A stretch of 51,551 nt of DNA from Rhodospirillales bacterium. Lineage in GTDB: Bacteria; Pseudomonadota; Alphaproteobacteria; Rhodospirillales; JAPHRK01. This document shows positions 1 to 51,551 of this stretch, in pieces. The position numbers and the translations under genes are program-made. Numbering within the stretch: the first letter of the stretch is position 1; each line of letters begins with the position of its first letter. The notes below the pieces were generated by a model, which saw only the letters and a program-made list of their open reading frames with translations, did no database searches and was not told where the DNA came from. The stretch covers positions 1 to 51,551 of the forward strand of contig JAPHRK010000022.1 in assembly GCA_026196105.1 (NCBI GenBank), written 5' to 3'.

Positions 1-81
1 ATCGCAACACGTTACGACCGATGTGCTCACACCTTCTTCTCCGCAATATGCATTGCTGCAATTGTCATATGGTGGATTTAA
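1..81 (+). CDS. IS5-family transposase, C-terminal end (partial)
   Basis: Frame 1 is open from the first base to a TAA at 79-81 and encodes 26 residues. They begin IATRYDRCAHTFFSAI and end in a hydrophobic IVIWWI tail. This YDRCAHTF...SAI...AA sequence followed by a short hydrophobic end is the usual C-terminus of IS5-family (IS427-like) transposases. The catalytic DDE residues lie outside the window, so intactness cannot be judged. The family is recognised from memory of the terminal motif, with no database search. Confidence 0.8.
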   Translation: MATRYDRCAHTFFSAICIAAIVIWWI

Positions 82-97
82 TGAGTCCTGAGCCTAG
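1..97 (+). mobile_element. Right end of an IS5-family insertion sequence
   Basis: The element enters from the left edge. After the transposase stop, the bases at 83-97 (GAGTCCTGAGCCTAG) look like the terminal inverted repeat of IS427-group elements, ending in CTAG, a common target for that group. The exact boundary is inferred because the left end is not visible. The element lies about 240 bp beyond the purL stop, where many alphaproteobacteria carry bolA and grxD. Confidence 0.6.
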
Positions 98-157
98 TTC
101 TGAGGCCGCTTCTAACCTTTAGACGTTTGGCCTGTGACCTTTAGGGAAAGGCGTGGA

Positions 158-178
158 TACCCGGATCAAGTCCGGGTA
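158..178. repeat. Perfect inverted repeat, CCCGGATCAAGTCCGGG type
   Basis: TACCCGGA at 158-165 and TCCGGGTA at 171-178 are perfect reverse complements around a 5-nt loop. Similar CCCGGAtcaagTCCGGG palindromes are, from general knowledge, common dispersed intergenic elements in alphaproteobacterial genomes. No second copy was seen in this window. Confidence 0.65.
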
Positions 179-230
179 TAACGTGCTGGTTTTAGGCATG
201 ACGTTTTCAAAAGAAGTGTACCCCTCCTGG

Positions 231-249
231 CCTCCCCTAGGAGGGGAGG
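231..249. repeat. Perfect 8-bp stem-loop, CCTCCCCT/AGGGGAGG
   Basis: CCTCCCCT at 231-238 pairs perfectly with AGGGGAGG at 242-249 around a 3-nt loop. It lies between the IS end and the purL 3' side. There is no adjacent T-run, so it is not a canonical intrinsic terminator. Confidence 0.6.
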
Positions 250-278
250 GAAAAACGGAGGTATTTATCTTACAAATC

Positions 279-323
279 GGATCAAAGGGGCCATGCCCCT
301 TTGCGGGTTTGGGCAGGGCCCAA
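279..323. repeat. Two-hairpin dispersed repeat, copy 1 (3' of purL)
   Basis: GGATC is followed by hairpin 1 (284-291 with 295-302, 8 bp, loop CAT), the linker GCGGGT and hairpin 2 (309-314 with 318-323, 6 bp, loop AGG). A second copy with the same 40-nt architecture lies at 11459-11503. The stem differences between the copies include compensatory base-pair changes. The element starts 14 nt beyond the purL stop. It lacks the U-tract of an intrinsic terminator, so it is better described as a REP-like 3' element. Confidence 0.8.
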
Positions 324-337
324 GCTATTAAGCGAAC

Positions 338-2542
338 TTAATCGTTGGTGTCTGGCCCGGCCATGAACTCGGGCATCCAAGCTTCGTTGGCACCTTTGAG
401 TTCGGCGATGGAGGTGGAGCCGATACCAGCAACCGCCACATCTTTTCCGCCGGTTTTGCCAATAAAGCTTGCGTCCACTCCGGCTTTTTGGGCTTCAACG
501 ATCAGGGCGGCACCATCTTTGGTGCTGACGAGAAAACGGGCTTGGTCTTCGCCGAACAGGTAGGCTTGGGGGTTAGCGCCTTCGGGGACAGATATTTTAG
601 CCCCGATTTCGCCAGCCATGGCCATTTCTGTTGCCGCGACGATGAGGCCGCCGTCGGAGAGATCGTGGCAGGCGGTGACTTTGCCAGCTAAAATCCACTC
701 ACGGACGAGGTTGCCGTTTTTGAGTTCGGTTTCCAGAGTTACGGGAGGAGGAGCCCCTTCCTCGCGGCCTTCAATTTCTCTTAAGTAGAGAGAAGAACCA
801 AGCCAACCTTTTGTCTCGCCAACCAAAACCAAATCTTCACCTTCACCATTCAGCGCGAGGCCCATGGTTTTGGAGCTATCTTTGAGTAAACCTACACCGC
901 CGATGGTCGGGGTGGGGAGGATGCCTTCGCCGTTGGTTTCGTTGTACAAGGACACATTGCCGCTAACCACCGGGTAGCTGAGAATATTACAGGCTTCGGT
1001 CATGCCTTGGCAGCAGCCAACAAACTGACCCATAATCCGGGGGCGCTCGGGGTTGCCGAAGTTCATGTTATCAGTGATTGCCAGAGGCTGTGCGCCAACC
1101 GCTGTTACGTTACGCCAAGATTCAGCCACGATCTGCTTGCCGCCCTCAACCGGGTCGGCATAGACATAACGAGGGGTGCAATCTGAAGACATCGCCACGG
1201 CTTTTTCTGTGCCATGAATACGCACAACCGCCGCATCCCCTCCAGGACGACCAATGCCCAAAGTATCACCCATCACCATGTGGTCATATTGTTCCCAAAT
1301 CCACCGCTTAGAGGCGAGGTGGGCCCCACCGATCATGGTTTTTAGGGAGGTGAAAACATCTTTGGAAGAGTCAATATCGCCTGAGGTAATCTCGGGTTGT
1401 TTTGGGGTAGGCTCCCAAGGACGATCATATTCAGGGCTGGCGAGAGCAAGTGGATCAATCGGCAGATCAACAACCACTTCGCCTTTGTGGGTAATGACCA
1501 TATGTCCACTATCGGTTAGTTTGCCAACCACAGCGAAATCTAGTTCCCACTTTTCGAAAATCTTACGGGCCATCTCTTCTTTACCTGGCACCAAAACCAT
1601 GAGCATGCGCTCTTGGGATTCTGAGAGCAGCATTTCGTAAGGGGTCATGTTTTCTTCGCGTTGAGGGACTTGATCCAGGTCCATCTCAACACCCATACCG
1701 CCTTTGGACGCCATTTCGAAAGAAGACGAGGTCAGACCCGCTGCTCCCATATCTTGAATCGCAACAATGGCATCGGTCGCCATTAGTTCTAAGCAAGCTT
1801 CAATCAACAGCTTCTCGGTGAAAGGGTCACCGACCTGAACTGTAGGGCGTTTGGCTTCATTGTCCTCACTAAACTCAGTCGAAGCCATGGTCGCACCGTG
1901 GATACCATCACGCCCAGTTTTGGACCCGGCATAGATGATCGGATTGCCAATACCAGCAGCAGCAGAATAGAAAATCTTATCGGTTTTCGCCAAGCCAACA
2001 TTCATAGCGTTGACCAGGATGTTACCGTTGTAGGATTTGTGGAATTCACATTCTCCGCCAACAGTTGGCACACCTACGCAATTGCCATAGCCGCCAATTC
2101 CCGCAACCACACCTGCAACGAGGTGGTGAGTTTTGTGGTGCTCAGGTTCACCAAAACGAAGTGCGTTGAGGTTCGCAATAGGACGCGCGCCCATGGTGAA
2201 AACATCGCGCAAAATACCGCCCACGCCCGTCGCCGCGCCTTGATAAGGCTCGATGAAGGAAGGGTGATTGTGGCTTTCCATTTTAAAGATAATGGCGTCA
2301 CCGTCTTCGATGTCGATAATCCCGGCGTTTTCGCCTGGACCACAAATCACCCAAGGCTGTTCGGTCGGCAAAGTTTTGAGCCATTTTTTGGAAGATTTAT
2401 AGGAGCAGTGTTCGCTCCACATCACAGAGAAAATACCCAACTCGTTGATGTTGGGCTCACGGCCCATGATCTTCAAGACTTCTTGGTATTCGTCTTCGCT
2501 CAAACCATGTTCGGCAACGACTTCAGGGGTAATTACGCTCAT
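338..2542 (-). CDS. purL: Phosphoribosylformylglycinamidine synthase, large subunit (small-type PurL)
   Basis: PurL catalyses the ATP-dependent conversion of FGAR to FGAM in purine synthesis, using ammonia made by PurQ and bridged by PurS. At 734 residues it is the small bacterial/archaeal type rather than the roughly 1,300-residue fused enzyme, which fits separate purQ and purS genes upstream. Conserved segments include [11 protein letters not shown] at residues 41-51 and the nucleotide-binding [18 protein letters not shown] run starting near residue 89. The start overlaps the purQ stop by 4 bp (ATGA), implying translational coupling. Gene order is purC-purS-purQ-purL, with purL last. A two-hairpin repeat sits just beyond the stop. 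Confidence 0.98.
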
Positions 2543-3228
2543 GACAGCACCTCCACAAGGCTATCAAACATCGGCTTGCCATCAACCCCACCTAGGGCAG
2601 GATCAATCAAGCGTTCAGGGTGAGGCATCATGCCCATGACATTGCGTCCTTTATTGAACACGCCAGCGATATTATCACGCGATCCGTTGATGTTAGATTT
2701 CTCATCGACCTGACCCGTGGCATGGGCATAACGGAAACCAATCATCCGGTTATCTTCCAGCTCTTTGAAACCATCATCGTCGATAAAGTAATTACCGTCA
2801 TGGTGAGCGACGGGGACATTGATAATCTGCCCTTTGTCGTATCCTTGAGTGAAGGGAGTATGAACCGCTTCAACCCGCAAGCTAACGTCTTTACATACGA
2901 ACTTCATGTCTGAATTACGCATCAACACGCCCGGCAACAATCCGGCCTCGGTGAGGATTTGGAAACCGTTACATACGCCAAGGACGTGAATGCCTTTGTT
3001 GGCACGCCTAACAATTTCCTGCATCACAGGAGAGTTAGCAGACATGGCGCCGGAGCGAAGGTAATCACCGTAAGAGAAGCCCCCGGGAAGGACAATAAGG
3101 TCCACTTCGGGGAAATTAGAATCACCATGCCAAACCATAAGGGGGTCGCTCCCCATGCTGTTGGCTAAGGCAACTTTCATGTCTCGGTCACAGTTGGAAC
3201 CGGGAAATACGATAACGGCTGCTTTCAT
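2539..3228 (-). CDS. purQ: Phosphoribosylformylglycinamidine synthase, glutaminase subunit
   Basis: A 229-residue class I glutamine amidotransferase that hydrolyses glutamine and passes ammonia to PurL. The nucleophile is Cys86 in GVCNGFQIL, and the His/Glu pair is His203 and Glu205 in MPHPERL. The N-terminus ([15 protein letters not shown]) is typical of PurQ. It follows purS after 57 bp and overlaps purL by 4 bp. Full length for the family, with nothing unusual seen. Confidence 0.98.
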
Positions 3229-3285
3229 GGAATATCCGCCGGATAATTTAAGAAATAGATTAAAACTAAAGGGGCTCTTTAGAGC

Positions 3286-3528
3286 CTACTCTTCAATATC
3301 GATAGAGTAGTTCTCAATCACCGTATTAGCGATAAGGCGTTTACACATCTCATCGACATTTTTTTCAGCGGTGGCTTTGTCGGTACCGTGGAGGTCAATC
3401 TCAAAGTATTTACCCTGACGAACCGCATCAACGCCCTCAAAATTTAAGGAAGCCAGGGAATGCTCAATGGCTTTTCCTTGGGGATCAAGAACACCGTTTT
3501 TCAGGGTGACATGAATTTTCGCTTTCAC
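3286..3528 (-). CDS. purS: Phosphoribosylformylglycinamidine synthase subunit PurS
   Basis: An 80-residue protein beginning MKAKIHVTLKNGVLDPQGKA, the characteristic PurS N-terminus, followed by the VRQGKYFEIDL segment. PurS forms a dimer that bridges PurL and PurQ in the FGAM synthase complex and is required when PurL is the small type. It lies 40 bp downstream of purC and 57 bp upstream of purQ on the same strand, consistent with one transcript. Confidence 0.97.
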   Translation of the reverse strand: MKAKIHVTLKNGVLDPQGKAIEHSLASLNFEGVDAVRQGKYFEIDLHGTDKATAEKNVDEMCKRLIANTVIENYSIDIEE

Positions 3529-3568
3529 TATTCAACGTCCTCTTTTGCATGAAGAAATAAATCTAAAA

Positions 3569-4333
3569 TCATTGTAGTGTGTCGGGGCCTTTTACGTCAC
3601 TGGGACCGCCTTCTGGTAGAATTCCTAAGCGCCGCGCCACTTCCTGATAACCTTCAGCTACACTGCCAAGGTCTTTACGGAAGCGATCAATATCCATTCG
3701 CTCATTGGTCTTCACATCCCAGAGACGACAGTTATCTGGGCTAATCTCGTTAGCAAGAATAATCCGGGGCTGTTCGTCAATCCAGTAGCGGCCAAACTCT
3801 AAACGCAAATCAACCAGCTTGATGCCAACGCCTCTAAATAGGCCTGAGACAAAATCGTTTATGCGCAAAGCCATGGTTAGCATTTCGTCTAACTCTTGCG
3901 GAGCAGACCAACCAAAGGCAGCAATATGTTCTTCTGTAATCAAAGGCTTATCGAGGTCAGCGGCTTTGAGGTAGTACTCAATAATAGTCCGAGGAAGGAC
4001 CTCGCCATCTTCCATGCCAAAGCGCTCAGCAAAACCTCCGGCAGCCCAATTGCGTACGATCACACCAACCGGAACAATCTCAACCTTACGGACAAGTTGT
4101 TCGCGCATATTGAGGCGGCGGATAAAATGGGTGGGAATATTCATCTGGTCCAGATAGGACATTAGATGTTCAGAAATACGATTATTTAGAACGCCTTTGC
4201 CAGTGATTACACCAACTTTTGCCCCTTTTTGACATGAGGCTTCGTCCTTGAAATGCTGGACAACAGTATTGGGTTCCGGCCCCTCATAGAGGATCTTCGC
4301 TTTGCCCTCGTATATCTGTCTACGTCTCGCCAT
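3569..4333 (-). CDS. purC: SAICAR synthase (phosphoribosylaminoimidazole-succinocarboxamide synthase)
   Basis: PurC joins aspartate to CAIR in purine synthesis. The 254-residue product starts [18 protein letters not shown], the usual PurC beginning, and contains DLRLEFGR and [10 protein letters not shown] segments typical of the family. I chose the ATG at 4333. An in-frame TTG four codons upstream (4345) is possible, but a GGACAGG stretch is placed just before the ATG and family members normally begin with MARR. It is the first gene of purC-purS-purQ-purL. The 75 bp upstream probably carry a promoter, though no clear -35/-10 pair was found. Confidence 0.97.
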
Positions 4334-4408
4334 AAGCCTGTCCAATAGTGCAAAAACGCGTCCGAATCACCTGCGCGTTAATCGGTGGCTTCGTATAGCA
4401 GGAGTCCC

Positions 4409-5179
4409 TTACAAGGACAATGAAACAAACTCATTTTCATCAGGCCTCCCCTGACAAAAAAGCCAGACAGGTTTTACACCCTCCCGATCAAGCGAAGGCA
4501 CAGCTATTAGAGAGGACGAAACTGTGCCAAACCCTATGTTTGTCACCACATTCATCGCCCCTAAAGGCCCGGACTCTGAGTCTCCCATAGCCTGTTCATT
4601 AGCATCATGAAGTCGGTTACCCAACAACGACTGCCAAGCCGACCACTCCCCTTTATCCACATCCGGGCGTTGCGCATCTCTAAAACGGTGGAGGAAAGTT
4701 TTTACCCTGGGAGATTCTTCATCATTGAGGTCATAGGCAGTGATCATGGAAAGACCAACGGGAATTTCAGCCTTCTCTATACTATCCCCCGTATTTTTTA
4801 TCCAATACGCATTCTGACTATCAGCAATAACTAAATTAAATGGACGATAGCTAGTGGGTTCAATCTGGCAAAGGGCTTCAACAGAGACACTGGCATCAGC
4901 GTGGTCCACTGCCTCCAGAGGAATTTCCCCTCGGCTTCGAAAACCATCCTCAGGCCCTAAGGAGTTTCGTCGATTGAGAATTGCTGAAACAACCCCATAC
5001 TCATTGATCGCCATCCAGGTTCCCCCGGCAAGCTCATCAAGACCAGCGGTAACATCTGAACGGTCCGGCCAATGGCGCGCAGGCGCTTGTGAGGGTCGTC
5101 CCTGCATCTCATCACGATTAGCTGCAATCAAAAGAGGCCACGCATGCCCCGGTCTTCTTAATATTATAACAGTACACAT
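4409..5179 (-). CDS. NRDE (TANGO2-like) family protein
   Basis: A 256-residue protein starting MCTVIILRRPGHAWPLLIAANRDE. The Met-Cys-Thr N-terminus and the AANRDE motif define the NRDE/TANGO2 family (Ntn-hydrolase-like fold). Further family segments are GGTWMAINEYGVVSAILNRR and VVTNIGFGTVSSSLI. Its biochemical role is not established; eukaryotic TANGO2 has been linked to heme and lipid handling. If the initiator Met is removed, Cys2 would be the N-terminal nucleophile, as in other Ntn folds (inference). It lies upstream of purC on the same strand, but nothing shows a functional link. Confidence 0.88.
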   Translation of the reverse strand: MCTVIILRRPGHAWPLLIAANRDEMQGRPSQAPARHWPDRSDVTAGLDELAGGTWMAINEYGVVSAILNRRNSLGPEDGFRSRGEIPLEAVDHADASVSVEALCQIEPTSYRPFNLVIADSQNAYWIKNTGDSIEKAEIPVGLSMITAYDLNDEESPRVKTFLHRFRDAQRPDVDKGEWSAWQSLLGNRLHDANEQAMGDSESGPLGAMNVVTNIGFGTVSSSLIAVPSLDREGVKPVWLFCQGRPDENEFVSLSL

Positions 5180-5195
5180 GTAATAATTTTAAGGG

Positions 5196-5224
5196 TTGAG
5201 AAAAAAGAAGCAATCGACAATCAT
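5196..5224 (+). promoter_or_regulatory. Candidate sigma-70 promoter for the YkgJ-like pair
   Basis: TTGAGA at 5196-5201 and AATCAT at 5219-5224 are separated by 17 bp, upstream of the first YkgJ-like gene. The -10 match is only moderate. Confidence 0.35.
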
Positions 5225-5251
5225 AAAAACCTTATGGAGTTATGATCTTAA

Positions 5252-5926
5252 ATGCCAATATCAGAAGAGATATCGCAGGCTCAGGCCAAACAAGTACAAT
5301 TGCTGCTCGACCAAACCAAAGAAAACCTCCATCGCATGACGGTAGATATTCTTGGTACAGAACCTACAATCGAAAAATTCATGATTTTAATGAATCGTGC
5401 CTTTGAGATCAGCGATATACTCGTCGCACAACTAAAAGATATGTTCCCTGTTGAAAAAGCACGCGCCTGCAAAGAGGGCTGCGACTTTTGTTGCACCGGC
5501 TCCATTGTCATGACCAAACCAGCTTTCGCTATTTACTCGCTCTATTATGCGAAAACAAATAATGATGGTGCCTATTTTGATTATGCCGTTGAGCAACTAA
5601 AATCTGGCCGCCAATACTGTTACTTTCTCAAGGATAACGCTTGCCCAATCTACCCAGCTCGGCCTTTTGTTTGTAGGGTTTTCAATTCATTTGATTTCAA
5701 CGAGTGCCTTAACCATCGGTTCCAACACTCCGGAACAAGAGCAGATATTGGCCTATTCGCGGTTTTTGAAGGTGTTGAAGCAGGACTTACAGACCTGTCA
5801 TTAGACAACAACAACATAGCCTTCAACAGTGCCATCAAGTTGATGATATCAGAAGATAGCATTGCAGAAAAATGGTTGGCAGGCGAGAAAATATTCAAGC
5901 CCTGTTATATTGAATCACGAGAATAA
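5252..5926 (+). CDS. YkgJ-like cysteine-cluster protein, copy 1
   Basis: A 224-residue soluble protein with the cluster C73-x3-C77-x2-C80-C81, then C131, the IYPARPFVCR motif with C141, and C152. The CxxxCxxCC plus RPxxCR pattern matches the YkgJ/UPF0153 family, which is thought to bind zinc or an iron-sulfur cluster; its activity is unknown. About 70 residues of helical sequence precede the cluster. The best ribosome-binding candidate, GGAG at 5236-5239, is 12 nt from the ATG, which is long. A close paralogue of identical length follows at 6018, so this is a tandem duplication. Confidence 0.85.
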   Translation: MPISEEISQAQAKQVQLLLDQTKENLHRMTVDILGTEPTIEKFMILMNRAFEISDILVAQLKDMFPVEKARACKEGCDFCCTGSIVMTKPAFAIYSLYYAKTNNDGAYFDYAVEQLKSGRQYCYFLKDNACPIYPARPFVCRVFNSFDFNECLNHRFQHSGTRADIGLFAVFEGVEAGLTDLSLDNNNIAFNSAIKLMISEDSIAEKWLAGEKIFKPCYIESRE

Positions 5927-6017
5927 GCCTTATAAAAACAGCCATAAAATTAAACAGTTCAGTCGTTTTCCTGAAACATTAACGTTAAAGCACAAAACTA
6001 AAGGAGCTATCACTTTG

Positions 6018-6692
6018 ATGCCGACCTCTGAAGGGATAATCCATGGTGAGAATGGTAAAGCTCAAAAGCTTCTTGACGATACAGCTAGCCAAACTCACAC
6101 CATGACTTTAGAGGTGTTGGGGCAAGCCCCCTCTATTGAAAAATTTATGGCCCTGATGAAACATGTCTTTGAGGTCAGTGATTTGATCGGCAAGCAATTT
6201 CAAAAAATGTTTCCCATAGAAAAACCTTTAGCCTGTAAATCAGGTTGCAGCTTTTGCTGTTCCAATATTACGGTCATGACAAAACCAGCATTTGCTATCT
6301 ACGCCCTTTACTATTCTAAGATTATAAGTGACGGCCTTGCATATGACCATGCGGCCCAACAAGCTCTGACCAAACACCAAGATTGTTGTCTTCTCAAAGA
6401 AGGTGCTTGCTCTATTTATCCTGCCCGCCCGCTAGTTTGCAGACTGTTTCACTCCTATGACTTCAATGAATGCCTAGCTCATAATTTTTCACGTTCTGGG
6501 ACAAGTGCAGAATTTGGCTTGATTGCTGTTTTCAATGGACTTGAAAAAGGATTAAAAGAACTTGGCCTCGACTGCAATGATATCGCCTTCAACCAAGCAA
6601 TAGGATTGTTATTATCCGAAGAATATATCGCCGAAAAATGGTTGGCAGGAGAAAAGGTTTTTGCCCCTTGCTATATTGAATCTCGACAATAG
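6018..6692 (+). CDS. YkgJ-like cysteine-cluster protein, copy 2
   Basis: This 224-residue paralogue of the upstream gene has the same layout: CKSGCSFCC cluster, IYPARPLVCR motif, FNECL segment and an almost identical C-terminal EKWLAGEKVFAPCYIESRQ. I place the start at ATG 6018, with AAGGAG at 6001-6006. The codon just before it is TTG (6015) and could also initiate at better spacing. The open frame reaches back to 5862 inside copy 1, but that extension is out of frame with copy 1 and has no family similarity. Equal length and matching ends support a clean tandem duplication. Confidence 0.85.
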   Translation: MPTSEGIIHGENGKAQKLLDDTASQTHTMTLEVLGQAPSIEKFMALMKHVFEVSDLIGKQFQKMFPIEKPLACKSGCSFCCSNITVMTKPAFAIYALYYSKIISDGLAYDHAAQQALTKHQDCCLLKEGACSIYPARPLVCRLFHSYDFNECLAHNFSRSGTSAEFGLIAVFNGLEKGLKELGLDCNDIAFNQAIGLLLSEEYIAEKWLAGEKVFAPCYIESRQ

Positions 6693-6712
6693 CTATCTCT
6701 TATTCAGTTCGT

Positions 6713-7474
6713 TTATTTTACATATTTTTCGTAGATAACTTCAAAGGTCCTATCAGCTTTCATATCCTGAAGTTCTTGGCTTAGCTTTGAAATTAGCTCT
6801 TTATTTTTTGTAATACCAGAGGCCTTTGATAACATTAAATATGCCCCACGTGGTTTAAGAATTGGTTGGGTCAATGACTTTATTTTATCTGATAACCCAA
6901 GTTGCTTCAGGAAAAATTGAACTTCTTGCTCATTGCCCACGAGAACATCCGTTCTCCCCCTATCAAGCATCTTAATGTTCTGCTCCATTGTATTGACTTC
7001 AATAACCTTGAACAGGTTATCCTCTTCAGCGTTTGAAAATGCTTTACTTATATGAAAGCCCCGATTTTTCCCAATAGTTTTCCCGGCCAAATCCTGGACA
7101 GTCTCAAAGGAGAACTCATTGCCGTTTTTAACAAAGATAAGATATGTGCTGTAATGAAGAGGAGGCTCAACAAACTGCGCAAACTCTTCTCTTTTTTGGG
7201 TCTTAAATGCGGCAAATGATCCGTCAGCTTCTCCGTTTTTAGTCATACGAATAAGCCGGTTGGGTGGGAAAAAACTAAGAGAGATTTTAACTCCAGTTCG
7301 CTGAGCTAATGCTTGAATAATCTCCACATCAATTCCCAGGGACTTACCATCTTGTTTCCAGGCATATGGAGGAAAATCCGGAATAGTAATGAATGTTAGT
7401 TCATCTTGGGCAAACGCAGAAAAAGGAACCGCAACTAGCAGTATCATTAATAGATATTTTGCGGCTTGCTTCAT
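6713..7474 (-). CDS. Periplasmic solute-binding protein, family 3-like
   Basis: A 253-residue protein with a signal peptide (MKQAAKYLLMILLVAVPFSAFA, cleavage before QDE) and the bacterial extracellular solute-binding family 3 pattern: TIPDFPPYAWKQDGKSLGIDVEII near the mature N-terminus, then a GEADGSF segment and AGKTIGKNRGF. Family members bind amino acids or similar small ligands in the periplasm. No ABC permease or ATPase gene is adjacent, so it may be an orphan binding or sensory protein. A GGGG ribosome-binding stretch lies 6 nt before the ATG. It converges on the YkgJ pair. Confidence 0.85.
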   Translation of the reverse strand: MKQAAKYLLMILLVAVPFSAFAQDELTFITIPDFPPYAWKQDGKSLGIDVEIIQALAQRTGVKISLSFFPPNRLIRMTKNGEADGSFAAFKTQKREEFAQFVEPPLHYSTYLIFVKNGNEFSFETVQDLAGKTIGKNRGFHISKAFSNAEEDNLFKVIEVNTMEQNIKMLDRGRTDVLVGNEQEVQFFLKQLGLSDKIKSLTQPILKPRGAYLMLSKASGITKNKELISKLSQELQDMKADRTFEVIYEKYVK

Positions 7475-7823
7475 AATATCCCCACCCCAACCAATGGTAA
7501 ATAAATGAAATATTCCTCGATATTATTGGGAACAATATACTGCTTTAGTTCAAAATGGGCTAGAAAAATACGTAATTATACTGTTCATTTGTTTGGTTTA
7601 TATACATTTAAATAGGTAGTTTATAATTTTCCAGCCTATTCCGTTGAGAACTCGAAAAAAATCCGTTTTTAGACCATAGAATCAAACTTGAATACATCCA
7701 TTTATGGTTTCGCAACAACTTGACCAGAGGAACCGGATAGACTAGATAACGGCGTGAAAATTTGTGTCTTTATTCCGAAGGCACATTACCGTTGACCAAA
7801 CAATTATATTAGGTTCACGATTC
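7475..7823. other. Divergent intergenic region, AT-rich
   Basis: About 350 bp lie between the divergent solute-binding and zeta-inhibitor genes. The only specific signal I can propose is the promoter pair at 7720-7748. The rest is AT-rich with no RNA gene or coding frame that I can support; the in-frame extension of the rightward gene back to 7764 has no family similarity. Confidence 0.5.
7720..7748 (+). promoter_or_regulatory. Candidate sigma-70 promoter for the zeta-inhibitor homologue
   Basis: TTGACC at 7720-7725, a 17-bp spacer and TAGATA at 7743-7748 would give a leader of about 70 nt before the ATG at 7824. The -35 match is good and the -10 match weak. Confidence 0.4.
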
Positions 7824-8189
7824 ATGACCGACGCCTTTAAGAAACTTGAGCAAAGCTATGAAGCCAAGTTCAAACTCGACCAGGAAAACCAGTTCAAAGC
7901 TGAAGCCAAACGTAACAAACTCTTAGGCCTATGGGTTGCTGAGAAATTTAATCTTACTGGCGACGCGGCTCAAGCCTATGCCAAAGAGGTTATCGACGCT
8001 GATTTTGAAGAACCCGGCATCGAAGATGTCGTCCGCAAAGTCATGAAAGATTTTGCGGATCGAGACATAAGCTTAGACAAAGATGAACTTTTAAAAGTTA
8101 TGGACGGCTTTTTTGTTGTTGCATTGGAAGAATTAGGGCACGAGTTCCCTGAGCCTCTGAGCAACGATCACAGCCCCGTCGGCGGTTAA
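7824..8189 (+). CDS. DUF1476 protein, F1-ATPase inhibitor zeta subunit homologue
   Basis: A 121-residue protein starting MTDAFKKLEQSYEAKFKLDQ with the family core FKAEAKRNKLLGLWVAEKF near residues 22-40. DUF1476 includes the zeta subunit of Paracoccus F1FO-ATPase, which blocks rotation through its N-terminal region; whether every member inhibits the enzyme is not known. The start is set by the family N-terminus. In many alphaproteobacteria this gene sits between purB and purC, all in one direction. Here it keeps that neighbourhood but points the opposite way, and four extra genes separate it from purC. Confidence 0.9.
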   Translation: MTDAFKKLEQSYEAKFKLDQENQFKAEAKRNKLLGLWVAEKFNLTGDAAQAYAKEVIDADFEEPGIEDVVRKVMKDFADRDISLDKDELLKVMDGFFVVALEELGHEFPEPLSNDHSPVGG

Positions 8190-8300
8190 TTTCGACCCCC
8201 CTTATTTGCCTACTGACCAATCGGTAGAAATATAAAAGCGCGAGCCACAACTAGCACCTGCAATATAGTTTATAATCAATATAAACAATAAAATAACACT

Positions 8301-8329
8301 TTGAAACTAAAGTTCTTGAAGTTTTATAT
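8301..8329 (+). promoter_or_regulatory. Sigma-70-like promoter of the small membrane-protein gene
   Basis: TTGAAA at 8301-8306, exactly 17 bp of spacer, and TTATAT at 8324-8329 form a good sigma-70-type pair. Transcription would begin near 8336, about 70 nt before the small open reading frame at 8405. Confidence 0.6.
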
Positions 8330-8347
8330 CGAAAAGACTACGTTAAC

Positions 8348-8381
8348 TTATGAACATTAAGAATTATCTTGTTGTTCATAA
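8348..8381. promoter_or_regulatory. Perfect 9-bp inverted repeat in the leader of the small membrane-protein gene
   Basis: TTATGAACA at 8348-8356 and TGTTCATAA at 8373-8381 are perfect reverse complements separated by 16 nt. The repeat lies between the predicted transcription start and the GAGG ribosome-binding site at 8394. It could be an operator for a dimeric regulator or a leader hairpin; sequence alone does not decide. Confidence 0.6.
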
Positions 8382-8404
8382 CTGAACTACATTGAGGTGC
8401 AGAC

Positions 8405-8545
8405 ATGCAACGTTTTGGTGAAGCATGGAGCGCCCGGCATGTTAAGAAAGCTATGAGAACACCTTTAAGTATGTTAGCCATTGGTGTTGTACTTTATAGT
8501 CTTTTTGGAGTCGTTACGATGATTTCACCGGGAGTTTCCGGGTAG
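8405..8545 (+). CDS. Small single-pass membrane protein (46 aa)
   Basis: The ATG at 8405 opens a 46-codon frame ending in TAG at 8543-8545. A strong GAGG ribosome-binding site (8394-8397) sits 7 nt upstream. The product starts MQRFGEAWSARHVKKAMRTP, a basic amphipathic segment, followed by about 20 hydrophobic residues (LSMLAIGVVLYSLFGVVTMI) and a short tail, so one transmembrane helix is expected with the positive end inside. A sigma-70-like promoter, a leader inverted repeat and an intrinsic terminator frame the gene as an independent unit. I do not recognise the family, and its function is unknown. Confidence 0.72.
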   Translation: MQRFGEAWSARHVKKAMRTPLSMLAIGVVLYSLFGVVTMISPGVSG

Positions 8546-8600
8546 GGTAGAAAGTTAATCCGCAGATCAATCTGAGACCTACGAGAAACGCAAAAACAAA

Positions 8601-8637
8601 GGACGGGAAACGAAAGTTCCCCGTCCTTGTTTTTTTT
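8601..8637 (+). terminator. Intrinsic terminator after the small membrane-protein gene
   Basis: GGACGGG at 8601-8607 pairs with CCCGTCC at 8619-8625, extended by AA/TT pairs with one bulge, and is followed by a T-run to 8637. The opposite strand also carries a T-rich tail, so it may serve purB from the other side as well. Confidence 0.85.
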
Positions 8638-8661
8638 GGTTCTCTAGCGCCTTTTGAATTT

Positions 8662-10050
8662 TTAACCAAAGACCCGCTTAAAGATCGTATCAACATGCTT
8701 GCTGTGGTATGCAATAGACTCTTCATCCAAAAGCTTTGATAAACGCTCGACATCCAAAACACCCGCCAAACCTTCATCTTTCGACAAAAAGAAGAACAAG
8801 CGGTTGTCATGATTCTGCGCTTCTTTCTCCACTTCATCCAATACGGCAGGGGTGTCTGGATTATCAGGGTCTATGCCAAAGCTCTTCCAGACCCGCATAG
8901 CATTACGCTGAACAATCTTATAGGAGTCTTCCCGACTAACATTGTTTTGGGTAAGGAACAACAAAACCCGCTGAGCATCATGAATGCCCCCAAACTCGTT
9001 GAGTTGCTTCATCATATTTTGGGGATAAACCACAAGCTTACTAATAACACCAGCAAGGCGGTTAAGAGCAAAATCGAGAGTGATGGTAGTGTCAGGGCCA
9101 ATCATCCGTTCGCATGATGAATGAGAAATATCACGCTCATGCCATAGAGCAACATTCTCCATGGCTGGAACCACTGCGGACCGAACTAAACGAGCAAGGC
9201 CTGTAAGGTTTTCAGTCAGAATTGGGTTCCGCTTATGGGGCATGGCCGAAGAGCCTTTTTGTCCCGGCGCAAAATATTCCTGAGCCTCCCGAACTTCTGT
9301 CCGCTGGAGATGACGAATTTCAGTTGCTACGTTTTCAAGAGAACCAGCAATAACCCCTAAGGTGCCAAAGAAAGCAGCGTGGCGATCTCGGGGGATAACT
9401 TGAGTTGAAACAGGTTCAATCTCCAGCCCCATTTTCTCAGCCACATATTCCTCAACGCTTGGATCGATATTGGCAAAAGTACCAACAGCGCCAGAAATCG
9501 CACAAGTCGCAATTTCTTTACGCGCGACCAATAGGCGTTCTCTGTTACGCTGCCACTCAGCATAGAACCGAGCGAACTTGATTCCCATGGTGGTCGGTTC
9601 TGCGTGGATGCCGTGTGAACGACCAATGCAGGGCATGTCCTTTGTTTCAAGGGCACGTTCTTTAAGAGCTGCCAAAATCTTATCGATATCAGCGAGGATG
9701 ATATCTGCTGATTGTGCCATCTGAACACTCAAACAGGTATCAAGAACATCAGAAGAAGTCATACCTTGGTGAACAAAACGGGCTTCATCACCCACGTTTT
9801 CAGATAGCTCCGTTAGAAAAGCAATAACATCATGCTTAACTTCTGCCTCAATCGCATCAATCCGTGCAACCCGTTCAGCGTTGTAAGGGATATTTCCCCT
9901 CTCCCAAACAGCCTTAGCTGCCTCTTTTGGGATGACACCAAGTTTTGCATTGGCATCACAAGCATGAGCTTCAATTTCAAACCAAATACGGAACTTATTT
10001 TCTGGTTCCCAAATGGCAACCATATCAGGGCGAGCATAGCGGGGTATCAT
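8662..10050 (-). CDS. purB: Adenylosuccinate lyase
   Basis: PurB cleaves SAICAR and adenylosuccinate to release fumarate, acting twice in purine synthesis. The protein starts MIPRYARPDMVAIWEPENKF, has HQGMTSSDVLD and the signature loop SSAMPHKRNP, and ends KHVDTIFKRVFG, as in alphaproteobacterial enzymes. It is 462 residues, about 30 longer than the roughly 430 usual in the class. The extra sequence follows RNAMRVW near the C-terminus (about residues 385-415). Both flanks match the family, so this is an in-frame insertion and not a frameshift. It lies 76 bp downstream of the MFS gene on the same strand. Confidence 0.97.
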   Translation of the reverse strand: MIPRYARPDMVAIWEPENKFRIWFEIEAHACDANAKLGVIPKEAAKAVWERGNIPYNAERVARIDAIEAEVKHDVIAFLTELSENVGDEARFVHQGMTSSDVLDTCLSVQMAQSADIILADIDKILAALKERALETKDMPCIGRSHGIHAEPTTMGIKFARFYAEWQRNRERLLVARKEIATCAISGAVGTFANIDPSVEEYVAEKMGLEIEPVSTQVIPRDRHAAFFGTLGVIAGSLENVATEIRHLQRTEVREAQEYFAPGQKGSSAMPHKRNPILTENLTGLARLVRSAVVPAMENVALWHERDISHSSCERMIGPDTTITLDFALNRLAGVISKLVVYPQNMMKQLNEFGGIHDAQRVLLFLTQNNVSREDSYKIVQRNAMRVWKSFGIDPDNPDTPAVLDEVEKEAQNHDNRLFFFLSKDEGLAGVLDVERLSKLLDEESIAYHSKHVDTIFKRVFG

Positions 10051-10126
10051 GATTGGTCCTTAACTATCTAAAGGCAGTAAAATTTGCTCAAGCTTATAGA
10101 GCATCAGGCCTTAAACTGCGAGGGCT

Positions 10127-11380
10127 TTATACGGGTTTCTTTTGGCGCTGCGTGGAAATCACAAACCATATGATTGTGAGAACTTCGATAACCCAAAGAA
10201 TGCCGAAAGCCGCTTGATAACCTTCAGAGGCATAAGCGCCACTTGCAGCTGTTGGCCAGAGATCAATAATAGCCCCTATTGCCCATTGGGTCCCAAATAT
10301 TGCAACAAAGACCAGGAGGTTGATGCTGGTATTAACCCGCCCAGCTAACTCAGAGGGGAATTGTTGTGACAGGGCCGCATAGGTGACGATCCCAGCAGAA
10401 CTGAAAAAGCCCCAACAAATCATGATAGGTAAAATGTAATCTGTCCACTCCATGATGATGGGTATTTGTAGAAGGACAAAAATAGACAAGGAAACAAAGG
10501 CCACAGTCGCGGGTTTAATACCGTGGCGACCAAGCCGTTCAGCGATACCACCAATAAGAAGAAAGCCAGCCATCAAAGCAATGGCAACGGCGAATAATAA
10601 TGAGGAAGCCTCTGCCCGATCAAACCCGGCGATATCGCGCAACCAAGGCCCCGCCCATAAACTTTGAATAGAGATTGAGGTTGCATTGGTCGAGATAGTG
10701 AGAGGCGCAACGCCCCAAAAGATAGGACTTTTTAAAATCTCATAGGTCCCCTTTAACTGCTCACCAATACTGACATTTCCTTTAACCCGTTCCTTGGATG
10801 GAACAGCAAAGAAAACGATCACGGCAACGGCTAACGTAAGGGCTGCCAGAACTAAGAAAACACCCCGCCAATCTGTATATTCTAGGGCGATGGCAACGGG
10901 TTTGGTTGCACTGATAGCCCCCAAGCCCCCAGAGGCCATCTGAATGCCATTTACCAGCGGTAATTTTTGGGGTTCAAACCAATCGACAAAAGATTTAAAG
11001 GCCGCCATCAAACAAGCTGAAACCCCAAAACCAATTAAGGCGCGACCAACAAGAAGTCCCGTCCTTGTCTCGGCAATAGCAAAAATCGCCGCACCAGCCG
11101 CCGCAAAAACCAAGAGGGTCGCTTCGGTTTTACGAGGGCCATACCGATCAAGCAAAACCCCGAGAGGAATTTGAAAGGCTGCAAAGGTGATGAAATAGGT
11201 ACTGGTCAACAAACCTAAATCTGAAGCAGACAACCCTAACTCAGAAACCAAATCCGGCGCAATAACAGCATTAACAACCCTGTAGAGATAAGACAGGAAA
11301 TATCCCAAAGCAAAGGGGATAAAAATTCTGAGAAGAAGGGAAGTAGAAATCGTCCCCTGAGTATTTTGATCCGTTGTCAT
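10127..11380 (-). CDS. MFS transporter
   Basis: A 417-residue integral membrane protein with about 12 hydrophobic segments. The major facilitator signature after helix 2 is visible as GVLLDRYGPRK (near residues 78-88), and SKERVKG starts a charged central loop between the two halves. Substrate cannot be deduced; the nitrate/nitrite NarK signatures are not evident. It lies between nnrS and purB on the same strand, 134 bp after nnrS, with a structured repeat between them. The ribosome-binding site is weak. Co-transcription with nnrS is possible but unproven. Confidence 0.88.
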   Translation of the reverse strand: MTTDQNTQGTISTSLLLRIFIPFALGYFLSYLYRVVNAVIAPDLVSELGLSASDLGLLTSTYFITFAAFQIPLGVLLDRYGPRKTEATLLVFAAAGAAIFAIAETRTGLLVGRALIGFGVSACLMAAFKSFVDWFEPQKLPLVNGIQMASGGLGAISATKPVAIALEYTDWRGVFLVLAALTLAVAVIVFFAVPSKERVKGNVSIGEQLKGTYEILKSPIFWGVAPLTISTNATSISIQSLWAGPWLRDIAGFDRAEASSLLFAVAIALMAGFLLIGGIAERLGRHGIKPATVAFVSLSIFVLLQIPIIMEWTDYILPIMICWGFFSSAGIVTYAALSQQFPSELAGRVNTSINLLVFVAIFGTQWAIGAIIDLWPTAASGAYASEGYQAAFGILWVIEVLTIIWFVISTQRQKKPV

Positions 11381-11458
11381 GGGGACAAGCTACACTGGTT
11401 TTAAGGATAGAGGCAAAGAAATTATACCGTAGAGTCAAATACCCTCACCAACTAACCT

Positions 11459-11503
11459 GGATCAAAGGACCAATGGTCCTTTGCGGGTATGGGCAGAGCC
11501 CAT
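11459..11503. repeat. Two-hairpin dispersed repeat, copy 2 (3' of nnrS)
   Basis: GGATC is followed by hairpin 1 (11464-11471 with 11475-11482, loop AAT), the linker GCGGGT and hairpin 2 (11489-11494 with 11498-11503, loop AGA). Compared with copy 1 at 279-323, the stems differ by paired changes that keep base pairing. It lies 11 nt beyond the nnrS stop, in the same orientation relative to its gene as copy 1 has to purL. Confidence 0.8.
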
Positions 11504-11514
11504 GGCCTTCTTTT

Positions 11515-12663
11515 TTATCCAGGCATGCCATCAATACGTGGATGTACGAGGACAGGCCAGTAAGCTACAGCGAAAACGCCCCAGCCTAAGGTCCATAGGC
11601 CACCAGCAATCATAGTGGATAATTCTATAGGCAAGAAGACACGGACAAGGGCGGCCGCGATTACGAGGATGTAAGCAACAATCGTTGACTTTGTTGCTAC
11701 AAGAGGACGACCAGAATGGCCTAAGGCAGCACGAGAACCTACGGCGAGGATCATCACGCCGACAGCACCGCTGGTCAGGGCATGCAGAGCTGATGAAGGG
11801 TCCATCAGACCGAAATCACCAAGCCCTTTAAGGACAAAGCCAACAGGAATCCATAGGTAGGCAATATGAAGAATCCATACCAGCGGGATACCAAAGGTCT
11901 TTAAGGTTTGCCACTTCAGCATACGGACAAAAAGGAGGATACCGGTCAGAACGGCAATGCCACCAGGCGCGTGAGTATCGGGGAACATCAATTCTGTCGC
12001 CGCAACGAGAACCACCATAGGTACGGCGAGCTTATCGAGTATAGCGGGGGTTTCACAATTATAGGGCTGGCCTGTCTGCATACGAAGAGCGTTTTGAGTA
12101 AAAGCGGGGATGACCCGCCCACCAATCAGGACAAGAACAGCAATGACGAGGTAAATACCGGCGCGAAGGGCAAGGCTCTGGTCATCAAAATGGTAAAGAA
12201 CATTCATCAAAGCTAAACCATAGGTCAAAGCAAAGACTTGATAGTTGCGCTTGTTCTGTACACTCATAATCACCCGCATAATCATGAAACCAAAAACGGG
12301 GAGATAGAGCAAATCAAGAAATGCAAAGTCTTCAAACCACATTGCCACTCGGCCTAGCAACCAAAGAGCGATCAGGAGGGCTAATGGTTTACCATGAATC
12401 GGCGTTGTGTTGGTCCATTTTGGAGAAGCTGCCAACAAGAAGCCTGTAATGGCTGCAGTTGCAAAACCAAAGACCATCTCATGACCGTGCCAAGCTGAAT
12501 CCATAGGAACATACCCATGCAAGGCTAACACCCAAAGGAACATTCCCATCACAGCATATAGTGCCGCAAACAAGAAAAAAGGACGATGGCCCGATGTTAA
12601 AAGAAGGGGGCCTTTGTAGTCTGAACCCGGCTCGTTTATGTTTAACAAAATTTGAGAGGCCAT
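11515..12663 (-). CDS. nnrS: NnrS family heme-copper membrane protein
   Basis: NnrS is a multi-helix inner-membrane protein found with denitrification genes and linked to tolerance of nitric oxide and nitrosative stress; the studied protein binds heme and copper. This 382-residue homologue has about 12 hydrophobic segments, the LTSGHRPFFLFAALYAV N-terminal motif, the HGHEMVFGF segment near residues 60-68, and later conserved His-containing helices. Upstream, an FNR/NNR-type box and a well-spaced -10 element give a convincing low-oxygen or NO-responsive promoter. The ribosome-binding site is weak or distant. The gene is unlinked to the nir genes about 31 kb away but fits the same regulon. Confidence 0.92.
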   Translation of the reverse strand: MASQILLNINEPGSDYKGPLLLTSGHRPFFLFAALYAVMGMFLWVLALHGYVPMDSAWHGHEMVFGFATAAITGFLLAASPKWTNTTPIHGKPLALLIALWLLGRVAMWFEDFAFLDLLYLPVFGFMIMRVIMSVQNKRNYQVFALTYGLALMNVLYHFDDQSLALRAGIYLVIAVLVLIGGRVIPAFTQNALRMQTGQPYNCETPAILDKLAVPMVVLVAATELMFPDTHAPGGIAVLTGILLFVRMLKWQTLKTFGIPLVWILHIAYLWIPVGFVLKGLGDFGLMDPSSALHALTSGAVGVMILAVGSRAALGHSGRPLVATKSTIVAYILVIAAALVRVFLPIELSTMIAGGLWTLGWGVFAVAYWPVLVHPRIDGMPG

Positions 12664-12748
12664 AAGTATGGTAATTCCCTTTGGTGATAACCAACTATAT
12701 TAATCAGGTATTTTAATGCTTGTATAATTGCCTTTAACAGAAAGATAT

Positions 12749-12762
12749 TTGAGCTAGGTCAA
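12749..12762 (-). promoter_or_regulatory. FNR/NNR-type box of the nnrS promoter
   Basis: Read leftward, the site is TTGAC-CTAG-CTCAA, a TTGA-N6-TCAA match to the CRP/FNR-superfamily consensus. With its centre at -41.5, the predicted -10 hexamer falls exactly on TATACA (12721-12726), giving a start near 12714 and a leader of about 50 nt for nnrS. The site directly abuts the ATG of the rightward gene at 12763 and overlaps its ribosome-binding region. Confidence 0.8.
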
Positions 12763-13584
12763 ATGATAAAAAAATCAACTATTCTGCTTTTTGCCCTTTA
12801 TTTCACATATTCACCTAGCCTTGCAGCTGACGTTGAACGCTATATAAGGTTCGAAGTCGATGGAAAAAAGGCTTATGGTCAAGTTATTGAACAAACGGTA
12901 CACCAACTTAATGGTGGGCTGTTCGATACGAGGCAGAAAACAGGGCAAACCTATCCCTTAGCTAAGGTAAAATTACTTCCCCCTGTTGTTCCTTCCAAGG
13001 TCATCGCTGTTGGCCTGAATTACCGCAGTCATTCCGGTATGAGTGGCGGAGCCAAGCCTGAGCTTTTTGCCAAGCTGCCCAGTTCAATCATTGCCACTGG
13101 TGAGCCCATTGTTATTCCCAAAGGCTCGACCTCAACCCATTACGAAGGGGAATTAGTTGTGGTGATTGGTAAAAAAGCCAAGAAAATTTCACCCCAACAA
13201 GCTCCTGACGTAATTTTTGGGGTAACCGCAGGAAATGACGTCAGCGAACGAAGTTGGCAATCTTCAGATTTACAATGGTTAAGGGCCAAAGCTTCAGACA
13301 GCTTCGCCCCCCTAGGGCCTATGATTGTAAGGGGTTTAAACTATAACGACCTTCAAGTCACAACCCGTCTCAATGGAGATATTCGCCAATCAGAAAGCAG
13401 CAAATTTTTGATCCATGACATTCCGGCAATCATCAGCCACATTAGCCAGCATATTACCCTTTTCCCTGGTGACGTGATCTATACAGGAACCCCTGGAAGC
13501 ACCCGTGCAATGCAACATGGTGATATTGTGGAAGTCGAAATAGAGGGTATAGGTATTTTACGAAACCCTGTTGTAGAAGAATAA
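12763..13584 (+). CDS. Fumarylacetoacetate hydrolase-fold protein with a signal peptide
   Basis: A 273-residue protein with the FAH C-terminal fold: GLNYRSH near residues 85-90, the metal-ligand segment HYEGELVVVIG (126-136), GVTAGNDVSERSWQ (153-166), and FPGDVIYTGTPGS near the end. FAH-fold enzymes hydrolyse or decarboxylate acylpyruvates and related keto acids with Mg or Mn. Unusually for a mostly cytosolic family, it starts MIKKSTILLFALYFTYSPSLA, a convincing signal peptide cleaved before ADVER, so the mature protein is probably periplasmic. Its start codon directly follows the FNR-type box of the divergent nnrS promoter, so binding there could also repress this gene (inference). The substrate is unknown. 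Confidence 0.85.
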   Translation: MIKKSTILLFALYFTYSPSLAADVERYIRFEVDGKKAYGQVIEQTVHQLNGGLFDTRQKTGQTYPLAKVKLLPPVVPSKVIAVGLNYRSHSGMSGGAKPELFAKLPSSIIATGEPIVIPKGSTSTHYEGELVVVIGKKAKKISPQQAPDVIFGVTAGNDVSERSWQSSDLQWLRAKASDSFAPLGPMIVRGLNYNDLQVTTRLNGDIRQSESSKFLIHDIPAIISHISQHITLFPGDVIYTGTPGSTRAMQHGDIVEVEIEGIGILRNPVVEE

Positions 13585-13673
13585 ACCTTATATTAAACTT
13601 GCCCGGTATAGGTGTCGATTTGGGCGTTGGGGCATTCCAAACACCTCAAATTTTTGTAGGGACATAATTTTAA

Positions 13674-14054
13674 ATGATTAAACATACGATGATGGATGAT
13701 GGGGGTAAAAAATGGGCTCTTCTTGAAATCGATGGGCGATTGGAAGTCGAAACTTCAAAGCAAGTAATTGATCAATGTGATCTCATCGAAAAAGAACACC
13801 CCCAAATTAGTATCATCATCGACGGCACTGAGGTCACTGATTTGGCTGTAGGCCCAGATGACCTTTTAGAAATTGCCCAATTTTTTCGTCAGAACCAAGA
13901 GCGTCAAGGTCGCACAGCCCTTGTTACCGGCCCAGAAGATGACCGTCATGTCCTGGGACTTATATATGAAATTTTAGTCAAAGATTTCGAACAACGCCTC
14001 GTTCGGGTCTTCAAATTGCGTGAGGAAGCTGAGGCTTGGCTCAAATTAGATTGA
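13674..14054 (+). CDS. STAS/SpoIIAA-like domain protein
   Basis: A 126-residue soluble protein with alternating strands and helices: KWALLEIDGRLEV, ISIIIDGTEVTDLAVGPDDLLEIAQFF, GRTALVTGPEDDRHVLGLIYE and a C-terminal VFKLREEAEAWLKLD. The pattern, with a final segment that reads like AxxWL, resembles the SpoIIAA-like/STAS family, which often acts in signalling or lipid binding. No specific function can be assigned. It follows the FAH-fold gene by about 90 bp on the same strand, and AGGGA lies upstream at a somewhat long distance. Confidence 0.65.
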   Translation: MIKHTMMDDGGKKWALLEIDGRLEVETSKQVIDQCDLIEKEHPQISIIIDGTEVTDLAVGPDDLLEIAQFFRQNQERQGRTALVTGPEDDRHVLGLIYEILVKDFEQRLVRVFKLREEAEAWLKLD

Positions 14055-14203
14055 TGTTTCAACCGCCTAAGGAACTCAATCTCCGCTTAAACAAATAACA
14101 TCAATTTGTTGATTATAATTTTTTCAATTCTGATTTTCTCGATGCTTTTCGGTATACTTAGCCCAAGCTATAAAAAAAATTACTCTTGAGAAGATAAAGC
14201 AGA

Positions 14204-14794
14204 ATGAAGAAAATTATATTCTTTACGATTGCCTTGACGGCTGCCCTTGCCGTATCTCCAGCATATTCTGAAAATTTCGATAAGGGCCTTAAAGCTTTCA
14301 AACAAGGCAACTTCGAAGTTGCCATGGTACAATGGCGCCCTCTGGCTGAAAAGGGAGACCCCGCAGCTCAAGCTGAATTGGGTCACATGTATCTTAGCGG
14401 TACAGGTGTTGAGAAAGATTATGCAGAAGCAATAAAATGGTATCGGTTAGCTTCTCAGCAAAATTACACCCCTGCCTACTATTACAAAGGCTTGCTCTTA
14501 CTCAACGGGCTCGGCGAGAAGAAGGATATTAACGAAGCTATTCTCTGGCTTAAAAAATCAGCTGAGAATGAAAATAACGATGCTCCTTATATTTTAGGCC
14601 GGATATACAAACGCGGGAATGGTGTTAAATTCAATCGTATTAAGGCCTACAAATGGTTTTCAATCGGTGCCAAACAGGGTATGCGGCAAGCTGCTATCAA
14701 CTTAAAGGTTATAGAAGGTCACATGGTTCCCAGCACAATCCGTCAAGCAAAATCTGAAGTTTATGATTGGATGGAAAAATATAGAAACGAGTAG
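14204..14794 (+). CDS. Secreted Sel1-repeat protein
   Basis: A 196-residue protein with a signal peptide (MKKIIFFTIALTAALAVSPAYS) and tandem Sel1-like (TPR-type) repeats. Repeat signatures are AELGHMYLSGTGVEKDYAEA, YKGLLLLNGLGEKKDINEA and ILGRIYKRGNGVKFNRIKA, each followed by a W-containing A-K-W-Y/F segment. Sel1 proteins are protein-interaction scaffolds, often periplasmic in Gram-negatives. The partner is unknown. The ATG is preceded by a GAGAAG-like sequence. Confidence 0.9.
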   Translation: MKKIIFFTIALTAALAVSPAYSENFDKGLKAFKQGNFEVAMVQWRPLAEKGDPAAQAELGHMYLSGTGVEKDYAEAIKWYRLASQQNYTPAYYYKGLLLLNGLGEKKDINEAILWLKKSAENENNDAPYILGRIYKRGNGVKFNRIKAYKWFSIGAKQGMRQAAINLKVIEGHMVPSTIRQAKSEVYDWMEKYRNE

Positions 14795-14982
14795 GGACAA
14801 TCCGTAAATTCGTACTTCTAATTTTCATGAGGTAGTGAAGATGGACCTACGAAGCGGAGTTAGCCGTCTCTACAGGGACCAAAGCAGCCCAAAAAAGTTA
14901 GCTATACTTACGAGCTTGATGCCGCGGCCACTGCAAACACTGTGGCACAGGCATCAGGATCGAGATTGACAGGCTCTAAAAT

Positions 14983-16179
14983 CTAATTAGGCAGTCCGCT
15001 GTCACTTGGTATTTTAGCCTTATTGATATCACCAGCCATAACCTCATCGCCACAAATTACAGCCCGTGCTCTGCCCCCTTCTTTTGCTTTATACATACGA
15101 GCATCAGCCAACTCGACCAAGTGAGGCCAGTCATCCATCTTATCTGAAATACGTTCTGCAAGACCAATACTTGCTGTTAAGGGTTTGCCGTCAGGCCTCT
15201 CACCGAACCATTCGTCAATAAACCGTTGTATAACAATTCTTGCCCCTTCAGTATCGGTGTTGGGTAAGACAAAAATAAACTCTTCACCTCCCCAGCGGAC
15301 AATATTATCAGCCCGACGTAAATGGCGCTGTAGGTTTTCGACCAGCATAATTAAGGTTTTATCGCCCACGTCATGCCCATAGGTATCATTAATGGATTTA
15401 AAGTTATCCAAATCAATAAACCCAACGGTGAAATGTGAACCTTGGCGAGCAGCCACGCGGAATTGAACATCAATAATTTCGGTACCGCTACGGCGCGTAA
15501 ACACTCCGGTTAAGGGGTCCATACTCGCTCGGCTGACAAGGGTCATCATATAACGGAGTTGATTAATACTGGCTAACGTCGAAGCGCCAAGAATAAGAAA
15601 AGCCAGCCAGATCGTCCCTACATAAGACCACAAATTATAGTCCGTCGTGGAGAGTTCCCCATAAGCTAAAAAGGCAATACTTGGAATACCAAGAAGGAGA
15701 ACTTCTAGTAAGGTAAGAGGGAAAATACTCAGCCCTGCAAGAATAATAAATGGCAGTAATGAATAAAGGTTTGCAGCAATTTTTGAAGCTTCGCTAAAGG
15801 ATTCCCAATCGCCGAACATATCCAAGGCAAAAAGATAAAAAACAGCCGGTGTAGATGTTAAGATGACAAGGAAACCATAAGCCTCCATTGATGTCTTTTC
15901 TGTTTTCCACGGTAGAGCAAGAAGCAAGAAAACCATAGCGGAAGCCATCCGAATGATGGACAGATAAAGCCATACGGGATAGTCGAACAGGAAGTAATCA
16001 ATAATGGCCCATAGAGGCGTGAGAACAGCAAAAATTGCCGCCATCAATTGAACACGGCTATATATTTGCCTTGACCTGTGCCTACGCAAATAGGCCGAAT
16101 GCGGGCCTTGATGCAACAGGTGCATTGCTTGGTCTGCTGATAAGTTCAGCGACACGGTTAAATGGTCGAACAAGGCCAT
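14983..16179 (-). CDS. Membrane-anchored diguanylate cyclase (GGEEF, with I-site)
   Basis: A 398-residue protein with an N-terminal cytosolic stretch, about six hydrophobic helices (residues 45-215) and a C-terminal GGDEF domain beginning at MDPLTGVFTRRSG. The active-site motif is RWGGEEF, a functional variant, and RRAD lies five residues before it, matching the RxxD inhibitory site for c-di-GMP. It should make c-di-GMP from two GTP at the membrane. The sensory part is a simple helical bundle with no recognised ligand domain. A 150-bp gap separates it from radC on the same strand, so it may have its own promoter. Confidence 0.93.
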   Translation of the reverse strand: MALFDHLTVSLNLSADQAMHLLHQGPHSAYLRRHRSRQIYSRVQLMAAIFAVLTPLWAIIDYFLFDYPVWLYLSIIRMASAMVFLLLALPWKTEKTSMEAYGFLVILTSTPAVFYLFALDMFGDWESFSEASKIAANLYSLLPFIILAGLSIFPLTLLEVLLLGIPSIAFLAYGELSTTDYNLWSYVGTIWLAFLILGASTLASINQLRYMMTLVSRASMDPLTGVFTRRSGTEIIDVQFRVAARQGSHFTVGFIDLDNFKSINDTYGHDVGDKTLIMLVENLQRHLRRADNIVRWGGEEFIFVLPNTDTEGARIVIQRFIDEWFGERPDGKPLTASIGLAERISDKMDDWPHLVELADARMYKAKEGGRARAVICGDEVMAGDINKAKIPSDSGLPN

Positions 16180-16331
16180 CTGAGCCCCCCCAACTGTTCG
16201 AGATTATTTGATCATAAAAGTGTGATTAATCCATCCTAAAAATGAACTAATAGCATGAAACTTGTGTGAATTAAAGCTAAAGGGGACTATGTATACTTTG
16301 GGATATATTTCAACTGTAAACCACTTACCAA

Positions 16332-17081
16332 TCACAGCAATCGTTCTCGCTTAAAACTAAAGGTCTTGGACTTTGTAACGATTATATGATCGTGAAGATT
16401 AATACCCAAGCGCTCGCCTGTTTCAGCAATTTCTTTTGTTATCGCAATATCAGCTTGGCTAGGGGTTGGATCACCACTGGGGTGATTATGCACCATGATC
16501 AAGGCCGTTGCATTCAGGTCCAAGGCACGTTTGATCACCTCTCGAGGATAAACTGGCGTATGGTCTACAGTTCCTTTTTGCTGCAGTTCATCACCGATAA
16601 GAACATTTTTGCGATTAAGGAAAAGAATACGGAATTGCTCTGTTTGATTATACCCCATGGCGGAACGGCAATAGTCGAGCAAAGCATCCCACGAACTCAG
16701 AACAGGCTTCTCCATAATTTCTTCTCGCCCGATGCGCAGCCCGGCATTTCGAACCGCTTGGAGCAAAATGCTGGTGTTGGGTTTGACACGATCAATTTCT
16801 TCCAACTGTTGGGGAGAAGCGTTCAACACCCCTCCTAAACTACCAAAATGGGCGATTAAATTTTTGGCGAGTGGCTTAACGTCGACACGTGGGATCGAGT
16901 AGAATAGGAGCAATTCCAGCAATTCATAGTCAGGAAAGCTTTCTCCTTCATCAGTCATAAACCGCTCACGCAACCGTTGGCGATGACCGTGATAATGCGG
17001 CTTCTCTTGGCTCACTGAATCAGCAAAACCAGGTTGTTTTTCAACCCCTGAAGTTGTTTTTTTCTGTGGCTTTTCGCCCAT
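16332..17081 (-). CDS. radC: RadC family protein (JAB/MPN metalloprotease-like domain)
   Basis: A 249-residue RadC protein with an N-terminal helix-hairpin-helix-like region (YELLELLLF...) and a C-terminal JAMM motif seen in HNHPSGDPTPSQAD. RadC was named for DNA repair, but its role is unsettled. I chose ATG 17081, preceded by GGGGG at 5-nt spacing; an in-frame TTG at 17093 also exists. It lies about 75 bp downstream of map on the same strand. Confidence 0.95.
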   Translation of the reverse strand: MGEKPQKKTTSGVEKQPGFADSVSQEKPHYHGHRQRLRERFMTDEGESFPDYELLELLLFYSIPRVDVKPLAKNLIAHFGSLGGVLNASPQQLEEIDRVKPNTSILLQAVRNAGLRIGREEIMEKPVLSSWDALLDYCRSAMGYNQTEQFRILFLNRKNVLIGDELQQKGTVDHTPVYPREVIKRALDLNATALIMVHNHPSGDPTPSQADIAITKEIAETGERLGINLHDHIIVTKSKTFSFKRERLL

Positions 17082-17156
17082 CGGCACCCCCAAAGATATG
17101 CTTAAGGGAGATTATCTACTCTGCAAAAATAATTGTAAACAGAGTAAATTATTCTA

Positions 17157-17957
17157 CTAGGCGATATCGTAAGGAGGGTTGCTTAATCCAAGCGGGGATA
17201 AGGTGAAAATCTCGTACCCATCGGCTGTAACAGCAATTGAATGCTCAAACTGTGCAGAAAGGGAACGGTCTTTTGTAACGGCTGTCCAGCCGTCATTAAG
17301 AACTTTAACGCTGAACTTGCCCAAGTTGATCATTGGCTCAATGGTAAAGAACATTCCTTGGTGCAACACAGGGCCTTCACCAGGCTTACCGTAGTGGGTC
17401 ACATTTGGGGCATCATGAAAAACGCGTCCTAATCCGTGACCACAGAAATCACGCACGACTGAGCATCGCTGTTTTTCAGCAAAGCTTTGAATGGCATGGC
17501 CAATATCGCCAACGGTGGCTCCAGGCTTTACAACCTCAATCCCGCGCATCATTGATTCATAAGTGATATCAACAAGACGTTTGGCTTTTACGCTAATTTT
17601 TCCAACAGGGAACATGCGACTGGTATCACCGTACCAGCCATCAAGAATAACCGTCACATCAATATTGACGATATCCCCTTCTTGCAATTTCTTCTCACTG
17701 GGGATGCCGTGGCAAACAACGTGATTGGCAGAGGTACAAATCGATTTGGGAAAACCCCGATAATTTAGGGGAGCCGGAATAGCATCATGCTCAATAATGT
17801 AATTATGGCACAAGCGATCTAGTTCTTCTGTTGTCACACCGGGAACAACATAAGGGGTTATGAAGTCTAAAGTTTCTGCAGCCAAGCGACCAGCTTTACG
17901 CATCCCGTCATAATCTTTTTCCGTATGTATTTTAATGCTCCGGGCTTCGGCGTCCAC
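17157..17957 (-). CDS. map: Methionine aminopeptidase, type I
   Basis: A 266-residue enzyme that removes N-terminal methionine from nascent proteins. The metal-binding residues are visible in order: the two Asp in NIDVTVILDGWYGDTSRMF, the His in GHGLGRVFHDAPNV, the Glu in FTIEPMI, and the Glu in SAQFEHSIAV. It starts at GTG with AGGAG 8 nt upstream. It is 18 bp after sfsA and so probably co-transcribed. Confidence 0.97.
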   Translation of the reverse strand: MDAEARSIKIHTEKDYDGMRKAGRLAAETLDFITPYVVPGVTTEELDRLCHNYIIEHDAIPAPLNYRGFPKSICTSANHVVCHGIPSEKKLQEGDIVNIDVTVILDGWYGDTSRMFPVGKISVKAKRLVDITYESMMRGIEVVKPGATVGDIGHAIQSFAEKQRCSVVRDFCGHGLGRVFHDAPNVTHYGKPGEGPVLHQGMFFTIEPMINLGKFSVKVLNDGWTAVTKDRSLSAQFEHSIAVTADGYEIFTLSPLGLSNPPYDIA

Positions 17958-17975
17958 TTGGATCTCTCCTAAATC

Positions 17976-18677
17976 TTAATATGTAATTGGAATTGATGAA
18001 TTAACCTCAATCCCCGTCGTTGTAAGTTTACAGGTGTAGCAAATTGCTTCCACCCCTTTATTTAAGGCTGCTTTATACGCTTCACCATAGGCGCTGTCGA
18101 TATCATCTGACAAAGTAAAGCTTGTACAATCTTCCCGCTGCACCAAATAAACCATCACGGCCCGATGCCCATCAGCAACCATCTGGGAAAGCTCTTCCAA
18201 ATGTTTAGCACCACGGGAAGTGACTGCATCAGGAAATTCAGCCGCCTCACTGTCACGCTTTAAAGTAACATTTTTTACTTCCACATAGCACTTTGGCTTA
18301 TCTGGACTTTCTAGCAAAACATCAATCCGTGAATTTTTGCCATACTTCACTTCCCTACGCAGGCTACCGTACCCCTGTAGCTCCTTGATGGTACCATCGT
18401 TGATTGCTTCTTCAACAATGCCATTAGGAAGAGCCGTATTAATACCAACAAAAGTTTCACCAACCTTTATAAGCTCCCAAGTGTAACGAAGCTTCCGATC
18501 AGGGTTGCGGGCAGGTGACAACCAAACTTCAGAGCCTGGCTCTTTAACGTTCAGCATAGAGCCAGAATTGGCGCAATGAGCGGTGACTACATCGCCGTTC
18601 TCAAGTTCAATATCGGACAGGAAGCGTTTGTAGCGCTTAATCAGCGTGCCACGAATAAGGGGATCAGGAAATTTCAT
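17976..18677 (-). CDS. sfsA: SfsA family protein
   Basis: A 233-residue SfsA (sugar fermentation stimulation protein A homologue). Recognisable segments are RGTLIKRYKRFLSDIELENGD, ANSGSM, and the nuclease-like RIDVLLE...CYVEVKNVTL, followed by FPDAVTSRGAKHLEEL. The E-V-K within a PD-(D/E)XK-like core suggests a nucleic-acid-binding or nuclease fold; the cellular role is uncertain. It sits between the methyltransferase gene and map, a pairing seen in several alphaproteobacteria. Confidence 0.95.
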   Translation of the reverse strand: MKFPDPLIRGTLIKRYKRFLSDIELENGDVVTAHCANSGSMLNVKEPGSEVWLSPARNPDRKLRYTWELIKVGETFVGINTALPNGIVEEAINDGTIKELQGYGSLRREVKYGKNSRIDVLLESPDKPKCYVEVKNVTLKRDSEAAEFPDAVTSRGAKHLEELSQMVADGHRAVMVYLVQREDCTSFTLSDDIDSAYGEAYKAALNKGVEAICYTCKLTTTGIEVNSSIPITY

Positions 18678-18712
18678 CTGCAGAACCTAGGAAATATAAG
18701 ATTGCTTTTCAA

Positions 18713-19585
18713 CTACACTTTTTTGATTAATTCCAAAGAATCAGCCATTGGCATAGCTGAAGAGCCTCTTTTCAAAGGAGTGGGTTGTTTTGGCGATGGG
18801 CTCCAGGCACTGATAAATAAGACCTGGAAAGTTGCGGGGACGCGATCATCTTGGTCAGTATAAGTTTCCAGATAATTTTGCGCAGCAGCCATCAATGTTT
18901 TTCGCGGCGTAAACCCTTTTCGCCTTTTCCCGATAGCATTACTTTCCCCCATGCCTCTCAGGTCAGTAAAGAGTTTAAAAATATCTCCATAGGAAACAGT
19001 GACCGTATCAATATCGACCACGGGCAAATTAAACCCCGCTCGTTGCAACAACTGCCCCAAATCTTCAGTTCTAACGAAAGGAGATACTCGGGGGCTGACC
19101 CCGCCTTCAGCTTCACTTTCGCCTCGCTCTAAAGCATCGCGTAATTCCTTTAGGGTTTCACCGCCAAAAAGAGCCCCCAGGAAAAGACCATCAGGCTTTA
19201 AAGCTTTCCGAATTTGCACCAAAGCACCGGGAAGATCATTCACCCAATGAAGATTAAGACAACTCATAATCAGATCAAAAGACTGTTCCTTAAAAGGCAA
19301 AAATTCTTCATCCGTAACCACCCTTTGGCCAGAGGTTTGGGCAAGCATCTGTGAAGATAAATCACCTTGAATCAAGGTTTCAATGCCACCGCGTTCGCCA
19401 ACCAATTCGGCCAGCAAACCATTGCGCGCTCCTAAATCTAGAGCGGTGGGGAACTTATAGGTAATGTCATCCAACCGATCGAGAAGCCTCTCGGCAATTT
19501 CCCGGAACAAAAAATCAAACTCACTCAAATTAGTACTAGAGCGGTCACGATGAAAACGGACGGTTTTGCGATCAAAAATTTCCAT
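18713..19585 (-). CDS. NDUFAF5/BioC-like SAM-dependent methyltransferase-fold protein
   Basis: A 290-residue class I methyltransferase fold. The SAM motif is ALDLGARNGLLAEL, motif II region FDLIMSCLNLHWVNDLPG, followed by KPDGLFLGALFGGETL. This sequence pattern matches the alphaproteobacterial homologues of mitochondrial NDUFAF5, which hydroxylates an arginine of complex I rather than methylating. BioC-like activity is the alternative. I start at ATG 19585 (MEIFDRKTVRFHRDR); a TTG two codons upstream is also in frame. It is divergent from comF, 80 bp away, the usual alphaproteobacterial arrangement. Confidence 0.88.
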   Translation of the reverse strand: MEIFDRKTVRFHRDRSSTNLSEFDFLFREIAERLLDRLDDITYKFPTALDLGARNGLLAELVGERGGIETLIQGDLSSQMLAQTSGQRVVTDEEFLPFKEQSFDLIMSCLNLHWVNDLPGALVQIRKALKPDGLFLGALFGGETLKELRDALERGESEAEGGVSPRVSPFVRTEDLGQLLQRAGFNLPVVDIDTVTVSYGDIFKLFTDLRGMGESNAIGKRRKGFTPRKTLMAAAQNYLETYTDQDDRVPATFQVLFISAWSPSPKQPTPLKRGSSAMPMADSLELIKKV

Positions 19586-19665
19586 TGGCAACTTGACTAT
19601 TAATACACGTAAGATGTGACATACACCGCTTCCCTCAAATATAAAAGGGCAACGAAACTTTAAAA

Positions 19666-20385
19666 ATGAAATGGCTTCCTGGACTCGCCTTAAATCTCAT
19701 CCTCCCGCCCATCTGCCCGGTCTGCCGTACTTTGGTAGGAACACCAGGAGATTTATGCCCTGAGTGTTGGGAGCAGATTACCTTCATTTCAGAACCCATG
19801 TGCAAGCAATGTGGCCTCCCCTTTGAAACCGATGAAAATAGTAACACTCTTTGTGGGCATTGCATGAAGACAAAGCCTCATTTTGACCAAGCCCGTGCCG
19901 TGATGATTTATAATGATTTCAGTCGACGAATCCTCATTCCTTTTAAAAATTCCGACCGAACAGAAATGGCCCCAACACTCGCCCATTGGCTAAGGCGCTC
20001 AGGCCTCCCCCTCATGAATGAAACGGATATAATCGCCCCTGTCCCTCTTCACTGGACCCGTCTGTTCAAACGCCGCTACAATCAATCGGCCCTCTTGGCC
20101 TCAGAACTCACCAAAGGCTCCAAGACAAAACTCGTCCTCGACCTTCTTAAACGAACAAAACGTACGCCCCCTCAAGTAGGCCTAAGTGCGGCAGCAAGAC
20201 GGAAAAATGTTCAGGGAGCTTTCATCGTAAACCCAAAACAAAAAACCTTCCTGTCTGGCAAACGAGTTTTGTTGATTGATGATGTTGTGACAACAGGCGC
20301 AACGGTTAATGCCTGTGCTAAAGTACTTAAGAGAGGAGGAGCAAAATCTGTCAATGTCCTCACCTTAGCAAAGACCGCAAACTAG
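19666..20385 (+). CDS. comF: ComF family protein (amidophosphoribosyltransferase-like)
   Basis: A 239-residue protein with two N-terminal zinc-finger halves (C17, C20, C31, C34 and C46, C49, C63, C66) and a C-terminal phosphoribosyltransferase domain whose PRPP-binding motif is VLLIDDVVTTGAT at residues 201-213. The family is related to ComFC, needed for DNA uptake in naturally competent bacteria; elsewhere its role is less clear. It is divergent from the NDUFAF5-like gene. Confidence 0.93.
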   Translation: MKWLPGLALNLILPPICPVCRTLVGTPGDLCPECWEQITFISEPMCKQCGLPFETDENSNTLCGHCMKTKPHFDQARAVMIYNDFSRRILIPFKNSDRTEMAPTLAHWLRRSGLPLMNETDIIAPVPLHWTRLFKRRYNQSALLASELTKGSKTKLVLDLLKRTKRTPPQVGLSAAARRKNVQGAFIVNPKQKTFLSGKRVLLIDDVVTTGATVNACAKVLKRGGAKSVNVLTLAKTAN

Positions 20386-20462
20386 CAAGCGCGCAATCCC
20401 CTTCACATGAAAGCACCCTAAAACTAAATGTTACTAAGGTTTTTATTTGAAAAATGATAAAT

Positions 20463-21245
20463 TTATTGGTCATACAATGGGATAAAAACTGCTTTTTGAA
20501 TTTTTTTGCCATTTCTCCACAATTCTAAATTTGCCGTTTTCCCAAAGAAAAATTTAATTTGTTTTCCAACAGAACGAGTATCTTCAACCTGCTCTTTGTC
20601 GATAAACCTCAATATATCACCAGGAACTATGTCAGCTTCATATGCGGCACTTCCTTTGATAACAGCAAGGACTGACACTCCCTTATTGCTGCCAATCTCT
20701 GCCTTTTGCTGTGGAGTCAAATCAGCAATCGTTATCCCAAGACCACCACGCCTTATTTTTGACCAAAACGTAGCTCCATGATCATATTTTCTGGTTGTGT
20801 AAGGGATGTAACTTGTTTGAGTTCCATAGGTTGTTGTTGTCCCCTGATAGGAACTTCCTGAAGATAAAGAGCCAGAATGATAACTGGTTTGATTGTTCGG
20901 CTCCGTTATTAATATCATATCATTTTCAGTATGAGAAAAATTCTTATACAAAACAACTCGATCAGCCCCAATTTTTTTCGCATGAGCGATTGCCGATTCT
21001 TCTGATTCTTCAACACCAATAAAACCAGATGTTCCAATTTTCACATACCCATCACTTGTCATACGGTCCACATCTTTTTCACGTGTGGTACCCCGAAACA
21101 CTATGGGATTTCCTTTACTTGGAATAAGCTGGCTTCTTGTATCCTCAGATAGACCACTATTAGGAGTATAAAATTGCTGATAAGGGTTCCCTAACACACA
21201 CCCAGCCAAAAAACCCATTAAACTTACGACAATCACTAACCGCAT
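20463..21245 (-). CDS. Lipoprotein with a C-terminal PDZ domain
   Basis: A 260-residue predicted lipoprotein. The signal MRLVIVVSLMGFLAGC ends in lipobox LAGC with Cys16. The middle is rich in Ser, Thr, Tyr and Gly (SYHSGSLSSGSSYQGTTTTY). The last 90 residues form a PDZ-like domain with GLGITIADL, GVSVLAVIKGSAAYEADIVPGD and ILRFIDKEQV. No protease domain is present, so it is likely an envelope adaptor rather than a DegP-type enzyme. Partners are unknown. It lies downstream of the S4 gene on the same strand, with about 75 bp between. Confidence 0.85.
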   Translation of the reverse strand: MRLVIVVSLMGFLAGCVLGNPYQQFYTPNSGLSEDTRSQLIPSKGNPIVFRGTTREKDVDRMTSDGYVKIGTSGFIGVEESEESAIAHAKKIGADRVVLYKNFSHTENDMILITEPNNQTSYHSGSLSSGSSYQGTTTTYGTQTSYIPYTTRKYDHGATFWSKIRRGGLGITIADLTPQQKAEIGSNKGVSVLAVIKGSAAYEADIVPGDILRFIDKEQVEDTRSVGKQIKFFFGKTANLELWRNGKKIQKAVFIPLYDQ

Positions 21246-21321
21246 AGCTTTCTCATCCTTGAATATTTACAACCTTCAACACATTAAGCTTTTCAGGTTA
21301 ATCATGCAACAAACCGACGAA

Positions 21322-21714
21322 TTAATCTTGCTCTTCAGCTTCATCTAGGAAAGCATCCATTTTACGACGTTCGCGCTTTGTGGGTCGCCCTGTTCCCGGC
21401 TCTCTTTCAGCAATAACTGGGGGCCGTTCAACCTTTGGCTTAGGCTGAGGTGGATCCAGGTCTTCGTAAAGGGTTCTAGATTCTGTTGCGGGTCCCCGGC
21501 GGGTGCCGAGTTCAACTACTTTGATCAAACGGATATGAGGACCGAGGGGGAAGGTCAAGACATCTTCAGGGTGAACTGGATGATGGGCCTTGGAAGTTCT
21601 ATCCCCATTGATACGCAGTGACCCCGCCGAGACAAACTTCCCTGCCAGGGTACGACTTTTAAAAAATCGTGCCTGCCAGAGCCATTTATCGATGCGCAGG
21701 GTGTTCTCAGCCAT
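21322..21714 (-). CDS. S4 RNA-binding domain protein (Hsp15-like)
   Basis: A 130-residue protein whose N-terminal 60 residues form an S4 domain: RIDKWLWQARFFKSRTLAGKF and SAGSLRINGDR. The tail is charged (ERRKMDAFLDEAEEQD). This matches the Hsp15/YrfH group that binds stalled 50S subunits. It lies 32 bp downstream of the Suv3-like helicase on the same strand, a conserved alphaproteobacterial pair that suggests a joint RNA role. Confidence 0.93.
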   Translation of the reverse strand: MAENTLRIDKWLWQARFFKSRTLAGKFVSAGSLRINGDRTSKAHHPVHPEDVLTFPLGPHIRLIKVVELGTRRGPATESRTLYEDLDPPQPKPKVERPPVIAEREPGTGRPTKRERRKMDAFLDEAEEQD

Positions 21715-21746
21715 TTACGAGCACTTCATTCCAAGGAACGGAGTTC

Positions 21747-24314
21747 CTACTTTTTCAGCTGTAAATCTTTCAGAACGGCGAAAGGAGAATGAGGGTCATA
21801 TACAGCTTCCTTTTTCTGGCGAGGTTTTTGTTCACGCTTAGGCTTGAGTTTCTGGGCCGCCTCTTTTTTAACTTCTGGCTTAGGTTTTGGTTTGGGCTTG
21901 CGTTTACGTTTTTCAAATTTGGTTTCTTCCTCACCAACAGTCACCATATAGCCAATGGACCGAAGAATTTCAGCCATGACCTCAATGCTTGTCCCAGCAA
22001 GAGACAACAAGTCAGGGGTAATAACCGCTGGGCCTTCAACAGTCATGTCAAAAGCGAGGCCAGCGATCCGCTCAAGCATATCAAGTCGAACAGCTAAAGT
22101 GCCTGCCTTGCGGTAACCAAGAATTTCATAGAAACCATCTGGAGCAGCAGGGTCTACCTTAACCGACATTAGACCAGGAGCAACCTCAGGCAGAGGGCCT
22201 TCAACGTCTTCATACAATGACCACAAAGTCAGACAAAGACGAGCGGCGGCTGGTTTAAGGATCAAAGGCATATGGACGCAAATTCGGCCAATACGCATGC
22301 CTATTTGCCGCAAGTCCCGGCGCTCTTCCCGGGTCAAGGCATTAAGCTGGTCCCGAACCTTATTGCGAGGTAAAGAACCTAATGATAGGCAAATTTCAAA
22401 AGCAATGCCTTTAGCAGCTCCGGTCAATTGAGCGTCACGAGCAGCCATAAGGGGCAAGAGCTTTTCCCGGAAGTAGACTGGAAGCCATTTTTCCAACCGG
22501 GCTTTAATCTTATCTCGACCCGGAGCTTCCAAAAGATCACTTGGCAGCACTTCAATTTGAGGAGACAGGGCATCGGCACCTTTGGTTAGTTTAGCAACTG
22601 GTGCTTCACCCCATAAGATCATGCCTTCAGGGTTAATAGAAAACCCTTTGTCTTCTTCAGTCTCAAACTGCATCAGCCGGGTTTCGATCTCTTGTTGTAG
22701 AGCTTGCATTGAGACCCCACTCACTGCCTTTGCTGCATTTGGGTTGTCTGCATCATCCACAGCAAAGCGGAAACCCTCTAACTTGCCCACAAAATGTCCT
22801 TCCACTAAAACTTCTCCATTCTTCTTCACCGCGACTAACAACTTTTCTTTATTCCGCATGCGTCTTAGCAGAATAGAGGTTCGTTGGTCGACAAATCTTT
22901 GCGTTAATCGTTCATGTAATGCGTCAGAAAGGCTATCTTCCACCTTTCGGGCCTCATTTTGCCAATGATCTTGGTCTTTTATCCACCCTGAACGGTGAGA
23001 AACATATGTCCAAGTACGGATATTGGCGATTCGTTGCGATAAAGTATCTATATCCCCATCGGTGCGGTCTAACCGTTTTACATGCTCCGCCACCCAATCA
23101 GTGGGTAGTGTACCCTCTGACGCCATTAAATATCCATAAATGCGCCGCATCAAGTTAGTATGAGAATCAGTCAAGGTGCGACCAAAATCAGGAACTCGAC
23201 AAACCTCCCAAAGTAATTCTATAGCCTTAGTGTTTGTCGCTTTAGAGGTCACCTCTTCATCCTCACAAAGATGAATAAGAGCTAAGTGATCATCAGCTTC
23301 CCGCGCCTTAATCAAGCCAGACAAGGTAGGAGAAACGGCAAGACTTGCTTTAAGATGATCAATTGAGGTGAAACCTAAATTCGAATTTCTCCAGTAAAGT
23401 TGTTTGATGCGATCAAAGTTATGATTTTCGATGCAGTCAATTTCTTCAGGGCCGAAATTTCCCCCATCTGCGGTGGTACCAAAAGTACCGTCATTCATAT
23501 GGCGACCTGCGCGGCCTGCAATTTGGGCCATTTCTTGCGGGTTTAATCGTCGAACATTGCGCCCATCAAATTTTTGTAATGAGGCAAAGGCAACATGGTT
23601 TACATCCATATTAAGGCCCATGCCAATTGCGTCAGTCGCCACTAGATAATCGACCTCACCAGCCTGGAACATGCCAACTTGGGCATTACGGGTACGAGGG
23701 CTCAAAGCACCAAGGACCACTGCCGCCCCCCCTTTTTGTCGCCGTACCATTTCTGCTAAGGCATAAACGTCGGCTGCTGAAAAAGCGACTACTGCGCTGC
23801 GTGAGGGCAAACGCGTTACTTTTTTAGGTCCTGTATAGCTTAAGGTCGAAAAGCGGGGACGGGTTTCAATATGGACATTCTCAACCAGCTTGGTCAGCAA
23901 GGAGCGAACGGTTGAGGCCCCCATGAACATTGTTTCATCCATGCCACGGGCATGAAGAAGGCGGTCGGTAAAAATATGTCCCCGGTCAGCATCTGCACAG
24001 AGCTGGACTTCATCAATAGCCAGAAAAGAGACCTGCCGCTCAAGGGGCATAGATTCGACAGTGCAGAGGAAATATTTTGCATTAGGAGGAACAATTTTTT
24101 CTTCCCCGGTAATCAAGGCAACTGAGGCTGCTCCTTTGAGCTTCACTACTCGATCGTAATTTTCCCGCGCTAAGAGCCTAAGTGGGAAACCGATCATGCC
24201 GGAGGAATGAGCCATCATACGTTCAAGCGCAAGATAGGTCTTGCCGGTGTTGGTTGGTCCCAACACAGCAACAACCCGAGGACCGTTTCGTTCTTGTAAG
24301 GTAGAAATTTGCAT
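21747..24314 (-). CDS. Suv3-like superfamily 2 RNA helicase
   Basis: An 855-residue helicase. Motif I is GPTNTGKT (residues 19-26), motif II is the unusual DEVQ (101-104) typical of Suv3 rather than DEAD/DEAH, and motif VI is seen in QIAGRAGRHMNDGTFG. Mitochondrial Suv3 works with RNA decay enzymes; alphaproteobacterial homologues are widespread but poorly studied. The last 75 residues are a Lys/Pro-rich low-complexity tail (KRKRKPKPKPKPEV), which may bind RNA. The gene follows hpf after a terminator-like hairpin and is followed by the S4 gene. Confidence 0.93.
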   Translation of the reverse strand: MQISTLQERNGPRVVAVLGPTNTGKTYLALERMMAHSSGMIGFPLRLLARENYDRVVKLKGAASVALITGEEKIVPPNAKYFLCTVESMPLERQVSFLAIDEVQLCADADRGHIFTDRLLHARGMDETMFMGASTVRSLLTKLVENVHIETRPRFSTLSYTGPKKVTRLPSRSAVVAFSAADVYALAEMVRRQKGGAAVVLGALSPRTRNAQVGMFQAGEVDYLVATDAIGMGLNMDVNHVAFASLQKFDGRNVRRLNPQEMAQIAGRAGRHMNDGTFGTTADGGNFGPEEIDCIENHNFDRIKQLYWRNSNLGFTSIDHLKASLAVSPTLSGLIKAREADDHLALIHLCEDEEVTSKATNTKAIELLWEVCRVPDFGRTLTDSHTNLMRRIYGYLMASEGTLPTDWVAEHVKRLDRTDGDIDTLSQRIANIRTWTYVSHRSGWIKDQDHWQNEARKVEDSLSDALHERLTQRFVDQRTSILLRRMRNKEKLLVAVKKNGEVLVEGHFVGKLEGFRFAVDDADNPNAAKAVSGVSMQALQQEIETRLMQFETEEDKGFSINPEGMILWGEAPVAKLTKGADALSPQIEVLPSDLLEAPGRDKIKARLEKWLPVYFREKLLPLMAARDAQLTGAAKGIAFEICLSLGSLPRNKVRDQLNALTREERRDLRQIGMRIGRICVHMPLILKPAAARLCLTLWSLYEDVEGPLPEVAPGLMSVKVDPAAPDGFYEILGYRKAGTLAVRLDMLERIAGLAFDMTVEGPAVITPDLLSLAGTSIEVMAEILRSIGYMVTVGEEETKFEKRKRKPKPKPKPEVKKEAAQKLKPKREQKPRQKKEAVYDPHSPFAVLKDLQLKK

Positions 24315-24338
24315 GGGGGCGAGCCCTGCTTAACAAAC

Positions 24339-24369
24339 AGGGGCGCATAAAATTATAAAGAGCGCCCCT
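24339..24369 (-). terminator. Terminator-like hairpin between hpf and the helicase gene
   Basis: AGGGGCGC at 24339-24346 pairs perfectly with GCGCCCCT at 24362-24369 around a 15-nt AT-rich loop. Read leftward it is followed by TGTTTGTT, a moderate U-tract, so it probably ends or attenuates hpf transcription. Confidence 0.65.
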
Positions 24370-24384
24370 ATTTAATGGAGAAAA

Positions 24385-24747
24385 TTATTCTCCGACGGCC
24401 GCCGCTTTATGGCGCTTGCCGGAGCCTTTGTTATTCCGTTCGTGGAACTTGCGGATTTGACGTTCCATGGAATCAAAGGCATCACGAATGGCGATGTAGA
24501 TATCCTCATGACCGTGGTCACCTTTGTCCCCTTTAACCACAAACTCATGGCCAGGAACTTTAGTGTCAATGCGCACGTTGTAAAGCTGACCCTGGTGGTG
24601 GTGGTGGTGGGGTTTTTCCACAACGACACGACAGCTGATAATGCTATCGTTAAATTGCTCAAGCTTAACGGCGCGCTCACGAATACGTTCTTCAGCGGCA
24701 TCGGAGTGGTCCACATCGTGGAATGAAATCTGCAATGGAATCTGCAT
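24385..24747 (-). CDS. hpf: Ribosome hibernation-promoting factor family protein (short form)
   Basis: A 120-residue HPF/YfiA-type protein starting MQIPLQISFHDVDHSDAAEE, with the ERIRERAVKLEQF helix and the DIYIAIRDAFDSMERQIRKF C-terminal helix of the fold. It binds the 30S decoding region to inactivate ribosomes in stationary phase. The long-form dimerisation domain is absent. A run of five His occurs near residue 50 (EKPHHHHHQGQ). A ribosome-binding AGAGG lies 5 nt before the ATG. Alphaproteobacteria usually carry the long form, so this short version is notable. Confidence 0.88.
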   Translation of the reverse strand: MQIPLQISFHDVDHSDAAEERIRERAVKLEQFNDSIISCRVVVEKPHHHHHQGQLYNVRIDTKVPGHEFVVKGDKGDHGHEDIYIAIRDAFDSMERQIRKFHERNNKGSGKRHKAAAVGE

Positions 24748-24797
24748 CAGGGCCTCTAAATTGAAAGTAGCTTTTGGATAATTTTTTTATTCTCACC

Positions 24798-24807
24798 CGG
24801 TATACCG
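24798..24807. promoter_or_regulatory. 10-bp palindrome CGGTATACCG between hpf and htpG
   Basis: A perfect 10-bp palindrome in the divergent hpf-htpG intergenic region. It could be an operator or lie within an hpf promoter element; there is no independent support. Confidence 0.25.
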
Positions 24808-24905
24808 AATAAGCCGAATGACGGGTAATACAGAAACAAAAAGCAAAGTGCAATCGCCGAAATGGAAAAAACCGCCTTAAACCTAACTTTTCTGGGATTT
24901 GGGGG

Positions 24906-24934
24906 TTGCGAAAAAACGGTCTTTAGCACATATC
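24906..24934 (+). promoter_or_regulatory. Candidate heat-shock (RpoH-type) promoter of htpG
   Basis: TTGCGA at 24906-24911 and CATATC at 24929-24934 are separated by 17 bp, close to the alphaproteobacterial RpoH pattern (a CTTG-like -35 with a C-rich TATnT-like -10). It sits about 50 bp before the htpG ATG. A 6-bp stem (GCCTTT-tt-AAAGGC, 24941-24954) lies in the leader. Confidence 0.4.
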
Positions 24935-24986
24935 AGAGACGCCTTTTTAAAGGCACCTAATTAATGAATTAGCGAGAAAAATAGTC

Positions 24987-26900
24987 ATGAGTGAAGAAAA
25001 GTTAAGTTTCCAGGCAGAAGTGAGCAAACTTCTAAGCATTGTTGCCCATTCTCTTTATAGCGATAAAGAGATTTTTCTGCGGGAGTTGATCTCAAATGCT
25101 TCCGACGCCTGTGACAAACTCCGCTACGAAGCCTTGACAAACGAAGACCTGTTGGCTGGCGACGGCGAGTTTAAGATCAAACTTACTGTAGACAAAGAAG
25201 CCGGAACCATTTCCATTGCTGATAACGGCATTGGCATGAACCGGGAAGACCTGATCAACAACCTAGGCACCATTGCTCGTTCAGGCACAGGCGCATTTGT
25301 TGACGCCCTCACCGGAGATTCCAAAAAGGATATGGCCCTTATTGGTCAATTTGGCGTTGGCTTCTACTCCTCCTTTATGGTTTCTGATAAAGTTGAGGTG
25401 GTCACCAAACGCGCAGGCGACGATCAAGCCTGGAAATGGATATCCGATGGCCAAGGTGAATTCACAGTCAGCGAAGCTGAAAAAGACAGCCGGGGTATGA
25501 CTGCAACTTTGTTCCTCAACGATGAGAGCAAGGAATACTTGGAATTCCATCGCATCCAACAGGTTGTTCGCACCTATTCCGACCATATTGCTATTCCGAT
25601 CCTCATGGACCGGGAAACGGAAGAAGGCGAAGGGGACGAGAAAAAGAAGGTGATTACTGAGGAAACCCTCAACACCGCATCTGCCCTGTGGACTCGCTCA
25701 AAAAGCGATATCAACGAAGACCAGTATAAAGAATTTTATCACCATGTCGGTCACGTGTTTGATGATCCCTGGCTGACCCTTCATAATACAGTTGAGGGTG
25801 TAATCGAATATACCAATTTGTTGTTTATCCCAACTTCACGCCCCATGGATATTTTCCACCCTGACCGCAAGCAGAATGTTAAGCTTTACGTCAAAAGGGT
25901 CTTTATCACCGATAACTGCGATGAGTTACTGCCCCCTTACCTTCGGTTTGTGCGTGGCGTGGTTGATGCCCAAGACCTGCCGCTCAACATCAGCCGGGAA
26001 ATGCTACAAAACAACCCAGTTTTATCAAAAATTAAATTGGGCCTAGTGAAGCGTATCCTGGGTGAGTTGAAGAAAAAAGCCGACAAGAAACCCGAAGAAT
26101 ACGCAACCTTCTGGGAAGCTTTTGGGGCAGTTATCAAAGAAGGCGTCTACGAAGATTTTACCAACCGTGATGCCCTGCTCGACATCTGCCGCTTTAAATC
26201 AACCAATGGCGACGATCTCGTCAGCTTGGAAGATTACATGGGCCGCATGAAAGAAGGCCAAGAAGCCATCTATTACATCACAGGTGAAGATGTTTCTGCC
26301 TTGCGCAACAGCCCTCAACTTGAAGGTTTCGCAGCCAAAGGCATCGAAGTTCTATTGCTTAGTGATTCTGTTGATGAATTCTGGGTTTCAGCTATTGGCA
26401 TCCATAAAGAGAAACCCTTTAAGTCAGTCACCAAAGGTGGCGCTGATCTCGACAAGATCAAATCAGAGGAAAAAGAAGCCGACGACAAGAAAGAAGATGA
26501 AAGCACCGACACCGAAGCTCTTGATCGCCTCATCGCCGCCATGAAAGTGGCTCTTGGCGAAGATGTTAAGGATGTGCGCAAATCCAATCGTTTGACAGGA
26601 AGTGCTGTTTGCTTGGTCGCTGACGAAAACGATATGGACATGCACTTGCAACGGATGCTCGCCCAACATGGCCAGAGTGAAGCTGCTGCCAGCAAACGTA
26701 TTTTGGAAATCAACGACGGTCATGCTGTGATTGAAAAATTGAAATCCATGGCGGAAAAAGATGGTACCAGCAATACTTTTGTTGATGCCTCTAAGCTTTT
26801 GTTTGATCAGGCTTGCATTGTTGAAGGTGAAAAAATCCAAGACCCCGCCGCCTTCGCCCGCCGTCTTTCAAGCGTCATGGCAAGCGGCCTGCCTCTCTAA
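24987..26900 (+). CDS. htpG: Molecular chaperone HtpG (Hsp90)
   Basis: A 637-residue bacterial Hsp90. The N-terminal ATPase domain shows FLRELISNASDACDKLRYEA, the DNGIGM motif and GQFGVGFYSSFMV. The middle domain has LPLNISREMLQ, with the conserved arginine that contacts ATP gamma-phosphate. The C-terminal dimerisation domain follows a charged region with a DDKKEDESTDTEAL acidic stretch. Length matches the family. The gene stands alone, with a possible heat-shock promoter and a strong downstream terminator. Confidence 0.98.
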   Translation: MSEEKLSFQAEVSKLLSIVAHSLYSDKEIFLRELISNASDACDKLRYEALTNEDLLAGDGEFKIKLTVDKEAGTISIADNGIGMNREDLINNLGTIARSGTGAFVDALTGDSKKDMALIGQFGVGFYSSFMVSDKVEVVTKRAGDDQAWKWISDGQGEFTVSEAEKDSRGMTATLFLNDESKEYLEFHRIQQVVRTYSDHIAIPILMDRETEEGEGDEKKKVITEETLNTASALWTRSKSDINEDQYKEFYHHVGHVFDDPWLTLHNTVEGVIEYTNLLFIPTSRPMDIFHPDRKQNVKLYVKRVFITDNCDELLPPYLRFVRGVVDAQDLPLNISREMLQNNPVLSKIKLGLVKRILGELKKKADKKPEEYATFWEAFGAVIKEGVYEDFTNRDALLDICRFKSTNGDDLVSLEDYMGRMKEGQEAIYYITGEDVSALRNSPQLEGFAAKGIEVLLLSDSVDEFWVSAIGIHKEKPFKSVTKGGADLDKIKSEEKEADDKKEDESTDTEALDRLIAAMKVALGEDVKDVRKSNRLTGSAVCLVADENDMDMHLQRMLAQHGQSEAAASKRILEINDGHAVIEKLKSMAEKDGTSNTFVDASKLLFDQACIVEGEKIQDPAAFARRLSSVMASGLPL

Positions 26901-26920
26901 GGTCTATCCAATATAAATTG

Positions 26921-26953
26921 AAAAAGGCGGTGGAAAAATTCACCGCCTTTTTA
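26921..26953 (+). terminator. Intrinsic terminator after htpG
   Basis: AAAGGCGGTG pairs with CACCGCCTTT around an 8-nt loop and is followed by a T-rich stretch. The A-run before the stem makes it potentially bidirectional, serving the convergent hypothetical gene too. Confidence 0.9.
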
Positions 26954-26997
26954 ATTAACCCCTCTTGTCACAACAGGGCCATTTCCAAAAAAGAGCC

Positions 26998-27837
26998 TTA
27001 GTCTTTTCCCCAAAGGGCTTCACCGACACCATTGATCGCATGTTTAATGGTATCTGCAGTACCTGCCCCATAAGCGGCATCTAATTCATCTCGCTGGTCC
27101 GGTGTGGCAATAAACTCGCGTAAAGGAGTAAGAACGCCTTCAACAAGTTTGAGATAGGCAAGGTGCTCCATTTGCCAGTGTTGCTCTTGTTGAGACATTT
27201 TTTCATTGATAGGAGCAAGATTGGCATTCACCACATCACAGAACCAGTGTTCCCGTTTATCTAAATCTTTAAAATAAGGGGCGGCAATAATTAGGGCTTC
27301 AAGAACAAGGTCTAAGGTTTCCTGATCCTCATGAAGGGCTTCCCAATCTACAGCGCCGTAAGCAAGAACACGGTGTCTATCAACAATCACTCGAGCCCGA
27401 GCCTGGAAGTTATCCATATTATCTTCACCAAGCATCATGCGCATGGCGAGGAAGAAGCCGGGAAGAATACGTCTCGGTAAGCCACCTTCGGATAAAGGAG
27501 GGCCACCGACATCATGGAAAAGCTCTGAAAATTCTTCAACCAGCATTCTATCGAAGGGGAATTTCCGATTCTTATCCCAGGAAGCCCGTTCCCGCATTTG
27601 GATGTATTCTTCGATGGAATGTTTAAACACTGCCTGCAGCGCATCTGCTTTGCGCTCCATTTCACCACCTAGGGCGCGGATGTCATCTTCAGTTAAAGAC
27701 CCACCTTTGAGGCGTGCTTCAGCGATGATGCGATCAATGAATGAGGCAACAACAGTCTCCGCAAGGGCTCTACTCTGTTTATCCAGGGTCACGTCCTTCT
27801 CACCTGGTTTCAAAATTCCTAGGCCGGTTGGTGGCAT
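26998..27837 (-). CDS. Hypothetical protein (279 aa)
   Basis: A soluble, mostly helical, acidic protein that I do not recognise. Using ATG 27837 it starts MPPTGLGILKPGEKDVTLDK. The frame is open further upstream to 27927, but that part looks non-coding. Visible blocks are a long helix around residues 20-90 with DDIRALGGEMERKADALQ, an FPFDRMLVEEFSELF segment with a GGPPLSEGGLPRRILPGFFLA loop, and a C-terminal helical region ending in GEALWGKD. No signal peptide or membrane helix is present. The ribosome-binding site is weak. It is convergent with htpG and divergent from nadE, so it forms its own unit. Confidence 0.7.
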   Translation of the reverse strand: MPPTGLGILKPGEKDVTLDKQSRALAETVVASFIDRIIAEARLKGGSLTEDDIRALGGEMERKADALQAVFKHSIEEYIQMRERASWDKNRKFPFDRMLVEEFSELFHDVGGPPLSEGGLPRRILPGFFLAMRMMLGEDNMDNFQARARVIVDRHRVLAYGAVDWEALHEDQETLDLVLEALIIAAPYFKDLDKREHWFCDVVNANLAPINEKMSQQEQHWQMEHLAYLKLVEGVLTPLREFIATPDQRDELDAAYGAGTADTIKHAINGVGEALWGKD

Positions 27838-27966
27838 TTTTGTATCCGTTATTTCTTTTACTTTCCTCAAGAGAGCAAAGGTTGCCGCATTGACAGAAAA
27901 GAAGCAAGTCCATAGGCTGCGCTGCAACTTCTATACCCTCTATTTTTTAGCTGGAAACAACGCTAA

Positions 27967-29604
27967 ATGAAGATAGCACTGGCACAAATAAACCCTACGG
28001 TTGGCGACATTATCGGCAATCTGGCAAAGATTCGAACAACTTTAGCTACAGCGACAGCCGATGGCGCTGATCTAGTGGTTTTTAGTGAGTTAGTTACCTC
28101 TGGTTACCCGCCAGAAGACCTCGTTCGCAAACCTGCCTTTCTTGACCGTCTCGAGTCGGAAGTAAAAAAACTCGCAACCGAGACGACAAAAGAGGGCCCA
28201 GCCCTGCTTATTGGCACTCCGTGGAGACACGAAAATAAAGTTTTCAACGGAGTTCTTTTACTCGCTAATGGAGTAATCCAGGAAACAAGATTCAAAATTG
28301 ACCTGCCTAACTATGGCGTCTTCGATGAAAAACGAGTTTTCGATGCTGGAGAGACCACAGCTCCGATTTCATTTAAAGGCACGAACCTCGGTATCTTGGT
28401 CTGTGAAGATATGTGGACTCCCGCCATTGCCGCTTCTCTGAAAAAACAAGGAGCCGAACTCCTGATCTCTTTAAATGGCTCTCCTTTTGAAATCGACAAA
28501 TCAGATCAGCGCCGCAACCATGCTAATGAACGGGTAAAAGAAACAGGTTTGCCTCTCATCTATGTCAACCAAGTTGGCGGACAAGATGAGTTAACTTTTG
28601 ATGGCGCATCTTTTGTCCTCAATGCCGATGGCAAGCTCATTGCCCAAACAGCTTCATGGCGAGAAGATTATCGTCTCACAGATTGGGCAAACTTCGTCTG
28701 CACTGAGTCAAAAATTGAAGCCCACCCGGTAGGGCTAGAAGCGATATATCAAGCCATGACCGTAGGACTAAGAGATTATGTGAATAAAAACGGGTTTCCC
28801 GGTGTTCTCCTTGGGCTTTCTGGCGGTATTGATAGCGCTATCTCGGCAGCCGTCGCCGTGGACGCTTTGGGCAGTGACCGAGTTCACTGTGTTATGATGC
28901 CTTCACCTTACACCTCGAAAGAAAGTTTGGAGGATGCTGAGCTGGTGGCGAAGTATCTGGGTACCCAGTTAGATACTGTTTCTATCGAACCTGCTATGGA
29001 AGCCTTTGGCAAGGCCCTGGAAGGGCTATTTGGAAACACTGAGCACGATACGACTGAAGAAAATATTCAATCTCGTTCTCGAGGATTAATCCTCATGGGG
29101 TTGTCTAATAAGTTTGGCAAGATGCTCCTAACCACTGGCAATAAATCTGAAATGTCCGTAGGTTATGCTACCCTCTATGGAGATATGTGTGGCGGCTATT
29201 CGGTTCTTAAGGATGTTTACAAAATTACCGCTTTTGAACTTTCCTCCTGGCGCAACCAAAACAAACCTGAGGGCGCACTTGGCCCTGATGGTCTTGTTAT
29301 GCCGGAACGAGTAATTACTAAACCACCCTCTGCTGAACTTAAACCCGATCAAAAAGACGAAGATAGCTTGCCGCCTTACGAAGTTCTAGACGACGTACTT
29401 CACTCAATGATCGAAGAAGAAAAATCTGTTGAGGAAATCGTAGCCAAAGGCCATGACGAAAAAACTGTAAGACGGGTCTGGCGCATGCTCGATAGAACCG
29501 AGTATAAACGCCGCCAAGCCCCTCCCGGCGTTAAGCTGACCTTTAGAGCTTTCGGGCGAGATCGCCGTTACCCTATCACCAATGGTTTCACGAAACTGAT
29601 ATGA
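27967..29604 (+). CDS. nadE: Glutamine-dependent NAD+ synthetase
   Basis: A 545-residue enzyme performing the last step of NAD synthesis from nicotinate adenine dinucleotide. The N-terminal nitrilase-type glutaminase domain has the triad Glu (FSELVTSGYPPEDL), Lys (FKIDLPNYGVFDEKR) and Cys (ILVCEDMW). The C-terminal synthetase domain has the PP-loop GLSGGIDSAI. Both halves are complete, so it can use glutamine. The stop overlaps the cysS start by 4 bp (ATGA), implying coupling. Confidence 0.97.
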   Translation: MKIALAQINPTVGDIIGNLAKIRTTLATATADGADLVVFSELVTSGYPPEDLVRKPAFLDRLESEVKKLATETTKEGPALLIGTPWRHENKVFNGVLLLANGVIQETRFKIDLPNYGVFDEKRVFDAGETTAPISFKGTNLGILVCEDMWTPAIAASLKKQGAELLISLNGSPFEIDKSDQRRNHANERVKETGLPLIYVNQVGGQDELTFDGASFVLNADGKLIAQTASWREDYRLTDWANFVCTESKIEAHPVGLEAIYQAMTVGLRDYVNKNGFPGVLLGLSGGIDSAISAAVAVDALGSDRVHCVMMPSPYTSKESLEDAELVAKYLGTQLDTVSIEPAMEAFGKALEGLFGNTEHDTTEENIQSRSRGLILMGLSNKFGKMLLTTGNKSEMSVGYATLYGDMCGGYSVLKDVYKITAFELSSWRNQNKPEGALGPDGLVMPERVITKPPSAELKPDQKDEDSLPPYEVLDDVLHSMIEEEKSVEEIVAKGHDEKTVRRVWRMLDRTEYKRRQAPPGVKLTFRAFGRDRRYPITNGFTKLI

Positions 29605-30986
29605 CCTTACACATCCACAATACGCTGACACGAACCAAAGAAGAATTCATCTCTCTCGACCCTGACCATGTTCGCATGTATGTCTGTGGCCCGACGGTTT
29701 ATGACTTTGCCCATATCGGCAATGCCCGTCCTGTTGTTGTCTTTGATGTCTTCTATCGATTGCTCAAAGAACTGTTCCCTAAGGTCACCTATGTTCGCAA
29801 CATCACAGATGTAGACGATAAAATTAACGCGGCCTCAAAGGAAAGCGGTGAGGACATCCGGACCATTACCGAACGAACTGCAGATATGTTCCATCAGGAT
29901 ATGGGAGCCTTAAATGCGCTTGACCCTGACGTAGAGCCACGAGCGACTGAACATATAACTCAAATGATCACCATGACTGAAAAACTCATCGAAAAGGGCT
30001 TTGCTTATGAAGCTGATGGGCATGTGTTGTTCAACGTTCCTTCCATGGAAGATTACGGGCAATTATCAAAGCGGGATCGGGATGAACAAATCGCTGGTTC
30101 TCGAGTTGAGGTCGCGACTTATAAAAAAGACCCTGCTGACTTTGTTTTATGGAAACCATCTGAGCCTAATATCCCAGGATGGGACTCTCCCTGGGGCCGA
30201 GGTCGTCCAGGCTGGCACTTAGAATGCTCCGCTATGAGTAAGCAATATCTTGGAGAAAGTTTCGATATCCACGGCGGTGGACAAGATTTAATTTTCCCTC
30301 ACCATGAAAACGAAATCGCCCAATCACAATGTGCCAATGGCACCCAATTCGTCAAATATTGGATGCACAACGGATATTTGATGGTCGAAGGTGAAAAGAT
30401 GTCCAAATCATTGGGCAACTTCTACACAGTCCACGATCTCTTGAAAGAATTCCCAGGCGAAGCTATACGGTTGATGCTCTTGCAAACTCACTACCGCAAG
30501 CCTTTAGATTTCACCAAAAATGGAGTGGCCAAAGCTAAGCAAACTTTGGATCGGTTTTACACAGCTCTTAAAGGCTTTTCAGATATTGAAACCGAAACCA
30601 ACCAGCTTCCTTTCGAAAACAAAGCTGTGATCGAAACCCTTCAAGATGACCTCAACACACCGGGAGCTCTTAGTGAACTACACCTCTTAGTCAAAGAAAT
30701 TAACCATACCCAAGACCCAAACCTCAAGCCTGCTTTGCAACGTTCTTTAAAACATCAAGCAGCTATTTTAGGCATCCTTCAGCAAGATCCGGAAACTTGG
30801 TTTAAATGGCAAGCAGAAGGCTCTTCCGATGTCACCGAAGCTGAGATCGAAGCCTTGATTGAAGAGCGCCTGGATGCGCGCAAAAGCAAAAATTTCGCTC
30901 GCGCGGACCAAATTCGCGACGACTTAGCTGCAAACGGAATTGTTTTGGAAGATGGTCCCCAAGGAACGACTTGGAAGCGCGGATAA
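29601..30986 (+). CDS. cysS: Cysteinyl-tRNA synthetase
   Basis: A 461-residue class I synthetase that charges tRNA-Cys. The HIGH-type motif is FAHIGNARP, with the zinc-ligand CGPTVYDF just before it, the HHENEIAQS segment is present, and the KMSKS motif appears in EGEKMSKSLGNF. The length is normal. It overlaps nadE by 4 bp on the same strand. Confidence 0.98.
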   Translation: MTLHIHNTLTRTKEEFISLDPDHVRMYVCGPTVYDFAHIGNARPVVVFDVFYRLLKELFPKVTYVRNITDVDDKINAASKESGEDIRTITERTADMFHQDMGALNALDPDVEPRATEHITQMITMTEKLIEKGFAYEADGHVLFNVPSMEDYGQLSKRDRDEQIAGSRVEVATYKKDPADFVLWKPSEPNIPGWDSPWGRGRPGWHLECSAMSKQYLGESFDIHGGGQDLIFPHHENEIAQSQCANGTQFVKYWMHNGYLMVEGEKMSKSLGNFYTVHDLLKEFPGEAIRLMLLQTHYRKPLDFTKNGVAKAKQTLDRFYTALKGFSDIETETNQLPFENKAVIETLQDDLNTPGALSELHLLVKEINHTQDPNLKPALQRSLKHQAAILGILQQDPETWFKWQAEGSSDVTEAEIEALIEERLDARKSKNFARADQIRDDLAANGIVLEDGPQGTTWKRG

Positions 30987-31056
30987 CCTTTTATCCTTGC
31001 ACTTTAGTTTAAAGATCCCACTTTAAATTTTACCCTCCTAGTCAAAAGGAATATGT

Positions 31057-32613
31057 GTGGCTAACAAAGAAGATGACCCCTTAGTTGATCAATATCGCCA
31101 TGCATTTGAGGATGCTGTCTTTGGTGTAGCCCTAGTCTATCCTGATGGACGGTGGTTAAAAGTTAATGACGCATTTTCCAAAATGATCGGCTATTCCCCA
31201 GAAGAACTTTATAGCATTGATTTTCAAAGCATTACTCATCCAGATGATCTAGCAGATGATATTGTATGGATTACGAAGGTCATGGAGGGGGAAAATAGCG
31301 TCCTTAAGAGAGAGAAGCGCTATATCCATAAAGATGGTCATTACATTTGGATTAATCTTACTTGTTCACTCTATCGAGATGATGAGGGCCAACCTGGTTA
31401 TTTCATAGCCCAAATTGTTGATATTACAGAATTAAAAATTCAACAAGAAAACCTTATTTTAGCTCATAAAGAAGCCGAAGAAGCCAATCAAGCTAAGTCC
31501 GATTTTCTTTCTGCAATGAGCCATGAGTTACGGACACCCCTAAATTCAATTTTAGGCTTTGCCCAACTCCTTAACTTTGATTCAGGTTCAGAAGCCCGTA
31601 AAACCTATGTAGAGCAGATATTAAGGGGAGGCGAGCATTTACTAGAACTTATCAACGAAATTTTGGAGCTTCCAAAAATTGAATCGGGGCAAATCGAATT
31701 AAGTATCGAAGCTATTAACACCCGCCAACTTATCAAAGATTGCCAAAGTTTCTTCACCCCCTTAGCTGATGAAGCTGAGATCGATTTCTCTATTGAACCG
31801 TTTCAAGATAATATTGGAAAAGATATATATCTGTTAACGGACCCCAAAAGATTAAAACAAGTTTTGATAAACCTTATCTCTAATGCAATCAAATACAACA
31901 AAGAGAAAGGTTCTGTCAGGGTTAAGCAGGCTATTAATGACGACAACACCTACACAATAACTGTTGAGGATACCGGGAAAGGAATTCCCGCAAAGCTTCA
32001 TCATAAAGTATTTGAACCCTTTAACCGGTTAGGAGCTGAGAGTTCAAGAATAGCTGGGTCTGGTATTGGCCTGACGATTTCAAAGAAATTAATAGAACAG
32101 ATGGATGGGTCTATTGGGTTTGAAAGCACAGAAGGCAAGGGAAGTACATTTTGGGTAACAATTCCAATTACAAATGGTGATATGGCGTCACAAACTCAGG
32201 AAATACTAGCGTACAAACCTACCGAAAAATTCGGCCTGGAAAACAAGCCTTTCACAGCACTTTATATTGAAGATAATCACCAAAACCAGGCCTTAATGAA
32301 GCTTATCTTTGACCAGTTTAATCAAGCAACATTGAATATCATCCACTCCGGTTTGGAGGGAATAAAAGCTGCAAAAGCAACGCTGCCAGATATTATTTTA
32401 TTGGATATGGGGTTGCCAGATATAAATGGAAATGATGTTGCAACACGACTAAAGGCTATTGATCTAACGGCAAAGATACCCATTATTGCAGTTAGCGCTA
32501 ATGCAATGCCTTCCGATATCCAAAAAAGCAAAACATCAAAACTTGACGATTACGTCACCAAGCCATTGAAATTAAATGATTTTATGAAAACAATTTCAAA
32601 ACATATTAAATAA
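31057..32613 (+). CDS. Soluble hybrid histidine kinase (PAS-HisKA-HATPase-receiver)
   Basis: A 518-residue hybrid sensor kinase. The PAS domain (about 10-130) has FSKMIGYSPEEL and ends FIAQIVDITE. The phosphoacceptor His156 lies in MSHELRTPLNSILGF, followed by the N box NLISNAIKYN and G boxes DTGKGIP and GSGIGLTIS. The receiver spans about 399-518, with acidic residues E405 and D406, phosphoacceptor D450 (LLDMGLPDING) and K502. No transmembrane segment is present, so it senses a cytosolic signal. It starts at GTG 31057 with AAAAGGA 7 nt upstream. No output-regulator gene is adjacent. Confidence 0.93.
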   Translation: MANKEDDPLVDQYRHAFEDAVFGVALVYPDGRWLKVNDAFSKMIGYSPEELYSIDFQSITHPDDLADDIVWITKVMEGENSVLKREKRYIHKDGHYIWINLTCSLYRDDEGQPGYFIAQIVDITELKIQQENLILAHKEAEEANQAKSDFLSAMSHELRTPLNSILGFAQLLNFDSGSEARKTYVEQILRGGEHLLELINEILELPKIESGQIELSIEAINTRQLIKDCQSFFTPLADEAEIDFSIEPFQDNIGKDIYLLTDPKRLKQVLINLISNAIKYNKEKGSVRVKQAINDDNTYTITVEDTGKGIPAKLHHKVFEPFNRLGAESSRIAGSGIGLTISKKLIEQMDGSIGFESTEGKGSTFWVTIPITNGDMASQTQEILAYKPTEKFGLENKPFTALYIEDNHQNQALMKLIFDQFNQATLNIIHSGLEGIKAAKATLPDIILLDMGLPDINGNDVATRLKAIDLTAKIPIIAVSANAMPSDIQKSKTSKLDDYVTKPLKLNDFMKTISKHIK

Positions 32614-32619
32614 CTAAGT

Positions 32620-32766
32620 CTAACCTAAGAGATCGTCCTCATCTTCATCTAGGTTGAATTGCTTAGAAAGAGTGCGCAGGTTAGTGAGGATATTCTCCTC
32701 ATCTTTCTTTACTTCAGGCTTTTGAACATCTTTATGTTCATAATTTTCTTGCTCTACCAAAGTCAT
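32620..32766 (-). CDS. Small acidic protein (48 aa)
   Basis: A 48-codon frame on the minus strand runs from ATG at 32764-32766 to TAG at 32620-32622. The ribosome-binding site AAAGGA lies 8 nt upstream. The product starts MTLVEQENYEHKDVQKPEVK, has a central ENILTNLRTLSKQFNLD helix and an acidic end DEDEDDLLG. It is soluble, strongly acidic and unrecognised. It sits downstream of the 321-residue hypothetical gene (32941-33906), separated by a bidirectional terminator. Clean start, Shine-Dalgarno sequence and coding-like composition favour a real gene; without homologues this stays moderate. Confidence 0.6.
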   Translation of the reverse strand: MTLVEQENYEHKDVQKPEVKKDEENILTNLRTLSKQFNLDEDEDDLLG

Positions 32767-32885
32767 GGCTCTTATCCTTTAATCCAAATATCTTCGTCGT
32801 GGAAAAAATAACTACCATTGTTTTTTTTACGTCATCATCTCCCATATGGGTGGGGGAATATATTTTCCAAGGAAAAAATAGGCAT

Positions 32886-32919
32886 AAAAAAAGGGCCATA
32901 ATTTAAACGGCCCTTTTTT
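32886..32919. terminator. Bidirectional intrinsic terminator
   Basis: A-run plus GGGCC pairs with GGCCC plus T-run (AAAAAAGGGCC and GGCCCTTTTTT) around an 11-nt loop. It lies just beyond the 32941 stop of the minus-strand gene and can work from both sides. Confidence 0.85.
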
Positions 32920-32940
32920 CTATTCTTAATTAACATCGCC

Positions 32941-33906
32941 TTACCAGATGACAGCGTCCTTAACATCGACAACTCTGCGACCACTTTCTTTTCTTCTACG
33001 ATTCTGTATTTGGATTGATATTTTTTTCCTACGACGTTCGCCGTTTCGATCTACCCAAAGAGATTTTGGTCGGAATTCTCCAGCTGCGCGCATTTGGGCA
33101 TTTTTTAAATCCAACCCTTTATACTTCTGCTTTTTCCACTCTTCAGGGGTCATATCCTGATCTTTTCCAACCCGGATCATTTCCGCTTCACGCGGACCTA
33201 TGCCAGAAGAAAACTCTTCCCAGTCTTTTTTCTTCCATTCCCCGGCTTTCGGCTTAAGTTTCACTGTATTAGAACTTCCAGCAAGGGAACTTCCTGCAAA
33301 CTTAATTTGACCATTAGCGTCCATCGTTACGCTTTTTAAAGCGGCCTCAAGTCCTGCACCACCATCCTTTTTAGAAAGAATATCCTCAGCCGATCCATGA
33401 CCAAGAGCATCAGCAACTATTTCTTTCGGGTTATAGTTATTACCCAAAAAGGTGGTGCCAACTTCATTTATGATTTCAATTGCTGTTCGCCAGTTTTCAG
33501 GGGTAACACCATCCTTAAACTGGAAGATAAAGATATCTGATGATTGCTGTGAGTAAGTACCTTTTTTTCCAACCCGTTCACCGAGTACTTTGAAACACAA
33601 ATCAGTTAACCCCTCAGCCAAACGGCCTTTGCGAGTCCCGATGCATTCATAGAAGGGCTTAAGGCTGATAACATATGCTGAACCCTTAATATCACCAAAG
33701 TTTCCATCTTCGCGGAGCACATCGTCAGCGCCAACCGCATCGCGGTCGTACTTCTCGAGTTCCTTAAGGTCTAAGCCTTTTTCATAAAACTCTTCCACGA
33801 GCTCTTTATCGCGGATTTCTTCTTCAGTTAATTTCTTGGGTTTTTTCGACGATGACTTAAAAAGTCCGCCTAACAAACCACCTTTCTTTTTCTTCGACGA
33901 AGCCAT
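32941..33906 (-). CDS. Hypothetical protein with highly basic ends (321 aa)
   Basis: I do not recognise this protein. Using ATG 33906 (AGGTG 5 nt upstream) it starts MASSKKKKGGLLGGLFKSSS, a basic Gly/Ser segment that could contact a membrane surface or nucleic acid. The middle (about 60-160) is a mixed alpha/beta region with GSAYVISLKPFYECIGTRKGR and SSDIFIFQFKDGVTPENWRT. The C-terminus is very basic, with GERRRKKISIQIQNRRRKES. There is no signal peptide or transmembrane helix. It has a terminator right after its stop and forms its own transcript. Confidence 0.75.
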   Translation of the reverse strand: MASSKKKKGGLLGGLFKSSSKKPKKLTEEEIRDKELVEEFYEKGLDLKELEKYDRDAVGADDVLREDGNFGDIKGSAYVISLKPFYECIGTRKGRLAEGLTDLCFKVLGERVGKKGTYSQQSSDIFIFQFKDGVTPENWRTAIEIINEVGTTFLGNNYNPKEIVADALGHGSAEDILSKKDGGAGLEAALKSVTMDANGQIKFAGSSLAGSSNTVKLKPKAGEWKKKDWEEFSSGIGPREAEMIRVGKDQDMTPEEWKKQKYKGLDLKNAQMRAAGEFRPKSLWVDRNGERRRKKISIQIQNRRRKESGRRVVDVKDAVIW

Positions 33907-34084
33907 ATGGCACCTATCCACACGCACAGTTCAACAATTTTTTTTGTACTTATTTTTATATATAGGAAGAACTTAACCCATTTCAAATAAACAAAGTTAA
34001 CTTCCTAACATTTGAATAAGTTAATTTATTCACAAATAGTTTAAAGCGTCAAATATTGGAAGAAACAAGCAAAAACCGTTGATG

Positions 34085-35215
34085 CTAAATACGTTGAACT
34101 AAAAGGCTACCAACAGAATAACCCGCTCCAAAGGAACAAATGATCCCTTTATCGCCCTTTTCAATGCCATCACGATGGCGATGGAAGGCGATAATTGAGC
34201 CAGCAGAAGCAGTATTGGCAAATTCATCTAAGATGATTGGAGCTTCTTCATTAGAGGCCTCACGTCCTAAAAGTTTCCGAGTCGCGAAAAGGTTCATGTT
34301 GATATTGGCTTGGTGAAGCCACATACGCTTTAAATCTTCCGCCCCTAACTGATGATCCGCAAGATGTCCTTCGATGTGTTTGCAAACAAGAGGAAGAAGC
34401 TCTTTGAAAACTTTACGCCCATGTTGGACAAACCACATTTGTGGATCGTCGATTAATTCTTCATGCATCCGGGTTAAGAAACCAAAATTGGTGCGAATAT
34501 TATCTGAAAACTGGGTTAGAAACTTCTGTCCTAAGATACGATAAGTCTCATCACCATCACAATCTTCAACTTTCTCTAGAACCGTCGCCGTGCAAACATC
34601 ACCAAAGATAAAATGGCTATCGCGATCTCGAAGATTAAGGTGTGCCGTAGTGATTTCTGGATTAACCAACAAAGCCCTCTTTGCTGTCCCCCCTCGGATC
34701 ATATCGGCGGCTGAGCCAAGAGCAAAGGTAGCCGCAGAACAGGCAACTTGCATATCAAAAGCAAAGCCGCCACAGCCCAGTTCTTTTTGTACTTCAATAG
34801 CAATAGCAGGATATGGCCGCTGCAAAGCAGAAGCCGAACAGATCACTAAATCAATGTCTTTGCCCTCACGCCCAGCCTGTTCTAGTGCTTGTTTAGCAGC
34901 TTCAATAGCCATTTCTGCCATCATAGATGGTTTGTCAGGTGTCCCATTAGAGTCTGCAGGAATACGTGGCCGCATATGAGCTGGATCAAGCATGCCATCT
35001 TTAACCATGGCATAACGGCTCTTAATACCAGAGGCCTTTTCAACGAAGGCAGCTGACGAACCTTCTTTCGCGGTTACAGTCCCCGCAGCAATAGCTTCGG
35101 CATTTTCTGAATTAAACAATTCAACATAGGCGTTAAAACCTTCAACGAGCTCTTCATTGGTAACAGTATGGGGAGGGACCATAAGGCCCGTTCCTGAAAT
35201 CGCAACATCAACCAT
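34085..35215 (-). CDS. Beta-ketoacyl-ACP synthase III family enzyme
   Basis: A 376-residue thiolase-fold enzyme with the KAS III catalytic triad: Cys159 in VACSAATFAL, His301 in LHQANINMN and Asn334 in EFANTASAGS. The protein is longer than housekeeping FabH (about 320 residues) owing to an extended N-terminal region (residues 25-95). This longer group often makes specialised acyl chains or condenses unusual substrates, so I do not call it fabH. It lies 18 bp downstream of a 406-residue gene of unknown function on the same strand, probably co-transcribed. Confidence 0.9.
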   Translation of the reverse strand: MVDVAISGTGLMVPPHTVTNEELVEGFNAYVELFNSENAEAIAAGTVTAKEGSSAAFVEKASGIKSRYAMVKDGMLDPAHMRPRIPADSNGTPDKPSMMAEMAIEAAKQALEQAGREGKDIDLVICSASALQRPYPAIAIEVQKELGCGGFAFDMQVACSAATFALGSAADMIRGGTAKRALLVNPEITTAHLNLRDRDSHFIFGDVCTATVLEKVEDCDGDETYRILGQKFLTQFSDNIRTNFGFLTRMHEELIDDPQMWFVQHGRKVFKELLPLVCKHIEGHLADHQLGAEDLKRMWLHQANINMNLFATRKLLGREASNEEAPIILDEFANTASAGSIIAFHRHRDGIEKGDKGIICSFGAGYSVGSLLVQRI

Positions 35216-35233
35216 CTTAAATATCCTAAACTC

Positions 35234-36454
35234 TTAAATACCGCTCGCCATTTTGTCGGTGAACTCGTTGAAGTAGTCTTGTTTAATCATCTCACGGACA
35301 TCTTTTGGCGCACTATCACGCGCAATCATATCCTCGATTTTACTTACTATACCCTGAACGCCCTTTAAGCCCCGAGGTTTGTTGATAACGCCTTCCATGA
35401 ACTCTCGCCCCAATCGATCCCATAGGCCGTTTAAAATACCAATCTGGTGGTTAAACTCAAGGGGGCGAAGTGCTTCCAAAACAGGGGGTTTGATATAAGC
35501 GAAATAAAACCTCATCTCCTCCACTTCACTATCAGTCCACTCCCCTACTTGAGCCAATAAATCAGGGCTACTACTGAGGATTTTTTCAAAATCATCTTCA
35601 AGAAGCTCTTTGATTTGGGCAATACGTGCTAACCATTTACGACCTTTCTTATTTTGAGCCGGAACTTCTTTTGTTGGCCACTTGCCAAGAGCCTTAATAA
35701 TTTCAGGATCTTCGATAAAAATCAGACTTTTCCCGAGGGCAACAACCTTGGAGCTATGATCCAGTGACTCGGAAACAACTTTGATAAATTCCGGGGTCCA
35801 TTGTAAAATGAGAGGAAATTCATCTGCTAAGCCAACCCGTAAAGCTCGCATAAAATGGACTGGATGACACTCAGCTAGAACAGCGAGATAAGCATCGTCT
35901 TTCTCCATAACCGGTTCGAGTCCCTCACGGAAACCGATACGCATTTCAGCTAAAGCTGCTGGATGGAATTTCGCTAAAGCTTTAAATCGCGGTAGCTGTG
36001 CAAGGTCAGCAACCCCATGACTGGCAATATAGGAAAGAACAGGCTTTGCCCCACGCATTCCTTTAACCATGGATTTTGCAGCAAAAACCAAATAGTGATT
36101 TCGGACTTGGACAATGGTTAAGCCTGTCGCGCCAACCTTAGCCCGAACTCCTTTGCCGCCTTCAAAAACAAGTAAATCTTCAGCTAGGGCTAAATCAAGA
36201 AAATAGAGCAATCCCTGGACAAGGGCGGGATTAGCTTCAATATCAACGATAGTTTTGCCTTTAAAAAAGCTGCTTTTCCGGCCTGGAATCAGAGCTTCTA
36301 AGCGCATTAGCAATGGCAGAATATATTCATCCATCACTTGATGAAGACGTTCACCCTGAGCCCGTTCTTGCCAAAACCCTTCAGGTATATGCCACCATTT
36401 TTTCCCAGCTGATGCCGGAATTTTAACCTTTGCCAGTTTCTTTTTCTTTGCCAT
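35234..36454 (-). CDS. Hypothetical protein (406 aa), operon partner of the KAS III-like gene
   Basis: An unrecognised soluble protein starting MAKKKKLAKVKIPASAGKKWW. Features are a basic N-terminus, a hydrophobic core segment ANPALVQGLLYFLDLALAED (about 75-95), and repeated helical blocks; the C-terminus ends KQDYFNEFTDKMASGI. There are no clear catalytic motifs, signal peptide or membrane helices. It directly precedes the KAS III-like gene with an 18-bp gap, so the two may act in one pathway, perhaps lipid-related (inference only). Confidence 0.8.
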   Translation of the reverse strand: MAKKKKLAKVKIPASAGKKWWHIPEGFWQERAQGERLHQVMDEYILPLLMRLEALIPGRKSSFFKGKTIVDIEANPALVQGLLYFLDLALAEDLLVFEGGKGVRAKVGATGLTIVQVRNHYLVFAAKSMVKGMRGAKPVLSYIASHGVADLAQLPRFKALAKFHPAALAEMRIGFREGLEPVMEKDDAYLAVLAECHPVHFMRALRVGLADEFPLILQWTPEFIKVVSESLDHSSKVVALGKSLIFIEDPEIIKALGKWPTKEVPAQNKKGRKWLARIAQIKELLEDDFEKILSSSPDLLAQVGEWTDSEVEEMRFYFAYIKPPVLEALRPLEFNHQIGILNGLWDRLGREFMEGVINKPRGLKGVQGIVSKIEDMIARDSAPKDVREMIKQDYFNEFTDKMASGI

Positions 36455-36565
36455 ACCTAGTCAGGTTCCCCTGTGGCCTTCCGACCATCCCCTCAATGCT
36501 TGCGCTAGTGTGTATATTAGTGCTTCTATCTTCCAATTTACAAGCGCTTGGTCAACATCCTATTA

Positions 36566-39301
36566 ATGAATACCCTTAAAGAAAACCTCAAATTACCAGA
36601 TGCCCCCGCCTTAATTAGTGGTGTGACGGAAACTATTTGGCTTTCACAAGATGGTGAAGTCGAGCATTTACCTTTTAGAGCGGCTGAGGGAAGGTTGCGC
36701 CAAGGAGCTTTCCCCATGGTATGTCATGCTAGGGCAACTTGGCGAAAGATCGGCAACAACTCGTTTCGGGGTTATGACTTACTTGAGCTTTTCGCCTTTG
36801 TCCGCCCGGCCGTATTTTGCGTTCCTACTCCCTCGGGGTTAGCTGAAAGCCTCAACCTTCCACACCCAATAGGCCCTGAAGAACAGGGGCTTTGTCTTTT
36901 TGACTGTGCGCATGCGCTTTTGACGGAACTCGCTAAAAAAGGGATTAACGAGTCTCATACGCTTCAAACTGCCTGGACCTTAAGTCAGGGGGGGTGGTCT
37001 TGGGGGCCTGCGGTGCTTTCAGCCCTTGGTGCCTCAGGAGACTCACCTCATTCACAGAACGTCATGAATGGGTTTAAACCATGGCTCAGAATGAAAGATT
37101 GGGGAGACTTTGCTCCTGAACCACCAGCAAGTCACGACCCAGTATCACCAGAAGAAGCAATCTCCAGACTTGAAGAACTGCTCGGAGAAAATGCCGAACA
37201 ACGCCCCCAACAAGTAACTTATACCCAAGTGGTCGCTCAAGGGTTTGAGCCCCGTGAAAAAGAAGAAGAGCCTCGTTTGGTCATAGCCGAAGCCGGAACG
37301 GGCGTTGGTAAAACATTAGGTTATATCTCTCCTTCTAGTATCTGGGCTCAAAAAAACAAAGGGGCCGTATGGATCAGTACCTTCACCCGTAACCTTCAGC
37401 GCCAACTCAATGGGGAACTAGACAAGCTCTATCCCAATCGCGGCGAAAAAATGCACAAAGTTGTGGTGCGCAAAGGGCGTGAAAATTATCTTTGCCTGCT
37501 TAATCTTGAAGACGCCGTTAATCAGCTAAGCCCCAGCCAAGGCAACGCTATTGCCCTTGGATTGATGTCACGCTGGGCAGGAGCCACCCGTGACGGAGAT
37601 ATGATTGGCGGGGACTTCCCCGGATGGCTTGCTGATCTGATTGGTCGCACCATGACCATTGAAATGACCGACACCCGTGGTGAATGCATCTTCTCTGCCT
37701 GTAAACACTACAATAAATGTTTTATTGAAAAATCTGTGCGACGGGCAAAGCGAGCTGAAATCGTTGTCGCAAATCACGCACTTGTTCTTATTCAAGCTGC
37801 CATGGGTGATGACGATGAAGCGGCTCTTCCTACAAGGTATGTCTTTGACGAAGGTCATCATCTCTTTGGTGCAGCTGATTCTGCTTTTTCAGCGGACTTA
37901 ACAGGATATGAAACCGCTGATTTACGTCGCTGGCTGCTTGGCCCAGAAGGGAACACGAGATCACGTGCAAGGGGTCTTAGGAAACGCATTGAAGACGTTA
38001 TTCTAAGTGAAGAGGCTACCGATGCATTTGAAGAAGTTCTTCGGGCTGCCAGAGCCCTTCCCGCTCCTGCATGGGGACAACGCTTAGCTGGAGGAGCCCC
38101 TGCAGGAACCGCTGAGAATTTCCTCTCTCTTGTTCGGCAACAAGTTTATGCTCGGGAAAAAGATACACGCTCCCCCTATAGTTTAGAGGCAGAAGTAAAA
38201 CCACCAATTCCAGGTTTGCCAGAAGCTGCGTTTGCACTTGAAAGCGACCTTGCACGACTGACCAAACCTGTGCTTCAACTTATCAAGGCTTTACAGGCTC
38301 AGTTAGATGATGAAGCCGATGAAATGGAAAGCCAATCTCGGCAACGGTTAAATTCTGTCAGCAGTAGTTTAGAGCGCCGGGCCTTAATGCCATTACGAGC
38401 CTGGCAAGCTATGCTGAACTCTCTTAAAGAAGAAACTCCGGAAGAGTTTGTCGATTGGTTAAGTGTCGAGCGCCGTGATGGTCGGGATGTGGATGTTGGT
38501 ATGCATCGCCATTGGATCGACCCAACCATCCCCTTAGCCAAAGAAGTTTTCGCCCGCGCTCATGGTGTCGTTGTCACCTCTGCCACCCTTAAAGATGAAG
38601 AAGATGATAGCGAAGAAGCATGGGGAGTTGCCGCCCGCAGGACTGGCACAACTCACCTACCAAGCCCTTTGATAAAAAGCACGGTGAAGTCTCCTTTTGA
38701 TTATCCAAACTGTACAAAAATTTTCGTTGTTACTGATTTAATGCGAAACAACTTGCAGCAAACGGCAGCAGCCTATCGAGAGCTGTTTGTAGCTTCTGGC
38801 GGAGGGGCTTTGGGCCTCTTCACGGCAATTAATCGTTTGCGAACTGTTTATGATCAAATCGCTCCGCCCCTTGAAGCCGCAGGAATTCCCCTTTTGGCCC
38901 AACATATAGATGCTTTAGATACCGGCACATTGACAGATATTTTCCGCGCTGAAGAGCATGCTTGCTTACTAGGAACCGATGCTGTGCGTGATGGGGTCGA
39001 CGTACCGGGAAACTCATTGCGATTAATGGTCTTTGACCGAGTTCCCTGGCCCCGCCCTACTATCTTGCACAAAGCCCGCAAGCAAGTTAACGGTAAGAGC
39101 AAATACGATGAAATGCTCACCCGCTTAAAACTCAAGCAAGCTTTCGGACGCCTTATTCGCCGCGCTGATGATCGGGCCGTTTTTGTGATGCTTGATAAAG
39201 CCTTGCCAACGAGATTAACCACAGCTTTTCCCGAAGGTGTGGAAGTGCAGCGTTTAGGATTGGCTGAGGTCGTGAAAGCAACAGAAGAGTTCCTTAATTA
39301 G
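36566..39301 (+). CDS. DinG/XPD-type Fe-S superfamily 2 DNA helicase
   Basis: A 911-residue helicase of the DinG/XPD group. Motif I is GTGVGKT near residue 245, motif II is DEGH near 430, and the C-terminal ATPase half has GTDAVRDGVDVPGN and QAFGRLIRRADD. Four iron-sulfur ligands can be placed: one Cys in GRENYLC, then Cys-x4-Cys-x5-Cys in CIFSACKHYNKC, the spacing known from DinG. About 240 residues precede motif I and lack obvious nuclease residues. I chose ATG 36566; a TTG at 36548 is in frame. Its stop overlaps the convergent diguanylate cyclase gene by 8 bp. Confidence 0.9.
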   Translation: MNTLKENLKLPDAPALISGVTETIWLSQDGEVEHLPFRAAEGRLRQGAFPMVCHARATWRKIGNNSFRGYDLLELFAFVRPAVFCVPTPSGLAESLNLPHPIGPEEQGLCLFDCAHALLTELAKKGINESHTLQTAWTLSQGGWSWGPAVLSALGASGDSPHSQNVMNGFKPWLRMKDWGDFAPEPPASHDPVSPEEAISRLEELLGENAEQRPQQVTYTQVVAQGFEPREKEEEPRLVIAEAGTGVGKTLGYISPSSIWAQKNKGAVWISTFTRNLQRQLNGELDKLYPNRGEKMHKVVVRKGRENYLCLLNLEDAVNQLSPSQGNAIALGLMSRWAGATRDGDMIGGDFPGWLADLIGRTMTIEMTDTRGECIFSACKHYNKCFIEKSVRRAKRAEIVVANHALVLIQAAMGDDDEAALPTRYVFDEGHHLFGAADSAFSADLTGYETADLRRWLLGPEGNTRSRARGLRKRIEDVILSEEATDAFEEVLRAARALPAPAWGQRLAGGAPAGTAENFLSLVRQQVYAREKDTRSPYSLEAEVKPPIPGLPEAAFALESDLARLTKPVLQLIKALQAQLDDEADEMESQSRQRLNSVSSSLERRALMPLRAWQAMLNSLKEETPEEFVDWLSVERRDGRDVDVGMHRHWIDPTIPLAKEVFARAHGVVVTSATLKDEEDDSEEAWGVAARRTGTTHLPSPLIKSTVKSPFDYPNCTKIFVVTDLMRNNLQQTAAAYRELFVASGGGALGLFTAINRLRTVYDQIAPPLEAAGIPLLAQHIDALDTGTLTDIFRAEEHACLLGTDAVRDGVDVPGNSLRLMVFDRVPWPRPTILHKARKQVNGKSKYDEMLTRLKLKQAFGRLIRRADDRAVFVMLDKALPTRLTTAFPEGVEVQRLGLAEVVKATEEFLN

Positions 39302-40628
39302 GGTCCCCGGCCATTCCTTCTTCAAAGAAAACATATCGCCCTCTGCCTTGGTCTTTTGCTTGGTAAAGAGCCCGGTCAGCATAGACCATAAGTTCATCTT
39401 CATCATTAGCATGGGTCGGGAAAAAGGCGACACCCACACTTGCTGATCCATTGAATTCATGGCCATCAATTGCGAGCGGTTGAGAGATCGTCTTGACGAT
39501 CGTTTCAGCCACATGAGCCGCTCTCTCAGGAGAGATCAAATTGGTAATGATCACCGCGAATTCATCACCGCCAAGACGCGCAACAGTATCTGTCTCACGA
39601 ACGGCCTGTTTAATTCGGCTTGCCATGGAGACCAGAAACTGATCACCCACATGGTGACCGAAGGTATCATTTACCTGTTTAAAATAGTCCAGATCCATTG
39701 CCATGAGAGAAAACCCGGTTCCAGAACGGCGGGAATTTATCATGGCTTGATTAAGGCGTTCTCTGAACAGAACCCTGTTAGGCAAATCAGTCAGGCTGTC
39801 ATTAAAGGCCATATATTCAATTCGGGCTTCAGCATCTTTACGGTCGGTTATGTCTCGCCCTGTCATAATATAACGGTTATTTCCGTCGACTTGCATTCGG
39901 CAAATGCTAATTTCTAGATGGAAATTTCCTGATAGGGAATGCTTACCGATTGTTTCAAGGTGCAATCCACAATCATTAACCTTATCAATTGAGAATGCTT
40001 CACCATTGACCTTCCATGGCTCTCCCATAAGCACCTCAAGCCCCTTACCAAGCACATCGACAACCTGAAGGGAAAAAATGTCTTCTGCAGCAGGGTTAAG
40101 ACTCTCAATTTTCCCCTGTGAATCTAGAGTAATAATAGCCTCCATCGCGTTATCAATAATCGCGCGGGTATTCATCTCACTGATCAAATAGTTATCAGCT
40201 AATACTTCCAAAGTTGCCGTTTGCTGACGCAGCAACTTATCTTCTTTTGCTTTAACACTACGGTCACGCACTTGAACTAAACAATGGTTTTCACCATCAG
40301 CCGAAAGGTGCCGAATAGTAACCGCTAAAATCATTGGCTCATTATCAGCGGTTTTAAAAGGAAACATACCATCGGTATCAGGGCTCGATAACTTAATTTC
40401 CCCTTTCTCCACCAAAATTTTTGTAATTGACGATAAGAGAGATGATTCTTTTAAACTTGGGAATATTTCATCTAAAGTTTTACCTTTGGCTTCTTCTTGA
40501 GAAATCAAAGATACATACGAGAGCCAGTCATTCCAAAAGACCACATGTGCCTCAGCATCAAGCACAATGGTTCCAGGTTCTCCTGAATTGAGAACAGCAG
40601 CTAACAGGGAAGCATTCGAGTTTTTCAT
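39294..40628 (-). CDS. PAS-GGDEF diguanylate cyclase (with I-site)
   Basis: A 444-residue soluble protein with two PAS-like domains (about 15-130 and 150-270) joined by a short coiled segment, then a GGDEF domain starting at NDSLTDLPNRVLFRERL. The active site is RLGGDEF and the inhibitory RxxD (RETD) lies five residues upstream, so feedback by c-di-GMP is expected. No EAL or HD-GYP domain is present. No transmembrane helix is seen, so the PAS domains sense internal cues. Its 3' end overlaps that of the helicase gene by 8 bp. Confidence 0.94.
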   Translation of the reverse strand: MKNSNASLLAAVLNSGEPGTIVLDAEAHVVFWNDWLSYVSLISQEEAKGKTLDEIFPSLKESSLLSSITKILVEKGEIKLSSPDTDGMFPFKTADNEPMILAVTIRHLSADGENHCLVQVRDRSVKAKEDKLLRQQTATLEVLADNYLISEMNTRAIIDNAMEAIITLDSQGKIESLNPAAEDIFSLQVVDVLGKGLEVLMGEPWKVNGEAFSIDKVNDCGLHLETIGKHSLSGNFHLEISICRMQVDGNNRYIMTGRDITDRKDAEARIEYMAFNDSLTDLPNRVLFRERLNQAMINSRRSGTGFSLMAMDLDYFKQVNDTFGHHVGDQFLVSMASRIKQAVRETDTVARLGGDEFAVIITNLISPERAAHVAETIVKTISQPLAIDGHEFNGSASVGVAFFPTHANDEDELMVYADRALYQAKDQGRGRYVFFEEGMAGDPN

Positions 40629-40713
40629 ATTATTATAGTTACTTTAGAAATATTGGTTGCAGGTTTCATATTAAGCTTTTTAAAAAATTTTACTACTCCC
40701 CAATTTTCACAAG

Positions 40714-41661
40714 TTAGTTAACTAAGGCTGATAAATAAGGGAACAAAACAGATAGTGTGATAACGGAAACAATGGTTGTTACGAGCGTCGCCGATGAGGA
40801 CCGCTGGACATAAACGTCATAGCGTTGCGCCAAAACAAAAACGGTTGCTCCTAATGGCAAAGCCGCCATCAAAAGAGCAACTTCTCCCCATATACCTTTT
40901 ATCTCAAAAACATAAACGATAAGAACCCAGCTGATTAACGGATGAATTAGTAGCTTAACAATCGTTAAAAAGCTGATTTCTCCGATCCCTTCTCGCAGGG
41001 GCTGCCCCGCAAGAAAAACCCCGATGCTAAACAAAGCACAAGGACCAGCCGCCGCCCCAAGAATATCACAAAATGAGGCAATTGAGTTAGGAAGGGACAC
41101 TTCCATTACCGACAGGCTAATGCCAATCACGGGCGAAATTAAAACTGGATTGGTCGCGAGGGATTTAAAAACATCTTTGGCAATCCCCGCCCCACCAGCT
41201 TCAGAGCGCAAATCAACCTCGACAAGAACAATGATTAACCCACCAATAACAGCCGTATTGATGATCGTTGCAATAACAGCTGGGAGAACTGCAGCCTCCC
41301 CCAAGGCTACCATCACTAAGGGAATGCCCATATAGCCTGTATTGCCAAACATACCCGCCATACCTTGGAGGCTTCGTTCTGCAAGTCGCATTTTAGAAAA
41401 AGCAATTTTCCCTATCAGGAAGACAAGGCTAAAGGTGATCAGCATTCCATAGAGGTATGACTGGATGAAGGGCCAATTGAAAATTTCAGATGAATCTACA
41501 CGAGAAAGAGTGACAAGAAACAGAGCTGGCATGGAGAAGTAATAAACAAATCCATTTAAGGCCTCGCTGCTGCCCTCACCTAAGATATTCCGCCGTCGTC
41601 CGATGTAGCCTGCGAATATAATTGCAAAGACTGGCAGGACCACATTAACAATGGCTTCCAT
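40714..41661 (-). CDS. AEC family transporter
   Basis: A 315-residue membrane protein with about 10 hydrophobic segments. The AEC (auxin efflux carrier/malonate-type) pattern is visible as VNVVLPVFAIIFAGYIGRR at the start, GMAGMFGNTGYMGIPLVMVALG in the middle (the conserved NxGxxG-type crossover) and MAALPLGATVFVLAQRYDV near the end. Transported substrates of this family include organic acids; none can be specified here. It lies alone, with no neighbouring enzyme. Confidence 0.93.
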   Translation of the reverse strand: MEAIVNVVLPVFAIIFAGYIGRRRNILGEGSSEALNGFVYYFSMPALFLVTLSRVDSSEIFNWPFIQSYLYGMLITFSLVFLIGKIAFSKMRLAERSLQGMAGMFGNTGYMGIPLVMVALGEAAVLPAVIATIINTAVIGGLIIVLVEVDLRSEAGGAGIAKDVFKSLATNPVLISPVIGISLSVMEVSLPNSIASFCDILGAAAGPCALFSIGVFLAGQPLREGIGEISFLTIVKLLIHPLISWVLIVYVFEIKGIWGEVALLMAALPLGATVFVLAQRYDVYVQRSSSATLVTTIVSVITLSVLFPYLSALVN

Positions 41662-41723
41662 AAAATTCTTTCTAAGTTAAATGCTTCTTTTGAAAACATT
41701 AACTTAGTTAGTTCTCATAAACA

Positions 41724-41752
41724 ACAGGGCCGCCCAATAAGGACAGCCCTGT
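41724..41752 (-). terminator. Possible terminator hairpin after groEL
   Basis: ACAGGGC at 41724-41730 pairs with GCCCTGT at 41746-41752. Read leftward the stem is followed by TGTTTATG, a weak U-tract. A second palindrome, GATCTTTAAAGATC (41759-41772), lies nearer the stop. Confidence 0.5.
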
Positions 41753-41790
41753 GTTCTTGATCTTTAAAGATCGAGTTTTGGAGAATGAGC

Positions 41791-43455
<1,665 letters not shown>

Positions 43456-43507
43456 TTAATAACCTTATATGTCTGTATTGATGTTTGTGGATACGGGTTC
43501 GTCAGCC

Positions 43508-43795
43508 TTAGCCGAGAACGCCCATGATGTCGGACTCTTTCATGATCAGCAGGTCTTCACCATCGATCTTGATTTCCGTACCGGACCATTTACCGAAGAG
43601 AACTTTGTCACCAGCTTTAACGTCAAGAGCAATAAGCTTGCCGTCTTCACCACGTGCGCCTGCACCTACAGAAACAACTTCACCTTCAGAAGGTTTCTCT
43701 TTTGCAGCGTCTGGCAGAATAATGCCACCAGCGGTTTTCTCTTCTTCTTCGATGCGCTTGACGACAACACGGTCGTGGAGCGGTCTGAATGTCAT
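43508..43795 (-). CDS. groS: Co-chaperonin GroES
   Basis: A 95-residue GroES starting [29 protein letters not shown] with the mobile loop [10 protein letters not shown] and end [10 protein letters not shown] use ATG 43795, preceded by GGAGG at 5-nt spacing; an upstream in-frame start lies in the leader and is not supported. It is the first gene of groES-groEL and is preceded by CIRCE. Confidence 0.99.
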
Positions 43796-43842
43796 ATTGG
43801 CCTCCAAAATTACCTGATGGTCAGGGAATAAATAAAAATCTG

Positions 43843-43869
43843 TTAGCACTCTCAAGGAGTGAGTGCCAA
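43843..43869 (-). promoter_or_regulatory. CIRCE element (HrcA operator) upstream of groES
   Basis: TTAGCACTC at 43843-43851, a 9-bp spacer, and GAGTGCCAA at 43861-43869 match the CIRCE consensus with one mismatch in the right arm (C in place of T). It lies about 50 bp before groES, so HrcA should repress the operon at normal temperature. Confidence 0.95.
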
Positions 43870-43960
43870 CGATCTAAGGTCATGGAACCAACCTGTCAAC
43901 CTTTGGGCCTATTTTTTTTCTAATTTTTAGGACTTACCCCAGAAATACGGCCCTTTTTAT

Positions 43961-46162
43961 TTATTCCCCAGGTGATATTTCAGTCTGGGCTGCCAACTCC
44001 GCCCGTCGTTTTTCATGCTTGTCTCGACGCTCCTCAAGGCGCTTGCGGGCATCAATCAAAGGGGGGCAACGCTGATCATCATGATAGATGTTTTGACAGT
44101 TGAGGCAGTAGATACATTCGTGGGCGTTGATTTGCCCGTCAGGATGAATGGCCTGTACCGGGCATTTTGTTTCACAGATATGGCAATCTACGCCACATTG
44201 ATGGCGACGTTTGAGCCAGTCGAACATGTTGTTCTTCGCCGGGATCGCCAAAGCTGCCCCCAAGGGGCACAAATAACGGCAGAAAAACCGATGGATAAAC
44301 AAACTGACAAACAAGAGTATCACGGCATAAAGAATAAAGGGCCATTCTCGGACAAACTTTAAAGTAATTGAGGTTTTAAAAGGTTCCACCTCGCTCACAG
44401 CCCCGGCCAGCCCTAACGGTCCAAGGGACAGGGCAAACAAAACCAGGAAGAGTACGTATTTAATAGAGGCCAGACGTTCATGAACGACAAAGGGAATAGG
44501 AATTTGTTTGATTCTGAAAATCACAGAAATTCTGTGCAACAATCCCTGCAAAGCACCAAAAGGACAAAGCCATCCGCAAAACACACCTCGCCCCCAAAAC
44601 AACAGAGCAACCGCAACAAACCCCCATAGTAAGAAAATCAACGGCTCTAATAAGAAGAAGCCCCAGCTAAACCCGGTGAGCAGGGAGTTCACAAAAGTCA
44701 CGATATTAATAACCGAGAGTTGGGCATTGGCGACCATACCAATAAAGCCAAAAGTCACAGCCAAGAAGACAGTCCGGACAATTCGGGAAAAACGACCATA
44801 CTTGGTCAAGATATCTTGGAAGAATAGCATGGTTAAAAGCAGGGCCAGAATAACACAAAGAGTGACAATTTCAGGCAGCCGGTTTTCCCATGCCTGAAAC
44901 CAGACAGGTTCTTCCCCATGGGGGAAAAATGGCCGCAAGGTGGCCGTAAGGAAGTCATCTCCCTTACGAGGCCCACTGATAAGCCAATCTGGGGTGTCAT
45001 ATATTAAAGGAAAAACGGCATGTGCCTTTTCTTGATCCTCAAAATCACGTTCGACCAACAATTCAATTCGCCAAGGCTCTGCCGGATCAAAAGCAGCTTC
45101 AGGCGGTAATACAAACAAGCTAACAGCCCTTAGGGAAGGGGCCTTGGCTATCGGTATTGCTTTGCGAATAGGACGGTGCATCTCCCGAGTTAGCCGGATG
45201 ACCTTATCACCTTGCACCAATCTGATACGATCAAAGTATCCGGTGTTGCGATAGGTGTAACCACGAAAACCATAAAGCCCATGCCCGGCAACAAATAAAA
45301 TACTGGACCCACGCGGCTCTTCATCAATGATTTTACTATAGCGCCCTAAGCCAAAAAGGTTCTGGCCAATTATAGCTGGATTAAACAGCCCGGTATAAAG
45401 CTCAATAAAGGGAGCCTTTCCGTCTTCTCCTTCATAGCCTCCTGTAATCCCAATGCTTTGTCGCAGCTTTGCATCGACTTGGGCATTGTTGAGCTTTATC
45501 TCACTCAAGCCACCTATATTAAGGAGGTCAAGCCAGCTTTTCTCTTCAAAGAAATCCATATCAAGTGCGGATGATTGGGTAATCTGGATTTCTGAGACAA
45601 TACCATAGGTACGAGCAACCATCCGGGCTGATCGAAGAATGCTATCATTAAAGACGAGGGAAGTAATGCTGGCACCACTAATTCCGTCGAGGCCCAATTC
45701 GTCTTTATCAGGAGTACCAACCCGTACCCGATGCCCTATATCCATGCCCTTATACTGTCTGAGGAAAACACTAAGGTCGGATTCGGGGATACCCAATATG
45801 AGAATCGGCTCATGATGTTCGATTACTTTTGCCCCTGTGATAATCCCTTTCAGGTTGAGCCCCACCAAGGTTTCTACAGGTTTACCCGAGTACCCCACAG
45901 ATTTGACTAATTCTGAAGTGAGAAACAGATAACCGACTTTTTCATTGCCTGAAAAAACGGGAGCGGCAGGAGGGTGGCCCTCAGAGCCACCTGCACTGTC
46001 AGCCGATGGGAAAACATCACGCCACACACCTTTTGCGAGTAATTCATCAAGGGAAGCCGCTCGCCCTTCAGAGCTAAGGGTCGCAAGCAAAATGACTAGG
46101 GTATACCCCATAATACCCTTAAATATAAAGGTTTTTAGAAGTATTGCACAAACTCTTAACAC
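43961..46162 (-). CDS. nirI: NirI/NosR-family membrane iron-sulfur flavoprotein
   Basis: A 733-residue membrane protein with an N-terminal signal segment, a periplasmic FMN-binding domain with an ApbE-type motif (DGISGAS, Ser at the acceptor site), several transmembrane helices including two CxxxCP motifs (FCGWLCPFGA and FCRYLCPLGA), and a C-terminal pair of 4Fe-4S clusters in CGVDCHICETKCP and CIYCLNCQ. The family comprises NosR (N2O reduction) and NirI (nitrite reduction); divergence from nirS favours NirI, supplying electrons or aiding nirS expression. I start at GTG 46162 (GAGG 5 nt upstream); ATG 46111 is the alternative. Confidence 0.88.
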   Translation of the reverse strand: MLRVCAILLKTFIFKGIMGYTLVILLATLSSEGRAASLDELLAKGVWRDVFPSADSAGGSEGHPPAAPVFSGNEKVGYLFLTSELVKSVGYSGKPVETLVGLNLKGIITGAKVIEHHEPILILGIPESDLSVFLRQYKGMDIGHRVRVGTPDKDELGLDGISGASITSLVFNDSILRSARMVARTYGIVSEIQITQSSALDMDFFEEKSWLDLLNIGGLSEIKLNNAQVDAKLRQSIGITGGYEGEDGKAPFIELYTGLFNPAIIGQNLFGLGRYSKIIDEEPRGSSILFVAGHGLYGFRGYTYRNTGYFDRIRLVQGDKVIRLTREMHRPIRKAIPIAKAPSLRAVSLFVLPPEAAFDPAEPWRIELLVERDFEDQEKAHAVFPLIYDTPDWLISGPRKGDDFLTATLRPFFPHGEEPVWFQAWENRLPEIVTLCVILALLLTMLFFQDILTKYGRFSRIVRTVFLAVTFGFIGMVANAQLSVINIVTFVNSLLTGFSWGFFLLEPLIFLLWGFVAVALLFWGRGVFCGWLCPFGALQGLLHRISVIFRIKQIPIPFVVHERLASIKYVLFLVLFALSLGPLGLAGAVSEVEPFKTSITLKFVREWPFILYAVILLFVSLFIHRFFCRYLCPLGAALAIPAKNNMFDWLKRRHQCGVDCHICETKCPVQAIHPDGQINAHECIYCLNCQNIYHDDQRCPPLIDARKRLEERRDKHEKRRAELAAQTEISPGE

Positions 46163-46242
46163 CCTAACCTCACTCCATAAAAAAATTTACTTCCTGAAAC
46201 CCTACACTAATATGATGATTAATGGTACAACCGAAGATGTAC

Positions 46243-46256
46243 TTAACAAAAGTCAA
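46243..46256. promoter_or_regulatory. NNR/FNR-type box shared by nirI and nirS
   Basis: TTAAC-AAAA-GTCAA matches the TTAAC-N4-GTCAA pattern associated with the NO-responsive regulator NNR in Paracoccus and differs from TTGA-N6-TCAA by one base. Centred at -41.5 it places a GATAAC-type -10 for nirS (start near 46291) and an AATCAT-type -10 for nirI (start near 46208), so one site could serve both genes. Confidence 0.75.
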
Positions 46257-46335
46257 GGCGAGCGTAAAGTCCGCTACGTGATAACCAGATTACGCAATAG
46301 AAAATGGGCCTTCCAATCGAGGCTCTTACGGGTAG

Positions 46336-48129
<1,794 letters not shown>

Positions 48130-48160
48130 TTATCTCTTTCGATTAGTCACTAACAGTATC

Positions 48161-48195
48161 AAGGCGGCCCACAAAACTGGGCCGCCTTTTTTATT
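48161..48195 (+). terminator. Intrinsic terminator after nirS
   Basis: AAGGCGGCCCA at 48161-48171 and TGGGCCGCCTT at 48178-48188 form a perfect 11-bp stem with a 6-nt loop, followed by a T-run. It closes nirS as a single-gene transcript. Confidence 0.93.
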
Positions 48196-48314
48196 TTTAC
48201 TCAATCCCGCCCAAGAATTTTTTTTAGAAGCCCGGCTAACATCCGCGATCAAACTACTAAGGTGTTTAGGAGTTTCTCAAGCTGGTGGACATCATAAGTT
48301 GGAAGTAGGTTGTT

Positions 48315-48995
48315 TTATTGATTATTATTTGAAATTTCTATTTCCATATTTTTCCTTTTAAGCTCATATGTATAGCTTCCGTTATAAGATGGGCAGCAAT
48401 GAGCATCATCTTTTGTATATAATCTAAACTTTCCTGTTATTCCGTTATGGTATCCATCAATAGTCGTGGTTGTTTCTAAATAACTGCGGGTTATTTCTTT
48501 CAGATTCTTGGTTATCTCTCTACGGCGATTATATTCAGATTGAATAACCGTGATTACTTCTGCCATCAAATCGGACTTACTTGCGCCATTTGAATAAATG
48601 ATTTTTGCGTAAGTTTGCGTACCACCATTATGCCCTGTGCAATTTTTTCCTTGAAAGAATAATAAGAGGTCTTTTTCGTTGTCATCATTAAAATCAGAGC
48701 GAACTGCTTTAATTTCCTTATCATCAACAGGCAATCCATCCATTTGATCGGGATTGCCGTCTCTCCATTTCTTATGGGCTAACGAACCTAAACGTTCATA
48801 ATCACAAAGACTTCCGATTTTCTTACCTTTTAATAATTCTTGCTTCCATTTTTCAATTTCAGTCTTAACCTGATCAACTTGAGTTGTTAGAATATCATTT
48901 TTGTTGTTTTCTTGTTTCGTCCCTTGCGTACAGGCACCTAAAGCAATTAAGAACATTATACATGGAACTAGAAATTCCATCTTTTGGTTCACCAT
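48315..48995 (-). CDS. Hypothetical lipoprotein (226 aa)
   Basis: The start MVNQKMEFLVPCIMFLIALGAC gives a lipobox LGAC with Cys22. AAGGA lies 7 nt before the ATG. The mature protein is hydrophilic. It contains VRSDFNDDNEKDLLLFFQGKN, resembling an FG-GAP or calcium-binding-like D-x-D pattern, then a Lys/Asn-rich region and a CCPSYNGSYTYELKRK end. Codon use is more AT-rich than in its neighbours, hinting at recent acquisition. Family and function are unknown. Confidence 0.75.
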   Translation of the reverse strand: MVNQKMEFLVPCIMFLIALGACTQGTKQENNKNDILTTQVDQVKTEIEKWKQELLKGKKIGSLCDYERLGSLAHKKWRDGNPDQMDGLPVDDKEIKAVRSDFNDDNEKDLLLFFQGKNCTGHNGGTQTYAKIIYSNGASKSDLMAEVITVIQSEYNRRREITKNLKEITRSYLETTTTIDGYHNGITGKFRLYTKDDAHCCPSYNGSYTYELKRKNMEIEISNNNQ

Positions 48996-49192
48996 ACTTT
49001 TTTCCTTACGTATTTAAATAATGACATCGACTCGTCATTTTGAACGACTAGCCAGATACACATTAAGGCAATCACACTTTCTGGACCGCCTTTTTCGTTT
49101 TACAGAAATTTCATTTAAGAATATTTGCAGCACGCCTTAAAAGGGCTATTAATACGTACCATTCTATTTGTTACGGTTTTTTCAAGGCACCC

Positions 49193-49927
49193 ATGGCAGG
49201 ATTTCGCAATCTCTTTCGGCTTTTTTTAGAAGCCCTGCGCGATCTATTGCCGATTATCTTGGTTATTACCTTTTTTCAGGTCATCGTTCTTAAGCAATCC
49301 TTCCCAAATCTCGGAGATACCCTTGCTGGATTAATCTTTGTAGTGGTTGGGTTAACCTTATTCGTACAAGGTTTGGAATTGGGATTGTTCCCAATCGGCA
49401 ATGCTTTAGCCAATGCTCTTGCCCACAAAGGTAGTCTTTGGATTTTGTTTGGTTTTGCCTTTGCCTTAGGCTTTGGCACCACCGTAGCTGAACCCGCTCT
49501 TATTGCGGTGACTGCTGAAGCTGCAACTGTGGCTGCTGGTGGAGGACATATTGAAAACACCGATGTCGCAAAGGGCTCTTATGCAAATTATTTACGCTAT
49601 ACGGTCGCCGTATCTGTAGGCACTGCTTTGGTCCTGGGTGTCTTTCGCATTCTTAAAGGCTGGCCGATTCAGTTTTTCATTATTGGGGGGTATATTCTGG
49701 TGGTTATTATCACCGCTTTTGCTCCACAAGAAATTATTGGCATCGCTTATGATTCAGGCGGTGTGACGACTTCAACCATTACCGTTCCTTTAGTAACTGC
49801 CCTCGGGGTTGGCCTTGCCTCTATGATCCGGGGACGTAACCCGATGATCGATGGTTTTGGCCTCATTGCCTTTGCCAGCCTAACGCCCATGATTTTTGTT
49901 CTCCTCTTTGGCATTGTGATGGGATAG
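49193..49927 (+). CDS. DUF1538 membrane protein, first of two
   Basis: A 244-residue integral membrane protein with about seven hydrophobic segments. Conserved motifs are [15 protein letters not shown] (36-50), [13 protein letters not shown] (93-105), [15 protein letters not shown] (185-199) and [13 protein letters not shown] (220-232). The second gene carries the same motifs in the same order, so the two arose by duplication. The TTxAEPxLIA and [11 protein letters not shown] segments, with small and hydroxylated residues inside hydrophobic helices, look like a re-entrant or substrate path (inference). I know of no established function. AAGG lies 5 nt before the ATG. Confidence 0.9.
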
Positions 49928-49934
49928 AGCAATC

Positions 49935-50750
49935 ATGGACGCCATACTTCACCTACTCTCATCTACGGCGAGTACTGCCTACCAAACAATTTTCGATGTG
50001 CTGCCTATTGTGGCGGTTTTATTTGGCTTCCAGTATCTGGTGGTTCGCAAGAAACTCCCCAACCTTCGCAATATCGTTATTGGCTTTATCTACGTGCTGG
50101 CTGGGTTGACCCTCTTCTTGGTTGGCCTTGAAGCCGCCTTGTTCCCCTTAGGTAAAACCATGGCAGCTCAGCTCACTGACCCAGAATTTCTAGGGGCCGT
50201 TGAAAAAGGGGGAGTGCTCACCTGGATTGACTATGGCTGGGTTTATACCTTTGCCGCCGCCATTGGCTTTTCAACCACCATTGCTGAGCCTTCCCTAATT
50301 GCTGTAGCCTTAAAAGCCGAAGAAATCAGTGGGGGGTCAATCAACTCATTTGGGTTGCGTATTGCTGTCGCCATTGGTGTCGCGGCAGGTGTGAGCTTAG
50401 GGTCATTCAGAATTGTTACCGGAACCCCCCTCCCGATTTATATTATCGTTGGTTATATCATCGTCATTTTACAGACGCTTAGAGCCTCCAAAACAATCAT
50501 TCCACTTGCCTATGATTCAGGTGGGGTCACAACATCTACGGTGACAGTTCCTGTCGTCGCAGCTTTAGGTCTGGGGCTTGCCTCGACCATTGAAGGAAGA
50601 AGCCCCTTGCTTGACGGGTTTGGCCTGATTGCATTTGCTAGCCTATTTCCAATTATGTCAGTGATGGGATATGCCTCCTTAACAGGGTGGCAAAAAAAGA
50701 GAACCGAGCGTAAAAAAGCGTTAAAAGAACAGAAGGATTCAGTATCATGA
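49935..50750 (+). CDS. DUF1538 membrane protein, second of two
   Basis: A 271-residue paralogue of the preceding gene, starting 7 bp after it. It has the same motif order: KLPNLRNIVIGFIYV (40-54), GFSTTIAEPSLIA (111-123), [15 protein letters not shown] (192-206), [13 protein letters not shown], then a charged tail (KKRTERKKALKEQKDSVS) that would be cytosolic and could contact the P-II-like protein. The two halves probably form one heteromeric membrane complex (inference). The stop overlaps the next gene by 4 bp. Confidence 0.9.
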   Translation: MDAILHLLSSTASTAYQTIFDVLPIVAVLFGFQYLVVRKKLPNLRNIVIGFIYVLAGLTLFLVGLEAALFPLGKTMAAQLTDPEFLGAVEKGGVLTWIDYGWVYTFAAAIGFSTTIAEPSLIAVALKAEEISGGSINSFGLRIAVAIGVAAGVSLGSFRIVTGTPLPIYIIVGYIIVILQTLRASKTIIPLAYDSGGVTTSTVTVPVVAALGLGLASTIEGRSPLLDGFGLIAFASLFPIMSVMGYASLTGWQKKRTERKKALKEQKDSVS

Positions 50751-51097
50751 ATTTTAAATTGGTTATGGCACTTGTCAGCATCGATAAAACAGACGTGATA
50801 ATTGAGGCGGCAAGAGAAGCGGGGGCGACTGGGGCCACAACAATCTCCAGCGTTAGGGGTGAAGGATTAAAACCAGAAAAAACTTTTCTTGGCCTGGACC
50901 TCACCGGTCAAAGAGACGTTGTTCTTTTCATTGTTGCCGCTGAAAAATCTCGTTGTATTCTTGAAGCTATTGGTGCGGCTGGAAATTTCGATTCAGAGCC
51001 TGGCGCGGGTGTCGCCCTTGAGATCAACATTGAAGATGCTGTCGGCATGGGAACCCAACTACCAACAATACTTGAAGAGATAGAGGACGAGGTATGA
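50747..51097 (+). CDS. P-II-like nitrogen-regulatory-family protein
   Basis: A 116-residue protein with a P-II ferredoxin-like fold: FKLVMALVSIDKTDVIIEAAREAGATGATTISSVRGEG, then a T-loop region (about 38-56, LKPEKTFLGLDLTGQR), a VVLFIVAAEKSRCILEAIGAAG second half and the IEDAVGMGTQ end. The T-loop is a few residues shorter than in GlnB and lacks the Tyr that is uridylylated in enterobacterial P-II. So it is a P-II-like protein, probably nucleotide-binding, coupled to the DUF1538 proteins through 4-bp overlaps on both sides, reminiscent of GlnK-AmtB or SbtB-SbtA (inference). Confidence 0.85.
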   Translation: MNFKLVMALVSIDKTDVIIEAAREAGATGATTISSVRGEGLKPEKTFLGLDLTGQRDVVLFIVAAEKSRCILEAIGAAGNFDSEPGAGVALEINIEDAVGMGTQLPTILEEIEDEV

Positions 51098-51486
51098 GTG
51101 ATAGGGCATTCACAAAAGTAAGTGAGGTAATGACAGCAACAGTTCAATCCATTGCTCGTACCGCCACTGTCGCCGAGGCGGTAGCCGCCATGAAAGAGCA
51201 CCAGGTTAGTTCTCTTGCAGTTGAACGCCGAGGGCCTGATGACGAGTTCGGCGTTATTACTGTTTCCGATATCGCCCAGGCTATTGTCAAATATGACAAG
51301 CCTCTTGAGCGGGTTAATGTGTATGAAGTGATGTCTAAGCCAGTTCTGACAGTTCCTGCTGACATGAACATCAAATATGCAATTCGCTTGCTTGTGAAGT
51401 TTGGTCCATCAAGGGCTGTGGTTGTTGATCAAGAAAGAGCACCTGTAGGGATTGTTACCTTACGGGACATGGTCCTTGGGACATGA
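51094..51486 (+). CDS. CBS-domain pair protein
   Basis: A 130-residue protein with two CBS motifs: VSEVMTATVQSIARTATVAEA...GVITVSDIAQAIV and VYEVMSKPVLTVPADMNIKYA...GIVTLRDMVLGT. Tandem CBS domains form a Bateman module that binds adenosine nucleotides such as AMP or ATP. No attached catalytic domain is present. The gene overlaps the P-II-like gene by 4 bp and the next gene by 4 bp, so all products are likely made together. It is likely a second nucleotide sensor for the DUF1538 complex (inference). Confidence 0.92.
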   Translation: MSDRAFTKVSEVMTATVQSIARTATVAEAVAAMKEHQVSSLAVERRGPDDEFGVITVSDIAQAIVKYDKPLERVNVYEVMSKPVLTVPADMNIKYAIRLLVKFGPSRAVVVDQERAPVGIVTLRDMVLGT

Positions 51487-51551
51487 CCCAAAAACCATTG
51501 GAAGCTGACAACCCTTTTGAAGCTGCTGCCTCAATCATTTCAAAGGGGCAT
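51483..51551 (+). CDS. Fifth gene of the DUF1538 operon (partial, runs off the right edge)
   Basis: An ATG at 51483 overlaps the CBS-gene stop (ATGA) and opens a frame to the end of the window, 23 codons starting MTQKPLEADNPFEAAASIIS. The overlap matches the pattern of the other junctions, so it is likely the next operon gene. Too little is visible to identify it. Confidence 0.6.
   Translation, partial: MTQKPLEADNPFEAAASIISKGH

Follow-up and report, generated by a model that had tools for sequence, protein, structure and literature searches.

A P-II-Like Protein Encoded Beside UmpAB-Type DUF1538 Membrane Proteins, a Candidate Switch of Cation/Proton Antiport

Introduction

A gene for a P-II-like protein, often accompanied by one for a tandem-CBS protein, follows the genes for two DUF1538 membrane proteins of the UmpAB type, and this gene order is not due to chance, as it recurs across classes and phyla. 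The reading that we consider probable is that the unit encodes a monovalent cation/proton antiporter switched by a dedicated P-II-type protein, often with a CBS protein as co-sensor. P-II proteins gate ammonium and bicarbonate carriers, and antiport by DUF1538 proteins is already known; new is the partnership with P-II (and often CBS), of which no published report was found among titles and abstract openings, a literature that leaves subscription papers mostly outside. Nor did the same literature, which consists mostly of titles and abstract openings, yield any report of a P-II protein that specifically serves an antiporter of Na+ or K+ and H+.

Organization of the Locus

The window, i.e., the whole stretch of DNA analysed, corresponds to positions 1 to 51551 of the contig (51,551 nucleotides) and carries at its right end four head-to-tail genes and the start of a fifth:

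49193..49927, + strand: umpA homologue (DUF1538), 244 aa; PF07556, 2.1e-68; A-type subunit by NF041627
49935..50750, + strand: umpB homologue (DUF1538), 271 aa, with a charged C-terminal tail; PF07556, 3.1e-64; NF041628
50747..51097, + strand: P-II-like protein, 116 aa; PF00543, 9.4e-6; modelled P-II fold and residue comparison
51094..51486, + strand: tandem-CBS protein, 130 aa; PF00571, 1.1e-20, in two stretches; GxxTxxD in both repeats
51483..51551, + strand: start of the fifth gene, 23 codons; ORF cut by the contig end, outside the conserved unit

According to the ORF coordinates, umpA and umpB are separated by a 7-bp gap, while umpB and the P-II gene, the P-II and CBS genes, and the CBS and fifth genes are joined by three 4-bp ATGA overlaps; together with the profile matches, this confirms the gene content and spacing (two DUF1538 genes, a P-II-like gene and a CBS pair, one gap and three overlaps) given in the original prediction, which had been made from the letters of the window. 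The tight packing that it described is conserved too, with the P-II gene ending in ATGA in 58 of the 79 P-II-bearing loci among the best 80 of at least 589 loci from named genomes, and with P-II near-constantly beside DUF1538 (see below).

The fifth gene, which the original prediction had listed with the others, was rejected as a member of the system because the downstream genes vary from locus to locus. The fragment in the window, 23 codons long, is too short for classification; besides A, B, P-II and CBS, the commonest neighbour family is found in 15 of the best 80 of at least 589 loci, and a CREG_beta-barrel match is the gene in fifth position at two loci (L033 and L047).

The DUF1538 Pair

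Both membrane proteins match PF07556 far above its cut-off of 22.6 bits (230.3 and 216.6 bits, over profile positions 1-211 and 1-209 of 211), and both contain TTxAEPxLIA, then [11 protein letters not shown], so that the shared motif order noticed at the outset stands. The subunit profiles tell them apart: the first protein scores 359.9 bits with NF041627 (UmpA) versus 177.6 with NF041628 (UmpB), i.e., A over B by 182 bits, and the second scores 356.7 bits with NF041628, with B over A by 152 bits. The equivalog cut-offs (490 bits for NF041627 and 500 for NF041628) are missed by both. That of NF041627 is narrow, since it is passed by none of the genomes in the three sets scored (0/398, 0/369 and 0/20), and since the UmpA proteins of ten other loci, chosen among the best 80 of at least 589, likewise fall below it with 369.5-397.6 bits; the two best NF041627 scorers (422.7 and 408 bits) both stand in the order A-B-P-II-CBS. 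By sequence, then, the window pair are DUF1538 members and UmpAB homologues, putatively with the same activity, and the database records examined still annotate DUF1538 proteins as unknown.

Rescue of the antiporter-less E. coli KNabc revealed the UmpAB of Halomonas zhaodongensis, a Na+(Li+,K+)/H+ antiporter whose activity depends on pH and whose UmpA and UmpB subunits form a heterodimer as judged by co-immunoprecipitation (PMC5484666). The belief that DUF1538 proteins had no experimental characterisation must therefore be given up, and the proposal of a heteromeric membrane carrier gains from the same co-immunoprecipitation and from natural UmpA-UmpB fusions. By analogy with the Halomonas homologue, antiport by a heterodimer may also be the native function of the window pair. 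In E. coli, UmpAB is active without its P-II or CBS (PMC5484666), so that both would be dispensable for transport and would be regulators only. In the cloned Halomonas fragment umpB is the last ORF named, and a term search of the main text of that paper returned no mention of P-II or CBS (PMC5484666).

AlphaFold2 models UmpB as an all-helical protein (mean pLDDT 95.2) in which two of the helices are broken, at residues 117-118 and 199-203; this fits the seven-helix-like architecture proposed earlier. E118, in TTxAEP, sits in the first break of the model and D194, in the second motif, just precedes the second one; both belong to a set of residues (D21, E118, R142, R159, D194, R222 and D227) that are invariant in 66 UmpB and 10 UmpA sequences. 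Cation/proton carriers are commonly built with unwound helices that bear acidic residues. When compared with the PDB, DUF1538 gave no sequence match (AmtB is in the PDB), and the UmpB fold had no clear relative, with a best Foldseek E of 0.78. The best VIA match reached Z 5.6, and 4u9l, a "membrane protein" aligned like the MgtE rows, reached Z 5.4 over 104 residues (rmsd 4.3); common arrangements of helices also reach such values, and a new fold is not thereby implied. A profile comparison of the two halves of UmpB revealed no significant internal repeat (probability 0.9%).

The charged tail of UmpB, which had been put forward as a possible docking site, was tried as a conserved docking motif and found no support, its length (11-45 residues) and net charge (-3 to +7) varying over 66 sequences.

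These data bear on what is transported. An alternative is that the native substrate of UmpAB is a different one (ammonium, bicarbonate or an organic ion), that antiport is a side activity in E. coli, and that P-II reports nitrogen or carbon status. The known P-II/transporter pairs do carry ammonium and bicarbonate (PMC8352866; 2ns1), the published antiport was obtained by overexpression in E. coli KNabc, and a UmpB model with no clear solved relative does not name a substrate by its fold. On the other hand, everted-vesicle assays have also measured antiport and yielded K0.5 values for Na+, Li+ and K+ (PMC5484666), the P-II-like protein lacks most of the 2-oxoglutarate/ATP residues, two cable-bacteria papers tie umpAB, by gene presence only, to saline habitats or use it as a salinity marker, and DUF1538 is tabulated among pH-adaptation genes derived from a model of growth pH. 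We regard a different native substrate as unlikely, and exchange of monovalent cations for protons is the function retained in what follows.

The P-II-Like Protein

The third gene product belongs to the P-II superfamily according to both profile and predicted fold. The PF00543 match is close to its cut-off (26.4 bits vs 25, E 9.4e-6), and the model (pLDDT 84.5) adopts the P-II fold; its loop, at about residues 37-55, is shortened, and it has a C-terminal helix. In the PDB the model resembles GlnK/GlnB-type proteins most, with a Foldseek E of 1.5e-6 and a VIA Z of up to 11.9 (92 residues aligned, rmsd 5.3), and 2ns1, the complex of AmtB with GlnK, takes rank 11 among the VIA matches. A profile search of PDB sequences finds weak matches only, mostly P-II/GlnB/GlnK entries (best 7.9e-5).

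The canonical ATP/2-oxoglutarate ligands of P-II proteins (Lys90, Arg101, Arg103, Arg38, Gln39, Lys40 and Lys58) were compared in 78 aligned homologues with the GlnB-type protein of the same genome as reference, in an alignment that is gapped in the loop. Lys90, Arg101, Arg38 and Lys58, as well as Tyr51, are kept in 0/78 homologues, Arg103 in 3, Gln39 in 7 and Lys40 in 19; position 90 is occupied by Ile, Val or Met, position 101 is Gly in all, and Lys58 falls in a gap. The window protein has Gly where GlnB has the T-loop Tyr, the residue that is uridylylated there, and no Tyr occurs within residues 36-57 in any of the 78 homologues, which upholds the observation that the usual modified Tyr is missing. 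The family has invariants of its own instead, namely G26-A27-T28-G29, G38, G40, F47, G49, G86, G88, G100 and Q104. Conservation in the T-loop region exceeds that of the whole protein by little (mean top-residue share 0.78 vs 0.72), which is where the docking idea is weakest.

With these residues lost, classical ATP/2-oxoglutarate binding would be unlikely, and judging from its sequence the protein is unlikely to read the classical nitrogen signal; by analogy with SbtB, which binds AMP, and PstA, which has been reported to bind c-di-AMP, it may bind another ligand, or none. For ordinary nitrogen control the genome carries, in addition, two separate canonical P-II genes with the GRQKG/GDGK/RIRTGE motifs intact. 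The idea that cellular nucleotide, energy or nitrogen status acts through this P-II thus finds no support in its original form. The same comparison weighs on another explanation of the third gene, i.e., that it encodes an ordinary GlnB/GlnK nitrogen regulator placed beside a transporter by chance: although its PF00543 match, barely over the cut-off, is to the family of such regulators, the canonical motifs reside in the two other genes, and the window protein is without them and has its link to DUF1538. We find this explanation hardly credible, and a P-II-type protein dedicated to the DUF1538 pair remains the preferred one.

Conservation Across Genomes

Two sets of genomes were compared. The first, the best 80 of at least 589 confirmed loci from genomes of named species, is dominated by close relatives; going by record titles, Alpha-, Beta- and Gammaproteobacteria make up most of it, and a few loci belong to Desulfobulbaceae/Desulfocapsa. 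P-II is present in 79/80 and CBS in 78/80 of these loci; the locus in which both are absent has 666 bases of contig remaining after umpB, and the one in which CBS alone is absent has 70 bases remaining after P-II.

The second set comprises 398 genomes sampled over the phylum of the window (Pseudomonadota), in which DUF1538 was found in 126 genomes and the P-II profile, at a threshold of E 1e-6, in 133. Both are present in 121 genomes, DUF1538 only in 5, P-II only in 12 and neither in 260, with a Fisher p of 1e-80 that ignores relatedness and cannot be read as a probability. P-II adjoins DUF1538 in 105 of the 114 genomes inspected among the 126 with DUF1538, the window included; 104 were counted automatically, and one (G073), whose P-II ORF was called too long, had been missed by the gap rule. 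As for the non-adjacent cases, DUF1538 lies at contig ends in three genomes, three others from one family carry a P-II-CBS pair on another contig, one has P-II beside another DUF1538 match, one has P-II matches on two other contigs, and in one, 84% complete, P-II was not found.

Seven of the 12 P-II-only genomes belong to the window's class; their matches, weak with a best E between 6.9e-10 and 2.1e-7, are probably ordinary P-II proteins. Five genomes combine a strong P-II match (E 1e-28 or better) with no DUF1538 match, none having DUF1538 beside P-II and one of them (G022) being 99% complete; they count against an exclusive pairing.

The CBS partner is frequent, not constant. In the phylum sample, with longer flanks, CBS follows P-II in 46/80 regions, the window included, and the 34 regions in which none was found after P-II include a few cut by contig ends. 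Constant pairing across genomes, which the original prediction had made a check of both soluble partners, therefore holds nearly throughout for P-II and only in part for CBS. GxxT/SxxD is the ribose-binding motif of CBS repeats. GxxTxxD is present in both repeats of the window protein, but homologues retain it only in part: among 72 aligned proteins, 69 have the motif Asp at the first site and 48 at the second, and the Thr of the first site is found in 5.

Fusions and Variant Loci

UmpA-UmpB fusions occur in several lineages, in agreement with a heterodimer. P-II is present in all nine regions with a fused gene of more than 480 aa, accompanied by CBS in five of them and without it in four. In a long-fused type (about 567-603 aa when complete), a second and diverged P-II-like gene comes after P-II; Pfam placed it below the cut-off in one of two cases (E 0.0044) and missed it in the other. 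A search with a profile built from four such genes found it at the long-fused loci of 16 phylum-sample genomes, the four profile sources included; in two others (G120 and G065) the stretch ends too early for the second gene to be judged.

Nine plasmid records hold DUF1538, of which seven were examined, and records H2 and H5 share species with examined ones. Two plasmids of Alphaproteobacteria have the order A-B-P-II without CBS, the first DUF1538 gene appearing truncated in Chelativorans. In five Clostridia records, a fused AB gene overlaps a downstream chain with two P-II-like domains, the first of which is weak in one record (0.001). The presence of such loci in both Clostridia and Pseudomonadota implies that the partnership with P-II either predates the split between Pseudomonadota and Bacillota or has spread from one to the other.

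These distributions bear on whether the soluble proteins control transport at all, since they might be constitutive structural partners or act elsewhere, being co-transcribed with UmpAB and not switching it. The loss of the classical ligand residues, the function of UmpAB in E. coli without P-II and CBS (PMC5484666), and the P-II relatives found away from DUF1538 in some genomes, five with no DUF1538 match, would all suit this possibility. It accounts less well for the near-constant adjacency and co-occurrence, for the fused and two-domain forms in another phylum, and for the P-II-CBS pairs kept together in the three genomes in which umpAB lies elsewhere. We judge it rather improbable and continue with P-II as a switch of the antiporter.

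Proposed Mechanism

In the mechanism that we propose, a UmpAB-type heterodimer would exchange protons against monovalent cations, namely Na+ and perhaps also K+ and Li+. The likely cation/proton site is formed by E118 and D194 (numbered as in UmpB and present in both subunits), which lie in or beside the broken helices. The docking of P-II, its switching action and the ligands are what we infer: the dedicated P-II-type protein, probably a trimer, would use its shortened T-loop to dock at the cytoplasmic face and, once docked, switch transport, as GlnK does with AmtB and SbtB with SbtA. Because most classical ATP/2-oxoglutarate ligands are lost, P-II would have to sense something else, either another ligand or pH/salt directly, and the CBS pair would serve as an additional sensor, with an adenine nucleotide as its most likely ligand.

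More tentatively, and with somewhat less confidence than would make it our expectation, these loci may represent a large cross-phylum class of P-II-gated antiporters for monovalent cations and protons, made of two homologous membrane halves plus P-II, P-II and CBS, or two P-II domains, in which a new signal (an ion, pH or another nucleotide) replaces ATP/2-oxoglutarate and whose carrier fold is perhaps not yet solved.

If the proposal is correct, the salt and pH homeostasis of many marine Pseudomonadota, some Desulfobulbaceae and some Clostridia would be tied to a new signal, and the P-II proteins would have a branch with a different ligand. DUF1538 proteins also gain a concrete set of partners that can be quickly tested.

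Comparison With Known Systems

GlnK is the operon partner of AmtB, and CPII, PstA and similar proteins have the P-II fold without the classical T-loop. With AmtB-GlnK, the system described here has in common the P-II fold and the position of its gene as operon partner of a membrane protein; it differs in that most canonical ATP/2-oxoglutarate residues and the Tyr are missing from the window P-II, and in that AmtB is in the PDB whereas DUF1538 has no sequence match there. CPII (5d4n, among the VIA matches), PstA and other P-II-like proteins share the fold, but they differ in genomic partner, and the sequence matches in the PDB are weak (best 7.9e-5).

In SbtA-SbtB, too, a P-II-like gene is in operon with a transporter; the published complex shows SbtB with AMP bound, and the T-loop of SbtB is inserted into SbtA (PMC8352866). 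The substrate, however, is another one, DUF1538 has neither a PDB sequence match nor a clear fold match, and, in contrast to the published AMP of SbtB, the ligand of the P-II-like protein is at present a putative one. With UmpAB of Halomonas, the system shares the tandem DUF1538 pair, similar protein lengths, a hydrophilic UmpB tail, and the A and B types recognized by NF041627 and NF041628; it differs in that the window pair scores 360/357 bits, under the equivalog cut-offs of 490/500.

Gene neighborhood of umpAB and its relatives

The following genes are found upstream of umpA:

43961-46162, minus strand, membrane protein with FMN_bind and Fer4_5 domains (Pfam)
46339-48129, plus strand, protein with cytochrome c and cytochrome d1 domains (Pfam)
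48315-48995, minus strand, 226-aa protein with a lipoprotein-like N-terminal start, as judged by eye

The first two are divergently oriented and look like nitrite-reduction genes, the FMN_bind/Fer4_5 protein being NosR/NirI-like, and the pair is placed outside the umpA operon because an opposite-strand gene stands between it and umpA. A Pfam search of the 226-aa protein returned no matches. At the other end of the operon, the fifth gene (51483-51551), a fragment cut off after 23 codons and too short to identify from its own sequence, may encode a CREG/pyridoxamine-oxidase-like protein, judging by the equivalent position in two other loci (L033, L047), which is occupied by such a gene.

P-II relatives are also found at loci apart from DUF1538. 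At L226 and L227 the neighbor is an FAD-oxidoreductase-like gene; at L236-L240 it is a tRNA-dihydrouridine-synthase-like gene, and most of these five loci carry ntrBC-like genes too. All these labels were assigned by eye only.

Long-fused UmpAB, with both proteins in one chain, measures 567-603 aa in whole genes. In loci L117-L120, L122-L128, L130-L132, L135, L217, L218, L221 and L222, a pair of individual P-II-like genes comes after it, and Pfam barely detects the second of them. In the Clostridia records (L248, L249, L250, L251, L252), fused UmpAB is followed by a single chain with two P-II-like domains.
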